A stretch of DNA of 53,606 nucleotides, taken from NCBI GenBank assembly GCA_902793995.1, contig CADBFP010000011.1:1-53606 (forward strand), in the 5' to 3' direction. The stretch is from an uncultured Lachnospiraceae bacterium. Lineage in GTDB: Bacteria; Bacillota; Clostridia; Lachnospirales; Lachnospiraceae. Below the pieces are notes generated by a model. The model saw only the letters and a list, made by a program, of their open reading frames with translations. It was not told the origin of the DNA and did no database searches. The stretch's first letter is position 1; each line of letters opens with the position of its first letter. Below are positions 1-53,606 of this stretch, piece after piece. The translations under genes and the position numbers were made by a program.

Positions 1-214
1 CGAGCCTCGCCGAACTTGTTCGGTGAGGTACCAGGGGTTCGGGGGCGGGCCCCCGATCAATCTGAAAAATGTGCTTGACTTATAATAGTTAGTCTACGAC
101 GGCGGCCGACACTCATCCTCTGTGGACGATGGCTCCCTAAAGGACTAGGCGCTGCGCGCCGTCGCGGGCCACCTTCTCTTGCACCTTAGCTGCATTTCAT
201 CCCCTCTTTCCCGC
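1..214. other. Gene-free left edge with GC-rich inverted repeats
   Basis: No convincing coding frame is seen. A short inverted repeat (CCTC.CCGAA / TTCGG.GAGG) lies near bases 5-28, and a palindromic GC run lies near 40-55. The arms CGACGGCG (97-104) and CGCCGTCG (157-164) are perfect reverse complements enclosing about 52 bases. TATAAT at 81-86 could be a -10 box for a transcript entering this fold, but no good -35 box is present. A structured RNA or the remains of an intergenic repeat are both possible. Confidence 0.3.
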
Positions 215-290
215 CATTCGTCCCCCGAAATCCCTGCCGGGGGTTTTCTTTGCTACACTGGGCCTCGAAAGGAGGCTGGAATATGGCCGC
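215..290 (+). repeat. Duplicated promoter/leader, copy A
   Basis: This leader is strongly similar to bases 21,905-21,995. Both copies share the CCCTGCCGGGG palindromic core, an extended -10 box TGCTACACT (here the hexamer is 254-259), GCCTCGAAAGG and an ATG. In this copy AAAGGAGG at 268-275 is an intact ribosome binding site for the ABC gene starting at 283. No consensus -35 box is present, so the extended -10 box or an activator probably drives transcription. Confidence 0.6.
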
Positions 291-2097
291 ACAAAAAGAA
301 AAACCGAAATACAGCATCTGGGACAATGTCTGCTGGATGATGGACATCGCCTGGAAGGAGAAGGGAAGCGTGCCCATCGTCTGCGGGCTGATCGCCCTGG
401 CGGCGGTGGCTCTGAATTTGACGGAGCTATTTTTCGCACCCCAAATTTTAAAAAAAGTAGAAAGCGGTGCGGAGCCCGCCTCCCTGCTGCTGACCATCGC
501 CCTGTTTACCGGACTGCTGTTTTTGCTTAGGGGAATATTCATCTATCTAAGCAATTATGGTCTGATCGACAGGGTTTTCGTGCGGACAAGCATCATCGTC
601 AAGTGTAATGAAAAAACCAATACCACCTCCTATCCCAACACCTTGGATGCCCGGGTGCTGAAGCTGCGGGACAAGGCGGCGGAGGCAACGGACAGCAACG
701 ACCGCGCCAGCGAAAAAATCTGGACCACCCTTTCCACCCTGCTGACCAATCTGCTGGGCTTTATCGTCTATTTCTTTTTGCTTTCCCATCTGCCTCCGCT
801 TCTGATGCTGGTGGTGATCACCACCACCCTGCTCAGCTTTTTCATCTCCCGGAAAACCGATTCCTGGCGCTACCGCCACCGGGAGGAGGAAGCGGATTAC
901 GATAAAAAACTAATTTACATCCGGACCAAATCCGAATCCCTGGAGTTGGCCAAGGACATCCGGGTTTTAGGTCTGGCGCCCTGGCTGAAGGATCTCCATG
1001 CCAGCGTGCTGAAGCTGTATGAAAGCTTTATAAAGAAAAGCGAAAAGCAAAAGCTCCTGGGCAATCTGGCGGATGTGCTGCTGGGGATTTTGCGGAACGG
1101 CATTGCCTATTACTATTTGATCCATATGGCCCTGAACCAGAACCTTCCTGCTTCTACCTTCCTGCTGTATTTCACGGCGGTGAGCGGCTTTACTGCCTGG
1201 ATCACCGGCATTTTAAGCGAATTTGCCACCCTCCACCAGGAAAGCCTGGATTTGAATACCATACGGGAATACCTAGATGTGCCGGAACCTTTCCGTTTTG
1301 AGGGAGGAGCGCCCCTGCCGGATTTATCCACCGGCTGCGAAATCCGGCTGGAGAAGGTTTCCTTCCGCTATCCCGATACGGAAAAGGATACGATTCATGA
1401 AATGGATCTGGTGATCCGGCCCGGGGAAAAGCTGGCTCTGGTGGGCTTAAACGGCGCCGGCAAAACCACTTTGGTGAAGCTGATCTGCGGCCTTTTGGAT
1501 CCCAGCGAGGGGCGGGTGCTGTTAAACGGCAGGGATATCCGGGGCTTTAACCGACAGGAATATTATGAAATCTTTTCTACGGTCTTCCAGGATTACTCCG
1601 TGCTGGATGTATCCGTGGCGGAAAATGTGGCTTCCCGCATAGAAGACATAGACCGGGAGCGGGTGAGGGCCTGTCTGGAACAGGCGGGGCTTTTGGATAA
1701 GGTGGCAGAACTGCCCGGGGGCCTGGATCAGAAGCTGGGCCGGCAGGTCTGGGAGGAAGGGGTGGAGCTTTCCGGCGGTCAGATCCAGCGGCTGCTGCTG
1801 GCCCGGGCACTGTATCGGAACGCCCCCATCCTGCTGCTGGATGAACCCACGGCGGCGTTGGATCCTTTGGCAGAAAACGAGATCTATGTGAAATACAACG
1901 AAATGACCCGGGGAAAGACCTCCCTGTATGTGTCCCACCGCCTGGCCTCCACCCGTTTTTGCGATCGCATCATCTTTATCGCCGATGGGCAGATTGCGGA
2001 GGAGGGCAGCCACGAGGAGCTATGGCAAAAAGGCGGAAAATACGCAGAGCTTTACGAAGTGCAAAGCCGCTATTATCAGGAAGGGAGGCAGTTCTGA
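283..2097 (+). CDS. ABC exporter half-transporter, subunit 1 (permease-ATPase)
   Basis: This 604-residue protein has an N-terminal transmembrane domain (about residues 30-330) and a C-terminal nucleotide-binding domain. The Walker A motif GLNGAGKTT is at 388-396, the signature LSGGQ at 496-500, Walker B ILLLDEP at 516-522 and the switch histidine in YVSHR at 552, so this ATPase site looks complete. An upstream TTG at 250 is in frame, but the ATG at 283 has AAAGGAGG at proper spacing and is preferred. The stop codon overlaps the ATG of the next gene, which encodes a second half-transporter, so the two very likely form a heterodimeric exporter in the inner membrane. The substrate (drug, peptide or lipid) cannot be told from the sequence. 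Confidence 0.9.
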   Translation: MAAQKEKPKYSIWDNVCWMMDIAWKEKGSVPIVCGLIALAAVALNLTELFFAPQILKKVESGAEPASLLLTIALFTGLLFLLRGIFIYLSNYGLIDRVFVRTSIIVKCNEKTNTTSYPNTLDARVLKLRDKAAEATDSNDRASEKIWTTLSTLLTNLLGFIVYFFLLSHLPPLLMLVVITTTLLSFFISRKTDSWRYRHREEEADYDKKLIYIRTKSESLELAKDIRVLGLAPWLKDLHASVLKLYESFIKKSEKQKLLGNLADVLLGILRNGIAYYYLIHMALNQNLPASTFLLYFTAVSGFTAWITGILSEFATLHQESLDLNTIREYLDVPEPFRFEGGAPLPDLSTGCEIRLEKVSFRYPDTEKDTIHEMDLVIRPGEKLALVGLNGAGKTTLVKLICGLLDPSEGRVLLNGRDIRGFNRQEYYEIFSTVFQDYSVLDVSVAENVASRIEDIDRERVRACLEQAGLLDKVAELPGGLDQKLGRQVWEEGVELSGGQIQRLLLARALYRNAPILLLDEPTAALDPLAENEIYVKYNEMTRGKTSLYVSHRLASTRFCDRIIFIADGQIAEEGSHEELWQKGGKYAELYEVQSRYYQEGRQF

Positions 2098-3974
2098 TGG
2101 AGAAAAAAGAAAAGGAAATGGGTTTTTCCCAGGCCTGGAAATTGCAAAAACGGGCCATGAAGATTTTTCAGGAGCTGGACCCCTGGTATCTGCCCTCCAT
2201 TGCCCTGGAAAAGATGGTTTCCGCCGTGATTCCCTTTGTATTGGTGTTTTTTTCTGCCCGGATCCTGAATGAATTGGCGGGAGAAAGGCGGCCGGATGTC
2301 CTTTGGAAATGGGTTTGGACGGCGGTGGCGGTGGGTGGTCTGATGGCCCTGCTGAAAGCCCTGTTTACCCGCTTTCGTAGCTTGCGGGAGGGGATCTTCT
2401 ACGACAAAAGGAGTACACTTTTTGTCCATAAGCAGTTTGAGATGGATTATGCGGATGCGGAAAAAAGCGCCACCCACGAGCTACGCGCCAAAATCCGGCA
2501 ATACAATAACTTCATGGGCTTTGGTTTTTATAAGGTGTCCGGCATTTTTTCCGGTTTGGCAGAGGCCCTCACCGGCATCCTTAGCGCCGCGATCCTCTGC
2601 GTCAGTCTGTTTACAGCCCGGGTGCCGGAGAGGGGCGGGAGGCTTCAAATCCTGAACAGTCCCTGGTTTATTCTGGGGATCCTGGCTGTGATTCTGCTGA
2701 TCAGTTTGGGGACAGGGGCTCTTCACGGTCATGCAGATGGGCTCTTCGCCGCCCAGGCCGACAGGGGCACCCAGGGAAATCGTGCGTTTGCTTATTTCTT
2801 TAATCTAGGCTTTCACAAGCGGGCCATGGATATCAGAATGTATAACCAAAACGCTATTGCTGCCCATTATTTCCCCGGTCCCCGGGATGGGGCATTCGGC
2901 CCGGAGGGCTTTATGGCTAAGCTGGTGAAGGGGCGCTACAGCCTGGAGCATGGTCTAGGGGAAGGCATTTCCGCCTTGCTGACTGGGGGGATTTATGTGT
3001 TCACCTGTTTAAAGGCCCTGGGAGGCGCCTTCGGGGTGGGCTCCATCACCCAGTATGTGGGGGCGGCTACCCAGCTCTCCGGCAGCCTGGCCAAGCTGTT
3101 TTCCGGCCTGGCGGAGCTGAAAAACAACGGCAAGTTCCTGGCCATGACTTATGAATACCTGGATATCCCGAATGCCATGTACCAGGGCTCCTTGACCACG
3201 GAAAAGCGGAGCGATCGGGCTTATCAGGTGGAGTTTAAGGATGTTTCCTTCAAATATCCCGGCACGGAAACTTGGGCCCTTAGGCATGTAAATGTGAAAT
3301 TCCAAATCGGCAGCCGCATGGCCATCGTAGGGGAAAACGGCTCCGGGAAGACCACCTTCATCAAACTGCTGTGCCGCCTGTATGATCCCCAGGAAGGGGA
3401 GATCCTCTTAAACGGCATCAATATCAAAAAATATGATTACCGGGAATATATGGATATTTTCTCCATTGTTTTCCAGGATTTCCAGCTCCTGTCCCAGCCT
3501 CTGGGGGACAATGTGGCCGGGGGCAAAGAATATGATCAGGAGCGGGTGATAAAAGCCCTGGAGGATGCGGGCTTTGGGGAGCGCTTACAGACTATGCCGG
3601 AGGGGCTTAGTACCCTGCTCTACCGCCAGTATGAGGATACGGGGGTGGAGATTTCCGGGGGCGAGGCCCAGAAAATCGCCATTGCCCGGGCCCTGTACCG
3701 GAATGCGCCTTTCCTGGTGCTGGATGAGCCCACGGCGGCTCTGGATCCCATAGCGGAGGCGGAGATTTATGCCCAGCTCAATCAGATCGTGGACGACCGC
3801 ACCGCCATTTATATCAGCCACCGGCTCTCTTCCTGTCGCTTCTGTGACGAGATTCTGGTATTTGACCAGGGACAGGTGGTGCAGAGAGGAAGCCATGAGG
3901 CCCTGCTGGGAGATGGGGCAGGGAAGTATTCCGCCCTATGGAACGCCCAGGCCCAGTATTATGCAGGAACATAG
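2097..3974 (+). CDS. ABC exporter half-transporter, subunit 2 (permease-ATPase)
   Basis: This 625-residue partner of the preceding gene starts at the ATG inside the TGATG overlap, which implies translational coupling. Hydrophobic helices fill about residues 35-340. The nucleotide-binding domain has Walker A GENGSGKTT (412-420), signature ISGGE (519-523), Walker B FLVLDEP (539-545) and the H-loop YISHR. Both subunits keep canonical catalytic residues, unlike many heterodimeric exporters with one degenerate site, although the signature here ends in E rather than Q. An open frame continues upstream of 2097 but lies inside the first gene and is not expected to be translated. A terminator follows at 3982-4021. 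Confidence 0.9.
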   Translation: MEKKEKEMGFSQAWKLQKRAMKIFQELDPWYLPSIALEKMVSAVIPFVLVFFSARILNELAGERRPDVLWKWVWTAVAVGGLMALLKALFTRFRSLREGIFYDKRSTLFVHKQFEMDYADAEKSATHELRAKIRQYNNFMGFGFYKVSGIFSGLAEALTGILSAAILCVSLFTARVPERGGRLQILNSPWFILGILAVILLISLGTGALHGHADGLFAAQADRGTQGNRAFAYFFNLGFHKRAMDIRMYNQNAIAAHYFPGPRDGAFGPEGFMAKLVKGRYSLEHGLGEGISALLTGGIYVFTCLKALGGAFGVGSITQYVGAATQLSGSLAKLFSGLAELKNNGKFLAMTYEYLDIPNAMYQGSLTTEKRSDRAYQVEFKDVSFKYPGTETWALRHVNVKFQIGSRMAIVGENGSGKTTFIKLLCRLYDPQEGEILLNGINIKKYDYREYMDIFSIVFQDFQLLSQPLGDNVAGGKEYDQERVIKALEDAGFGERLQTMPEGLSTLLYRQYEDTGVEISGGEAQKIAIARALYRNAPFLVLDEPTAALDPIAEAEIYAQLNQIVDDRTAIYISHRLSSCRFCDEILVFDQGQVVQRGSHEALLGDGAGKYSALWNAQAQYYAGT

Positions 3975-3981
3975 GTAATAC

Positions 3982-4021
3982 GGCACCGGGGGAGCTCTCC
4001 TCTGGTGCTGTTTTTCTTTTT
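3982..4021 (+). terminator. Intrinsic terminator after the ABC exporter pair
   Basis: GCACC (3983-3987) pairs with GGTGC (4004-4008), with further GGGGAG/CTCC pairing inside. A TTTTTCTTTTT tract follows. Confidence 0.8.
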
Positions 4022-4109
4022 GTGCTACTATTAGTCCTAAGGCAACTATTGCCGGAGGGATGACACATTAAAGCTATCTTCATTAACAAAGCGTAGAGGC
4101 ATATTGATT

Positions 4110-4865
4110 ATGAAGGATACAAGAAACGTAATACCGGCACTGATCAGCCTGATCATGGGCCTTGCCTGCTTCTTCCTCTTCATCCCCACCCTGGCGGCGG
4201 GGATGGTGAATGCGGGGAATCTGCTGGGCCTGGGGCTGGGCTTTTTATTGCTGCTTTACGGGCTTTTCCGGAGGCGGCTGCCCCTATGGCTCCGGCGGAG
4301 CTTTTGGGGCGTCATGGGGGCCTTCTTCCTGCTGGTGGCCGTCAGCGGCGCCATGATTGCAGGGCAGGCCGGAAAAGAACCGGAGCAGGAGGGAACCGTC
4401 ATTATTTTGGGCTGCGGCGTGCGGGGAGAGACCCCCTCCCTGATGCTGCGCACCCGCATTGAAGCGGCAAAAACCTATCTGCTGGCCCATCCCGCCGCCA
4501 AGGCTGTCTGCACCGGCGGTCTGGGAGAGCGGGCAACTATCAGCGAAGCCCTGTGCATTTACCGGGAATTGGTGGCAGCGGGGATCGAGGCGGAGCGGCT
4601 TTATATAGAGGATAGATCCGTCAGCACCAGCGAGAACCTGCTGTATGCCGGGGAAATTGCCCGGCAGGAGGGGCTGCCACAGCCCTGGGTGATTATCAGC
4701 AGTGAGTTTCATGTATACCGGGCGGCGCACATGGCAGAGCGTCTGGGGATTCCGGCGCAAACCCTGGGGGCCCATACCCCGCGGTGGCTGCTGCCTACTT
4801 ATTTTCTGCGGGAATGCCTGGCGGTGATGAAGGAATGGGTCTGGCCGGATCCGCTGCCCGAATGA
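4110..4865 (+). CDS. DUF218 (YdcF/SanA/ElyC-like) membrane protein
   Basis: This 251-residue protein has two or three hydrophobic segments in the first ~85 residues. They are followed by a cytosolic or extracytoplasmic DUF218 domain that opens with VIILGCGV and contains VCTGGLGE, the SVSTSENLLYA segment and SSEFHVYRA, all typical of the family. The architecture matches the YdcF/SanA/ElyC group, which is linked to envelope and vancomycin-tolerance phenotypes; the enzymatic reaction is not settled. The ATG at 4110 is preferred over a TTG six bases upstream because AGAGG lies about ten bases before it. A second DUF218 protein, a lipoprotein, occurs at 40,760. Confidence 0.8.
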   Translation: MKDTRNVIPALISLIMGLACFFLFIPTLAAGMVNAGNLLGLGLGFLLLLYGLFRRRLPLWLRRSFWGVMGAFFLLVAVSGAMIAGQAGKEPEQEGTVIILGCGVRGETPSLMLRTRIEAAKTYLLAHPAAKAVCTGGLGERATISEALCIYRELVAAGIEAERLYIEDRSVSTSENLLYAGEIARQEGLPQPWVIISSEFHVYRAAHMAERLGIPAQTLGAHTPRWLLPTYFLRECLAVMKEWVWPDPLPE

Positions 4866-4895
4866 TGGAGGTTGGCAGGGGGACACACTTCCCAT

Positions 4896-4923
4896 TATTT
4901 TAAGTAAAATTATACTTAAAATA
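4896..4923. promoter_or_regulatory. Inverted repeat upstream of the toxin-antitoxin operon
   Basis: A perfect 11-base inverted repeat with arms TATTTTAAGTA-like and TACTTAAAATA-like (4896-4906 and 4913-4923) surrounds the AT spacer AAATTA. It lies about 50 bases before the antitoxin start and is a natural candidate for the operator of an autoregulated antitoxin. Confidence 0.55.
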
Positions 4924-4973
4924 TTGTTTTCTGGGTCTTTTTCTGTTATTCTCTCTGTAAAGGAGGATGTATT

Positions 4974-5231
4974 ATGGCACAAATAGTACCGGTTTCCGAT
5001 TTGAGGGATTATAAAAAGGTTCTGGACCGGGTGGAAGAAGGGGCCCCCGTTTATTTAACGGTCAATGGCCGGGGGCGTTATACCATTCGGGACATTGCGG
5101 AGGATGAAAGCATTGAGCGGACCAGGGCCATGCTTCGTTTGATGTGCGAGCTCCAGGCAGGACGGGCCTCCGGGGAGCAGGAGGGATACCTGTCTGCGGA
5201 AGATATCCGGGCCCGGCTGAAGGAGTCATAA
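4974..5231 (+). CDS. Probable Phd/YefM-type antitoxin
   Basis: This 85-residue protein begins with a Phd/YefM-like pattern: a short strand, SDLRDYKKVLDRVEEG and the hydrophobic strand VYLTVNGRGRYTI. A charged C-terminal half then ends in a helix (SAEDIRARLKES) of the kind that wraps a toxin. AAAGGAGG at 4960-4967 supports the ATG. One base separates its stop from the ATG of the RelE/ParE-like toxin, the usual order for type II modules. It should neutralise the toxin and, as a complex, repress the operon through the upstream inverted repeat. Family assignment rests on layout and the N-terminal pattern. Confidence 0.8.
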   Translation: MAQIVPVSDLRDYKKVLDRVEEGAPVYLTVNGRGRYTIRDIAEDESIERTRAMLRLMCELQAGRASGEQEGYLSAEDIRARLKES

Positions 5232-5232
5232 G

Positions 5233-5547
5233 ATGGCTTATACTGTGGCATACTCTCCCTTGGCCTGGCAGGATTTGCTGCGGGTGCGGGACGAGGTCTT
5301 TTCTGCCTGCCGGGATAAAGAAAGCACCGACCGATATATGAATGACTTGATGGATGCGGTGGAAGCCGTGGCAGACTTCCCTGAAATCGGATCCCCTTTG
5401 TATTACGAAAATCTCTTTACATCGTACTATCGAATTTCCTTCAGGGTTTATCTCATCTTTTACCGCCTGGAGGAAAATCGCCTTTTAGTGGAGCGTGTGC
5501 TTTACGGAAAGACGGACTATCTAAGGCTACTGTTTCCGGAGGGATGA
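5233..5547 (+). CDS. RelE/ParE-superfamily toxin
   Basis: This 104-residue protein carries the RelE/ParE layout. A first strand (YTVAYSPLAWQDL) precedes a long two-helix region containing DLMDAVEAVADFPEIGSPL. The C-terminal strands YYRISFRVYLIFYRLE and LLVERVLYGKTDYLRLL follow. The Arg-rich YRI..FRVYLIFYR strand is where RelE-type toxins place catalytic or mRNA-contact residues. It is probably a ribosome-dependent mRNA interferase or a gyrase poison; the sequence does not decide between them. It is cotranscribed with the antitoxin and ends 17 bases before the convergent S41 peptidase gene. Confidence 0.85.
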   Translation: MAYTVAYSPLAWQDLLRVRDEVFSACRDKESTDRYMNDLMDAVEAVADFPEIGSPLYYENLFTSYYRISFRVYLIFYRLEENRLLVERVLYGKTDYLRLLFPEG

Positions 5548-5564
5548 CAAGGGACATGTCCGCA

Positions 5565-6491
5565 TTATGTGTTTGCCCTATCGAAGACATCCGGCTGGAT
5601 GCCGCAGCCGATGAATTCCGTCCCGTCCAACAGGCGATAGCCTACGGAGACGATCCGTCCGCTGCCGCCGCAGCGGAGCTTGAAAAAATAGGGCGTTCCG
5701 GTGGAGCCGCCGGTGGGCTCGCCTATGAGAGTGCCCCGGCGGCTGGACTTAAACATGGCAGTAAAATCCTCGGCGGCAGAGTAAGTCCGCCGGGAGATCA
5801 GAATCTCCAGAGGCCCCTGATAGAGGGCTGTGTGGCCCTCGGCGCCGTAGCAGTCCTTATAGTGCTCGTATTTTAGGTGGTCGAGGATCAGCCTGGATTC
5901 TTCAAACTCGTCCTCCGTCATCAGTCCGGCATCGATATATTTTTGCAGCGATTCCCGGCTGCTTAAGGCCGTCTGGCTGGCGGTGGCCACTTCGTTGGCC
6001 TTGCGCAGCTGGGCCCATTTCTGACAGCCGTGAAAGAGGCCGGAGATGAAAAGCTCTGCCACCCTGGCGGAAAAAGCAGTGGTGCCGCCCCGGTTGTCCC
6101 GGATATCCAGCCGCACCAGGCGGGCGTCGGGGTGTTCCTCCAGCAGCCCCCGGACGTAAGGCGAGTGGTCGGACAGGAATTCGTTGAGCTTGATGGTCAG
6201 CACGCCCTCCTGCCAGCTATGGGAGGGGGGATCCAGCGGGTAGGATGGCTTTTCTGTCCGATAGGCCTGCGGCGGGTAGTATTCGGTGTGCCCGTCATTC
6301 AGGCTGGCCATGAACTGGAACAGGAGCTCATGAAAGCCCTTCTCGTCATCGGTGGAGAGGGCCAGAACCTTGTCCAAATACGCCAAATATTGCTCATCCC
6401 AATCGAAAGGAAGCCTGTCAAAGTAAGGAAAAATCTCCTTGACAGAGGCCCAGATGGTGGAAAGGTCATAAATCATATCTCTGCGGTTCAT
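5565..6491 (-). CDS. S41-family (tail-specific/tricorn-like) peptidase
   Basis: This 308-residue protein has an N-terminal helical segment (about 1-75) with FMASLNDGHTEYY, typical of S41 proteins. Its peptidase core contains LDIRDNRGG, a catalytic-serine segment TYSAAEDF and GEPTGGSTGTP. No signal peptide or PDZ domain is evident, so it is probably cytoplasmic. The genomic strand gives GAGGAGGG five bases before the ATG, and a consensus promoter is visible upstream (6527-6555). It belongs to the group annotated as S41 family peptidases of unknown substrate. The gene is monocistronic and convergent with the toxin-antitoxin operon. Confidence 0.85.
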   Translation of the reverse strand: MNRRDMIYDLSTIWASVKEIFPYFDRLPFDWDEQYLAYLDKVLALSTDDEKGFHELLFQFMASLNDGHTEYYPPQAYRTEKPSYPLDPPSHSWQEGVLTIKLNEFLSDHSPYVRGLLEEHPDARLVRLDIRDNRGGTTAFSARVAELFISGLFHGCQKWAQLRKANEVATASQTALSSRESLQKYIDAGLMTEDEFEESRLILDHLKYEHYKDCYGAEGHTALYQGPLEILISRRTYSAAEDFTAMFKSSRRGTLIGEPTGGSTGTPYFFKLRCGGSGRIVSVGYRLLDGTEFIGCGIQPDVFDRANT

Positions 6492-6526
6492 AGCGTCCCT
6501 CCTCGTTATGCTGCCTTCACTGACAA

Positions 6527-6555
6527 AGTATAGAGAAATAATGACGGCAGAACAA
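6527..6555 (-). promoter_or_regulatory. Promoter of the S41 peptidase gene
   Basis: Read on the minus strand, TTGTTC (6555-6550) and TATACT (6532-6527) are separated by exactly 17 bases. They lie about 35 bases before the S41 start. Confidence 0.65.
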
Positions 6556-6558
6556 GTC

Positions 6559-6587
6559 TTGAATTTAACGGTATTATCGCTTATACT
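6559..6587 (+). promoter_or_regulatory. Plus-strand promoter without a recognised gene
   Basis: TTGAAT (6559-6564) and TATACT (6582-6587) have a 17-base spacer, as good as the best promoters in the window. Transcription would start near 6594 and run into the hairpin at 6650-6678. Confidence 0.55.
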
Positions 6588-6649
6588 ATAAACACATGAT
6601 TCATTCGTGACGGCTCGTTTTTATGGCAGTTATATCCTGTCATTTTTGT

Positions 6650-6678
6650 TGCACCGGAGGGCCAGGTCTCTTGGTGCA
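6650..6678. repeat. TGCACC/GGTGCA hairpin element
   Basis: TGCACC and GGTGCA arms surround a core with GGGCCAGGTCTC. It is related to the hairpins at 10,528, 12,557 and 17,226, and here it could end the short transcript from the promoter at 6559. Confidence 0.55.
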
Positions 6679-6716
6679 TAATCAGGGGGGAGGCAAGAGA
6701 AAAGAAATAAACGCAC

Positions 6717-6800
6717 GAAAACTCGCCTGAAAAAGTGTGAAAGCATAAGAAAAACTCGTTCGAAAAAGTATATTTATTTCTTAAAAACTCGTCCAACGAG
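6717..6800. repeat. Three short direct repeats upstream of the Fic gene
   Basis: GAAAACTCGCCTGAAAAAGT at 6717, GAAAAACTCGTTCGAAAAAG at 6749 and TTAAAAACTCGTCC at 6781 share AAAACTCGYY. The spacing is about 32 bases, roughly three helical turns, which suggests protein binding. They precede the operator of the HTH-Fic gene. Confidence 0.45.
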
Positions 6801-6852
6801 CGCCCTCTTCCGCACCCAGAAACCTTTACTTTTCTGTGAATTCTGCCCCGAA

Positions 6853-6894
6853 ATCTTTACTTATTGATATTTTCGTGGTACAATAAGTAAAGAT
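6853..6894 (+). promoter_or_regulatory. Promoter and perfect inverted-repeat operator of the HTH-Fic gene
   Basis: ATCTTTACTTATTG (6853-6866) is repeated exactly in reverse complement at 6881-6894 with a 14-base spacer. A promoter is embedded: TTTACT (6856-6861), 17 bases, then an extended -10 TGGTACAAT (hexamer 6879-6884). The arms therefore cover the -35 and -10 boxes, so a dimeric repressor bound here would block RNA polymerase. A further CTTTACTT copy lies just upstream near 6826. Confidence 0.8.
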
Positions 6895-6911
6895 GAAAGT
6901 GAGGGCATAAA

Positions 6912-7823
6912 ATGATTTCCTACAAAGGTCTTGAAGAAAAACTGAGAGAACGAGGCATCACGCGCTCCGATCTGACGAAGGAACTCGGTATCTCATCCCG
7001 GACGATTGCCAAAATCGGACGAGGAGAGAAGCTGTCGCGAGTCGTGATGGAAAAGCTGTGCGGCTATTTCTCCTGCACCGTGGGGGAACTCTGCTGTGAG
7101 ATTTCGGACAACCCGATCCTGCAAACGCTCCGGGAGGAAAAGGCCGCGAAAATCTCCGGTGGACTGTACCATGAGCTGCAGGTACGCATGACGTACAATT
7201 CAAACCATATCGAGGGCAGCCGTCTGACGGAGGATCAGACGCGCCTGATCTTTGAAACGAATACCCTCAATGCGGGCGATGGTGTTCCTGTGGACGACAT
7301 TTTTGAGACGGTGCATCATTTCCGCGCCATTGACTATGTGATCGACTGCGCGGACAATGTGCTGACCGAGGAGATTATCAAAAAGCTGCACGAAATACTG
7401 AAGCGCGACACGAAGGACGCCTCGCTCGACTGGTTTGCCGTGGGGGAATACAAAAAACGTCCCAACGTCGTGGGCGGACATGAGACGGTAAAGCCGAAGG
7501 ACGTTCCCTTTCACATGAAGGCCCTGCTTGACGGCTATAACGCCAAGCGGGAGGTCACGATCCATGACGTCATCGCGTTCCACGCGGAATTTGAGAAGAT
7601 ACACCCTTTCCAGGACGGCAACGGTAGAGTCGGGCGGCTGATCGCGCTGAAGGAGTGTCTGCGGCACAACATTGTTCCCTTCCTCATCGAGGACAGCAAG
7701 AAGGCGTTCTACTACCGGGGGCTGTCAGAGTGGGAAAACGAAAGAGGCTGGCTGACCGACACATGTCTGGACGGACAGGACACGTTTCGGAGATTGCTTG
7801 ATATTTTTAGCCTTGAGCAATGA
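6912..7823 (+). CDS. HTH-Fic protein (probable AMPylator, autoinhibited)
   Basis: This 303-residue protein begins with an XRE-type helix-turn-helix (about 5-60). The Fic fold follows, with the canonical active-site motif HPFQDGNGRVGR at 231-242. An inhibitory-helix motif, S97-N-H-I-E101-G (the [S/T]xxxE[G/N] pattern), lies N-terminal to the core, placing it in class II of self-inhibited Fic enzymes. Such proteins transfer AMP to target hydroxyls when the inhibitory glutamate is displaced. The HTH together with the perfect inverted repeat over its own promoter indicates autoregulation. No separate FicT/FicA gene is adjacent, so it is a one-gene unit. Confidence 0.92.
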   Translation: MISYKGLEEKLRERGITRSDLTKELGISSRTIAKIGRGEKLSRVVMEKLCGYFSCTVGELCCEISDNPILQTLREEKAAKISGGLYHELQVRMTYNSNHIEGSRLTEDQTRLIFETNTLNAGDGVPVDDIFETVHHFRAIDYVIDCADNVLTEEIIKKLHEILKRDTKDASLDWFAVGEYKKRPNVVGGHETVKPKDVPFHMKALLDGYNAKREVTIHDVIAFHAEFEKIHPFQDGNGRVGRLIALKECLRHNIVPFLIEDSKKAFYYRGLSEWENERGWLTDTCLDGQDTFRRLLDIFSLEQ

Positions 7824-7920
7824 GTCTCGGCTAACGGCGTCTCCCTTAGATCGCAATCGTTCACAACAAAAAACGGCACTTCTTGTATTCCTGATGAAAG
7901 GAAACGAGCACCGTTACTGA

Positions 7921-7934
7921 TAACGATATCGTTA
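7921..7934. repeat. 14-base perfect palindrome TAACGATATCGTTA
   Basis: This sequence is its own reverse complement, with an EcoRV-type GATATC centre. It lies between the Fic gene and the YcaQ-like gene, about 70 bases before the latter's promoter. It may be an operator or a protein-binding site. Confidence 0.4.
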
Positions 7935-8001
7935 ATTAAATGTAGTAGATTGGTAGTAAAATCAGTTCTGACAACCTGCGAATGTTCCTATTTTCAAAGC
8001 T

Positions 8002-8029
8002 TTGCTGGACAATTGTTGAATAGTATAAC
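8002..8029 (+). promoter_or_regulatory. Promoter of the YcaQ-like gene
   Basis: TTGCTG (8002-8007) and TATAAC (8024-8029) are separated by 16 bases, and GAAGGTGG precedes the ATG at 8044. Confidence 0.5.
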
Positions 8030-8043
8030 ATGAAGGTGGTAAA

Positions 8044-9243
8044 ATGCAAAAACTGACGAAAAAGCAGGCCGGAGAGTTTATCCTCGCCAGGCAGGGGCTG
8101 ATAGGCGATTACCGCTTTGCAGGCAAAGAAGGGGCCTATGCCTATGTGCGGCAGGCGGGCTGCATCCAATACGATCCGGTGGATGTGTGCGGGAAAAATG
8201 CGGAGCTGACCCTCCAGTCCCGGGTCAAAGGTTTTCAAAAAGCCATGCTTTGGGAGCTTTTGTACGAAGACCGTAAATTGATGGATTATGCAGACAAGGA
8301 GCTATCCATCTGGCCGGCGGAGGACTGGCCTTATTTTTCCTCCTATCGGCAGCGGAGCCGTGAACTGGGGAAAACATTTGAAGGTCTGGAGGCCTTAAAG
8401 GAAGAAGCCCTGGCATTTATCCGGGCAAATGGCCCGGCCAGCAGCGATACGCTCCCCATAGAAGGGGAGATTTTCTGGCATTCCTCCATGCATTGGAGCG
8501 GCAACTGGCACAAGAAATCTCCGGCAGCCAGGTCGGTTTTAGAGCAGCTGTACACGGATGGCGACTTGATCATCCACCACAAAAAGGGAAGCCGCAAGTT
8601 TTATGATCTGGCGGAAAGGCATTTGCCGGCTTCCATCCTTCAGGCCGAAAACCCTTGCCGGGAGGAAGAAGCATTTCTGCGCTGGCGCCTGTTACGGCGG
8701 ATCGGCGCTGTAGGGTTTTTGTGGGACAAGAACAGCCCCGCCTTTTTGGGAATCTCTATGAATGCCGAACAGCGGAAAAGGATGCTGACCGGGCTGGAAC
8801 AGGCGGGAGAGATTCTTCCGGTGCTGGTGGAGGACATCCGGACGCCCTTTTATTATTTGGCTGAGGATACCGCACTGATGCAGGAGATAATAAGCGGCCA
8901 GGCGGATTTAAAGCCCCGGATGTCCTTTATTGCGCCCCTGGATCCCCTGATGTGGGATAAGGCTCTGGTGCTGGCCCTGTGGGATTTCCGCTATGCCTGG
9001 GAAATCTATACCCCCGCCGCCAAGCGGAAGTATGGGTATTACACCCTGCCGGTTTTATTCGGCTGCGAGTTTGTGGGCCGGGTGGAAGCGGTGGCAGACC
9101 GCAAGGAAGGCATTTTGCGGGTAAAAGGCCTTTGGTGGGAGGAAGGCGTCCGTCAGACAAAGAAATTGGAAAAGGCTTTGGAGAAGGCCCTGCGGCAATT
9201 CGGGACATTCAATGACTGCTCCAACATAGAATTTGAGAAATAG
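8044..9243 (+). CDS. YcaQ/AlkX-family winged-helix DNA glycosylase
   Basis: This 399-residue protein matches the HTH_42 family, whose members YcaQ (AlkX) and AlkZ unhook interstrand DNA crosslinks. The family's catalytic QxD motif is present as Q42-Y-D44 within GCIQYDPVD. The aromatic-rich winged-helix region then contains LWELLYEDRKLMDYADKE and later IAPLDPLMWDK. Other Clostridia carry several paralogues annotated only as winged-helix DNA-binding proteins. It probably acts on bulky alkyl lesions in the cytoplasm. The following kinase gene begins 14 bases after its stop, so the two may be cotranscribed. Confidence 0.8.
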   Translation: MQKLTKKQAGEFILARQGLIGDYRFAGKEGAYAYVRQAGCIQYDPVDVCGKNAELTLQSRVKGFQKAMLWELLYEDRKLMDYADKELSIWPAEDWPYFSSYRQRSRELGKTFEGLEALKEEALAFIRANGPASSDTLPIEGEIFWHSSMHWSGNWHKKSPAARSVLEQLYTDGDLIIHHKKGSRKFYDLAERHLPASILQAENPCREEEAFLRWRLLRRIGAVGFLWDKNSPAFLGISMNAEQRKRMLTGLEQAGEILPVLVEDIRTPFYYLAEDTALMQEIISGQADLKPRMSFIAPLDPLMWDKALVLALWDFRYAWEIYTPAAKRKYGYYTLPVLFGCEFVGRVEAVADRKEGILRVKGLWWEEGVRQTKKLEKALEKALRQFGTFNDCSNIEFEK

Positions 9244-9257
9244 GAAGGGCTTGCAAA

Positions 9258-9788
9258 ATGATTATTCTGATTGGCGGCAGTTCCCATGTGGGAAAAACAT
9301 TGCTGGCGCAGAAATTAATGGAGCGGACGGGTTATCCCTATATCTCTCTGGATCACCTAAAGATGGCTTTTATCCGCACAGGGATGACAAAGCTCACGGT
9401 GGAAGATGATTATGAAATGCGCTACTGGATGTGGCCTTTTGTGGTGGAGTGGATCAAGACTGCTGTGGAGAATGAACAGAACCTGATTGTGGAGGGCTGC
9501 TATATTCCGGCGGAGTGGGAGCGGAGTTTCAGTGAGGAATACCTGGCTCACATAAAAGCTCTGTTTATTGTGATGTCCGAGGCGTATATCCGCAGCCATT
9601 TTTCGGATCTGGCGGATTATGCCAATGCGATAGAAAAGCGGCTGGATGATAAGCCGGATCAGGAGCGCCTGATTGGCTGCAGCCGGGAGTTTTGGGAGGA
9701 ATGCAATGCCCATCAGGTACCCTGTTATGTGATAGAGGATTTGTTTTCCCTGGAGGATATGATGAAGGCCGTATTATCTTGCCTTTAG
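9258..9788 (+). CDS. Small P-loop NTPase/kinase-like protein
   Basis: This 176-residue protein starts with a Walker A loop, GGSSHVGKT (6-14). YPYISLDHLKMAF follows, like the second strand and acidic residue of shikimate or adenylate kinases and of the zeta-toxin/2-phosphoglycerate kinase group. LIVEGCYIP (about 74-82) resembles a Walker B strand. No family-specific signature identifies the substrate. AGGAAGGG overlapping the preceding stop codon serves as ribosome binding site. It could be a small-molecule kinase or a toxin-like kinase; neither is supported further. Confidence 0.7.
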   Translation: MIILIGGSSHVGKTLLAQKLMERTGYPYISLDHLKMAFIRTGMTKLTVEDDYEMRYWMWPFVVEWIKTAVENEQNLIVEGCYIPAEWERSFSEEYLAHIKALFIVMSEAYIRSHFSDLADYANAIEKRLDDKPDQERLIGCSREFWEECNAHQVPCYVIEDLFSLEDMMKAVLSCL

Positions 9789-9807
9789 ATCCGCGATTTG
9801 CTACAAT
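9779..9807 (+). promoter_or_regulatory. Promoter of darA
   Basis: TTGCCT (9779-9784), 17 bases, then an extended -10 TGCTACAAT (hexamer 9802-9807). It overlaps the end of the preceding coding sequence. Confidence 0.65.
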
Positions 9808-9853
9808 AAAGCAGTAACTTTATGGCGTTATGGGAACATTGAGGAGGTGTATT

Positions 9854-10183
9854 ATGAAACTGCTCATTGTGATTGTTCAGGATCAGGATGTGTCCGATTT
9901 GTCCGAAAAACTGCGGGAGAACGGTCATATGTTTACTAAGCTCTCTTCCAGCGGGGGATTCTTGCGCAGCGGCAATACCACCCTTTTGCTGGGGGCTGCG
10001 GATGAAGCGGTGCCCGGCCTTTTGGATTTGATACAAAAATGCTGCAAATCCCGCAAACAGCCGGCCCCGGCCTATACCATGCTCAGCAGCGATTATTCCT
10101 TTGCCCTGGGCACTCCTTATGAAGTGACGGTAGGCGGCGCCACGGTCTTCATCCTGAATGTAGACGAGTTTCACAAATTCTAA
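9854..10183 (+). CDS. darA: Cyclic-di-AMP receptor DarA (PII-like, YaaQ family)
   Basis: This 109-residue protein aligns throughout with B. subtilis DarA/YaaQ and S. aureus PstA. VIVQDQD is at 6-12, TKLSSSGGFLRSGNTT at 28-43, and VGGATVFILNVDEFHKF ends the protein. The threonine and GGFL segments line the c-di-AMP pocket of these trimeric PII-like proteins. It should sense c-di-AMP in the cytoplasm; the downstream partner of DarA is not established in general. An upstream in-frame start exists at 9830, but GAGGAGG supports the ATG at 9854. Confidence 0.93.
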   Translation: MKLLIVIVQDQDVSDLSEKLRENGHMFTKLSSSGGFLRSGNTTLLLGAADEAVPGLLDLIQKCCKSRKQPAPAYTMLSSDYSFALGTPYEVTVGGATVFILNVDEFHKF

Positions 10184-10213
10184 CGGCCTTGCACGCGGTA
10201 CGAGGAGATAAAT

Positions 10214-10525
10214 ATGAAGCAGATAGAGCGGATCCGGGAAATGGAGGCGTGTCTGGATATGACCGCAGCGGCGGTGGGGGCGCTTTCCAATGCCCTGAAT
10301 CAATATGAAGCGGCGCAGAAATCCTATAAAAAGCTGAGCGATTATTACGGCAGCAGCCGCTGGATGAAGGATTATGAGGCGGATGAGGCCGGCAAGCTGC
10401 CGAAAGATCTAAAGCGGGGCGTGCTTTCAGAAGACGCGGTATATGACTTGATTACGGAAAACAATGCCCTGCGGATCCGCATGATGAAGCTGCTGACCCA
10501 GGCCATGGAGCAGAATCTGCTGTAA
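10214..10525 (+). CDS. DUF4298 family protein
   Basis: This 103-residue, largely helical protein matches DUF4298. The N-terminal coiled region IREMEACLDMTAAAV precedes SDYYGSSRWMKDYEADEAG and the conserved LPKDLKRGVLSEDAVYDL stretch. It has no membrane segment or signal peptide. It follows darA by 30 bases with its own GGAG-like site and is probably in the same transcript, ending at the hairpin at 10,528. The function of the family is unknown. Confidence 0.85.
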   Translation: MKQIERIREMEACLDMTAAAVGALSNALNQYEAAQKSYKKLSDYYGSSRWMKDYEADEAGKLPKDLKRGVLSEDAVYDLITENNALRIRMMKLLTQAMEQNLL

Positions 10526-10527
10526 AT

Positions 10528-10566
10528 AATGCACCAAGGGACCTGTCCCCCTGGTGCATTTTTTAT
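10528..10566. terminator. Bidirectional hairpin terminator (TGCACC/GGTGCA family)
   Basis: AATGCACCA and TGGTGCATT arms enclose a GGGACCTGTCCCC core, followed by TTTTTT on the plus strand. It sits between convergent genes. The same sequence type recurs at 12,557 and 17,226. Confidence 0.75.
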
Positions 10567-10829
10567 TTCACCACTAGCCAGGTGATGCCTGCCCAGAGAA
10601 GAGCCATCAGAGGCAGGCCCAGGCGGAAATACCAGTGCCTGGTTTTGTGGCGGAAGAAGAACATGCCGGCGGTGGCACCGAAGGCTCCGCCCAGAAGTGC
10701 TATCAGCAGCAGGGACTTCTCGGAAATGCGCCACTTCTTATCCTGGGCACGCTTTTTATCGATGCCGTAGAGGATAAAAGTGGCCAGGTTGATGACGACA
10801 AGGAATAGAAAAAACAACTCTTTCGGCAT
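10563..10829 (-). CDS. DUF1294 membrane protein
   Basis: This 88-residue protein has three hydrophobic helices. The DUF1294 hallmark YGIDKKRAQDKKWRISEKSLL links the first two, and LLGGAFGATAGMFFFRHKTRH follows. An in-frame ATG twelve codons upstream lacks a ribosome binding site, whereas AGGAG lies six bases before the chosen MPKELFF start. An extended -10 TGCTACAAT is visible upstream. Members are small integral membrane proteins of unknown function, sometimes fused to cold-shock domains. Confidence 0.88.
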   Translation of the reverse strand: MPKELFFLFLVVINLATFILYGIDKKRAQDKKWRISEKSLLLIALLGGAFGATAGMFFFRHKTRHWYFRLGLPLMALLWAGITWLVVK

Positions 10830-10863
10830 AGCGTCTCCTAAAAGATTAGATTTATAATAAGGC

Positions 10864-10872
10864 ATTGTAGCA
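10864..10872 (-). promoter_or_regulatory. Extended -10 promoter of the DUF1294 gene
   Basis: On the minus strand TTTGCTACAAT provides a TGn-extended -10 box (hexamer 10869-10864), the same motif used by darA and the two duplicated leaders. No clear -35 box is seen. Confidence 0.5.
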
Positions 10873-10962
10873 AAGTGAGGGGAACACAGGATGAGCTCAA
10901 GTAGCCAAAGGAACTCTCCTTAATGGCTGACATGATTATGTGTCTTCTTTTCCCTCTGTTGC

Positions 10963-11932
10963 TTAAGTTGAAATGTTGGGGTAGATCTCCTTCAAAATAG
11001 GTATCATTGTATCACAGAACTTTTTGCTCCACTCAGCGTGAAACTTTGCCATTCTAATCCAGTCGGTTTCATTGGTAACGCTGACACCTGCAAGCTCATA
11101 GGTCATGTAAGATGCCTTGTAATCATCTGCACGTTCCCACTTGATTTGTTCACCCAGCTTTTCTTCGATTTCTGCTTTATGCTTATACAGATAATCAAAA
11201 GCTTCCTTGTTCTTTTCCCTGTCAGACTTGCCAAGATAGAACTGGACACGGGCGCAGTCGTAGTTTGCCGTGCAGGTTACATTGAAGCCGCCGATACCGA
11301 AAAAGCCAGAAATCCAGTTAGAAATGCTCGGATTAACATTACTGAATGTGGCACCCTCACCGAACTTCTCCTGAATGTACGGCAGGGCAAACGTCCAATA
11401 CTTCTTACGGATTTCATACCGTTCAGGGCTGTCCTCAGTGCTCGTGGCTTCGTCCTGGTCTTTCAGGTAGAACACTAAATCTGCTGGGTCAGCGCCGAAG
11501 AGGGCAAAGAACCGCCTGAGGGTATTCAGCTTGTGCTGTGTGCTGGTTCCTGTCCAGACATATACATTCGGAGCAATCTGGACTTTGTTGTTGAACTCTT
11601 CTGGGTTGCTTGCAACATGAATAGCAAGCTCAATGCTGGAGTCAGAGGTATAGGCAAGGCCAGTCAGAACAGAACTGTCTTCCGTATGCAGGATTCTAAG
11701 AATACGGGCATACATATCTGTCCAACTCTCAACCGCCTGCTCAGTGTCCTTATAAGAGAACTTGGCAATCTGGCTGCCTGTCATGTTTACATCATCATCC
11801 AGCGTCACAGAATCAAGCTGCTTTTCCTCCGGCTTATATTCCGTGAAAGGATAGCTCCAGATAGACAGGAATGATAAAGCGCTTCTCGCTGCCATCCAGA
11901 TACTTGATTAGTTTTATTGCTTTTCCATCCAT
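10963..11932 (-). pseudogene. GmrSD-like restriction gene remnant (DUF262 start, DUF1524 end, DUF4268)
   Basis: Reading from 11,932 there is a ribosome binding site, ATG and MDGKAIKLIKYLDGSEKRF, then IIPVY, the classic opening of DUF262/GmrS proteins. After VY the frame runs into LELSFHGI and a stop. The next frame resumes with SYPFTEYKPEEKQLDSVTLDDDVNMTG, which corresponds to the C-terminal DUF1524 end of such proteins. A DUF4268-like domain follows, with AEWSKKFCDTMIPILKEI near the end. The intervening catalytic part of a several-hundred-residue protein is missing, and the joint is out of frame. This is best read as a large internal deletion in a type IV, modification-dependent restriction gene. 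The distal frame (310 codons) remains open, but its in-frame start lacks a ribosome binding site. Confidence 0.8.
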
Positions 11933-12063
11933 AATGTAACCTTCCAGTTTTGTTCCTTGAATCTGACTTATCCGATTATTAATATCGAAGAAGCAACTCC
12001 TATAATTCTGATTACAAATTATCCAGTCTCAGTTTTGTTCGTACATGGTGCGGTTTCCGTTTC

Positions 12064-12507
12064 CTACAGCAGCCTCAAATAAAGATATACCTCGTGATCC
12101 CGCCGGTTTCGATATACGGATTGCTCCCTTTCAAAACCGAGTTTTTCATGGAGGCGGATGCTGGCTGCATTGTCCGTCCGGACCTGATCTAAAATGAGAC
12201 GGTACCCTTTTTTCGCAGCATGAGCCTCCAAGAGGGTAAGCGCACGGCCTGCATATCCCTTGCACCGCTCATCCCCGTAGATTTCCGCCCCTGCGGAAAC
12301 CACGCGGGGGCTTTGCTCGCAAAGCGAAACATATCCCGTAATCCGCCCGTCGACCAGGACGGCAAACATTTCGAAATAACGACCCTCAAAGACAAGACTA
12401 TTCCAGACCGCAATCATGTCACGAATGTCGGAAACAGTCATATCCGGGTACAAATGGTCTCGGATGGATTCTGCATCTTCCTGTTCAAAATGCCGCAGGG
12501 TAATCAA
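12064..12507 (-). CDS. GNAT-family N-acetyltransferase
   Basis: This 147-residue GNAT protein has the opening strand ITLRHFEQEDAESIRDHL. The acetyl-CoA loop region is AEIYGDERCKGYAGRALTLLEAHA, and the closing TDNAASIRLHEKLGFERE motif is found in most family members. The chosen start is a TTG with GGAGG eight bases upstream. An ATG at 12,564 is in frame but lies inside the dispersed hairpin repeat and has no ribosome binding site. The substrate is unknown; close relatives act on small amines or protein N-termini. Confidence 0.8.
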   Translation of the reverse strand: MITLRHFEQEDAESIRDHLYPDMTVSDIRDMIAVWNSLVFEGRYFEMFAVLVDGRITGYVSLCEQSPRVVSAGAEIYGDERCKGYAGRALTLLEAHAAKKGYRLILDQVRTDNAASIRLHEKLGFEREQSVYRNRRDHEVYLYLRLL

Positions 12508-12556
12508 GGCTAAAACCTCCGTCAATTCATGGGATTCTTCGGTCTGATGGCCTCCA

Positions 12557-12592
12557 AAATGCACCAGGGACCTGTCCCGTGGTGCATTTTTA
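12557..12592. terminator. Hairpin terminator (TGCACC/GGTGCA family)
   Basis: AAAATGCACCA and TGGTGCATTTTT arms enclose GGGACCTGTCCC. The stop codon of the HAD gene touches the hairpin at 12,590, so on the minus strand it terminates that gene. It is nearly identical to the copy at 10,528. Confidence 0.75.
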
Positions 12593-13198
12593 TACCCGGA
12601 TGCCTTTAGCGCGAAGGGCTTCGGCCAGGGCCTGGGCGTCTCCCTGGAAGACGATGGCGTCCATGCCGCAGAAAACTGCTGCCTCGCAGTTCACGGGCAG
12701 ATCGTCTATGAACAGGCTTTCCGCCGGATCAATACCGAACTTCTCAAAGGCCAGACGGTAAATCTCTGGCATGGGCTTTACTACCTGATAAAAAGAACTG
12801 ACCAAAGTATCCTCGAAATAGCGGGCTACCGGCACCCGGGCCCAGTATTCCGGCTGACGGCGGCTGGCATTGGAAAGCAGAAAAATGCGGTAGCCATTTT
12901 CCTTCAGGCAGGCCACCAGTTCCTCCATACCCGGGATGGGCAGGATGGGCCGGTCCCACATTTGAATCAGTTTTTCCGCCGCATCATAGAGATGCGCCGG
13001 CAGGCGCCGGCGGATGCGGGCGAAGGCTTCCTCCTCCTCCAGGGTGCCCCGGTCCATCTGGCACCATTCAATGGAGCGGAAAACTTCCCGGGTGAGCAAA
13101 GCAGCGTCCTCGCCGCTGATGCCCAGCCGTTCGATGAAAAACTTTTGATCGAAGCGGATCAGCACACCCCCCATGTCAAACACTATATTTTTGATCAT
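12590..13198 (-). CDS. HAD-superfamily (subfamily IA) hydrolase
   Basis: This 202-residue protein has all four HAD motifs: nucleophile strand IVFDMGGVL, threonine/serine motif FLLSNAS, lysine motif VVKPMPEIY and acidic motif SLFIDDLPVN. The MGGVL variant and the short helical cap resemble YihX/alpha-D-glucose-1-phosphate phosphatase-like proteins of Clostridia. Two adjacent ATGs occur; the second, at 13,198, has AAGGAG at five bases and is preferred. It is transcribed divergently from the ABC importer, about 100 bases away. The substrate is probably a small phosphorylated metabolite. Confidence 0.88.
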   Translation of the reverse strand: MIKNIVFDMGGVLIRFDQKFFIERLGISGEDAALLTREVFRSIEWCQMDRGTLEEEEAFARIRRRLPAHLYDAAEKLIQMWDRPILPIPGMEELVACLKENGYRIFLLSNASRRQPEYWARVPVARYFEDTLVSSFYQVVKPMPEIYRLAFEKFGIDPAESLFIDDLPVNCEAAVFCGMDAIVFQGDAQALAEALRAKGIRV

Positions 13199-13235
13199 CA
13201 TAACTCCTTCGTGCAGCATCCTTTTTGGGAAATGC

Positions 13236-13264
13236 TTGATTTTTGTTTTCGGCAGGATTATACT
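13236..13264 (+). promoter_or_regulatory. Promoter of the ferric-type ABC importer
   Basis: TTGATT (13236-13241) and TATACT (13259-13264) have a 17-base spacer. AGGAGG lies before the ATG at 13,305. Confidence 0.75.
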
Positions 13265-13304
13265 ATAAACACTGATGTTTTTCAAACAGAAGGAGGAAAA
13301 TGTT

Positions 13305-14378
13305 ATGAAAAAAATCTTAGCCATTGCACTGGCGCTGGTATTTGTTTTGACTGCCTGCGGCCAGGGCACCACCCCTACCACCACGGCGGCTCAGCCCGGC
13401 ACCACAGCCGCGCCGGCCACCACCGCTGCGGACAAGAAGCCGGAGGATTACAAAGGCACCCTGACGGTGTACTCCCCTCATGACTCCGACCCCTTAAATG
13501 CCGGCGTTGCCATGTTCGAGAAGGCCTATCCCAATGTGAAAGTGGAAGTAGTAGCCGACGGAACATCCAACCTGGTGAACAAGATCAAGGCCGAAGCGGC
13601 CAACCCCGTGGCGGATGTGCTCTGGGGCGGCGGCGCCGATACCCTGGCGGCCTACAAGGATGTGTTCCAGCCTTACAAGCCCTCTTGCATCGACCTGATC
13701 GACAAGAGCCTGTATGATCCGGAATACTACTGGATCGGCGAGTCCCCTCTGCCCATGGTATTTATTGCCAACACCAACAATATCCCTGAAGCGGACATCC
13801 CTGCCACCTGGGCTGCCTTGGCTGATTTCGATACTGACAAGTACGGCAAGATCGCCATTGCGGATCCCGTGGCTTCCGGTTCTGCTTTCACCCAGCTGTG
13901 CACCATGCTCTTCCTCTTCGGCCAGGAATCCGATGATTACAAGTCCGGCTGGGAGTTTGTGGAAAAAGTGATTCCGAAGCTGGAAGTGAAGAATTCCTCT
14001 TCCCTGGCTCACAAGGATATCTTCGGCGGCGAAAACGCCGTGGGTATCACCCTGGAGAAAGCCGCCATCAAGTACACGGACGCTTTCATGAAGGTGATCT
14101 TCCCTACCGACGGCACCTCTGCGGTTCCGGATGGCGTGGCTATCGTGAAGGATTGCAAGAACCTGGAACTGGCTCAGCTTTTCGTGGAATTCGTGCTGGG
14201 CAAGGAATGCCAGACCGCCCAGAATGCGGACTACGGCCGCCGGCCCATCCGCTCCGACGTATCTCCCGTGGGCCTGAAAGCCCTGTCCGAGATCACGCTG
14301 ATGAACTACAACTTTGATTATGCGGCCAAGAACGCCGCCAATATCAAGGAAACCTGGCAGGACAAGCTGATCAAATAA
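13305..14378 (+). CDS. ABC importer substrate-binding lipoprotein (AfuA/FbpA-like)
   Basis: This 357-residue lipoprotein has a signal peptide ending in lipobox LTAC (Cys18). A Thr/Ala/Pro linker follows, then a family 1 periplasmic-binding fold beginning TLTVYSPHDSDPLNAG and containing ADVLWGGGADTL and PATWAALADFD. This matches COG1840, the iron(III)/2-aminoethylphosphonate type. It would be anchored outside the membrane and pass ligand to the permease at 15,558. Ferric iron is the usual ligand, but the ligand residues cannot be assigned with certainty and a phosphonate or polyol-phosphate is possible. A terminator-like hairpin follows, probably to make the binding protein in excess. Confidence 0.87.
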   Translation: MKKILAIALALVFVLTACGQGTTPTTTAAQPGTTAAPATTAADKKPEDYKGTLTVYSPHDSDPLNAGVAMFEKAYPNVKVEVVADGTSNLVNKIKAEAANPVADVLWGGGADTLAAYKDVFQPYKPSCIDLIDKSLYDPEYYWIGESPLPMVFIANTNNIPEADIPATWAALADFDTDKYGKIAIADPVASGSAFTQLCTMLFLFGQESDDYKSGWEFVEKVIPKLEVKNSSSLAHKDIFGGENAVGITLEKAAIKYTDAFMKVIFPTDGTSAVPDGVAIVKDCKNLELAQLFVEFVLGKECQTAQNADYGRRPIRSDVSPVGLKALSEITLMNYNFDYAAKNAANIKETWQDKLIK

Positions 14379-14429
14379 GTCGGATCAACTGGCTGTCTCC
14401 TGCGTCGGTTTCGAGAGACAATTTATCGG

Positions 14430-14465
14430 CAAGGGGGAATCGAAAGGTTTCCCCTTGTTTCTTTT
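14430..14465 (+). terminator. Attenuating terminator inside the importer operon
   Basis: CAAGGGG..AA (14430-14439) pairs with TTCCCCTTG (14449-14457), followed by TTTCTTTT. It lies between the binding-protein gene and the ATPase gene, a common way to set unequal expression. Confidence 0.65.
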
Positions 14466-14493
14466 AACACCATCTTAAGAAGGGTATTCCGTT

Positions 14494-15555
14494 ATGAGTA
14501 ATGCAGTTATCATTAAAGACGCCGTGAAGCGTTACGGTGATTTTGTGGCTTTAAAGGGCGTCAGTCTTGACATTCAGGAAGGGGAGTTCTTCACCCTTTT
14601 AGGTCCCTCCGGCTGCGGCAAGACCACTTTGCTGCGGATGATTGCCGGCTTCAATTCCATTGAAGGGGGCGAGTTTTATTTCGGAGACAAACTGATCAAT
14701 GCGGTGCCGGCCCATAAGCGGGATATCGGCATGGTGTTCCAGAATTATGCCATTTTCCCCCATCTGACCGTGGCGGAAAATGTGGCCTACGGCTTAAAGG
14801 CCCGGAAGGTGCCGGCCTCGGAGATCAAGCCCCGGGTGGAAAAGGCCCTGGAGCTGGTGCAGATCGCCCATCTGGCGGAGCGCAAGCCCAGCGACCTCTC
14901 CGGTGGCCAGCAGCAGCGGGTAGCCCTGGCCCGGGCCTTTGTGATTGAGCCCAGCGTGCTGCTGATGGACGAGCCCTTGTCCAATCTGGATGCCAAGCTC
15001 CGGGTGCAGATGCGCACAGCCATTAAAAAGCTGCAGCGCCAGCTGGGCATCACCACCATTTATGTAACCCACGACCAGGAGGAGGCCCTGGCCATTTCCG
15101 ACCGGATTGCCGTCATGAAGGACGGGGTGATTATGCAATGCGCCACCCCTTCGGAGATTTATGCCCGGCCGGCCAATGCCTTTGTGGCCAGCTTCATCGG
15201 CACCAGCAATTTTATCCCCTGCACGGTTTCTCCCGGGGGAGAAGTGGATGTGCAGGGCAAGATGCAATTTACCCTGCCGGATGCCCGGGGCTTGACGGGA
15301 CCAGCCCGCCTCTCCGCCCGGCCGGAGCAGATTTTCTTTGCGGATAAAGGATTGCCCGGCAAGGTGCTGTTTTCCACTTTCCTGGGAGACTTTATTGAAT
15401 ACGAAGTGGCCGTGGACGGCCTGGGGGCATTGATTGTAAATGATTATACCAAGGATACTTCCACCCGCCATGCCGACGGGGAAGCGGTCTTCCTGAATTT
15501 CGATCCTGCCCGGGTAAGCATCTTCCCGGCAGATGAGGAAGTGGGAGAGGAGTAA
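14494..15555 (+). CDS. ABC importer ATPase (FbpC/PotA-like)
   Basis: This 353-residue ATPase has Walker [10 protein letters not shown] at 37-45, Q-loop [10 protein letters not shown], signature LSGGQ at 135-139, Walker B VLLMDEP at 155-161 and D-loop SNLDAKLR. The C-terminal ~110 residues are a TOBE-type regulatory domain, as in Fe3+ and polyamine importers. Start ATG is preceded by AAGAAGGG. It is two bases from the fused permease gene and energises uptake by it. Confidence 0.92.
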
Positions 15556-15557
15556 GT

Positions 15558-17225
15558 ATGCTGAAGCGGAAAAACACAAGCGTGGTCTTTTATAAAGACC
15601 CCTGGTTTTGGGTAAAAATCGGGGTTTTTGTCCTCTTTTTGGTGTTTTTGATCTGGCCCTTCTCCTCCATTATCACCAATGCCTTCCGAAGCAATAAGGT
15701 GGACGGCTTTACCCTGGCCAATTTTGACAAGTTCTTTACCAAGAAGTATTATTACGGCGCCCTGGGCAACAGCCTGGCGGTGTCCCTGGTGCCCACCCTC
15801 TTTGCGGTGCTCCTGGGGGTGCCCATGGCCTATCTCATGACCCGTTATAATGTATGGGGGAAGAAAATCTGGCACATTTTGGCGATTTTGTCCCTGATGA
15901 GCCCGCCCTTTTTAGGGGCCTATGCCTGGATTATGCTCTTTGGCCGCTCCGGCAGCGTCACCACCTTCCTGCAGCAGTTCGGCATCAGCATTCCCACCAT
16001 TTACGGCTTCGGCGGCATCAGCGCCGTGCTGACCCTGAAGCTGTACCCGTACATCTATATGTATACCTCCGGGGCCATGGAAAGCATTGATTCCTCCCTG
16101 GAGGAATGCGCGGAAAATCTGGGCAGTGGCAAGCTGCGCCGTTTCCTGACGGTGACCATGCCCGTGGTGGCGCCTTCCATCACCGCCGGGGCCCTGGTGG
16201 TGTTTATGAGCGCCCTGGCAGACTTCGGCACCCCCATGCTGTTAGGCGGCCAGGACTACCGCACCCTTCCGGTTTTGATTTATCAGGAGTATTTAAGCGA
16301 AACCGGGGGCAACGGAAATCTGGCCAGCGCCATTTCCATCATTATCGTAGTCATTACCCTGCTGATGCTGGTGATTCAGAAGGGCTGGGTATCCCGGAAG
16401 AATTATATGATGAGCGCTCTGCGGCCTCCCAAAGTGATTGAAGTCCACGGCTTTAAGCGCTTTTTGGTGACCCTGCCGGTGTTCCTCATCAGCTTTATTT
16501 CCTTCCTGCCCCAGATTATTGTCTGCGCCAGCTCCTTCCAGAAGACCAATTATTCCAGCTTTATCGGCGGCTTCACCCTGGATAATTATGCGGAGCTGGG
16601 CTCCCGTCTGTGGAGCTCACTCCGCAACACCTTCAGCTATTCCTTGATTGCCATGGTCTTTATTGTGCTGATCGGCATCCTCTTTGCCTATGTGGTGGTG
16701 CGGCGGAAGGGCAAAACCGGGGGGGGGCTGGATATGCTGCTCATGGCACCTTATGTGATTCCCGGTTCCGTACTGGGCCTGTGCTATATTGTGACCTTTA
16801 ATGTAAAGCCCCTGATTCTGACCGGCACGGCGGCCATTATCATCATTTCCTATGTGATACGGAAATTGCCTTATACGGTCCGGAGTGCCAGCGCCTTTTT
16901 GATGCAGATGGATCCCAGCGTGGAGGAGGCCTCCATCAATCTGGGGGTGGCCCCCATGAAAACCTTCTGGAAGGTGACGGCCCGGCTGATGCTTCCCGGG
17001 GTCTTCTCCGGGGCAATCCTGTCCTGGGTGACCTGTATCAACGAGCTGTCCTGCTCCATCATGCTTTCATCGGGGCGGAACAATACCCTGACCATTGAGG
17101 CCTATACCAATATCGTGCGGAATTCCGTGGGCTCCGGGGCGGCCCTGTCCGCCATTTTGACCGTGACCAGCGGCATCATCCTGCTGATTGCCCTGAAAAT
17201 CACCAAAGGAAAAATCAGAGTGTAA
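15558..17225 (+). CDS. ABC importer permease, two fused BPD modules (FbpB-like)
   Basis: This 555-residue integral membrane protein contains two tandem permease units of about six helices each. The EAA-type loops are at SLEECAENLGSGKLRRF (first half) and SVEEASINLGVAPMKTF (second half). This fused form is typical of FbpB/AfuB-type ferric permeases, and each EAA loop docks on one ATPase subunit. Together with the lipoprotein and ATPase it forms a complete importer. A TGCACC/GGTGCA hairpin follows immediately. Confidence 0.92.
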   Translation: MLKRKNTSVVFYKDPWFWVKIGVFVLFLVFLIWPFSSIITNAFRSNKVDGFTLANFDKFFTKKYYYGALGNSLAVSLVPTLFAVLLGVPMAYLMTRYNVWGKKIWHILAILSLMSPPFLGAYAWIMLFGRSGSVTTFLQQFGISIPTIYGFGGISAVLTLKLYPYIYMYTSGAMESIDSSLEECAENLGSGKLRRFLTVTMPVVAPSITAGALVVFMSALADFGTPMLLGGQDYRTLPVLIYQEYLSETGGNGNLASAISIIIVVITLLMLVIQKGWVSRKNYMMSALRPPKVIEVHGFKRFLVTLPVFLISFISFLPQIIVCASSFQKTNYSSFIGGFTLDNYAELGSRLWSSLRNTFSYSLIAMVFIVLIGILFAYVVVRRKGKTGGGLDMLLMAPYVIPGSVLGLCYIVTFNVKPLILTGTAAIIIISYVIRKLPYTVRSASAFLMQMDPSVEEASINLGVAPMKTFWKVTARLMLPGVFSGAILSWVTCINELSCSIMLSSGRNNTLTIEAYTNIVRNSVGSGAALSAILTVTSGIILLIALKITKGKIRV

Positions 17226-17256
17226 AGTGCACCGGAGGGACAGGTCCGCCGGTGCA
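17226..17256. repeat. TGCACC/GGTGCA hairpin element
   Basis: GTGCACCGG and CCGGTGCA arms surround a GGGACAGGTCC core. It belongs to the same dispersed family as 6650, 10,528 and 12,557 but lacks a strong T-tract, so read-through to the next gene, 20 bases on, is likely. Confidence 0.65.
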
Positions 17257-17276
17257 GAAACAGAAAGGAGACTGAC

Positions 17277-17921
17277 ATGGAAATCACAAGAGATACCAGA
17301 GTGGGAGATCTGATGAAGGATTATCCCTGGATGCTGGAAGAGGGAATTAAGATCAACGAGCAGCTGGCGATTTTGAAGAATCCCATAGCCGGGGCGCTGT
17401 TCCGCCGTTTTTCCGTGGCGGATGCGGCCAGGCACACCGGCATGGCGGAAGAGGATATCATTAACAAAGTGAAGGAATTGATTGCGGAGCATGAGGGCTT
17501 AAGCGCCCCGGCTCCTGCACAGGAACCTAAAAAGGAGGCAGGAAAAATGGAACAGAGATTCTTTATTTGCGAGCACTGCGGCAATATTATCGCCATGGTG
17601 AAGGATTCCGGCGTGCCGGTATTTTGCTGCGGCCAGAAGATGACGGAAATTATCCCCGGCACCACGGACGCATCCCTGGAGAAGCATGTGCCGGTCTACA
17701 CGGTGGAAGGAAACAAGGTTCATGTGAAAGTGGGAGCGGCGGAGCACCCCATGATTCCGGAGCATTATATCGAGTGGATTTCCCTTCAAACCAGGCAGGG
17801 CAACCAGCGGAAAGCGCTGGAGCCGGGCCAGGCGCCGGAGGCCTGCTTCATGCTTTGCGAAGGGGATGAAGTGGAAGCGGTGTACGCCTACTGCAATCTC
17901 CACAGTTTGTGGAAGGCGTAA
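17277..17921 (+). CDS. DUF1858-desulfoferrodoxin (superoxide reductase) fusion
   Basis: Residues 1-72 are a DUF1858 domain (TRVGDLMKDYPWMLEEG...), and an Ala/Pro/Lys linker follows. Residues 91-214 are a complete desulfoferrodoxin. The desulforedoxin-type iron site uses C98, C101, C117 and C118. The catalytic Fe(His)4Cys site fits H137 (EKHVP), H157 (EHPM), H163 (EHYIEW), C206 and H209 (CNLH). The enzyme reduces superoxide to hydrogen peroxide without oxygen release, suiting an anaerobe. The linker also encodes AAAGGAGG eight bases before Met91, so free desulfoferrodoxin may be made separately. DUF1858 usually accompanies redox proteins; its role here is inferred. Confidence 0.92.
   Translation: MEITRDTRVGDLMKDYPWMLEEGIKINEQLAILKNPIAGALFRRFSVADAARHTGMAEEDIINKVKELIAEHEGLSAPAPAQEPKKEAGKMEQRFFICEHCGNIIAMVKDSGVPVFCCGQKMTEIIPGTTDASLEKHVPVYTVEGNKVHVKVGAAEHPMIPEHYIEWISLQTRQGNQRKALEPGQAPEACFMLCEGDEVEAVYAYCNLHSLWKA
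17531..17549 (+). promoter_or_regulatory. Internal ribosome binding site and in-frame start within the SOR fusion
   Basis: AAAGGAGG (17531-17538) lies eight bases before ATG (17547-17549), which encodes Met91, exactly at the start of the desulfoferrodoxin domain. Initiation here would give a 124-residue protein of the normal length for desulfoferrodoxin. Confidence 0.6.
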
Positions 17922-17944
17922 ACAAGGGGACAGCCCCGGATGAG

Positions 17945-17974
17945 TATGCGGGCGGGCCATGCCCGCCCCTACGA
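17945..17974. repeat. GC palindrome of the GTAGGGGC family
   Basis: GGGCGGGC and GCCCGCCC arms flank CAT (17950-17968), followed by CCTACG. It is related to elements at 21,851, 35,795, 39,743 and 39,791, and lies directly before the radical SAM gene. Confidence 0.6.
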
Positions 17975-17983
17975 AATATCAGG

Positions 17984-18892
17984 ATGATTTGCACACAATG
18001 TCCTTTACAGTGTAAGGCCCTGCGGAGTGAAACAGAGGGCCGGGGCCGCTGCGGCTCCCCCTATAGTCCCCGCCTGGCCAGGGCGGGGGCCCATTTCGGC
18101 GAGGAGCCTCCCATCAGCGGCAGCCGGGGCAGCGGCACCCTGTTTTTCACGGGGTGCCCTCTTTCCTGTGTTTATTGTCAAAATCATGAAATATCCGGCC
18201 TGAAGATTCCGGGAAAGAGAGTGGACGAGGATGCCTTAAGCCGCATCATAGACCGGCTTCTGGAACAGGGCGTCCACAATATCAGCTTTGTGTCCGCCTC
18301 CCATTTTACGGAGCCTATTGCGGATTATCTGACGAAACATCCCCTGCCGGTGCCGGTAGTGTGGAACAGTTCCGGCTACGAAAGTTTAGAAAGTCTGAAA
18401 CGCTTGGAAGGATTGGTTCAGGTGTATTTGCCGGACTTAAAATATGCGGAGGATGCCCTGGGCCGGCGGCTTTCCTGCGTGCCGGATTACCCGGAGCTGG
18501 CCCTGAAGGCCATACGGGAAATGATCCGCCAGACCGGCCCCTGGGAAATGGATTCCGAAGGCATCCTCCAAAAAGGGGTGCTGATCCGGCATCTGGTCCT
18601 TCCGGGTTTCATCGAAAACAGCCTTAGGGTCATGGATACTTTGGAGGACGAGCTGCCAAAGGGACAGTTTTTATTCAGCCTGCTGGGACAATATACCCCT
18701 ATGCATGCCCTGGCGGAAGCCGGAATCCTGGATGCCGCCCCCTCCCTGAAACGCCCCCTCCTTCCGGAGGAATTTGAACGGGTCTGGGACTACCTGTCTT
18801 TTTCCTCTCTGGAGGATGGCTTTGTACAGGATCCTTCCGCCGCCGGGGAGGAGGCCATTCCGGCCTTCGACGGCAGCGGCCTGGAGCCGTAA
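17984..18892 (+). CDS. PflA-like radical SAM protein (COG1313 type)
   Basis: This 302-residue protein has the radical SAM motif C58-PLS-C62-VY-C65 within FTGCPLSCVYCQNHEIS, and an extra N-terminal cysteine group (C3, C6, C10, C23). It matches the pyruvate-formate-lyase-activase-related COG1313/PflX group. It should bind a 4Fe-4S cluster and cleave S-adenosylmethionine. Its true substrate is unknown and no glycyl radical enzyme is adjacent. Start choice is ambiguous: the ATG at 17,984 opens at the cysteine-rich segment but has only a weak AGG. An in-frame start at 17,909 overlaps the previous gene and would translate the GC repeat. Confidence 0.82.
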   Translation: MICTQCPLQCKALRSETEGRGRCGSPYSPRLARAGAHFGEEPPISGSRGSGTLFFTGCPLSCVYCQNHEISGLKIPGKRVDEDALSRIIDRLLEQGVHNISFVSASHFTEPIADYLTKHPLPVPVVWNSSGYESLESLKRLEGLVQVYLPDLKYAEDALGRRLSCVPDYPELALKAIREMIRQTGPWEMDSEGILQKGVLIRHLVLPGFIENSLRVMDTLEDELPKGQFLFSLLGQYTPMHALAEAGILDAAPSLKRPLLPEEFERVWDYLSFSSLEDGFVQDPSAAGEEAIPAFDGSGLEP

Positions 18893-18922
18893 AACAGGAA
18901 AACAAGCATAAAGGTACAGTTT

Positions 18923-20104
18923 ATGAAAATCGGCGAATTTGCCAGAAAGCATCAGGTGACGGTGGATACCGTGCGGCATTATATGGCGGAGGGACTGCTG
19001 ACCCCCTTAAAGGAGAATACCCAATATGTGTTTTCCGAGATAGATGATGAGGTGATGGACAATATCCTGCTGCTGAAAAGCATGAACTTCAAGCTGGATG
19101 AAATGCGGGCCTACCTCCTGTTTCAGACCATGTTTTCCGCGAATTCCCTTTCCGGCTCCGGCTCCTTTGCGCCCCGCTTTCAGGAAAAGCTGGAGCAGAA
19201 CCGGGCAGAAATCAAGCGGCTGGAAGAGATGAATGCCTTGATTGAGGACAGGCTTAAGGGGGCGGAGGAAGGCTTCCGCTTCAAACGGGGGGTGGCGCTC
19301 AGCTTCATCGGCCGCCTGCGCTGCCCTGATTGCCGGCAAACCCTGGAGGTGGAAAGGCCAGAACTGCTGCACAACGAGATTATGAGCGGCGAGCTGCTTT
19401 GTCCGGCGTGCGGCAGGCGCTACTTTATCCGGGGCGGGGTGCTGGCAGACAGGCCCCTGCCCGTCACATCCATGCCGAAGCAGGGAGATATATCCGGCAT
19501 GATTGAGGATTATGTCAGAAACAATGACGACAGCTATGTGCTGAACATTCGGGAACTGTATCAAAAATGCGCCGAGCTGGCGGGGAAGAACTGCCGGAAT
19601 GCGCAGAATATCCTGATATCCGGGGAATCCTCCAGCTTCCTGGTCAGCGCCATTCTCCGTTCCATGCCCCGCCAGGCCCGGCTCTTTGTGCATATTGAAC
19701 ACGATGACACCATTATCAAATACTTTCAGGAGGATCTGTTTCCCCCGGAAACCCTTATCTACTCCGGAGACATTGAAAAGGCGCCTTTTCAGGAACCCAT
19801 GGATTATATTTTCTGGCAGGATTATGACGGGGTATATCTGGGCCGGAAATTAAAACTCTACCCCCATGCGCGGGCCCAGGCCCGTCTGGACTGCGCCAAG
19901 GCGCTGGTATTTCAAAGGGATCTGGATTATCCGGATGAAAAACGCTTTTTCGCCGACCTGAAAAAGCTGGGCTGGGAGAATGTCTCTGCCGTCAAAACAA
20001 AGCGGATTGTCCTGGCCCGGGAATCCACGGATATGAATATAATAGAGCGGGAGGGAGAACTGGAAGTCCAGTTCGGCATCTACTCCTTCAAAACCTTGGG
20101 TTGA
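18923..20104 (+). CDS. MerR-type regulator fused to zinc ribbon and methyltransferase-like domain
   Basis: This 393-residue protein opens with a MerR winged helix (KIGEFARKHQVTVDTVRHY, 2-20), which continues to about 70. A coiled helix (83-115) follows, then a zinc ribbon with C134, C137, C160 and C163. The C-terminal ~200 residues contain NILISGESSSFLVSAILR and DYIFWQDYDG. These sit where motif I and the IV-like strand of a Rossmann methyltransferase would be, but without the glycine-rich SAM loop. It may sense a ligand rather than catalyse. The gene reads into a terminator and is followed 145 bases later by an ABC exporter, its likely target. MerR and zinc ribbon calls are good; the last domain is inference. 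Confidence 0.75.
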   Translation: MKIGEFARKHQVTVDTVRHYMAEGLLTPLKENTQYVFSEIDDEVMDNILLLKSMNFKLDEMRAYLLFQTMFSANSLSGSGSFAPRFQEKLEQNRAEIKRLEEMNALIEDRLKGAEEGFRFKRGVALSFIGRLRCPDCRQTLEVERPELLHNEIMSGELLCPACGRRYFIRGGVLADRPLPVTSMPKQGDISGMIEDYVRNNDDSYVLNIRELYQKCAELAGKNCRNAQNILISGESSSFLVSAILRSMPRQARLFVHIEHDDTIIKYFQEDLFPPETLIYSGDIEKAPFQEPMDYIFWQDYDGVYLGRKLKLYPHARAQARLDCAKALVFQRDLDYPDEKRFFADLKKLGWENVSAVKTKRIVLARESTDMNIIEREGELEVQFGIYSFKTLG

Positions 20105-20117
20105 CACAAGGTTTTTT
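20090..20117 (+). terminator. Terminator overlapping the end of the MerR-like gene
   Basis: AAAACCTTG (20090-20098) pairs with CAAGGTTTT (20107-20115), followed by TT and A residues. The stop codon (20102-20104) lies in the loop, so the last codons form the stem. Confidence 0.75.
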
Positions 20118-20144
20118 AAAAATAAGCCGATTAAATTTTTGAAA

Positions 20145-20182
20145 TACCCTATTGACATGGGCTTTACCCTATTTTTTAAGCT
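20145..20182 (+). promoter_or_regulatory. Candidate regulated promoter of the ABC exporter
   Basis: TTGACA at 20152-20157 is a perfect -35 box. TACCCTATT occurs twice (20145-20153 and 20166-20174), exactly 21 bases apart, overlapping the -35 and spacer. Possible -10 boxes (TTTAAG at 17 bases, TAAGCT at 19) are weak. A strong -35, a weak and possibly over-long spacer and repeats on one helical face fit activation by a MerR-type protein, probably the one encoded just upstream. Confidence 0.5.
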
Positions 20183-20249
20183 ATGGGCGTAAAGACAGAA
20201 AAGCGCAGGAAAAGCCGGCGCTGCTTTCGACAAACAGGAGGCAAGGTTC

Positions 20250-21845
20250 ATGAAGGAGTATTTTAAAAGGCACAAAGGGGAATTCATCTGGGTGGGGTTT
20301 TTAGGGATTCTCGGCTCCGCCGTGATGGTACTGCTCAGTATCGTTTTACAGCATGTGATTGACATGGCCATGGCGGGAGAGGTCCTCAAAGCAGCCATCC
20401 TTTCTCTGGTTTATATTATGATTTTCGGGATTATTCACTGGCTGGAGTCTTCCGGCCAGGTACGGCTCAATACCGGAATCATGCAGGAAGTGCGGGGAAC
20501 AATCGTCGGCAAGCTCCTGGGGAAAAGCTACGTCCGCTTTAAGGAACATGAGGAAAGCGATTATATTTCCCTGGTGCAGAACGATGTCAAGCGGATTGAA
20601 AGCATTTATATCGACCGCTTTTACTCCTGCATCAAGGCCGGCGCCCAGCTGATTTTTGCCATTGGGGTGATGACCTGGTATTCCCCGCTCTTTACCCTGG
20701 TGATGCTGGGTATGACCGCCATGATGTTTGTGGTTCCCGCCGTTTTTTCCGGGAAACTGGAGAAGGCCACGAAGGAGGTGTCCGATGCCCAGGAGCAGAT
20801 GACCCAGGGGCTCAGTGAAGTGGTCTATGGCTTTGAAGTGACCCGTTCCTTCCAAAGGGAGAGCCACCGAAAGGAGAAATTCGGCGCCTGCAACGCCCTT
20901 TTAAGGCAGGTCAGCAAAAAGCAGGGGATTCTGGAAGCCCTGAGCAATCTCTCCTCCAATATTCTTGGCTTTATCATGCAGATGGTTATCTGCATTATGG
21001 CGGGCTACTTTATCTTCCGGGGACGCCTGAGCACCGGCAGCATGGTGGGGGTGATTCAGGTGTCCGGCAATATTACCAACCCCCTGTTTCAGTTGTTTTC
21101 CCTGATCCCAGCCATTAAAGCCTTAAAGCCCCTTTGGGAAAAGATCGGGGCCTATACCCAGGGGGAGGATGCGCCGCTTCAGCCGGAAGCGCCGGAAGCC
21201 TGGCAGCGGATTTCTCTGGAGGATGTGCGCTTTGCTTACGAGGAAGGAGCCGACAAGGAAGTTCTGAAGGGCATCGATCTGACCATCGAAAAGGGAAAGA
21301 AATACCTGATTGTAGGCGAAAGCGGTTCCGGCAAAACCACCCTGGTGAACATTCTGGCGGGGAAAATGGAGCCGAAAAGCGGCAGCGTGCGGATAGACGG
21401 AGAGTCTTTGCCGGCGGGAACGCCCAGGCTGCAGCACTTATCCGCCGGGGTGTGGCAGAATGTGTATCTGTTTAACGAAAGCATCAAAGAGAATATCCTG
21501 ATGGGCGAGGAAAACGGGGATATTTCCGCCGCAGTGGAGGCCGCCGCCCTGCAGGATGTGACCGAGGAAAAGGGCCTGGATTTCCAGGTGGGGGCGAACG
21601 GAGACCAGCTTTCCGGGGGCCAGAAGCAGCGGATCGCCATTGCCCGGGCGCTGAAAGCGGATAAGGATATTCTGATACTGGATGAGGGGCTTTCCGCCCT
21701 CCATGAGGACATGGGACATAAGATTGAAAAAGGTCTGCTGACGGACAAGGAGCGTACCGTTATATCCATTTCCCACCATGCCAGCCAGGAAATCCGGGCC
21801 ATGTATGACGCCGTCATAGAGTTAAAGGAAGGACGGATTGCGTAA
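20250..21845 (+). CDS. ABC exporter, permease-ATPase fusion (homodimeric type)
   Basis: This 531-residue protein has transmembrane helices across about 10-285 and an ATPase domain. Walker A GESGSGKTT is at 356-364, signature LSGGQ at 454-458, Walker B ILILDE at 474-479 and the switch histidine in SISHH near 509. The D-loop reads LSALHED instead of the usual SALD, and the threonine/alanine after DE is replaced by glycine. The protein is shorter than typical 580-residue exporters. AGGAGG precedes the ATG. Regulation by the upstream MerR-like protein is likely, and TldD/TldE genes follow on the same strand. Confidence 0.9.
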   Translation: MKEYFKRHKGEFIWVGFLGILGSAVMVLLSIVLQHVIDMAMAGEVLKAAILSLVYIMIFGIIHWLESSGQVRLNTGIMQEVRGTIVGKLLGKSYVRFKEHEESDYISLVQNDVKRIESIYIDRFYSCIKAGAQLIFAIGVMTWYSPLFTLVMLGMTAMMFVVPAVFSGKLEKATKEVSDAQEQMTQGLSEVVYGFEVTRSFQRESHRKEKFGACNALLRQVSKKQGILEALSNLSSNILGFIMQMVICIMAGYFIFRGRLSTGSMVGVIQVSGNITNPLFQLFSLIPAIKALKPLWEKIGAYTQGEDAPLQPEAPEAWQRISLEDVRFAYEEGADKEVLKGIDLTIEKGKKYLIVGESGSGKTTLVNILAGKMEPKSGSVRIDGESLPAGTPRLQHLSAGVWQNVYLFNESIKENILMGEENGDISAAVEAAALQDVTEEKGLDFQVGANGDQLSGGQKQRIAIARALKADKDILILDEGLSALHEDMGHKIEKGLLTDKERTVISISHHASQEIRAMYDAVIELKEGRIA

Positions 21846-21850
21846 GCCGC

Positions 21851-21870
21851 AGGGGCGATTATTAATCGCC
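21851..21870. repeat. GC palindrome of the GTAGGGGC family (diverged)
   Basis: GGCGATTA and TAATCGCC flank a single central T (21854-21870), preceded by CAGGG. It follows the ABC exporter stop codon directly. Confidence 0.5.
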
Positions 21871-21904
21871 TTCACGGGGGAGGCTGCCGCCTGCTTCGTA
21901 TCCA

Positions 21905-21995
21905 TTCGTCCCCGATTTCCCGCATTTCGTCCCCCAAACGCCCTGCCGGGGATTGTCCTTGCTACACTGAGCCTCGAAAGGCAGCTGGCATATGC
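21905..21995 (+). repeat. Duplicated promoter/leader, copy B
   Basis: It aligns with bases 215-290: TTCGTCCCCC, CCCTGCCGGGG, TTGCTACACTG, GCCTCGAAAGG and then ATG. Here the ribosome binding site is damaged (AAAGGCAG), and the ATG at 21,992 opens a frame that runs on into tldD. The extended -10 hexamer TACACT is 21963-21968. It probably provides the tldD promoter. Confidence 0.6.
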
Positions 21996-22048
21996 CCGCC
22001 AAAAAAGATATTACATCACAAACAATACGCGAAAGGAGCAACTCAATT

Positions 22049-23386
22049 ATGATTCAATTCAGAAACGACTTTTATGCGGATATCCGCATAGAAGACCGGG
22101 AAACCACCCGCATCAGCTACAAGGCGGGAGGCCTGGAGGAAATGAAAAACCGGGCGGAAAAGCAGGCCTTTCTCAGGGTCTATGACGGAAAACTCTGGTA
22201 CTACGCCTCTACTACCAATGTGGAACATGTGCAGGAGACTCTGGACGGCTTGTACGCCGCCGCCACCCCCAACCCGGCCATCCTGGTGGACCCCATCGTC
22301 CGCCGCTTCGAAAAGAACCGGGACAGTCTCCTTCAATTTAAGGACTGCTCTGTGCGGGACATTTCTTTGGAGAAGAAGCAGGAATTGCTTCTGTCCTATC
22401 TGCCCCTGCTGAAGGAGGAGGAGTGCATCAAACTCCCCCAGGGCAATTATCTGGACCGCAGCAGCCTTTTCACCTTCCTCTCCAGCCTGGGGGCGGATAT
22501 TCAGTACGATTATCAAACCTGCGGCCTGGCCTTCGGTTTTGATATGGCGGAGGGAGAAAAGAAATTCAGCGGCAGCTGGCAGAAGGGCGGTCCCCGTTTT
22601 GAAGACATAGCCGGTCTGGAGGCGGAGATTCGCGGCTCAGTGCAGGAACAGGCGGATTTCCTGCGGCAATCCGTGCCGGTGGAACCGGGGAAATACCCGG
22701 TGGTGCTTTCCCCCGAAGCGGCAGGGGTTTTTGCCCATGAATCCTTCGGCCACAAATCCGAGGCGGACCTGATGATTTCCGATGAGACCATGCAGGAGGA
22801 GTGGCAGCTGGGCAAAACCGTGGGCTCCCCCATCCTGTCCATCGCGGAATGGGGGGATGTGCCCGGTTCCGGCTATGTGCCTTATGATGATGAAGGCACC
22901 AAAGCCCGGAAGAATTACCTGATTAAAGACGGGAAGCTGGCAGGCCGCCTTCACAGCGCCATGACTGCGGCCGCGCTGGAAGAGGAAGTCACCGGCAATG
23001 CCCGGGCCGTAAGCTGTGACTTTGAGCCTATCGTCCGCATGACCACTACCTATATCGAAGGGGGAGAGTTGAGCTTCGAGGAACTGATTGCCCCCATCAA
23101 AAAGGGCTATTTCATCAAGACCATCAGCCATGGTTCCGGTATGAGCACCTTTACCATTGCCCCCAGCGTGGCCTATGAAATCCTGGAGGGCAAACTGGGC
23201 CGGCCGGTGCAGATCAGCGTGATCAGCGGCAGTGTGTTTGAGACCCTGAGCCTGATTGACGGGCTTTCCCGGGAAGTGGAGTTCCTTAGTTTTGTTACCG
23301 GCGGCTGCGGGAAAATGGAGCAGTATCCTCTGCCGGTGGGCTTCGGCGGCCCCTATGTGCGGGTTTCAGAAATGAATGTGCAGTGA
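22049..23386 (+). CDS. tldD: TldD-like metalloprotease
   Basis: This 445-residue protein matches the U62 family. The zinc-binding HExxxH is H230-ESFG-H235, and the conserved C-terminal cysteine ligand is at about residue 420 (VTGGCG). TldD pairs with TldE to form a heterodimeric protease that threads unfolded or leader peptides; only TldD carries the metal site, as here. The ATG at 22,049 has AAAGGAG 11 bases upstream. An in-frame ATG at 21,992 belongs to the duplicated leader and lacks a ribosome binding site. tldE follows after nine bases. Confidence 0.92.
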   Translation: MIQFRNDFYADIRIEDRETTRISYKAGGLEEMKNRAEKQAFLRVYDGKLWYYASTTNVEHVQETLDGLYAAATPNPAILVDPIVRRFEKNRDSLLQFKDCSVRDISLEKKQELLLSYLPLLKEEECIKLPQGNYLDRSSLFTFLSSLGADIQYDYQTCGLAFGFDMAEGEKKFSGSWQKGGPRFEDIAGLEAEIRGSVQEQADFLRQSVPVEPGKYPVVLSPEAAGVFAHESFGHKSEADLMISDETMQEEWQLGKTVGSPILSIAEWGDVPGSGYVPYDDEGTKARKNYLIKDGKLAGRLHSAMTAAALEEEVTGNARAVSCDFEPIVRMTTTYIEGGELSFEELIAPIKKGYFIKTISHGSGMSTFTIAPSVAYEILEGKLGRPVQISVISGSVFETLSLIDGLSREVEFLSFVTGGCGKMEQYPLPVGFGGPYVRVSEMNVQ

Positions 23387-23395
23387 GGTGAGATC

Positions 23396-24610
23396 ATGGA
23401 AAAGGAATTCATTAAGGATATAGAAAAATCTGTCACCCTGAATGTGACCGCCGGGAAGATCGACAGCTTCCGGCAGATTGAAAAGACCCGTGGCACCGTG
23501 CGGGTATATGAAAATGGCTTTGTGGGGGTGGCCGGCTGCCTGGGAGAGCCGGATGAAGCGGCCCTGACGGAAAAGGCGAAGAAGGCTCTGGCTTTTCAGA
23601 TCCCGTATCCGGAAAAGCTGGAGGGAGCTTTGGAGAAGGAGGAAATCCATGAGGAGGAGATCATTCCCGTTCCGGAATTCGTATCCCGCATGCAGGCTTT
23701 CCTGGATAAGCTGGGGGAGCGCTGCCCGAACTTTGCCTTCTCCAATAAAATCCGTCTGACCCATAAGCGGACAGAGTACCGGAATTCCAAGGGCCGCCGG
23801 CTGGTGAGCGGGGAAAAGCGATTCTCTCTGGAGCTGATCGTCCAAAGCCGGGGCTCGGGGAATACCTTTGATACAGGTCTGGGCTGGCAGGGGAATCATT
23901 TTGACGAGGAGGCCCTGCTGGAGCAGTTCGGAAAGGAATATGATGCCTTTTATCAGCCGGCGGAGCTGCCTGCAGGCCGTCTGCCGGTGGTGATGGATCC
24001 CATTTATTTGCTGGGGCGCACCCTGCAGCTTTTTGTGGGGGATCTGTATGTGGCGGGGGCATCCCTTTTAAGCGGCAAACTGGGGGAACAGGTTTTTTCG
24101 GACAAATTGACGGTGAAGGATGATTTGCATCCTGCCACCGCCGGCGCCTGTTTCTTTGATGCGGAGGGCTGCGTCGCGGCAGATTACCGCCCCGCCCTGG
24201 TGGAGAAGGGCGTGCTGAAGGGCCTGCTGACCAATAAGAAGACCGCAGAGCAGTACGGATTGCCAAACCTGGGAACAGCTGATGCCAGCTACGACGGGGT
24301 GCCGGATCTGGGCTTCCATGGCTTGTATTTAGACCCTACGGCGAAAAGTCTGAAGGAGCTGGTGCCGGGCCAGGCGGTATATGTGGTCCTGTCTGAGGGC
24401 GGGAATGCGACCCCGGAGGGACATTTTGCTGCCCCGGTGCAGATGGCGTATTTATTGGAGGATGGGGAGCTGAAGGGCCGCCTGCCCCAGATATCCATCA
24501 GCGGAGATTTCTTTGACATGCTGGGGCAGGATTATCTGGGCACCGTGCGGGATGAGCCCCTGGAAGGGGGTTCCTTAAGCGCCTTTATGATGCAGGTGGA
24601 GCCGGTTTAG
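23396..24610 (+). CDS. tldE: TldE/PmbA-like protease subunit
   Basis: This 404-residue protein is the partner of TldD. It has the same fold but no HExxxH motif; the region around ELPAGRLPVVMDPIYL corresponds to the TldD active-site approach. The C-terminal segment with LSEGGNATPEGHFAAPVQMAY is typical of PmbA. In E. coli the pair processes microcin B17 and degrades CcdA. No RiPP precursor or cyclodehydratase gene is visible here, so a general peptidase role is as likely. It ends in a terminator at 24,641. Confidence 0.9.
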   Translation: MEKEFIKDIEKSVTLNVTAGKIDSFRQIEKTRGTVRVYENGFVGVAGCLGEPDEAALTEKAKKALAFQIPYPEKLEGALEKEEIHEEEIIPVPEFVSRMQAFLDKLGERCPNFAFSNKIRLTHKRTEYRNSKGRRLVSGEKRFSLELIVQSRGSGNTFDTGLGWQGNHFDEEALLEQFGKEYDAFYQPAELPAGRLPVVMDPIYLLGRTLQLFVGDLYVAGASLLSGKLGEQVFSDKLTVKDDLHPATAGACFFDAEGCVAADYRPALVEKGVLKGLLTNKKTAEQYGLPNLGTADASYDGVPDLGFHGLYLDPTAKSLKELVPGQAVYVVLSEGGNATPEGHFAAPVQMAYLLEDGELKGRLPQISISGDFFDMLGQDYLGTVRDEPLEGGSLSAFMMQVEPV

Positions 24611-24640
24611 AAGGGCTTCCTTTAAGAGTATGGTTTCTCG

Positions 24641-24670
24641 AAAAACCCTTGCGCAGGCAGGGGTTTTTTT
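24641..24670 (+). terminator. Terminator after tldE
   Basis: AAAAACCC.TGC pairs with GCA.GGGGTTTTT across a GCAG loop, followed by more T residues. Its loop and 3' arm also carry the -35 box of the next promoter. Confidence 0.75.
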
Positions 24671-24677
24671 GTATGAT
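24649..24677 (+). promoter_or_regulatory. Promoter of the acetoacetate-CoA ligase gene
   Basis: TTGCGC (24649-24654) and TATGAT (24672-24677) are 17 bases apart. AAAGGAG precedes the ATG at 24,719. Confidence 0.55.
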
Positions 24678-24718
24678 ATAAACTGAAGTAATATGCCTTC
24701 ATCTAAAGGAGATCAAAT

Positions 24719-26674
24719 ATGCAGAAATTACTGTGGAAACCTTCGGAGGAAGTGAAAAACAGCTGCCGCATGGCGGATTTTATGCGCTATGTGAATCGGC
24801 GCTGCGGCAAGGATTTTCATGAGTACAAGGAACTCTACGACTGGTCCGTGGAAGAGATCCCCGCCTTCTGGGATGCCCTGTGGCACTATTTCGACATCAT
24901 TGCTTCGAAGCCTTATGAAGCGGTGGTGGATGATTTGAGCAAATTCCCCGGCGCCAAATGGTTTCCCGGCGCGCGCCTCAATTATGCGGAAAATATGCTC
25001 CGCTATATGGATGAGCCAGGGGAAGCCATCACCTTCCGGGGAGAGGATTTCTGCTTTAGCCTTACCAGCCGGAAGGAACTTAAGGAGACGGTGTGGCGCC
25101 TGGCCACGGCGTTCCGAAATGAAGGCATCCGCCCCGGGGATACGGTGGCCGGCTATCTGCCTAACCTGCCCCAGACCATTATGGCCATGCTGGCGGCTGC
25201 GGCGGTGGGGGCCGTTTGGTGTTCCTGCGCTACGGATATCGGCGCCGGGGCTGCGGCGGACCGCCTGGGGCAGACGGAACCCAAAATCCTGGTGACGGCG
25301 GACGGCTACCGCTACAAGGGCAAAACCTTCTCTACCCTGGAAAATGTGAAGGCTCTGGCGGAGCGCATGCCTTCCCTGAAGCGGGTGCTGGTGGTGCATT
25401 ACGCCGGCCAGGAGGAAATTACAGATATTCCCCAGGCGGTCTGGTGGGACCGGTATCTGGCGCCTCTGCCGGAAAGATTTACCTATGAGCAGGTGGAAGC
25501 CTCCCATCCACTCTTTGTTATGTTTTCCTCCGGCACCACCGGCAAGCCCAAGTGTATGGTACAGTCCCATGCGGGCATTCTGGTAAACCAGCTGAAGGAA
25601 TTAACCCTGCATTGCAATATTCAGAAGGGCAGCAAGCTTTGCTATATCACCACCTGTTCCTGGATGATGTGGAACTGGCAGGCGGCGGCTCTGGGCACCG
25701 GGGCAGAACTGGTGCTCTTTGACGGCAACCCTTCCTACCCGGACAACGCTTTGATCTGGAAGATACTGGAAGAGGAAGAAGTGACGGACTTCGGCCTTTC
25801 CGCCAGCTATATTCACATGCTGATTGCCCAGGGCTTCAGCCCGAAGGAGCATGCAGATCTCTCCAAACTCCGGGCCATTTCCCAGACCGGTTCTGCCCTT
25901 TCGGACGCAGGCTGGGACTTTGTTTACCGGGAAATCAAGGAGGATTATCACTTCAATTCCATCGCCGGGGGCACGGACATCAACGGCTGCTTCGGCATTG
26001 GCAATATGATGATCCCGGTGTATGCCGGGGAGCTGGCCGCCATAGGCCTGGGAGAAAAGGTGGAATGCTATGATGAAGCCGGCCGGCCCATCCGGGACAA
26101 GGAAGGGGAACTGGTTTGCGAAAAGCCCATGCCCTCCATGCCTCTGTATTTCTGGAATGACCCGGACGGTGCCCGCTACCACAGTGCCTATTTTGATGTC
26201 TATCCCGGAGTCTGGCGCCACGGGGACTATGTGATCCTCCACGGCAATACCGGCGGCCTGACTTTCTGCGGCCGCAGCGACTCCATCCTAAAGCCTTCCG
26301 GGGTGCGCATCGGAACGGCGGAAATCTATAATATCGTCAATGAAATCCCCGGAGTGGAAGATTCCCTGGCGGTGGGGCAGAATTATCACGGGGACCAGCG
26401 GATCGTCCTCTTTGTGAAATGCCGGCCCGGCGTGAAGCTGGAGGAAGAGCTGATGAAGACCATTAAGACGGCTCTCCGCACCAAAGGCTCCCCCCGGCAT
26501 GTGCCGGCGGTGCTGTTGGAAACGCCGGAGATCCCCACTACCCTAAACGGCAAGAAGGTGGAAGGAGCCGTCACCAATATCCTGAACGGCCGCCCCGTAG
26601 GGAACCGGGATGCCCTCTCCAATCCGGAGAGCCTGGCTTTTTACGAGGCGAAAGCAGCGGAATGGAAGGAATAA
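24719..26674 (+). CDS. Acetoacetate-CoA ligase (acetoacetyl-CoA synthetase)
   Basis: This 651-residue protein has the length and opening of acetoacetyl-CoA synthetases: an ACAS_N domain with PGARLNYAENML, then an AMP-binding domain. The phosphate loop is MFSSGTTGKPKCMVQSH, followed by TTCSWMMWNWQ and the hinge region FCGRSDSILKPSGVRIGTAE. C-terminal TLNGKKVEGAV carries the adenylation lysine. It should convert acetoacetate, ATP and CoA to acetoacetyl-CoA in the cytoplasm. In an anaerobe this may feed butyrate or storage-lipid metabolism, but no thiolase or dehydrogenase gene is adjacent. Confidence 0.93.
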   Translation: MQKLLWKPSEEVKNSCRMADFMRYVNRRCGKDFHEYKELYDWSVEEIPAFWDALWHYFDIIASKPYEAVVDDLSKFPGAKWFPGARLNYAENMLRYMDEPGEAITFRGEDFCFSLTSRKELKETVWRLATAFRNEGIRPGDTVAGYLPNLPQTIMAMLAAAAVGAVWCSCATDIGAGAAADRLGQTEPKILVTADGYRYKGKTFSTLENVKALAERMPSLKRVLVVHYAGQEEITDIPQAVWWDRYLAPLPERFTYEQVEASHPLFVMFSSGTTGKPKCMVQSHAGILVNQLKELTLHCNIQKGSKLCYITTCSWMMWNWQAAALGTGAELVLFDGNPSYPDNALIWKILEEEEVTDFGLSASYIHMLIAQGFSPKEHADLSKLRAISQTGSALSDAGWDFVYREIKEDYHFNSIAGGTDINGCFGIGNMMIPVYAGELAAIGLGEKVECYDEAGRPIRDKEGELVCEKPMPSMPLYFWNDPDGARYHSAYFDVYPGVWRHGDYVILHGNTGGLTFCGRSDSILKPSGVRIGTAEIYNIVNEIPGVEDSLAVGQNYHGDQRIVLFVKCRPGVKLEEELMKTIKTALRTKGSPRHVPAVLLETPEIPTTLNGKKVEGAVTNILNGRPVGNRDALSNPESLAFYEAKAAEWKE

Positions 26675-26702
26675 GAGGGGGGGTGACAAGGAGGGCCATC
26701 TC

Positions 26703-26731
26703 TTGACTTTCCTACCCTTGTCCTCTATATT
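26703..26731 (+). promoter_or_regulatory. Promoter of the zinc-ribbon membrane protein gene
   Basis: TTGACT (26703-26708) and TATATT (26726-26731) are separated by 17 bases, followed by AAAGGAG before the ATG. GACAAGG (26692-26698) and CCTTGTC (26716-26722) form an inverted repeat around the -35 box. Confidence 0.65.
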
Positions 26732-26772
26732 ATACTCGCAGTTTTGTTTTTTACTAAAGGAGATTCCGTCCC

Positions 26773-29127
26773 ATGAGACATTACCAATGCCCGATTTGCG
26801 GGCAGGAACAAGCCTTTCAGGATGACAGAGCCTATGGATTCTGCCAGCGCTGCGGCACGAAGCTGATCCTGAATCAGACGGTGCTTCCGCCGGCAGAGGA
26901 GCCGGCCTGGAATAAGCCCGGCCATTCAGAGGCAGATATGTCCGGAAGACAGGAGCTTCCGAAAGCCGAAAGCCCCGCATCCCTTCCGCTGAAGGAGGAA
27001 AGAACCCCTTCCGCGGCTTCTGCTCCGCATTCCGGGGCGGATTTCGCTGTGCCGGAAGATATGGACGAGGCAGCCCAAGAGCGGGAAGATAAACGCTCCA
27101 CCGCCAAGGCCTGGCTGGTGGGAACCGCGGCGGCGGTGGCCCTGCTGGCGGCGGTGGCCTGCGCGGTGATCTTTTGGATCAAGCCGGCGGCGGATTACAA
27201 TCTGAATATGACCCGCCATAACAGCGGCCAATATGCGGAGGCTATTGAAGGCTTTAAGAACCTGGGGGACTTCAGGGACTCCCGTCATATGGCGGATGTC
27301 TGCCGTCTGGACAAGGCTCTCTGGGAACTGGGGAACGGAAAACTGGCGGATTCCGCGCAAAGTCTGGCCTCTATTGAGGATCCCGAACTGGATACCTCTA
27401 CCTACAATGCCATGGCAGAAGCCCTTGTCAAAAAAAGCCTGATGGGAGAACTGAATTACGATAAAGCGCTGACGGATCTGGCTCTTTTGCCCAAGGGACG
27501 GGCCGGCGATGTGGACAGCAGCTTTTTATACGCCTTCGGCCAAACCCTGGCTGACAAGGATTACGGGCGGGCGGCCTGGGCGCTGGATGCCTTTACTCCC
27601 TATATCAGCGGCCGGGCCCAAGCGGAAACCATGGTGCTGGAGGAGATGGTCAGCCTGATGGACGACGGCCGTTATCAGGATGCCTCCGATCTGAACCATC
27701 ATTTTGCTGCTTTGCTGGAAAACCCGGAGGGGGATGTGATTGCCCGCTTCCGGGAGTTTTTGGAGACGGAAGAGTTTTTCCGGGCAGCGGCTTTGCTGGA
27801 GGTTTTCAAGGAGAAAATAGGCGACCAGGAAAGCCTGGAAATAGAGCTGGAAGAGAAGCTTGATGCCCTGTTGAAAGCAGAAAAGGACGAGAAGGCCATA
27901 GAGCTTTGCTATGCTTTTGAAGCTTTTAAGGATATGAACCCGTTTCTGCAGGAAAAGACATCGGCATTGCTGGCAGAAAACGCCGAAAAAGAAAACTGGG
28001 GCCGCCTGAATGCCATCCTGGACCACTTTGTTCCCTACAACGAGAAGCTGGCGGAAGAGGTGGAGACCATTTTTACAGAGTGTTTGGAACAGCAGTCCTT
28101 CGAGGAAGCGGAGGGGCTTCTGAAGGAACTGGACAGCCCTCTTTTTGACAAGCAGGCCTGGGAGTACGATCTGGCAAAGGCCCTTTGGGAGGCAAAGGAA
28201 CTGGATAAGGCGGAAGTCCATTTCAAAGCCTTAGGGAACTATAAAGACAGCCAGGAAATCGTCACGGAAATCCTGTATCAGCAGATTTTAAAACTCTGGG
28301 ACGAGGGGAAGAACGAAGAGGCGGAGGAGCTGATCAAGAATTTGGGTTCCACGCAGATGGCGGATGAAATTACCAAGGAAGCCAAGCTGCGCTCGGTTCT
28401 GAAGCTGATGGAAAAGGAATTGATGGAGCCGGAGGAGTTCACCAAAGCCTATACCACCCTGTACGGCATCCGTACCCATGACGGCGCTGCGGACAAGCTG
28501 GTGGAGCTGCTGGAAAAATGGGCGGATGTGATCATGCAGGAAAAGGACCGGAAGGCCTATCTGGAAGCCATGAACGGCATGGGCTTTGTTTCCGCCAAGA
28601 ACCGCAGCCATATCTGCCAGTATGTGATCGAAAAGACGGAAGCGCTGGCGGGCCGCAAAAAGGACGGGTCGGCCTGGACGCTGCAGTTTAAGTGGCTGCC
28701 CTACAATGTTTACCGTTTCCTGGAGCAGGTGAGCGATGATACGGGGGTGACCCGTTCCTTTATCACCTTTGCCATGTCCATGGATAAAAAGGAAGTGAAG
28801 ATCGATGTGACGGACATCTGGTATCTCTGGGATGTGCGGGAGGATATCCGGGAACTCAGCGCCAGCAATGAATATCTGATTCTCTTCCTTTCTGGGGTAT
28901 GGAAAACCAAGGACGGCAAGGCGGTGCTGGAGGTCAGCAAGAAAAACAACGAGCATACCGTTTCCTACAATGTGCCGCCTACCAAGCAGGAGGGAAAGAT
29001 CACGGCTTCTCTATTTGGGCTCACCGGTCCCAAGGGAAGGCTCTGTGACATTAAGATTATCGATTACCACACCATTGAACTGACCAATGTGGCGGATGGC
29101 AAGACTTACAAAATGACCAGACCTTGA
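26773..29127 (+). CDS. Zinc-ribbon, single-pass membrane protein with helical repeats
   Basis: This 784-residue protein starts with a zinc ribbon (C6, C9, C24, C27). A disordered acidic/Pro region and one transmembrane helix (about 114-136) follow. The remaining ~650 residues are mostly helical TPR-like units. The motif FKNLGDFRDS near 160 recurs as FKALGNYKDS near 490; such LG.Y.DS repeats are common in Clostridia membrane proteins of unknown function. The last ~120 residues look beta-rich (VKIDVTDIWYLWD...). The zinc ribbon should face the cytoplasm and the repeats the outside. The next gene, a phosphate transporter, starts 16 bases on, so the two are probably cotranscribed. Confidence 0.75.
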   Translation: MRHYQCPICGQEQAFQDDRAYGFCQRCGTKLILNQTVLPPAEEPAWNKPGHSEADMSGRQELPKAESPASLPLKEERTPSAASAPHSGADFAVPEDMDEAAQEREDKRSTAKAWLVGTAAAVALLAAVACAVIFWIKPAADYNLNMTRHNSGQYAEAIEGFKNLGDFRDSRHMADVCRLDKALWELGNGKLADSAQSLASIEDPELDTSTYNAMAEALVKKSLMGELNYDKALTDLALLPKGRAGDVDSSFLYAFGQTLADKDYGRAAWALDAFTPYISGRAQAETMVLEEMVSLMDDGRYQDASDLNHHFAALLENPEGDVIARFREFLETEEFFRAAALLEVFKEKIGDQESLEIELEEKLDALLKAEKDEKAIELCYAFEAFKDMNPFLQEKTSALLAENAEKENWGRLNAILDHFVPYNEKLAEEVETIFTECLEQQSFEEAEGLLKELDSPLFDKQAWEYDLAKALWEAKELDKAEVHFKALGNYKDSQEIVTEILYQQILKLWDEGKNEEAEELIKNLGSTQMADEITKEAKLRSVLKLMEKELMEPEEFTKAYTTLYGIRTHDGAADKLVELLEKWADVIMQEKDRKAYLEAMNGMGFVSAKNRSHICQYVIEKTEALAGRKKDGSAWTLQFKWLPYNVYRFLEQVSDDTGVTRSFITFAMSMDKKEVKIDVTDIWYLWDVREDIRELSASNEYLILFLSGVWKTKDGKAVLEVSKKNNEHTVSYNVPPTKQEGKITASLFGLTGPKGRLCDIKIIDYHTIELTNVADGKTYKMTRP

Positions 29128-29143
29128 GGAGGCTGATACACTT

Positions 29144-30781
29144 ATGGATTTGACCAATATACTTTCCTTTTTGGGAGGCGTGGGTCTGTTCCTCTACGGC
29201 ATGAGCATTATGTCCAGCGGACTGAAGAATGCGGCCGGAGAGAAAATGCGGATTATTTTAGAGAAAGTGGCCGGCAGGAAGGTGCTGGCCATTTTCAGTG
29301 GGATTCTGGTGACGGTGCTGATTCAAAGCTCCTCTGCCACGGATATGATGGTAATCGGCTTCGTGGATTCGGCACTGATGAGTCTTCAGCAGGCCGTGGG
29401 GGTCATTATGGGGGCCAATATCGGTACCACCGTCACGGCTCAGATTACCGCCTTTAACTTGGTGGCTTTTGCGCCTCTCATTCTTTTTGCCGGGGTAGTG
29501 CTGGCGGTATTTGTCAAAAAGAATACCCTGCGGCATATCGGCCATATCATCCTGGGCTTCGGCATGCTTTTTGTAGGCATCGGCATCCTGAAGGCGGCCA
29601 TTGCGCCCCTGTCGCAAAGCCGGGAGTTTGTGGAGACTCTGGAGCTGCTCTCTCATCCGGCTCTGGGAATTCTATTCGGTTTCCTCTTTACCTCCCTTTT
29701 GCAGAGTTCTTCTTCTTCCATCGTAATTTTCCAGGCCTTTGCCGTGGAAGGGCTCCTGACATATGAGGAGTGTATGTTTCTGGCCATCGGCGCAGCGGTG
29801 GGTTCCGTAACCCCGAACCTGCTGGCCTCTCTCACCACCGGACGGAACGGCAAGCGGACGGCTTTGCTGAATCTGTATTTTAATCTGATCCGGGCGGCGC
29901 TGCTGACGGCCCTGGTGCTGCTGTTTCCCGCGATTCCCCGCTGGATCCAGAGTCTGTCGCCCCAGGATATTGCCCGGCAGGTGGCCAATACTCATACCCT
30001 CTTTGCCATCTTTGCGGTGCTGGTGATAGCCCCTTTCTCCTCCCTTTTGGTGAAGGCCGCTCAAAAGACATTGCCTCTTTTGCCGGCAGAGCAGCAGGCC
30101 CTGGAAGACAGGCAGCTGAAGTATCTGTCCACCGTCAGCGTAAAGAGCATTCCCGCTGTGGCTATGCGGCAGGCGGCTTTGGAAGTGGTCCGTATGGGGC
30201 GCATGGCCCGGGAAAACCTGGAAACCGCCATGGAATACTTTTTCCACTTTAACCGGCAGGAGCTCTTTGATCAGGTGGAGGAACGGGAAGAAACGGTGGA
30301 TTATCTGAATAAGGTGATAGAAGATAAACTGGTGGAGCTGCGGGCGCTGCAGCTTTCGGACCGGGATGTGTTCCGCCTTTCCCGTATGGTACTGGTAGTA
30401 TCCAATTTTGAGCGGATTAGTGATTATGCGGAAAACATTATCGAATTCGGCGAACGGCTGAAAAATGCCAAGGTACGGCTTTCGGCAGAAGCAGAGCAGG
30501 AATTGCAGCAAATGTGCGAAGCGGTCAAGGAGGTGCTGGACCTGGCAATCCGGATTTTTGAGGAGGAGCGTTTCGATCTGCTGCCCCAGGCGGAAGCCAT
30601 AGAGGCCCGGGTGGACGAGATGGAAGAACGCTTTGTGCAGAATCATGTAGATCGGCTGATGAAAGGACAATGCGACCCCCTGGGGGGCGTGATTTTTGCG
30701 GATTTATGCACCAATCTGGAACGCTGCAGCGACCAGGCTATCAACATTGCCACCGCCTTGGTAAAGGAAGAAGTGGCTTAA
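29144..30781 (+). CDS. Na/Pi-cotransporter family protein with PhoU-like tail
   Basis: This 545-residue protein has about eight hydrophobic helices in two inverted units. Each unit is marked by the family's QSSS signature (LIQSSSATDMMV at 60 and LLQSSSSSIVIF at 186). Residues ~340-545 are a PhoU-like helical bundle (REEETVDYLNKVIEDKLVEL..., ISDYAENI). It is related to eukaryotic NaPi-II and bacterial NptA/YjbB. Sodium-coupled phosphate uptake or export is likely, with the PhoU part sensing or gating. AGGAGG supports the ATG. Its stop codon overlaps that of the convergent GH3 gene. Confidence 0.92.
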   Translation: MDLTNILSFLGGVGLFLYGMSIMSSGLKNAAGEKMRIILEKVAGRKVLAIFSGILVTVLIQSSSATDMMVIGFVDSALMSLQQAVGVIMGANIGTTVTAQITAFNLVAFAPLILFAGVVLAVFVKKNTLRHIGHIILGFGMLFVGIGILKAAIAPLSQSREFVETLELLSHPALGILFGFLFTSLLQSSSSSIVIFQAFAVEGLLTYEECMFLAIGAAVGSVTPNLLASLTTGRNGKRTALLNLYFNLIRAALLTALVLLFPAIPRWIQSLSPQDIARQVANTHTLFAIFAVLVIAPFSSLLVKAAQKTLPLLPAEQQALEDRQLKYLSTVSVKSIPAVAMRQAALEVVRMGRMARENLETAMEYFFHFNRQELFDQVEEREETVDYLNKVIEDKLVELRALQLSDRDVFRLSRMVLVVSNFERISDYAENIIEFGERLKNAKVRLSAEAEQELQQMCEAVKEVLDLAIRIFEEERFDLLPQAEAIEARVDEMEERFVQNHVDRLMKGQCDPLGGVIFADLCTNLERCSDQAINIATALVKEEVA

Positions 30782-32349
30782 GGGGCGGCGGTGCTGCCGC
30801 TTTCCGAGGCCGGGGCTTCTGCCCCGGCTTCTGTTTGTGAGGGGACTTCCGTTTCAGACCAGGCTTCTGTCCTGGATTCGGCTTCTGCCGGGGATTCGCT
30901 TTCCGGCGCTGCCCAAGGAGTGGTTTCCGGCGCTGTCCAAGTGGTCTCCGGCGCTGTCCAAGGAGTGGTTTCCGGCTCGGCAGGCAAGGCCTGCTCAATC
31001 AATCCGTATTGCACCTTCAGCTTCAGCACCCGCAATACGCTTTCGTTGACACGCTCCCAGCTGAGCTTTCCCTCCTGAATGGCACCCAGCAGAAAGTCCA
31101 CGCATTCTACCAGCTTCTCCGGCTGCCCGGCGGGACAAAGCAATAAATCGCAGCCGGCCAGCAAGGCCTTCAGGCAGGCTTCTCCGCCGGCACTGATGGA
31201 GGTGACACCGGTCATTTCCAGAGAGTCGGTGATAATCAATCCTTCAAAGCCCAGTTCTTCCCGCAGGATCTCCGTGAGAATCTTATGGGAGAAGGTGGCA
31301 ATATTTTCCTTGTCGATGCTCGGTACCAGCAAATGTCCGGTCATGACCATGTCTGCGCCGGCCTTGATGCCCGCCGCAAAGGGGAGAAATTCTTCTTTTC
31401 GCAGCTGAGCCAGGTTTTTGCTGACCATGGCCGTATGATCGTGGGAGTCTTCCAGGGTATCCCCGTGGCCGGGGAAATGTTTAAGGGTGCAGATGGCGCC
31501 GCCTTCGTGGAAACCTTCGACGGCCGCTTCCACCAGACGGGCTGCCTTTTTAAAATCGTCGCTGTAAGCCCGTTCCCCTATCACCTTGTTTTCCGGATTG
31601 GACCATACATCCGCTACCGGCGCAAAATCCGTATTAAAGCCGAAACGGCTGATATCCTTCGCCAGAGTCAGGGCGTTGATCCGGGCTTTCTCCGGCCCGT
31701 CCCCCCGGTAGGTGTACATATTTTTGATGGGGGTGGTTCCCATGGTCTGCATTATGCGGCTGACCCGGCCCCCTTCTTCGTCTACGCAGATAAAAAGAGG
31801 CAGTGTGGAAGCATCCTGATGCCCTTCTACCAGAGATGAGAGCTGTTCTTTATCTGCCATATTCTTGGCTTGATACAGAATACCGGCCACAGGCTTGGAC
31901 GAAAGCTCCTGATTATCCGGCACCAGCACCGGATTGTCCCAGCAAATAGCCTCCGGCAGGACAATCATCAGCTGAAACAGTTTGGAACGGCCGTCCATCC
32001 GGTCCAGATAGGCCTGGGCCACTTCCTCCGGGGAAGGACCGGGCTCCGTGCTTTCCTCCGTTCCGCTGCTCTCTACACTGTTTTCCTCCGTGGCGGGAGG
32101 GGCGGTGCTTTCCGCGGTGGTGGTGACAGGGGGCGTGGTGGAAGGTTTCGCAGTAGCGGCGGGGGTACTTTCAGCAGTAGAAGCAGGTGCTTCTGTGGTA
32201 GAAGGGGGAATCCACCATTGGCTCTCCACGCCGGGCAGGGTGCTGTCTGCATGATGGGTCGTAGGGCTGCCGTTGATGACGCAACCCGTCAGAGAAAGAA
32301 AAAGACAGAGAGCACACAATATGGTTAAGCAGCGGCGCAGGCGTGCCAT
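30778..32349 (-). CDS. Glycoside hydrolase family 3 lipoprotein (NagZ-like)
   Basis: This 523-residue protein has a signal peptide with lipobox LTGC (Cys23). A Ser/Thr/Pro/Glu linker (about 45-108) precedes a GH3 domain. KHFPGHGDT (290-298) with the following DSHDH provides the His/Asp acid-base of NagZ-type enzymes, and ITDSLEM carries nucleophile Asp375. It should release beta-linked N-acetylglucosamine, for example from muropeptides, at the cell surface. The last ~65 residues are a second low-complexity tail rich in PETT, WTAP and Ser/Glu. AAGGAG lies seven bases before the ATG. An open frame continues 40 codons upstream but crosses the promoter region. Confidence 0.9.
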   Translation of the reverse strand: MARLRRCLTILCALCLFLSLTGCVINGSPTTHHADSTLPGVESQWWIPPSTTEAPASTAESTPAATAKPSTTPPVTTTAESTAPPATEENSVESSGTEESTEPGPSPEEVAQAYLDRMDGRSKLFQLMIVLPEAICWDNPVLVPDNQELSSKPVAGILYQAKNMADKEQLSSLVEGHQDASTLPLFICVDEEGGRVSRIMQTMGTTPIKNMYTYRGDGPEKARINALTLAKDISRFGFNTDFAPVADVWSNPENKVIGERAYSDDFKKAARLVEAAVEGFHEGGAICTLKHFPGHGDTLEDSHDHTAMVSKNLAQLRKEEFLPFAAGIKAGADMVMTGHLLVPSIDKENIATFSHKILTEILREELGFEGLIITDSLEMTGVTSISAGGEACLKALLAGCDLLLCPAGQPEKLVECVDFLLGAIQEGKLSWERVNESVLRVLKLKVQYGLIEQALPAEPETTPWTAPETTWTAPETTPWAAPESESPAEAESRTEAWSETEVPSQTEAGAEAPASESGSTAAP

Positions 32350-32416
32350 GGAAATCTCCTTCCGGGAAAGAAACGGTTCCGCGTCGGAACCGATAGGACC
32401 GATACAATACTCCTGA

Positions 32417-32445
32417 ATTATAATAAATGAGGCCGTAAATTGCAA
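32417..32445 (-). promoter_or_regulatory. Promoter of the GH3 lipoprotein gene
   Basis: On the minus strand TTGCAA (32445-32440) and TATAAT (32422-32417) are 17 bases apart, about 70 bases before the start codon. Confidence 0.7.
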
Positions 32446-32450
32446 GAATC

Positions 32451-32479
32451 TTGACGAAAAGAAAAGCATGAATTATACT
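32451..32479 (+). promoter_or_regulatory. Promoter of prfC
   Basis: TTGACG (32451-32456) and TATACT (32474-32479) have a 17-base spacer. Its -35 box lies five bases from that of the divergent GH3 promoter, so the two promoters are back to back and may share regulation or compete for polymerase. Confidence 0.75.
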
Positions 32480-32546
32480 CTATATGGTAGACCAAGGCCG
32501 CGGAACGGCCAGATGTTGGCCCTAAAGGGGCTTTTAGGAGAAAGAA

Positions 32547-34130
32547 ATGTCTCTTGCAGATGAAATCAGACGACGCAGAACCTTTGCCATTATTTCCCAC
32601 CCGGATGCCGGAAAAACCACTTTGACGGAGAAGTTCCTGCTTTATGGCGGGGCCATTAATCTGGCGGGCACCGTAAAGGGACGGAAAAATACCCGGCATG
32701 CGGTTTCGGACTGGATGGAGATCGAAAAAGAAAGAGGAATCTCCGTCACCAGCTCCGTGTTGCAGTTTCAGTATCAGGGCATGTGTGTCAATATCCTGGA
32801 TACCCCGGGGCACCAGGACTTTTCGGAGGATACCTACCGCACTTTGATGGCGGCGGACTGCGCTGTAATGGTGATCGACGCCTCCAAAGGCGTAGAGGCC
32901 CAGACTATTAAACTCTTTAAGGTCTGTGTGATGCGGCACATTCCGATTTTTACCTTTATCAACAAGATGGACCGGGAGGCCCGGGATCCCTTCGAGCTGC
33001 TGGACGATATTGAAAAGGTGCTGGGCATTGCCACCTGTCCCATGAACTGGCCTCTGGGTTCCGGCAAGTCCTTTAAAGGGATTTATGAGCGGGACAAGAA
33101 ACAGATTACCACCTTTAAAGCCGAAGGGGCGGGGCAGCGGGAAATTGCCACGGAGATATTGGATCCGGCGGATCCCTCAACGCGGGAGCGGATCGGCGGA
33201 CCGGCCCTGGACCAGCTGCAGGAAGACCTGGAAATGCTGGATGCGGTGGCGGAAATGGACGAGGACGCCGTGGCCGCCGGGGAGTTGAGTCCCGTGTTTT
33301 TCGGCTCGGCCCTGACCAATTTCGGGGTGCAGATTTTCCTGGAGCACTTTTTGAAGATGGCTCCCGCCCCGGGGCCCAAGGATTCCTCCAAAGGAGAAAT
33401 CGACCCGGTGCAGGAGGATTTTTCCGCTTTTGTCTTTAAGATTCAGGCCAATATGAACAAGGCCCACCGGGACCGGATCGCCTTTATGCGCATCGCTTCC
33501 GGCCGCTATCAGGCGGGGATGGAAGTGAACCATGTGCAAGGGGGGAGGAGAATCCGCCTTTCCCAGTCCACCCAGATGATGGCCCAGGAGCGGACCCTGG
33601 TGGAGGAAGCCTATGCGGGGGATATCATCGGCGTGTTTGACCCCGGGGTGTTTTCCATCGGGGATACCCTTTGCCTTTCCGACGAAAAGTTCAGTTATGA
33701 AGGCATTCCCACCTTCGCCCCGGAGCATTTTGCCCGGCTCAGGCAGGTGGATACCATGAAGCGGAAGCAATTCATCAAAGGGGTGGAGCAGATTGCCCAG
33801 GAAGGAGCCATCCAGATTTTCCAGGAAATGCGGGGCGGCATGGAGGAAATCATCGTGGGGGTGGTAGGCGTCCTGCAGTTTGATGTGCTGATGTACCGCC
33901 TGAAAAACGAATACAATGTGGAAGCAGGGCTGGAAGTGCTGCCCTATGAATATATCCGCTGGATCGAGAGCGATGCGGATCCTGCGTCCATTCAGGGGAC
34001 TTCGGATATGAAACGGGTGACGGACCTGAAAGGCCGGCCCTTGCTGCTCTTTATCAACAGCTGGAGTCCCGGCATGGTGCTGGAGCGGAACCCGGGGCTG
34101 GTGCTGTCGGAGTTCGGAAATAACACATAA
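32547..34130 (+). CDS. prfC: Peptide chain release factor 3
   Basis: This 527-residue translational GTPase has G1 HPDAGKTT at 18-25. The switch region reads EKERGISVTSSV, where classic translational GTPases have RGITI. G3 is DTPGHQDF and G4 is INKMDR. The length, the RKNTRHAVSDWM segment and the QFDVLMYRLKNEYNVE segment are specific to RF3. It recycles RF1/RF2 from the ribosome after termination and contributes to quality control. nrdR follows after 12 bases. The upstream leader contains short GC hairpins (near 32,497-32,516) before AGGAG. Confidence 0.96.
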   Translation: MSLADEIRRRRTFAIISHPDAGKTTLTEKFLLYGGAINLAGTVKGRKNTRHAVSDWMEIEKERGISVTSSVLQFQYQGMCVNILDTPGHQDFSEDTYRTLMAADCAVMVIDASKGVEAQTIKLFKVCVMRHIPIFTFINKMDREARDPFELLDDIEKVLGIATCPMNWPLGSGKSFKGIYERDKKQITTFKAEGAGQREIATEILDPADPSTRERIGGPALDQLQEDLEMLDAVAEMDEDAVAAGELSPVFFGSALTNFGVQIFLEHFLKMAPAPGPKDSSKGEIDPVQEDFSAFVFKIQANMNKAHRDRIAFMRIASGRYQAGMEVNHVQGGRRIRLSQSTQMMAQERTLVEEAYAGDIIGVFDPGVFSIGDTLCLSDEKFSYEGIPTFAPEHFARLRQVDTMKRKQFIKGVEQIAQEGAIQIFQEMRGGMEEIIVGVVGVLQFDVLMYRLKNEYNVEAGLEVLPYEYIRWIESDADPASIQGTSDMKRVTDLKGRPLLLFINSWSPGMVLERNPGLVLSEFGNNT

Positions 34131-34142
34131 GGAGGAAGCAGT

Positions 34143-34592
34143 ATGAAATGTCCTTTTTGCGGTGCGGAAGACACCAAGGTGACGGATTCCCGTCCTTCGG
34201 ATAAAAGCATCCGGCGGCGGCGGGTCTGCACCGTCTGCGATATGCGTTTTACCACTTACGAGCGCCTGGAGGAGGTGCCCTTGATGGTGGTGAAAAAGGA
34301 TGGGGTCCGGGAGGAATTTGACCGCTCCAAAATCGAGCGGGGGATCCTCAGGGCCTGTCACAAACGCCCGGTATCGGCGGATCAGATCTCCAAGATTGTG
34401 GATGAAATCGAAAACGAGCTTTCCACCCGGGCAGAGCGGGAGATCCCCAGCACGGATATCGGGGAAATGGTGATGAATAAACTGGCGGTGACGGATGATG
34501 TGGCCTATGTGCGCTTCGCCTCCGTGTACCGGGAGTTCAAGGATGTGAAGACCTTTGTCCAGGAGATCGCCAAAATGGATAAGCTGAAATGA
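34143..34592 (+). CDS. nrdR: Transcriptional repressor NrdR
   Basis: This 149-residue protein has a zinc ribbon (C3, C6, C29, C32) followed by RFTTYER and an ATP-cone domain (PLMVVKKDGVREEFDRSKI...). This is the complete NrdR architecture. It senses dATP/ATP and represses ribonucleotide reductase genes at NrdR boxes. No ribonucleotide reductase gene is in the window. GGAGG precedes the ATG, and the last four bases overlap the start of yqeG. Confidence 0.97.
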   Translation: MKCPFCGAEDTKVTDSRPSDKSIRRRRVCTVCDMRFTTYERLEEVPLMVVKKDGVREEFDRSKIERGILRACHKRPVSADQISKIVDEIENELSTRAEREIPSTDIGEMVMNKLAVTDDVAYVRFASVYREFKDVKTFVQEIAKMDKLK

Positions 34593-35113
34593 GCCGGCTG
34601 GCGGCTTTCTTTCCGGATTACCAGGCGGCATCGGTTTATGACCTGGCGCCGGAGTGGTTTCGGGAGCGGGGCTTCCGGGGGCTGATTCTGGATATCGATA
34701 ACACCCTGGTTTCTCCCAATGCCCCGGCGGATGAGGCGGCCCGGGCCTGGACCCGGCGCTTAAAAGAGGCAGGCTTGGCTCTGGCAGTGCTTTCCAACAA
34801 CAGCCGGCAGCGGGCGGAATCCTTTGCCGCCGCTTTGGATTGTTCATTTGTGGCCGAGGCGGGGAAGCCCAGACCGGAGGGGTTTATGCGGGCCATGGAA
34901 ATGCTGGGAACGGACCGGCAGTCTACCCTGGCCATAGGGGATCAGCTATTAACGGATGTGTACGGAGCGCATCGGGCGGGCTTAAAATGTCTGCTGGTGG
35001 ATGCCCTGGATCCGGCCCGTGAGCAGCCTTTTGTGCGGGTGAAACGCCTTTTGGAAAAACCCATCCGGCGTGCCTATGGAAAGGCAAAGCAAAATAAAGA
35101 AAAAAACAGTTGA
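34589..35113 (+). CDS. yqeG: YqeG-family HAD IIIA phosphatase
   Basis: This 174-residue protein has the HAD nucleophile motif LILDIDNTL (D35, D37), motif II AVLSNNS, the lysine in AGKPRPEGF and motif IV AIGDQLLTDV. It has the length and features of YqeG, related to mitochondrial phosphatidylglycerophosphate phosphatase PTPMT/GEP4. Function in bacteria is inferred. Its ATGA overlap with nrdR suggests coupled translation. Confidence 0.92.
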   Translation: MSRLAAFFPDYQAASVYDLAPEWFRERGFRGLILDIDNTLVSPNAPADEAARAWTRRLKEAGLALAVLSNNSRQRAESFAAALDCSFVAEAGKPRPEGFMRAMEMLGTDRQSTLAIGDQLLTDVYGAHRAGLKCLLVDALDPAREQPFVRVKRLLEKPIRRAYGKAKQNKEKNS

Positions 35114-35137
35114 AATATCCCGGACTATCAAGTAAAC
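35109..35137 (+). promoter_or_regulatory. Candidate promoter of efp
   Basis: TTGAAA (35109-35114) and TAAACT (35132-35137) are 17 bases apart, overlapping the end of yqeG. A second possibility is TTGCAG (35151) with TAAAAT (35175) at 18 bases. Confidence 0.4.
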
Positions 35138-35213
35138 TGTTTTCGGGCTGCTTGCAGCACTGCTTTTGGTATGAATAAAATGAGCGGACCATTATCTATA
35201 GAAGGAGGTTTTT

Positions 35214-35771
35214 ATGGTTTCAGCAGGTGATTTTAAGAATGGTATTACGATTGAATGGGAAGGCGGCGTGTGGCAGATTATTGAATTCCAGCACGTAAAG
35301 CCCGGCAAAGGCGCGGCCTTTGTCCGCACGAAACTGAAGAATATCGTCAGCGGCGGTGTGGTGGAAACCTCTTTCCGTCCTACGGAACGCTTCGAAAATG
35401 CTATCATCGACCGGAAGGATATGCAGTATCTGTATGCGGACGGGGATATGTACACCTTTATGGATCTGGAAACCTTTGATCAGCTTAGCTTAAACAGCGA
35501 CAAGATCGGGGATGCCTTAAAGTTCGTAAAGGAAAACGATACGGTGAAGATCTGCTCTCACAAGGGCAATGTGTTCTCCGTGGAACCGCCTCTCTTTGTG
35601 GAACTGGAAGTGACGGAAACGGAACCCGGCTTCAAGGGCAACACCGCTACCGGCGCCACCAAGCCCGCCATTGTGGAGACCGGCGCTCAGGTGGCCGTGC
35701 CGCTGTTTGTGGAAATCGGCAATGTGATCAAGATTGACACCCGGACCGGGGAGTACCTCTCCCGGGCATAA
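35214..35771 (+). CDS. efp: Translation elongation factor P
   Basis: This 185-residue protein has the three beta-barrel domains of EF-P. The modifiable loop residue is Lys32 in VKPGKGAAF, and the C-terminal signature [14 protein letters not shown] is intact. It relieves ribosome stalling at polyproline. This matters because the window encodes Pro-rich proteins, although the large repeat tract has single prolines rather than PPP. The lysine form leaves the modification (5-aminopentanol, beta-lysyl or none) undetermined. AGAAGGAGG precedes the ATG. Confidence 0.97.
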
Positions 35772-35791
35772 AAGGCGGGGAAGATTTTTCC

Positions 35792-35818
35792 GTAGGGGCG
35801 GCTGTCAGCCGCCCTTAT
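35792..35818. repeat. GC palindrome of the GTAGGGGC family after efp
   Basis: CGTAGGGGCGGCTG is followed after one base by CAGCCGCCC and TTATT. The nine-base arms could act as the efp terminator. Confidence 0.6.
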
Positions 35819-35848
35819 TGTTCCCTGAGGGCCGCTGCCCTTTGACAG

Positions 35849-35872
35849 GCCCTTCGACAAGCTCAGGGACCA
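35849..35872. repeat. CTTCGACAAGCTCAG dispersed element
   Basis: CCTTCGACAAGCTCAGGGA at 35851-35869. The same core (CTTCGACARGCTCAG) occurs in the opposite orientation at 39,698-39,714. Comparable sequences are familiar from many bacterial intergenic regions. Confidence 0.55.
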
Positions 35873-35909
35873 CTCAGGGCACCGCCCTTGCGAAAGGAGA
35901 CTATCATCT

Positions 35910-36677
35910 ATGCAAACTGATTTTATCAAAAGCCTTGAGTCTCTCCGGGGCAGAGCGGCGATCCAAAACGGCACCCTCTCCGTGCCGGATATATTGGCCG
36001 CTTTTCCCGGCACAGACCTGAGCGATGAGCAAATCGCTCTGATTTATGATTATCTGGAGCGGGAAAACATTACGCTGGAAGATTATGAACCCCACGATGT
36101 CAACACGTTGGAAATCGGAGGGGAAACCGGCGGCGGGGAAGACACGGAGCGGGAGCAGCTGCTTCTGGAGATTTATCAGGAGGAATTATCTTCTATCGCT
36201 CCGTTGAGCAACGAAGAGGAAGAGGGGCTGATTCTGGATTTGCTTTCCGGCGCCCTGGCCCGGCGGGAGCAGGCGGCCCGCCGCCTCACGGAGGGGAACC
36301 TGCGCTGGGTGATCCGGCTGGCCCGGGAGGAATTGGGCCGTGGCGTATCCCTGCCGGATCTGATCCAGGAAGGGAACCTGGCCCTTTGGGAAAGCATCCA
36401 GGCTTATGCAGGAGAGGAGAGACTGTCCGACCGCCTGGAAAAGGATATTAAAAAAGCCATGAAGGCCCTGATTCGGGAAAGCGGCAGCGCCGTTAAAACA
36501 GAGGATGAAATGACCTTGCTGGCCAATCGGGTTTTCGAAACGGTGCAGGAAATGGAAGAAGAACTGAACCGGCCGGTGACGCCGGCGGAAATCTCCGCCA
36601 GAACCGGCATTCCCCAGGCCCGGGTGGAAGCGGTGCTCAGGGAGTCTGCCAAAGCCATACAAAACCGGGAACACTGA
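35910..36677 (+). CDS. Degenerate sigma-70-like protein
   Basis: This 255-residue protein starts with a sigma region 1.1-like domain (4-60: IKSLESLRGRAAIQNG...TLEDYEP) and an acidic linker. Region 1.2 through 2.2 follows (82-167), with RRLTEGNLRWVIRLAREELGRG and LPDLIQEGNLALWESIQAY, which closely matches the RNA polymerase-binding part of sigma A. Where regions 2.3 and 2.4 should be (aromatic-rich, -10 melting), there is a charged helix without those residues. A region 3-like segment comes next (207-243, EELNRPVTPAEISARTGIP). Region 4 is absent. It could bind core polymerase without recognising promoters. GAAAGGAG supports the start. Confidence 0.8.
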   Translation: MQTDFIKSLESLRGRAAIQNGTLSVPDILAAFPGTDLSDEQIALIYDYLERENITLEDYEPHDVNTLEIGGETGGGEDTEREQLLLEIYQEELSSIAPLSNEEEEGLILDLLSGALARREQAARRLTEGNLRWVIRLAREELGRGVSLPDLIQEGNLALWESIQAYAGEERLSDRLEKDIKKAMKALIRESGSAVKTEDEMTLLANRVFETVQEMEEELNRPVTPAEISARTGIPQARVEAVLRESAKAIQNREH

Positions 36678-36768
36678 ACCATAGGGAAAGAAACCTTGTT
36701 TTGTTAAGAAACGGCCTGGTATTTCAATAAAAATTAAAGGCGTGATTATTTTGGAAAAAAGAGATTTA

Positions 36769-36777
36769 TGATACAAT
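36769..36777 (+). promoter_or_regulatory. Extended -10 promoter of ppdK
   Basis: TGATACAAT (TACAAT at 36772-36777) provides an extended -10 box in an AT-rich stretch. The best upstream match (TTTTGG at 17 bases) is weak. Confidence 0.5.
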
Positions 36778-36824
36778 GATTCATTGCCTGACAAAACGTA
36801 TTTTATTTGAGGAGGACATACTAC

Positions 36825-39668
36825 ATGAAGAAGTGGGTTTACCTGTTCAGCGAAGGTAATGCTTCTATGCGCAATCTGCTGGGGGGCAAAGGCGCCAACC
36901 TGGCGGAAATGACCAATATCGGCCTGCCGGTGCCCCAGGGCTTCACCATCACCACCGAAGCCTGCACCCAGTATTATGACGACGGCAAGCGGATCAACGA
37001 TGAAATCCGCGGCCAGATCATGGAGTACGTGACCAAGCTGGAAGAAATCACCGGCAAGAAGTTCGGTGACAAGGAGAACCCGCTGCTGGTTTCCGTCCGT
37101 TCCGGCGCCCGGGCCTCCATGCCCGGTATGATGGATACCATCCTGAACCTGGGTCTGAACGAGGACGTGGTGGAAGTGATTGCGGAGAAATCCGGCAATC
37201 CCCGCTGGGCCTGGGACTGCTACCGCCGTTTCATCCAGATGTATTCGGATGTGGTTATGGAGGTAGGCAAGAAATATTTCGAGCAGCTCATTGACGAGAT
37301 GAAGGAAAAGAAGGGCGTGACCCAGGATGTGGATCTGACCGCCGAGGATCTAAAGGAACTGGCGGGCCAGTTCAAGGCGGAATACAAGGCCAAGCTGGGC
37401 AGCGATTTCCCCTCCGATCCCAAGGAGCAGCTTTTCGGCGCCATTCAGGCGGTGTTCCGCAGCTGGGATAATCCCCGGGCGAACGTATACCGCCGGGACA
37501 ATGATATCCCCTACAGCTGGGGCACGGCGGTGAACGTGCAGTCCATGGCCTTCGGCAACATGGGCGACGACTGCGGCACCGGTGTGGCTTTCACCCGTGA
37601 CCCTGCCACCGGCAATAAGGGCCTTTTCGGCGAGTTCCTCACCAACGCCCAGGGCGAAGATGTGGTGGCCGGCGTGCGTACCCCTATGCACATCACCGAA
37701 ATGGAAGAAAAGTTCCCGGAAGCTTTCGCCCAGTTCAAGCAGGTTTGCGAGACCCTGGAAGATCATTACCGGGATATGCAGGATATGGAATTCACCGTGG
37801 AGCACGGCAAGCTGTACATGCTGCAGACCCGTAACGGCAAGCGGACCGCTCAGGCGGCTCTGAAGATTGCCTGCGATCTGGTGGATGAGGGCATGATCGA
37901 TGAAAAGAAGGCGGTAGCCATGATCGATCCCCGGAACCTGGACACCCTGCTGCACCCGCAGTTTGACGCAGCGGCTTTAAAGGCGGCCAAGCCCATGGGC
38001 AAGGGCCTGGGGGCTTCCCCCGGGGCGGCCTGCGGCTCCGTGGTGTTTACGGCGGCGGATGCCAAGGCGGCAGTGGAAAAGGATCCCAAGGCCAAGGTGG
38101 TGCTGGTGCGTCTGGAAACCTCTCCGGATGATATCGAAGGCATGAAGGCGGCTCAGGGCATTCTGACGGTGCGGGGCGGCATGACCAGCCACGCGGCCGT
38201 GGTGGCCCGGGGCATGGGCAAGTGCTGCGTGTCCGGCTGCGGCGAAATCAAGATGCGGGAAGAAGATAAGGAATTCGAACTGGCGGGCAAGACCTACAAA
38301 GAAGGGGACTGGATCAGCCTGGACGGTTCCACCGGCAATATTTACGACGGCGTAATCCCTACGGTGGATGCTTCCATCGCCGGGGAATTCGGCCGGATTA
38401 TGGGCTGGGCGGACAAGTACCGCCGCCTGAAGGTGCGTACCAATGCGGATACCCCTGCGGATGCGGCTAAGGCCGTGGAGCTGGGGGCTCAGGGCATCGG
38501 CCTCACCCGGACGGAGCATATGTTCTTTGAAGGCGACAGAATCAAAGCTTTCCGCGAAATGATCTGCGCCGATACCGTGGAAGCCCGCAAGGCTGCTCTG
38601 GCCAAGATCGAGCCCATGCAGCAGGGCGACTTTGAAGGCATTTACGAAGCCATGCAGGGCTATCCTGTCACCATCCGCTTCCTGGATCCGCCTCTCCATG
38701 AGTTCGTGCCCACGGAAGAGAAGGATATCAAGGAACTGGCTCACAGCGTAGGCAAGACCGTGCAGGAAATCAAGGACATCATTGCTTCTCTCCACGAGTT
38801 CAACCCCATGATGGGCCACCGCGGCTGCCGTCTGGCGGTGACTTATCCGGAAATTGCGGAGATGCAGACCGAAGCCGTGATTAAGGCGGCGCTGAATGTG
38901 AACGCCCGTCATCCCGAGTGGAAGATGGTTCCGGAAATCATGATCCCGCTGGTAGGGGAAGTGAAAGAGCTGAAGTTTGTGAAGGATGTGGTGGTGGAGA
39001 CCGCAAACAAGCTGATTGCGGAAGCCGGCTCCGATATGAAGTACCTGGTGGGTACCATGATCGAGATTCCCCGGGCTGCCCTCACGGCAGATGAAATTGC
39101 CAAAGAAGCGGAATTCTTCTCCTTCGGCACCAACGACCTGACCCAGATGACCTTCGGCTTCAGCCGGGACGATGCGGGCAAGTTCCTGGGGGCCTACTAT
39201 GACAAGAAGATTTACGAAAACGATCCCTTCGCCAAGGTGGACCAGACCGGCGTAGGCAAGCTGGTGAAGATGGCGGCGGAAATGGGCCGGGCGGCCCGTC
39301 CCGACATCCACCTGGGTGTCTGCGGCGAGCACGGCGGCGATCCCAGCTCCGTGGAGTTCTTCCACAAGGTGGGTCTGGACTATGTGTCCTGCAGTCCTTT
39401 CCGGGTGCCCATTGCCCGTCTGGCCGCTGCGCAGGCCGCCATTGCGGAGCAGGATGCTCCTGCCTCTTCCGGCATGCGGGAAGAGATGGAAGAGCGGGTA
39501 GAGGCCGCCAAGCGGGCTCTCCAGGAAGCCAGCACCAAGGTTGCTTCCGCCGCCGCTTCCGCCAAGGTAGAGCTGAAAGATGCTGCCTCCGCTGCCTTCA
39601 AGAGCCTCCTGGCGGGCTGGGAACAGGCTAAGAAGACCTACGGGGAAGAAAGAAACGACAACAAATAA
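36825..39668 (+). CDS. ppdK: Pyruvate, phosphate dikinase with C-terminal extension
   Basis: This 947-residue enzyme interconverts pyruvate, ATP and phosphate with phosphoenolpyruvate, AMP and pyrophosphate. Its N-terminal ATP-grasp domain starts VYLFSEGNASMRNLLGGKGAN. The phosphohistidine is His456 in GGMTSHAAVVARG, and the catalytic cysteine of the PEP domain is Cys833 in GVCGEHGGDP. These positions match the well-studied clostridial enzyme (874 residues). The normal end is near RVPIARLAAAQAAI; about 70 more residues follow as an Ala/Glu/Lys-rich, coiled-coil-like tail (EEMEERVEAAKRALQEAS...). GAGGAGG supports the ATG at 36,825. In anaerobes it usually serves PPi-linked glycolysis. Confidence 0.96.
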   Translation: MKKWVYLFSEGNASMRNLLGGKGANLAEMTNIGLPVPQGFTITTEACTQYYDDGKRINDEIRGQIMEYVTKLEEITGKKFGDKENPLLVSVRSGARASMPGMMDTILNLGLNEDVVEVIAEKSGNPRWAWDCYRRFIQMYSDVVMEVGKKYFEQLIDEMKEKKGVTQDVDLTAEDLKELAGQFKAEYKAKLGSDFPSDPKEQLFGAIQAVFRSWDNPRANVYRRDNDIPYSWGTAVNVQSMAFGNMGDDCGTGVAFTRDPATGNKGLFGEFLTNAQGEDVVAGVRTPMHITEMEEKFPEAFAQFKQVCETLEDHYRDMQDMEFTVEHGKLYMLQTRNGKRTAQAALKIACDLVDEGMIDEKKAVAMIDPRNLDTLLHPQFDAAALKAAKPMGKGLGASPGAACGSVVFTAADAKAAVEKDPKAKVVLVRLETSPDDIEGMKAAQGILTVRGGMTSHAAVVARGMGKCCVSGCGEIKMREEDKEFELAGKTYKEGDWISLDGSTGNIYDGVIPTVDASIAGEFGRIMGWADKYRRLKVRTNADTPADAAKAVELGAQGIGLTRTEHMFFEGDRIKAFREMICADTVEARKAALAKIEPMQQGDFEGIYEAMQGYPVTIRFLDPPLHEFVPTEEKDIKELAHSVGKTVQEIKDIIASLHEFNPMMGHRGCRLAVTYPEIAEMQTEAVIKAALNVNARHPEWKMVPEIMIPLVGEVKELKFVKDVVVETANKLIAEAGSDMKYLVGTMIEIPRAALTADEIAKEAEFFSFGTNDLTQMTFGFSRDDAGKFLGAYYDKKIYENDPFAKVDQTGVGKLVKMAAEMGRAARPDIHLGVCGEHGGDPSSVEFFHKVGLDYVSCSPFRVPIARLAAAQAAIAEQDAPASSGMREEMEERVEAAKRALQEASTKVASAAASAKVELKDAASAAFKSLLAGWEQAKKTYGEERNDNK

Positions 39669-39691
39669 TGATTTAGCAAAATAAGGTTGGG

Positions 39692-39721
39692 GGTCGGTTG
39701 CTGAGCCTGTCGAAGCACCGG
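39692..39721. repeat. CTTCGACAGGCTCAG dispersed element (inverted copy)
   Basis: CTGAGCCTGTCGAAG (39701-39715) is the reverse complement of the core at 35,852. It is followed by two GTAGGGGC-family palindromes. Confidence 0.55.
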
Positions 39722-39740
39722 CCCCTGTCCTTATAGGCCC

Positions 39741-39845
39741 GCGGGTCGATGAGGGCATCGACCCCTACGAGTAAGATTGCCCCCTCCCCCGTAGGGGCTC
39801 ATCCCCAGATGAGCCCGCGGGTCGATGAAGGCATCGCCCCCCTAC
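39741..39845. repeat. Two or three GTAGGGGC-family palindromes in tandem
   Basis: GGGTCGATG/CATCGACCC (39743-39764) ends in CCTACGA. GTAGGGGCTCAT/ATGAGCCC (39791-39816) follows, and then a degraded GGGTCGATG/CATCGCCC copy ending CCCTAC (39820-39845). They fill the gap before the NYN gene. Confidence 0.6.
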
Positions 39846-39865
39846 ATCAAAAAGGATATATTTGT

Positions 39866-40666
39866 ATGATAAAGGAATTTGAAAGCGTGGCTCTGCTGAT
39901 TGATGCGGATAATGCCCAGGCTTCTAAAATAGAAAGTGTCTTAAAGGATGTGTCTGCCTACGGCCGCCTGGTTATCAAGCGGGCCTACGGCAACTGGTCC
40001 AAGCCCCACCTGGGTTCCTGGGAGAGCAAAATCAAGCGTTTTGCCATCTCTGCCATTCAGCAATTTGACTTTGCCACCGGGAAAAACGCCTCGGACATGG
40101 CCCTCACCATAGACGCCATGGAGCTGCTCCATACGGAGAAATATGATTGCTTCGTCCTGGTTTCCAGCGACAGCGATTTCACCTCCCTGGCCATCAAGCT
40201 CCATGAATCCGGGGTTTATGTGGTGGGATACGGCAACCGCTCCACGGTGGAATCCTTCCGCAATGCCTGCGATGAGTTTAACTACGTGGAGGAACTGCTG
40301 GAAGAGGAAAAAAGCAGTGAGGAAGCGGAAGCGGACAATGAACCCGCCGCCGGGGAAAACGGCAGCAGCAAGGCCAAAAAGGGCAGCGGCCGCAGCAAAA
40401 AGCCTGCCAAGAAGGATCCCTGCCGGGAGCTGGACAGCCTGCTGAAAATTGCGGAGGAACGCTATGCGGACGATACCGGCTTTGCCAATTCCTCCTCTGC
40501 CGGCACCTATATCAAACGGGTCAAACCGGACTTTAACATCAAGCTTTTAGGCTACTCCAAGCTGCCGGAATACTTAAAGGAAAACCCCAAGAAATACATC
40601 GTGGAGGAGCGCTCCGGCAAGGGAACCGTGAAGCTGATTATGTATAAGTCCGTGAAGAAGAAATAA
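39866..40666 (+). CDS. NYN-domain (LabA/DUF88) protein with OST-HTH/LOTUS domain
   Basis: This 266-residue protein starts with a NYN nuclease domain. It has LLIDADN (9-15) with the first acidic cluster, KNASDMALTIDAMELL with the second and VLVSSDSDFTSLA with the third, the usual metal-binding set of the PIN-like NYN fold. A Lys/Ser/Glu-rich linker follows (about 145-185). The C-terminal OST-HTH (LOTUS) domain contains TYIKRVKPDFNIKLLGYSKLPEYL. It is probably an RNA endonuclease guided by LOTUS binding of RNA. The ATG at 39,866 has AAAGGAT upstream; the open frame before it crosses the dispersed palindromes. Confidence 0.88.
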   Translation: MIKEFESVALLIDADNAQASKIESVLKDVSAYGRLVIKRAYGNWSKPHLGSWESKIKRFAISAIQQFDFATGKNASDMALTIDAMELLHTEKYDCFVLVSSDSDFTSLAIKLHESGVYVVGYGNRSTVESFRNACDEFNYVEELLEEEKSSEEAEADNEPAAGENGSSKAKKGSGRSKKPAKKDPCRELDSLLKIAEERYADDTGFANSSSAGTYIKRVKPDFNIKLLGYSKLPEYLKENPKKYIVEERSGKGTVKLIMYKSVKKK

Positions 40667-40759
40667 GCGCCGGATGCGGTGGGATTAGGATATCCGGGGA
40701 CCTTGTTCAATTATCCCAAAAGGGCTTCCGGAAGGATCGGGATCATAAAGGAGATCGCC

Positions 40760-41635
40760 ATGATAAAAGGGAAAACCCGTGTTTCTTTGTTGATTGCCCT
40801 GCTTGTCAGTGCGGCTGTGCTTTGCGCCGCCTGCGGATCCAAGGCATCTTCCCCCCGCGCCGCCGGGGAAATCATAGAAGAGATGGTGGTGGACTACGGT
40901 CACTACGGCGCGGAAGCCTCCTCCCGGGTAAAGGATTTGCTGAAGGAACTCTCCGCCGCCGATGCCGGCCTGGGAACCCGCTGGGAGAAGATTTGCCGGC
41001 TCTGGAGCTCCCTGGACACGGAATTGAAACTCAATTACGATGTGCTGCCGGACGGCCTTCCCGACACGGAGGAGCTCTGCATCGTGGCCCTGGGCTTTCA
41101 GCTGGAGCCGGACGGAACCATGCGGGAAGAGCTGATCCAGCGCCTGAATGTGCTGCTCCGCAGTGCGGAAAAGTATCCCCGTGCCTATGTGGTCTGCACC
41201 GGGGGCGGCACGGCGGCGGAAAACAAATCCGCCACGGAGGCCGGTGAAATGGCGAAATGGCTGATAGCTAACGGGGTGGCTGAAAAGCGCATCATCGTGG
41301 AGGACAATTCCCTGACCACAGCGCAGAATGCGATATTCACTTACGATATCCTGACCACCCAGTATCCCGCTGTCCGGAAGATTGCCCTGGTATCCAGTGA
41401 TTATCACATTGCCACCGGCACCCTGCTGTTCAGTGCGGAATCGCTATTGCGGGCCGCCACCCCGGGCAGTGAGAAGCTGGAAGTGATATCCAATGCCGCC
41501 TGGAAAGCGCCCTCCGGATCCTTATCTGCCATGTTTCAGGCCGGAGCATTGATAGAGCTCTCCGGGGATACGGAAACGGCCTTCGAGATTTATTATGATA
41601 ATTATGATATTCATGAACTGCCGCCGTTGAAGTGA
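40760..41635 (+). CDS. DUF218 (YdcF-like) lipoprotein
   Basis: This 291-residue protein has a signal peptide with a lipobox ending LCAAC. An N-terminal helical region precedes a DUF218 domain with IVALGFQL, YVVCTGGG, DNSLTTAQNAIF and VSSDYHIATGTLLF. It is a paralogue of the gene at 4110 but is anchored by lipid rather than by several helices. It would act outside the membrane in envelope metabolism, although no reaction is established. AAAGGAG precedes the ATG, and a strong terminator follows. Confidence 0.85.
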   Translation: MIKGKTRVSLLIALLVSAAVLCAACGSKASSPRAAGEIIEEMVVDYGHYGAEASSRVKDLLKELSAADAGLGTRWEKICRLWSSLDTELKLNYDVLPDGLPDTEELCIVALGFQLEPDGTMREELIQRLNVLLRSAEKYPRAYVVCTGGGTAAENKSATEAGEMAKWLIANGVAEKRIIVEDNSLTTAQNAIFTYDILTTQYPAVRKIALVSSDYHIATGTLLFSAESLLRAATPGSEKLEVISNAAWKAPSGSLSAMFQAGALIELSGDTETAFEIYYDNYDIHELPPLK

Positions 41636-41670
41636 GCGAGGGGGCAGGATCCATGAAAGTTCCGGCTTTG

Positions 41671-41700
41671 TTGGGAGTTTCTTACTCCCAATTTTTTTTT
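41671..41700 (+). terminator. Intrinsic terminator after the DUF218 lipoprotein gene
   Basis: TTGGGAGT and ACTCCCAA form a perfect eight-base stem with loop TTCTT, followed by nine T residues. Confidence 0.9.
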
Positions 41701-41709
41701 GCCCGCTGC

Positions 41710-41771
41710 TTGCATAATCCCTGAAACTGTGTATAATGATAGTAAGAATATCACGGTAGTTGGACTATCAC
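41710..41771 (+). promoter_or_regulatory. Promoter and candidate operator of the TetR-LuxR operon
   Basis: TTGCAT (41710-41715), 16 bases, TATAAT (41732-41737). Just downstream GATAGT and ACTATC form a spaced inverted repeat, and TATCAC occurs twice. These are plausible sites for autoregulation by the TetR protein. Confidence 0.55.
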
Positions 41772-41828
41772 AGTCAAGATTGCGGGGGGCGCTTTTTTAC
41801 AGTGTTTCCCCAAAGAGCGAGGAGAAAT

Positions 41829-42506
41829 ATGCGAAATCAAGAAAAAGACGCCGCCGAACAGGCAAAGCGCAGACAAAGCTTTATGGAAGAAGGCTTTGCC
41901 CTTTTTTCCAGCAGAAATATTGAAGGAGTCAGTTTGCAGGATGTGGCCAAGGCCAGCGGATACGGCATAGCCACCCTGTACCGCTATTTCAGCACCAAGG
42001 CCGGCTTTGCCGTGGCCATAGCGGAGTGGAAATGGGGAGAGTTCTTTGAAGAAAACCGCAAGCGCCGGCCCGGGGACAACTTCCTGGGAGGAAGCGCGGC
42101 GGATATGTTTGCCTTCTATCTGGATTCCTTCCTGGAAATTTATCGGCATAACAAAGCCTTGCTGCGCTTTAATCAGTTATTTAACATCTACCTGCAGGCG
42201 GAGGATACGGAGGCCGGTACCCTGGAGGCCTACCGCAGCCTGATGAAACCCATTACGGACTTTTTCCATGGGATGTATGAACGGGCCAGACAGGACGGCA
42301 CCGTGCGCACGGACATTTCGGAAACGGAAATGCTCTCCGTCACCATCCATCTGATGCTGGCCGCTGTGACCCGCTATGCAGTAGGACTGGTATACCAGCC
42401 GGCGGACGGTTTTGATGATATGCAGGAATTGGAAACCCTGAGGGATATGCTGTTTATGAAATACACGCAGCCCCATACTGAAATGCACTGCAGTGAAGGG
42501 ATGTGA
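41829..42506 (+). CDS. TetR/AcrR-family transcriptional regulator
   Basis: This 225-residue protein has a TetR DNA-binding domain in residues ~17-62 (GFALFSSRNIEGVSLQDVAKASG, then IATLYRYFSTKAGF). A helical ligand-binding and dimerisation domain follows. GAGGAG supports the ATG at 41,829; an upstream in-frame start overlaps the promoter. The LuxR-type gene begins four bases after its stop, so both are probably coexpressed. The ligand is unknown. Confidence 0.9.
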   Translation: MRNQEKDAAEQAKRRQSFMEEGFALFSSRNIEGVSLQDVAKASGYGIATLYRYFSTKAGFAVAIAEWKWGEFFEENRKRRPGDNFLGGSAADMFAFYLDSFLEIYRHNKALLRFNQLFNIYLQAEDTEAGTLEAYRSLMKPITDFFHGMYERARQDGTVRTDISETEMLSVTIHLMLAAVTRYAVGLVYQPADGFDDMQELETLRDMLFMKYTQPHTEMHCSEGM

Positions 42507-42510
42507 AACA

Positions 42511-43515
42511 ATGAACGGAATGACAAAGGAAAAACCAAACATTCGGCAAATCATGCCGCTGGTGAGCCGGTCTTTTGCCCCCGGAACAGGCAAGGAGATG
42601 ATAGAAACAATCCCGGATCCGGAAGAAAGGAAAATGGCTGCAGCGGAGTATTGCCTGTTCAGCGGAAAGGCGGAGGAGGCCGCCGCGTTGGCAGAACCAT
42701 TCCTGACCCACCCGGATCCGGCTCTATGCCTGTCCGCACATATTGTATATTGCATATCCGGCGTGACCCTGGGACGCGTGGACGAGGCGCAAAGAATTCT
42801 GGAGGCTTTGGAAACCCTCGTTGTTGAAAAAAGCGCGCCGGTCACGGGAGATTATTGTGCGGATGTGGTCAGGGTTTTACTTCACCTGCCGGAGAAACGT
42901 CCGGAAAAGCTGGATGCCATACCCTCCTCGCTGCCGGAGGGGGCCCGCTTTTTCCTGTGCTATGTTAAGGCACTGCGGGAATATCTGCGGGGCGAATACG
43001 GGAAAGCGGAAGGCATAGCAGCCGCGGCGCTGACACTGAGCGAGAACCGCTATCCCATCCCCGCCATCTATCTGCATGTCATTTCCACCATTTCTCTGAT
43101 GCGGCGGGAACGCTTGGAAGAGGCAATCGGCCATTTTGCCGCTGCATGGGAACTGGCGCTGCCGGACGAATTGTTTTCACCCTTCGGTGAGCATTATGTG
43201 CTTCTGTCCGGCCTTAACAAGAAGCTGATCAAGCCGGAACTTCAGGAGAAATACCAGGAGATAAGCAAATATGCGGACCGCTATTTCTCCAATTGGATTA
43301 CCATTCACAACAGCCATACCGGCCAGCAGGTGGCACCGGGTCTTACCAAAATGGAATCCACGGTGGCTACCTTGTTTTCCCGGGGATGGAGCGTTAAGGA
43401 AATTGCGCACCATCTGGGGGTCTCGAACAACACGGTTAAGCAACATCTTTCCGAAACCTATCAAAAACTGGGGGTCAACAGGCGGGAGCAGCTGCGTGAC
43501 TTTCTGCTGCGCTGA
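42511..43515 (+). CDS. LuxR-type HTH regulator with helical N-terminal domain
   Basis: This 334-residue protein has a C-terminal LuxR/GerE HTH in the last ~60 residues: LTKMESTVATLFSRGWSVKEI, then GVSNNTVKQHLSETYQKLGV. The first 270 residues look like TPR-type helical hairpins (AAAEYCLFSGKAEEAAALAEP, then RVDEAQRILEALETL). They resemble the sensor part of MalT-like proteins but without the P-loop ATPase. No receiver domain is present. It is 114 bases upstream of the giant surface-protein gene on the same strand and may control it. A GTG at 42,493 is in frame, but the ATG at 42,511 avoids overlap. Confidence 0.87.
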   Translation: MNGMTKEKPNIRQIMPLVSRSFAPGTGKEMIETIPDPEERKMAAAEYCLFSGKAEEAAALAEPFLTHPDPALCLSAHIVYCISGVTLGRVDEAQRILEALETLVVEKSAPVTGDYCADVVRVLLHLPEKRPEKLDAIPSSLPEGARFFLCYVKALREYLRGEYGKAEGIAAAALTLSENRYPIPAIYLHVISTISLMRRERLEEAIGHFAAAWELALPDELFSPFGEHYVLLSGLNKKLIKPELQEKYQEISKYADRYFSNWITIHNSHTGQQVAPGLTKMESTVATLFSRGWSVKEIAHHLGVSNNTVKQHLSETYQKLGVNRREQLRDFLLR

Positions 43516-43581
43516 AAGCCCGGCGCGCACCTCCCCCATTTTGACCCTGTTTTGGGTGATTTTAAGCAAATAATAAACAAG

Positions 43582-43587
43582 TATAAT
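43582..43587 (+). promoter_or_regulatory. -10 box of the giant surface-protein gene
   Basis: TATAAT precedes the ATG by 42 bases in an AT-rich stretch, with no good -35 box at 16-18 bases. Weak -35 recognition fits dependence on an activator. An imperfect GACCC/GGGTGA repeat lies upstream (43542-43559). Confidence 0.45.
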
Positions 43588-43629
43588 GTAGATAGGAAGA
43601 GTGGGTCTGATTAAGAAAGGAATTCGAAT

Positions 43630-46600
43630 ATGAAAACAAGAAAGAGACTGTTTGCCGCTATACTCGCCCTGGTGATGATCCTCTCCACGCTGCCTGTCAG
43701 CGCCGCCGGGGAAAGTGCTCCTTCGGCTAAAGGCGCGGGCATTCCCGGCCTGAAAGAAATCAAATTATCTTCCTCACAAAAACCGAATGGAAGCTATTAT
43801 TTAGGCGATATGGGAAGGGCGACTGCGGTCTGGGAAAATGAGGCCGCAGCCAAAGACATCGTCTGGTCTGTGGAAACGCCTGACGACACGGTTGAAATTA
43901 CCATTGATCAGTCTTCGGGAGAGTTTACGGTGATGAAAGCCCAGCTGCCCCCCGGCGGGGAAGAAGGGACCGTACCATGCACCATCAAGGCCACGGCCCG
44001 GATAGACGGTACAGACTATACGGAGACCAGGGAATTGAAGGTTTACAGAAGCCATGAGCTTTCTCCGTATCGCAACTCGGGGATAGTGATAGACCGGAGA
44101 TTTTTAACCAGACCAAACAAAACCACCTACGAGACCGGTGAATATCTTGATCTGACGGGTATGGTGATTGAGTTTATATACAATGATGGAAAGAAATGGA
44201 CATCGGTCAACGGTGCCGACTGCGATTTATTGTGTGAGGGCTGGGATGAAATAGAGAAAAGACCGCTGGAGCTGACGGACAAACAGCTGGTTGTCGTCCC
44301 AGACCATCGTTTTTCCAATGTGTACTTCAATCCGATCTACATAAATATTATCGTCAATGAGGGAGTGGAACGCCCAGTGGAGCTTGATGTGGGCTCCAAC
44401 GGAACTGCTTCCGTGTCTCCCCTGTCTGCCAAGCCTGGTAGTGATATCAAAATAACAGCTGTTCCGAATGAAGGATATGTGCTTGATAAAATCACATGGA
44501 AGCCGGAGGATGGCAGCGAAAAGAACATCACGGAAAGCGCGAGCTTTACCATGCCGGCCAAAAATGCTTTCGTTAAGGTTCGGTTTAAGCCTGCCCCCCG
44601 CACGGTGCGTTTCATGGATGGGGAAGAGGTACTTTTCTCTCAAGCCGTGGAGTACGGCCACCAGGCAGCGAAGCCTGCTTCGGATCCGGAAAAGAACGGC
44701 TGGGAATTTGCAGGCTGGTACGCCGACCCGGCATGCAGCCAGGCCTTTGACTTTAATCAAGATATCAGGTCCGATACCCCTGTTTATGCAAAATTTAAAA
44801 TGCGCACCACCATGTCGATTCGTGTTCCGGATAAGCCCCTGGATGTGGAGGAGTGGATGGATGCGTATTTTACCGTCAGCCCCGATCTCAATCCTACGGA
44901 AAGGATCATACTCTTGCCCGACCTGTTCACCGTAAAGGCGGGGGATCAGGACCTGGGTTCCTTTTATGATCCCGTACGCGCCAAGCCGGAGCTTATGTGG
45001 TCCTTTACGGCCTCCGAGCTGGGAGTAGGAACCCACACCATAAGCGTCAGCTATGGGGGCAATAATAAATATACCGGGTGCAGCGGAAGCTTTACGGTCA
45101 ATGTTATCGAAAAAGAGTCGATGCAGGTGGTAGATTTTTCGCCTCAGACGGCGCCGGTAAACACGGCCTATACCGTGAGCGGCCGGATCCTGGACGAGAG
45201 CGGCAATCCCATTGCCAACAAATCCATGAGCGTTGTCAATCAGGTGGGCTACGGTGTCACCGGCAAGACGGATCAGGAGGGGCGCTTCTCCGTGGTGATG
45301 AACCGGGATATCCCCGGCGAGCACGGCAAAACCATAGAGATTAAGGTGGTTTCTTCCGCTAACGATAGCTACAAACGGCTAATCAGTCCTCATTCGATTC
45401 AATTCATTGATGGATACACTGTCAGCGTCATCGCAAACCCTGCCGAGGGCGGCACGGTTGCCGGCGGGGGCGACTATGCGGTGGGGACGGAAGTCACCGT
45501 CACGGCCACACCCAAGGAAGGCTATGTCTTCCGGTATTGGTGGGATGGGAAAAACTATAGCAACGATCCCATTTATACCTTCACCGTCATGGGGGAGATT
45601 TCCCTGATTGCATATTTTGACAAATTGGTCAATGTCAGCGTTACCGCCTCCCCTGCCGAGGGAGGCACGGTTACGGGCGGCGGCATCTATACGGCGAGCA
45701 TGGTCCCCGTCACCGCCACGGCCAATCCGGGCTATGTCTTCGCGGGCTGGTACGATGGGGATAAATTGAAGAGCTATAATGCGCGCTACGATCTACCGGT
45801 GGGATCTTCGGACAAAAATCTGACAGCCCGCTTCGTGCGCGTTGATGTGAATGTGGTCGATGAGGACGGATATCCTGTTGACACCGGGGTTTATACCGTG
45901 AGATTGATAGCTGACCAAGGCTATATATTTGGTTATTCCTACACTGGATTAATGGTTAGAGTCCAGATTGATTATCCTAGCTCTAATTGGGTGATAACCC
46001 GAATTGAGGGAGCTTATAGTTCGTTTGGAACAAATTCGGTATGGACGGATATCGTCGATGGCGGAGGCAATCAGGATTTGTATAGTGATTTAGGCAGATA
46101 TGATTTCACTATGCCGGATGGTCCTGTGACAATAACAGTGACGCTTTATTATTGGCAGCCTGATGACTTCTGGATTGCGCTGAATGCATCTCCGCGTGAA
46201 GGCGGTGACGTGTTTGGTGGTGGTAATCACTTTCTACCTGGTGAACCAGTTGAGCTAATTGCCTTTCCGAATCCCGGCTATCAGTTCGTCGGCTGGACGG
46301 AGAACGGCGAACAGGTTAGCACCGACAACCCTTACATATTCCCTGTCACCGGTTACCGAACTCTAACGGCCCGGTTCAAGCGAAAGATCACGGAGGAACA
46401 GGGCGGATTCCAAGTGCTTACGCTGGATGTGTCCGAGTTTCAAAATCATTCTTCCGATTTTGTTTACCTGTCCTACACGGAGTTCAGCGACACGGCTTAC
46501 AACAAGTCCTTTCCGCTGGATCCCTCGCAGCTGAGCCTGTCTGTGGACGGCGTCCAGTTAGCGGCGGACTACCATTTGCATGAAAGCCTGGGGCCTTGCT

Positions 46601-49600
46601 TCAAGCTGGATGGCCGCACCTTCCCGGTCGGCGAGCACAGCTTCCGGTTGCGCTGGGCGGGGGACGAAAGCTATGCCCCTCACGATAGCAATGTGTACCG
46701 GGCGACCCATAAAATGCGGGTGAGGGCGGTGTACGACAATTCCTCAGGCGTCGTCTACCGGGGGGAAGATATTGTGCTCCGCCTGCTGGAGGATCAAACC
46801 GGAACGCCGCTGAAGAACTCAGCGGTGACGCTTACCCTAAATGGTGTGGATTATACCAAAACGACAGACGAGGAAGGCTTCGCCAAACTGAATATAGATG
46901 TGGATCCTGGCGAGTATACCATCACCGCGACTTACCAGGGAGACGAGACGCACTATCCCCTGAATCAGACATATCCTGTTCAGGTCAGATGGCGGGTGCG
47001 GATGATCAAGGAATACGCAAGCCCCATATACTCGAGGCAGGGCGAGGGCCTTAAGATCCGCCTGCTGGACGATCAAAGCGGAACGCCGATAGGGAGCGGC
47101 AGGATTGTCACGTTCATGATAAACGAGGTAAAGTATGAGCGGGAAACAGACGATGAAGGCGTCGCCTTGCTGAAGATAAACCTGCCCCCCGGTGTGTATG
47201 ACGCGACCGCGTCTTACGAGGGTCAGCAGCTATCCGACACATTCGAAGTCAGGTCGCGGGTGAGGTTAGTGACCTACGACCTCGCAAAAGCATACGGCAG
47301 CCCCGATCAGTTTAAGGCAACCCTGCTGGATGATATAGACGAAACGCCGGTGGCGGGGCAGACAGTGCAGTTTAGTATTAACGGCGTGTTTTATAAAAAA
47401 GTTTCAAACGACGATGGCGTCGCCGCACTGCCTATAAGACTGTTGCCCGGTGAGTATATCATCACCACTACTTATAATGGCATTGACCGGGCCAACAGAG
47501 TCATCGTGACCGAGAGTATCTACCCGCCACAGCACCGCTATGCCGTCAGCGTCAGCATCTCCCCCGGGGAGGGCGGCCAGGTGAGCGGCGGCGGTGACTT
47601 TGCGGGGGGCGAGAGCGCAACCCTCACCGCCGCCCCGAACGAGGGCTACCGCTTTGTCGGCTGGAGCAGAGGCGGCGTACAGGTCAGCAGCGATAACCCC
47701 TATCGCTTCACCGTCACCGAAAACCGGTATCTGACGGCGGTGTTTCAGGAGCGGTCTGCCTCCTGCACCGTTAAGGCCGGCTTCGCCCCGCTGTCCCTTT
47801 CCGGCCATATCCAGGTGAGCGGTGCGGGCACATACCCGGAGGGAAGCCAGGTCACCCTCACGGCCAGTCCGGCCGGGCCGGAGAACCGGACTTTCCTGGG
47901 CTGGGTCGATAACGCCAGCAACACCATCATCAGCCGGGAGAACCCCTACCACTTCACGGTGCTGCAGGACATGAACCTGACGGCGGTGTTTGGCGCCGGC
48001 AGCGCGCCGCTTGTGACAAGCTATCCCCTCTGGATAGGCGACACGCAGGTGGATGAGGCCAACAAGGACGACATTCCCGGCGTCACCGGGGAGAATGCAA
48101 AAGCCTCCTTTGATCCTGCCACCAACACCCTGACCCTTGAAAATGTCACCGGCGTGAGCGGCAGCACCATGGGGGCGCTTATCACCGCCGAAGGGATTGA
48201 TTTGACGGTAGCGGGCAGCGCAGTCCTGGAGGATAATACCGTTGATATGGGCATCCAGGTGGCCCCCGGCAGCCTGACGCTGGAGGGTGACTTCACCATT
48301 ACGGCAGGAAGCTATGGCATTTATGTGCAGAAGAATGTAACCATGGTCGGGGGCAGGCTCTTCGCCAAAGGAGGCGCCTGCGGCATTTATTCCGCCCGGG
48401 GAGATCTGATGGTAAAGAGCGGCACGCTGGAGGCCGAGGGCAGCATGTGGGCCCTGGGGACAGCCCCCGACCTTTCCGGCTATACAGGCGAATATGAAGT
48501 CCTGGTGAAGGAGGATTACAATGCGGCGGCGGGGGCAGGCCCCTGGGACGGAGACTTTAACCGTAATCCCCTGGGCGGAAGCAGTTCTCTGTATAAATAT
48601 GTCAAAATCGCGCCCCGCAGCAGTCAGCCGGCAGAAAAATACCATATAAACATAGTGGCGCCCCCGGAGGTGACGCTGAGTTATACGGCGCTTTCCGAGG
48701 ATGGTGCCTGGGGAAATCCTAAGTATGATACACCGATTGCGGAAGCAGCAGCGGGGCAGGATGTTTTGGTGTTTGCCCAGGTGGATCAGAGTCACTATGA
48801 TTTTGAAGGTTCAGATACATTTCGGCTGCTGGGAAGTAATCAGATTCTTCAAGACTGGAACAATCCAGCCACGCACGTCTTCCTGAATTATTTTGAAATG
48901 CCCGCCAATGATGTGACCGTCGTCATTTTGCCTGTCAGAAAAACAAATGATGGAAGGGGCAGAATGGCGCGCTGCTGCATCTGGTTGGACGGGGATGAAA
49001 GTATATTGGATGAGCAGTGGATTTATGCGGAAAAAATGCCCGCGCCGGAAAAACTTGAAGACAAAACCGGCAAAGTTCCTGTAAAGGCTGATGACGCCGG
49101 CGGGAGCTATGTTTTCGATCACTGGTACTACGAGCAGGAAGGCGACTGGAGAATCACCTTTAAGCCGGTATTTAGCAGTGCCCCTGTTGGTGTGCCGTCC
49201 TGTAAGCTCTTATCAATCACAGCGGACGGCGGCACGCTGGAGCCGGCCTTCGATCCCGAAGTGACGGCCTACACCATTACGGTGCCCTACGAAACGGAAG
49301 AAATCGGACTCGTAGCGGAAGATGACAATTGTCTGAGAATCGATGAGAGCGAATGGAAGCCGAATTCACTGCAGCTTTCTTACAATCCTGTTTATCCGAC
49401 TGAGATTATCAAAGCCGAGGGCCGGATTGCGCTGGAGGTGGGTGAAAATGTGGTGCATCTGACGGCAAGCTATATAAATGGAGTGTTTGAAGAAACGGAA
49501 TACACCGTCACCATTAAGCGTGCGGCCCCGCCGCCCCGTACCGTGACTTTCCAGGTGATAAACGGCAGCTGGGAGGATGGGTCGGATAAGAAGCAGCTGA

Positions 49601-52600
49601 CGGTGCCGGAAGGCACGAAGCTGACAGCGGCGGAGATCCCGGCCGGCACGCCTGACAGCGGCTTTGGCGCGGGCACATGGGACACGGATCCCGTGGGCCA
49701 GACGGTGAGCGGCGATGTGACCTTTACCTGGACCTACAGGCACTTTAAGATCCGCTATGAGATGGTAGGGGATGCCGCCATCGGCACGCCCCCTGCGGAA
49801 AGACAGACCGAGTGGTGGGGAACCGAAAGCCGGGAGGTGCTGGGCGGCAGTGCGCTCCTTGAACGGCCCGTGATTCTGAATGAGCAGTATGACTTTGGCG
49901 GGATCTGGTACACGGATCAGGCCTGCACCCAGCAGGCAGACGGCTGGGCGGCCCTCGATGGGGATGTGACCCTCTACGGCGCATGGACGGGGCCTTATGC
50001 GGTCATCGATCAGGTGATGCTGGACTTCGTACCGCCTGTGGTGGGCGATCCTATCCCCGCCGGGCAATATTATGCCGGCGGCATGGGAGACGGCCTTCCC
50101 GAGGCGCTGGGGGTGACCCAGCCCGCTGAAATGGACGACAGGACGCTGGTTTTCTTTGCAAGCTATGAACTGGACGGCAGCGAGGGAAGCGTCTTCGAGG
50201 CCGGAAAGACTTATACGCTCCGGGTGATCCTGGGGCTGGCGGATCCCCGGACGCAGCGTTTTCAGGGACACGGAGAGGGCGAAAACTATAAGCTTTTGGT
50301 GACGGGCGCGACGGGCAGCATTGCATTTGTTGCCGGCACCCAGACGGAGGTGCAGCTGGCGGTCACGCCGGTGGAGCAGTACAGCATCAATTCCGTGGTC
50401 AATCCCTCCGAGGCCGGCAGCATCAGCTTTGCCGATGCTCAAACGGGCGGCAATGCCATCACCGCTGCCAAGGCAGGGGAAACGGTTCATATCATCCTGC
50501 CCCCGGCCGGAGGCGGCTATATGGCTTTAGATCTGGTCTGCCAGGGCGATACCAGCGGCAAAGAAGTGACTGTCGACATGTTTAAGATTAACGACAGAAT
50601 CTATCGCGCCAGCTTTATGATGCCCGAAGAGCCGGTGACGGTGACCGCAAGCTTTGTGGATATCGCCGCCCCCCGCAAGATCACGGTAGTTTGCGAGCCT
50701 GAGAGGGCCGGAACGGCCTCTGCCTCCCAGGAGGAAGGCGTGTACGGAGATATGATACGCCTTGCAGCCTCCGCCAAGGAGGGCTGGCTCTTTGATAAGT
50801 GGCAGATTGTTTCCGGCGCAGGCGCCTATCTCGTGAGTGTGTATGGCCTGGAGGGCCATGAGGAGCATCTGCGTATGGGCTACGAGGATGTGAGCCTCAA
50901 GGCATTGTTTGTGGAAGATATCCGCCCCATTGTCCATATCACTTTAGAAGCGCCGGTCTGCGGTGTGCGGCCCTCGGGAGCCGACAGCACGCCTGTCGGC
51001 TCGCCGATTTACACCTACCAGACACCCCGGCCGGAGGCCACTCTCCTGACCCAGGGATGGAGTTTCGCCACTTATGCCGAAAACGGCGAAAACTGGCTGG
51101 GATGGTCCGGCAGTTTCACAGGCTGGAGCAGTAATGTCACCTTCCAAAGCTATCCCTTTAAGGGCGGAGGAACCTACACCGTTTACGGCAAACTGATTCC
51201 CGGCGGCAGCGAAGACCTCAGCCAGGGCGTGCGGGTCTTTGCAAATGGCCGGGAGGGGGCCGCCCGGGTGAGTAGCGGCGGCATCGTATCATTTTATGTT
51301 ACGGTGGAAGCGGTCCATGACTGGGATGAGCCGCAGTATGACTGGGCCTCTGATGATTCCTCTGTTAGCGGCAAGGTTTGCTGCAGGAATGCGGCCTGCG
51401 GCGAGACCCTTCAGGAAACGGTGAATACCACCAAGCGGATTACGGCTCGGGCCACGGAGACTGCTTGCGCCGAGATGAGCTACACCGCTGTATTTACGCA
51501 GCAGCCCTTTACTACCCAGACCAAGACGGTGCTTATTCCGAAGACTCCGTTGAACCTCGGGCTTACGATTAGCGGCTGGACAGAAGGGGAGAAGGAAAGC
51601 CAGCCTCTGCTGAGCGGCAACGACGGCAATGGCGCGGTGACCTACAGCTACCGCCTGGCTGCCGACCCGGATGAGGAGGCCAGCTACAGCGACGGACTGC
51701 CCGCTGTGGCCGGGGACTATGTCCTGCGGGCCAGGGTGGCTGAGACAGTGACCCACCAGGCGGGGGAAGCTTTCGCTGCCTTCACCATTTCCCGCGCCAA
51801 GTTTACCGTGACCTATGTGGTAGAAAACGGCAGTTGGGGGGACGGCACGACCACAGTAAAGACCGAGGAAGTGGAGGAGGGGCAGAACCCTGCTCAGATT
51901 CCTACGGGTATGCTTCCCGCTGTAAATTATGAAGGAGGCAGCTGGGATACCGATCCCAGTGGGGCGGTGATTACGGACAATGCGACCTTTACATACAGCT
52001 TTACAGAGCAGAAACCGCCTGCACCGCCGAAAACCGTTTTTACTATCACCTTCGATCTGGATGGCGGTACATGGGACGGACAGACAGGAAGCGTAAGTCT
52101 GAAGGTGGAAGACGGGACGGATATCATCCTGCCGGAGCCTGAGAAAGCCGGCCATACATTTGATTATTGGGAGGGATCCCGCTATAATGCGGGAGACAGA
52201 TATACGGTGGGCGGAGATCATACCTTTACCGCCCGGTGGAAGCAGAATAGTGTAACGCCTGGCGGTGATCAGCCCGGCGGCGATCAGCCTGGTGGCGATC
52301 AGCCCGGCGGAGACCAGCCTGGCGGTGACCAGCCCGGCGGTGACCAGCCTGGTGGCGATCAACCCGGTGGTGACCAGCCCGGCGGTGACCAGCCTGGTGG
52401 CGATCAACCCGGTGGCGACCAGCCTGGCGGCGACCAGCCTGGCGGCAATGAACCCGGTGGAGACCAGCCCGGCGGTGACCAACCCGGTGGCGACCAGCCC
52501 GGCGGCAATGAACCCGGTGGCGATCAGCCTGGCGGCGATCAGCCCGGCGGTGACCAACCCGGTGGCGACCAGCCCGGCGGAGACCAGCCCGGCGGTGACC

Positions 52601-53606
52601 AACCCGGTGGCGATCAGCCTGGCGGCGATCAGCCCGGCGGAGACCAGCCCGGTGGCGACCAGCCCGGCGGGAATGAGCCCGGCGGGAATGAACCCGGCGG
52701 TAATGAGCCCGGCGGGAATGAGCCGGGCGGCAACGAACCCGGCGGTAATGAGCCCGGCGGGAATGAGCCGGGCGGCAACGAACCCGGCGGTAATGAGCCC
52801 GGCGGCGATCAGCCCGGCGGCAATGAACCCGGCGGGAATGAGCCCGGTGGCAACGAGCCTGGCGGGAATGAGCCAGGTGGCAATGAACCTGGCGGTAACG
52901 AACCCGGTGGAAACGAACCCGGCGGAAATGAGCCCGGCGGTAACGAACCCGGTGGAAACGACCCCGGCGGCAATGAACCTGGCGGGAACGAGCCCGGCGG
53001 CGATCAGCCCGGCGGCAACGAACCCGGCGGCAATGAACCCGGTGGCAATGAGCCCGACGGGAATGAGCCCGGTGGCAACGAACCCGGTGGCAACGAACCC
53101 GGTGGCAATGAGCCCGGCGGGAATGAGCCGGGCGGCAACGAACCCGGCGGGAATGAACCTGGTGGGAATGAGCCCGGCGGTAATGAGCCAGGTGGGAATG
53201 AGCCTGGCGGCAATGAACCCGGCGGCAACGAGCCAGGTGGCAATGAACCTGGCGGCAACGAACCCGGTGGAAACGAATCCGGCGGTAATGAGCCCGGCGG
53301 CAACGAGCCTGGCGGTAATGAGCCAGGTGGCAATGAACCCGGCGGTAACGAACCCGGCGGCAACGAACCTGGCGGTAATGAGCCAGGTGGCAATGAACCT
53401 GGCGGCAACGAACCCGGCGGCAATGAACCTGGCGGGAATGAGCCCGGTGGCAACGAGCCCGGTGGCAACGAACCCGGTGGCAACGAACCTGGCGGAAATG
53501 AGCCCGGCGGCAACGAACCCGGCGGTAATGAGCCGGGCGGGAACGAGCCCGGTGGGAATGAGCCCGGCGGCGACCAGCCCGGCGGCAACGAACCCGGCGG
53601 TAATGA
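43630..53606 (+). CDS. Giant secreted multidomain surface protein (3' end outside window)
   Basis: The frame is open for 9,977 bases (over 3,325 codons) to the window edge. The signal peptide is residues 1-26 (LPVSAA cleavage region). Domains seen in order are a group-3-like bacterial Ig domain (~148-247) and a GTASVSP-type repeat (~248-322). An InlB B-repeat with GWEFAGWYADP (~324-392) and Ig and carboxypeptidase-regulatory-like units (~392-594) follow. GGTVxGGGxY repeats lie at ~596, 667, 844, 1304 and 1377, with three Ig-like units at ~1031-1294. Then come a beta-helix-like region (~1462-1621), a cadherin-like sandwich (~1858-1966), more repeats, a Cys-containing HDW segment (~2558-2641), InlB-type repeats (~2726-2871) and the pentapeptide tract from 2877. 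It is probably a cell-wall adhesin; the anchor is not visible. Confidence 0.92.
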   Translation, partial: MKTRKRLFAAILALVMILSTLPVSAAGESAPSAKGAGIPGLKEIKLSSSQKPNGSYYLGDMGRATAVWENEAAAKDIVWSVETPDDTVEITIDQSSGEFTVMKAQLPPGGEEGTVPCTIKATARIDGTDYTETRELKVYRSHELSPYRNSGIVIDRRFLTRPNKTTYETGEYLDLTGMVIEFIYNDGKKWTSVNGADCDLLCEGWDEIEKRPLELTDKQLVVVPDHRFSNVYFNPIYINIIVNEGVERPVELDVGSNGTASVSPLSAKPGSDIKITAVPNEGYVLDKITWKPEDGSEKNITESASFTMPAKNAFVKVRFKPAPRTVRFMDGEEVLFSQAVEYGHQAAKPASDPEKNGWEFAGWYADPACSQAFDFNQDIRSDTPVYAKFKMRTTMSIRVPDKPLDVEEWMDAYFTVSPDLNPTERIILLPDLFTVKAGDQDLGSFYDPVRAKPELMWSFTASELGVGTHTISVSYGGNNKYTGCSGSFTVNVIEKESMQVVDFSPQTAPVNTAYTVSGRILDESGNPIANKSMSVVNQVGYGVTGKTDQEGRFSVVMNRDIPGEHGKTIEIKVVSSANDSYKRLISPHSIQFIDGYTVSVIANPAEGGTVAGGGDYAVGTEVTVTATPKEGYVFRYWWDGKNYSNDPIYTFTVMGEISLIAYFDKLVNVSVTASPAEGGTVTGGGIYTASMVPVTATANPGYVFAGWYDGDKLKSYNARYDLPVGSSDKNLTARFVRVDVNVVDEDGYPVDTGVYTVRLIADQGYIFGYSYTGLMVRVQIDYPSSNWVITRIEGAYSSFGTNSVWTDIVDGGGNQDLYSDLGRYDFTMPDGPVTITVTLYYWQPDDFWIALNASPREGGDVFGGGNHFLPGEPVELIAFPNPGYQFVGWTENGEQVSTDNPYIFPVTGYRTLTARFKRKITEEQGGFQVLTLDVSEFQNHSSDFVYLSYTEFSDTAYNKSFPLDPSQLSLSVDGVQLAADYHLHESLGPCFKLDGRTFPVGEHSFRLRWAGDESYAPHDSNVYRATHKMRVRAVYDNSSGVVYRGEDIVLRLLEDQTGTPLKNSAVTLTLNGVDYTKTTDEEGFAKLNIDVDPGEYTITATYQGDETHYPLNQTYPVQVRWRVRMIKEYASPIYSRQGEGLKIRLLDDQSGTPIGSGRIVTFMINEVKYERETDDEGVALLKINLPPGVYDATASYEGQQLSDTFEVRSRVRLVTYDLAKAYGSPDQFKATLLDDIDETPVAGQTVQFSINGVFYKKVSNDDGVAALPIRLLPGEYIITTTYNGIDRANRVIVTESIYPPQHRYAVSVSISPGEGGQVSGGGDFAGGESATLTAAPNEGYRFVGWSRGGVQVSSDNPYRFTVTENRYLTAVFQERSASCTVKAGFAPLSLSGHIQVSGAGTYPEGSQVTLTASPAGPENRTFLGWVDNASNTIISRENPYHFTVLQDMNLTAVFGAGSAPLVTSYPLWIGDTQVDEANKDDIPGVTGENAKASFDPATNTLTLENVTGVSGSTMGALITAEGIDLTVAGSAVLEDNTVDMGIQVAPGSLTLEGDFTITAGSYGIYVQKNVTMVGGRLFAKGGACGIYSARGDLMVKSGTLEAEGSMWALGTAPDLSGYTGEYEVLVKEDYNAAAGAGPWDGDFNRNPLGGSSSLYKYVKIAPRSSQPAEKYHINIVAPPEVTLSYTALSEDGAWGNPKYDTPIAEAAAGQDVLVFAQVDQSHYDFEGSDTFRLLGSNQILQDWNNPATHVFLNYFEMPANDVTVVILPVRKTNDGRGRMARCCIWLDGDESILDEQWIYAEKMPAPEKLEDKTGKVPVKADDAGGSYVFDHWYYEQEGDWRITFKPVFSSAPVGVPSCKLLSITADGGTLEPAFDPEVTAYTITVPYETEEIGLVAEDDNCLRIDESEWKPNSLQLSYNPVYPTEIIKAEGRIALEVGENVVHLTASYINGVFEETEYTVTIKRAAPPPRTVTFQVINGSWEDGSDKKQLTVPEGTKLTAAEIPAGTPDSGFGAGTWDTDPVGQTVSGDVTFTWTYRHFKIRYEMVGDAAIGTPPAERQTEWWGTESREVLGGSALLERPVILNEQYDFGGIWYTDQACTQQADGWAALDGDVTLYGAWTGPYAVIDQVMLDFVPPVVGDPIPAGQYYAGGMGDGLPEALGVTQPAEMDDRTLVFFASYELDGSEGSVFEAGKTYTLRVILGLADPRTQRFQGHGEGENYKLLVTGATGSIAFVAGTQTEVQLAVTPVEQYSINSVVNPSEAGSISFADAQTGGNAITAAKAGETVHIILPPAGGGYMALDLVCQGDTSGKEVTVDMFKINDRIYRASFMMPEEPVTVTASFVDIAAPRKITVVCEPERAGTASASQEEGVYGDMIRLAASAKEGWLFDKWQIVSGAGAYLVSVYGLEGHEEHLRMGYEDVSLKALFVEDIRPIVHITLEAPVCGVRPSGADSTPVGSPIYTYQTPRPEATLLTQGWSFATYAENGENWLGWSGSFTGWSSNVTFQSYPFKGGGTYTVYGKLIPGGSEDLSQGVRVFANGREGAARVSSGGIVSFYVTVEAVHDWDEPQYDWASDDSSVSGKVCCRNAACGETLQETVNTTKRITARATETACAEMSYTAVFTQQPFTTQTKTVLIPKTPLNLGLTISGWTEGEKESQPLLSGNDGNGAVTYSYRLAADPDEEASYSDGLPAVAGDYVLRARVAETVTHQAGEAFAAFTISRAKFTVTYVVENGSWGDGTTTVKTEEVEEGQNPAQIPTGMLPAVNYEGGSWDTDPSGAVITDNATFTYSFTEQKPPAPPKTVFTITFDLDGGTWDGQTGSVSLKVEDGTDIILPEPEKAGHTFDYWEGSRYNAGDRYTVGGDHTFTARWKQNSVTPGGDQPGGDQPGGDQPGGDQPGGDQPGGDQPGGDQPGGDQPGGDQPGGDQPGGDQPGGDQPGGNEPGGDQPGGDQPGGDQPGGNEPGGDQPGGDQPGGDQPGGDQPGGDQPGGDQPGGDQPGGDQPGGDQPGGDQPGGNEPGGNEPGGNEPGGNEPGGNEPGGNEPGGNEPGGNEPGGNEPGGDQPGGNEPGGNEPGGNEPGGNEPGGNEPGGNEPGGNEPGGNEPGGNEPGGNDPGGNEPGGNEPGGDQPGGNEPGGNEPGGNEPDGNEPGGNEPGGNEPGGNEPGGNEPGGNEPGGNEPGGNEPGGNEPGGNEPGGNEPGGNEPGGNEPGGNEPGGNESGGNEPGGNEPGGNEPGGNEPGGNEPGGNEPGGNEPGGNEPGGNEPGGNEPGGNEPGGNEPGGNEPGGNEPGGNEPGGNEPGGNEPGGNEPGGNEPGGDQPGGNEPGGN
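45841..46200 (+). other. AT-richer patch inside the giant gene
   Basis: Codons such as TTA, AGA, ATA and AGT are frequent here and rare elsewhere in the gene. The segment lies between two GGxVxGGG repeats and has no recognisable domain. It could be a recently acquired insert. Confidence 0.4.
52258..53606 (+). repeat. 15-base tandem repeat encoding P-G-G-D-Q / P-G-G-N-E units
   Basis: Eighty-nine complete units (52,261-53,595) and one partial unit follow each other without a single insertion or deletion. By direct reading 28 units are GGDQP and 60 are GGNEP or near variants (DGNEP once, GGNES once); one is GGNDP. Glycine and proline third positions vary freely. DQ units fill the first ~24 positions with few exceptions, and NE units dominate afterwards. 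The tract is still running at the window edge. Confidence 0.97.

Follow-up and report, generated by a model that had tools for sequence, protein, structure and literature searches.

A PGG(D/N)(Q/E) pentapeptide tract, probably a wall-spanning spacer, in a giant surface protein of an uncultured Lachnospiraceae bacterium

Contig C11 of the genome studied here (G000) stops inside a long run of five-residue repeats at the end of a giant open reading frame. What does such a tract do, and how does the protein that carries it end? The window, that is, the whole stretch of DNA analysed, is the entire contig of 53,606 bases, so the protein has been cut by the assembly and not by biology. With a probability of about 0.73, we read the tract as a disordered Pro/Gly spacer that spans the wall in a sortase-type protein and acts as the Pro/Gly-rich stalk of Aap does. 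The disorder, the crossing of the wall, the cleavage and the union of C11 with a second contig, C8, in one gene are parts that we infer. The features of the window are as follows.

43630–53606, plus strand: giant surface protein, 3325 residues to the contig end, 3' end open (ORF list and translation)
43630–43710, plus strand: N-terminal signal-peptide-like stretch (translation read by eye)
43711–52257, plus strand: ectodomain of beta-type repeats (Pfam)
52039–52233, plus strand: last Pfam module before the tract, a Listeria-Bacteroides repeat, PF09479 (Pfam, E 1e-8)
52258–53606, plus strand: pentapeptide tract PGG(D/N)(Q/E), 89 complete units and a partial PGGN
52258–52662, plus strand: DQ-rich block of 27 units, 25 of them PGGDQ (unit string)
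52663–53602, plus strand: NE-rich block of 62 units, 56 PGGNE, 3 PGGDQ and 3 variants (unit string)

The ectodomain is built from repeat modules. Pfam identifies six Flg_new_2 stretches (divergent InlB B-repeat), two Flg_new stretches (Listeria-Bacteroides repeat), Big_3_5, Cadherin-like PF12733 and others, and Ig-like repeats are present. The PF09479 match that precedes the tract comprises residues 284–348 of the searched ectodomain piece 8. No PDB sequence matched the ectodomain at E≤0.01. Searches of 61 genomes with the middle region and with the last domains found no orthologue of the whole protein. The middle region matched in seven genomes (own included; best other E 6.4e-13) and the last domains in 11 (own included). 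A near-mode search of phage records gave no match for 51700–53606. The first-pass annotation had described a giant surface protein with a long stalk-like tract. This fits the sequence, with 3325 residues in the window, an N-terminus that looks like a signal peptide by eye and the tract itself. Its "adhesive domains" found no support: the InlB-B-like, Listeria-Bacteroides-like and Ig-like repeats have neither a PDB sequence match nor a demonstrated ligand.

The first PGG codon of the tract lies at nt 52258, in the frame of the ORF that starts at 43630. The last base of unit 89 is 53592, and the remainder to the contig end reads PGGN. Over its 449 residues, the tract contains no indel and no change of register, and direct in-frame reading from nt 52258 reproduced the 89 consecutive units in constant register that had been claimed at first sight. 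These are 58 PGGNE, 28 PGGDQ, and one each of PGGND, PDGNE and SGGNE. Tandem Repeats Finder resolves the region into 30- and 45-bp arrays with 0% indels. When the residues of the tract were shuffled 2000 times, runs of PGG(D/N)(E/Q) never exceeded two units. The GC fraction is 0.70 in the tract and 0.56 in the remainder of the ORF. Exactly one acidic residue is found in 88 of the 89 units, and the net charge is −90 per 449 residues. The D-Q and the N-E units each carry one acid and one amide, and the intermediates D-E and N-Q do not occur among the 89 units, but C8 has two D-E and one N-Q. A collagen-like Gly-X-Y repeat, which has a period of three, is rejected by the period of five in all 89 units, and the earlier statement that the tract is not collagen is confirmed. 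Elastin-like pentapeptides have the form VPGXG with hydrophobic residues; the tract, which reads (E/Q)PGG(N/D) in that register, has no hydrophobic residue other than Pro. Extensin (PF02095) was rejected as well, at 38.3 bits for the window and 27.9 bits for the C8 part against a curated cut-off of 105. Two plus and two minus frames are free of stops across 52258–53606, and the long overlapping ORFs listed at the tract are thus probably by-products of the 15-bp repeat.

The codons of the units drift while the peptide stays nearly constant. There are 43 distinct 15-mers among the 89 units, and 180 of the 238 differences from the consensus unit fall on third bases, in agreement with the first impression of third-base drift under a constant protein. 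Over all pairs of units, pS is 0.704 and pN is 0.083, giving pN/pS of 0.118; in the PGG columns alone, the ratio is 0.014. Most of pN comes from the switch between D-Q and N-E, and pN is 0 within the DQ units. The units are related by descent, and these figures are therefore descriptive, with counts that are not independent. They support the selection on the protein that had been suggested for the tract. The other possibility is a neutral minisatellite, grown by slippage, in frame by chance and without a role. The tract is indeed a 15-bp tandem array, and neighbouring units resemble each other slightly more than in shuffled order (0.792; 300 shuffles gave a mean of 0.766 and a maximum of 0.794). 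Unit number also differs between close homologues in two other bacteria, both Lachnospiraceae: the proteins at L074 3726–4961 and L086 5038–7104 share 87% identity over 343 residues, yet the former has at least 11 PGGNE-type units and the latter four, which shows that the length of these arrays can differ among close relatives, albeit in a protein other than this one. Against neutrality, synonymous sites vary while the protein is kept, and a neutral array would lose its pattern. We regard this explanation as very improbable.

The glycine codons show a further bias. In all 112 Gly cases across the two tracts scored (window 52258–53606 and L025, about 5275–5645), the first Gly of the unit is encoded by GGC or GGT; one unit has GAC there. 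At the second Gly, all four codons are used, with GGG before Asp in 0 of 42 cases. Neither tract contains a G run longer than three. In 14 ORF stretches of the window, the ectodomain included, GGG or GGA make up 37% of 68 Gly codons that stand before Gly. The bias may arise because G runs or Shine-Dalgarno-like GGAGG are avoided, and it could also go back to descent from one founder unit.

Does the protein continue beyond the contig? The own genome assembly has 64 contigs and is 93% complete. The DNA of the tract is found in it at two places only, the window tract and C8:63270–63643 on the minus strand. C8 is 63644 bases long, so that both tracts lie at contig ends, and their orientation is complementary. 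The frame on C8 holds 24 further units (12 PGGDQ, 7 PGGNE, 2 PGGDE, and one each of PGGND, PGGNQ and PGGSD), 21 of which have exactly one acidic residue. The units are followed by PTQEAPTQEAPTQEDPTQNMPGKSIPAMGDGNSLTKWIALMSISLLGLAVIWPGTDKKESKRRSR and a stop. The order in this frame is units, PTQEA-type repeats, IPAMGD, a hydrophobic stretch, a basic tail and the stop, with 28 residues (GGSDPTQEA...GKS) between the regular tract and IPAMGD. We conclude that the end of C8 is very probably the missing C-terminus of the window protein, with an unassembled gap in between. Taken together, C11 and C8 amount to at least 113 units, at least 569 tract residues and at least 3514 protein residues, excluding the inter-contig gap; the contig ends do not overlap, and these totals are minimum values.

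The join itself is one that we infer, because the two ends share no overlap (the longest exact stretch in common is 26 bp) and no read or relative spans from C11 to C8. One gene is the simplest reading and is not proven. Two different proteins with similar tracts would place the end of the window protein elsewhere. Besides the ends without overlap, the composition of the units speaks for this, since the C8 units are looser (2 DE, 1 NQ, 1 ND and 1 SD of 24), as does the occurrence of similar tracts in unrelated proteins elsewhere. Such an arrangement would, however, need two further lost contigs. Only two matches come out of the DNA search; one has no 3' end and the other no 5' end, and they agree in frame and orientation. 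The other rows of the own-genome protein search with the tract add no third candidate: the six rows are C11, C8, three strand or frame echoes and one match on C12 (34% identity, E 2.1e-9), where another protein carries the pentad ATQPA instead. We consider two separate proteins quite improbable. The first-pass annotation had expected the tract to run past the window and had proposed to look there for LPXTG, SLH or a further domain. The continuation is borne out by the C8 units, and an LPXTG-like end is present as the variant IPAMGD, in what is very probably the same gene. The downstream sequence has been recovered in part: it lies in the same assembly, and the unassembled gap remains.

The surroundings of the two loci were also inspected. 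The gene next to the C8 frame is a creatininase (PF02633), followed by an ABC transporter set as read by eye. Relatives of the creatininase occur in three of the 15 other genomes of the genus (50, 31 and 32% identity) and gave no synteny across the join. In the 621-residue frame on C12 (L110, around 2045–2281), similar domains recur, and besides the ATQPA linker there is a long stretch rich in Ala, Glu and Ser.

Provided that C8 and C11 form one gene, the window protein closes with a tail that fits a sortase signal. The C8 frame closes with the motif, a hydrophobic stretch and a basic tail (IPAMGD...WIALMSISLLGLAVIWPGTDKKESKRRSR). The letters are not those of canonical LPXTG, as IPAMG has Ile for Leu and Met for Thr. 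We aligned this tail with eight C-termini that a scan demanding P-x-x-G had picked out in five other genomes of the genus, and P and G are thus constant by construction. Position four of the motif varies among T, S, M and V. G is followed by D in eight of the nine tails and by E in the other, where the scan pattern left seven letters possible. A profile of these tails, searched against the own genome, gave 11 matches at E up to 10, and ten of them (the C8 tail included) are C-termini of frames with xPx(T/S/M)GD, a hydrophobic stretch and a charged tail. Eight of these ten have E below 1e-5, and the remaining two have 0.011 and 0.84. The match at L120 is not a C-terminal sortase-type tail. The nine other tails read APDTGD (three times), PPDTGD, APDSGD, LPDTGD, YPDSGD (in a 63-residue frame), APEMGD (E 0.011) and PPETGD (E 0.84). 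They are located at L112–L119 and L121, on contigs C1, C22, C29, C36, C53, C37, C45, C7 and C15, and three of them lie in open frames of more than 1000 residues. Eight of the nine are preceded by acidic or Pro/Thr-rich linkers, which span 53 to 273 residues in the six that were measured (L118, L119 and L121 left out). The PGG tract hence sits where other such proteins of this genome carry a different low-complexity linker. Against a sortase signal speaks that the last 72 residues, used as query, find only weak matches among the 15 other genomes of the genus (best E 3.2e-4).

A sortase-type anchor would need a sortase. A search of the own genome with PF04203 gave no match at E≤0.001. At a laxer limit, only two matches appear genome-wide, on C17 (E 0.005) and on C20 (E 1.9, at chance level), both away from the tract gene. 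The first of these is the following ORF.

Contig C17 of G000 (L106), 1273–2328, minus strand: divergent class B sortase, 351-aa ORF (TIGR03064 and PDB matches)

It matches TIGR03064 with E 8.6e-44 and 149.6 bits (curated cut-off 153.75) and PF04203 with 22.1 bits (cut-off 26.6). Falling narrowly under the NCBIfam and Pfam cut-offs, it might be overlooked by cut-off-based annotation. At E≤0.001, 15 distinct PDB sequences match, most of them named sortase B; the best are 5jcv ("Lmo2181 protein", 7.4e-25) and 2oqw (5.2e-24). A His (YGHKMKDGSMFG), which we take to be an active-site residue, a Cys (LWTCAYY) and an Arg (DGRMFI) are aligned with them. In two papers (PMC4155245, PMC5118464), Cys and Arg are active-site residues of sortases. 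Judged by sequence, the genome has a predicted class B sortase that scores slightly below both curated cut-offs. For comparison, 84 of 98 genomes match PF04203 at E≤1 and 76 of the 98 score above its cut-off; all 16 genomes of the genus are among the 84.

Would this enzyme cut IPAMGD? In Clostridium difficile (PMC4155245), the only sortase belongs to class B; it cleaves (S/P)PXTG at the T-G bond, and LPETG peptides are not cut by this SrtB. In a modelled complex of the same enzyme (PMC5118464), the catalytic Arg bonds to the Thr hydroxyl. With Met and not Thr at position four, cleavage of IPAMGD may therefore be poor, and this Met is a real weakness of the sortase reading. A plain transmembrane anchor would leave IPAMGD uncut and keep the protein in the membrane, with the tract as a tether across the wall. 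It would agree with the Met, with the scores of the sortase and its distance from the gene, and with two proteins of the genus (L053, L060) that lack the motif but close with a hydrophobic stretch and a charged tail. The nine other C-termini with xPx(T/S/M)GD in this genome argue against it, in part by construction of the profile. So do the D or E after G, which the scan pattern did not require, and the recurrence of Met at the same position in L119 of the own genome and, in one relative, in L006 and L061. On balance, we think a plain membrane anchor unlikely. Because the constancy of P and G is by construction, it is rated slightly higher, and the sortase-type spacer slightly lower, than the alignment would otherwise suggest.

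No PDB sequence matched the tract at E≤1. A single-sequence AlphaFold model of 150 tract residues has no secondary structure and low confidence throughout (mean pLDDT 42). With one Pro and two Gly per five residues and one acid per unit, a flexible charged coil is favoured. We estimated its dimensions as a worm-like chain of 597 residues from the start of the tract to IPAMGD, with the unassembled gap excluded and with assumed parameters. The result is 13 to 21 nm for a persistence length between 0.4 and 1.0 nm, and some 215 nm when fully stretched; these dimensions suggest crossing of the wall rather than a rigid mast. An ordered rod (polyproline II or beta-spiral), which the first-pass annotation had put forward as its inference, or a self-associating material that glues cells, would be consistent with Pro-Gly turns that recur regularly at intervals of five residues. 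In Staphylococcus epidermidis Aap, the Pro/Gly-rich region (PGR) is likewise described as an extended stalk that resists compaction (PMC8406310 and PMC10618399, citing Yarawsky et al. 2017). The two adjacent Gly in each unit, the single Pro per five residues, the charge on nearly every unit, the absence of hydrophobic residues and the lack of a PDB sequence match at the above limit all speak against order, and we hold a rod or glue to be distinctly unlikely.

The disordered spacer has parallels among known stalks. In Aap, the repeat unit is the hexapeptide AEPGKP and the PGR is about 135 residues long; the window protein has the pentapeptide PGG(D/N)(Q/E), each unit carrying a single net negative charge, and no fewer than 569 tract residues are assembled. 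In Aap, the Pro/Gly-rich tract lies beside the sortase motif (PMC8406310, PMC10618399), and the same is found here, at 28 residues, if C8 and C11 are joined. The R region of clumping factor and Sdr proteins is likewise a low-complexity acidic repeat that leads from the ligand domains to the wall anchor (PMC4850167, PMC8360574); it consists of Ser-Asp dipeptides with no Pro or Gly, whereas the window tract is PGGxx. The title of Hartford 1997 calls the R-region repeat required for functional surface expression. Periscope proteins also have a repeat stalk, possibly of variable length, that adjoins a C-terminal wall anchor (PMC9704523). The repeats described there are folded tandem domains of about 50–165 residues with highly identical DNA, in contrast to the five-residue units of the window with 43 DNA forms among 89. 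The window tract belongs to an already known type of Pro/Gly spacer; what this case adds is evidence at the codon level and a probable anchor end.

Since an anchoring tail of the sortase type very probably follows soon after the tract, the latter is most likely a flexible, negatively charged wall spacer. In the mechanism that we propose, the giant protein would be secreted and its C-terminal tail of IPAMGD, hydrophobic stretch and basic residues held at the membrane. The tail would then be cut and linked to peptidoglycan by the predicted class B sortase. At least 113 PGG(D/N)(Q/E) units would cross the wall as a soluble, flexible and disordered chain with about one negative charge per five residues, and some 2,850 residues of repeat domains would be presented outside. 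Selection would maintain composition, charge and register, and not codons, while unit number would probably be altered by slippage or recombination. A bolder version, an "unfolded periscope", would make the tract a polyanion in which the spacing of charges itself is selected, the D-Q and N-E units are interchangeable isosteres and a fast change of unit number tunes the reach. We consider this version doubtful. If even charge spacing does matter, it would offer a simple design rule for wall-crossing linkers. The locus is a long and clean natural Pro/Gly spacer (at least 113 units and 569 residues assembled) with a strong codon-level sign of selection on the peptide. It also illustrates that a repeat tract can break an assembly and hide the anchor end of a large surface protein, the probable anchor being on a different contig.

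No description of the tract was found in the searched open-licence literature (titles and starts of abstracts, among the matches listed). Similar PGG pentads occur in unrelated bacteria. A scan of genome contigs with the tract gave 15 loci, ten of which (L074, L075, L076, L077, L079, L080, L081, L082, L084 and L086) have by eye at least three PGG(D/N)(Q/E/T)-like units in a plausible frame. At L074, there are 11 PGGNE, and the contig ends inside the tract. The tract follows a lipobox-like Cys in L075 (Bacteroidales) and L082 (Clostridia), and the pentads precede a C-terminal anchor-like tail in L076 (Saccharibacteria) and L081 (Pumilibacter), all as read by eye. A family search at E≤1e-15 found seven of 299 genomes, own included. 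Among the six others, only G107 has PGG units, 17 PGG(N/D/T)T in all (L087), carried by a fragment with an LPKTG tail at its end; the other five have different Pro pentads or a PGEGEPGNEK-type repeat. The PGGNE, PGGDQ and PGGNT linkers found elsewhere, L087 included, are thus of the same pentad kind as the window tract, but count 3 to 17 units as assembled, in otherwise different proteins, against at least 113 in the window protein with C8. The genus search with the tract gave matches at E≤0.001 in 11 of 16 genomes, own included. The genus loci displayed contain no long PGG tract; they have other pentads, linkers rich in T, E and P (ATEPP, TEAPTEAPTE) and some short PGG-like runs (L039), and several rows are in a wrong frame. 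Of the 15 loci in the contig scan, L072, L078, L083 and L085 differ from PGG pentads, and L073 is probably in the wrong frame, its long ORF reading PAETS. At L073 (3888–5390 and 5141–5392), one 15-bp array can be read as PAETS if the long frame is followed and, on that strand too, as GGDQP in a different frame, so that pentad matches can be frame echoes.
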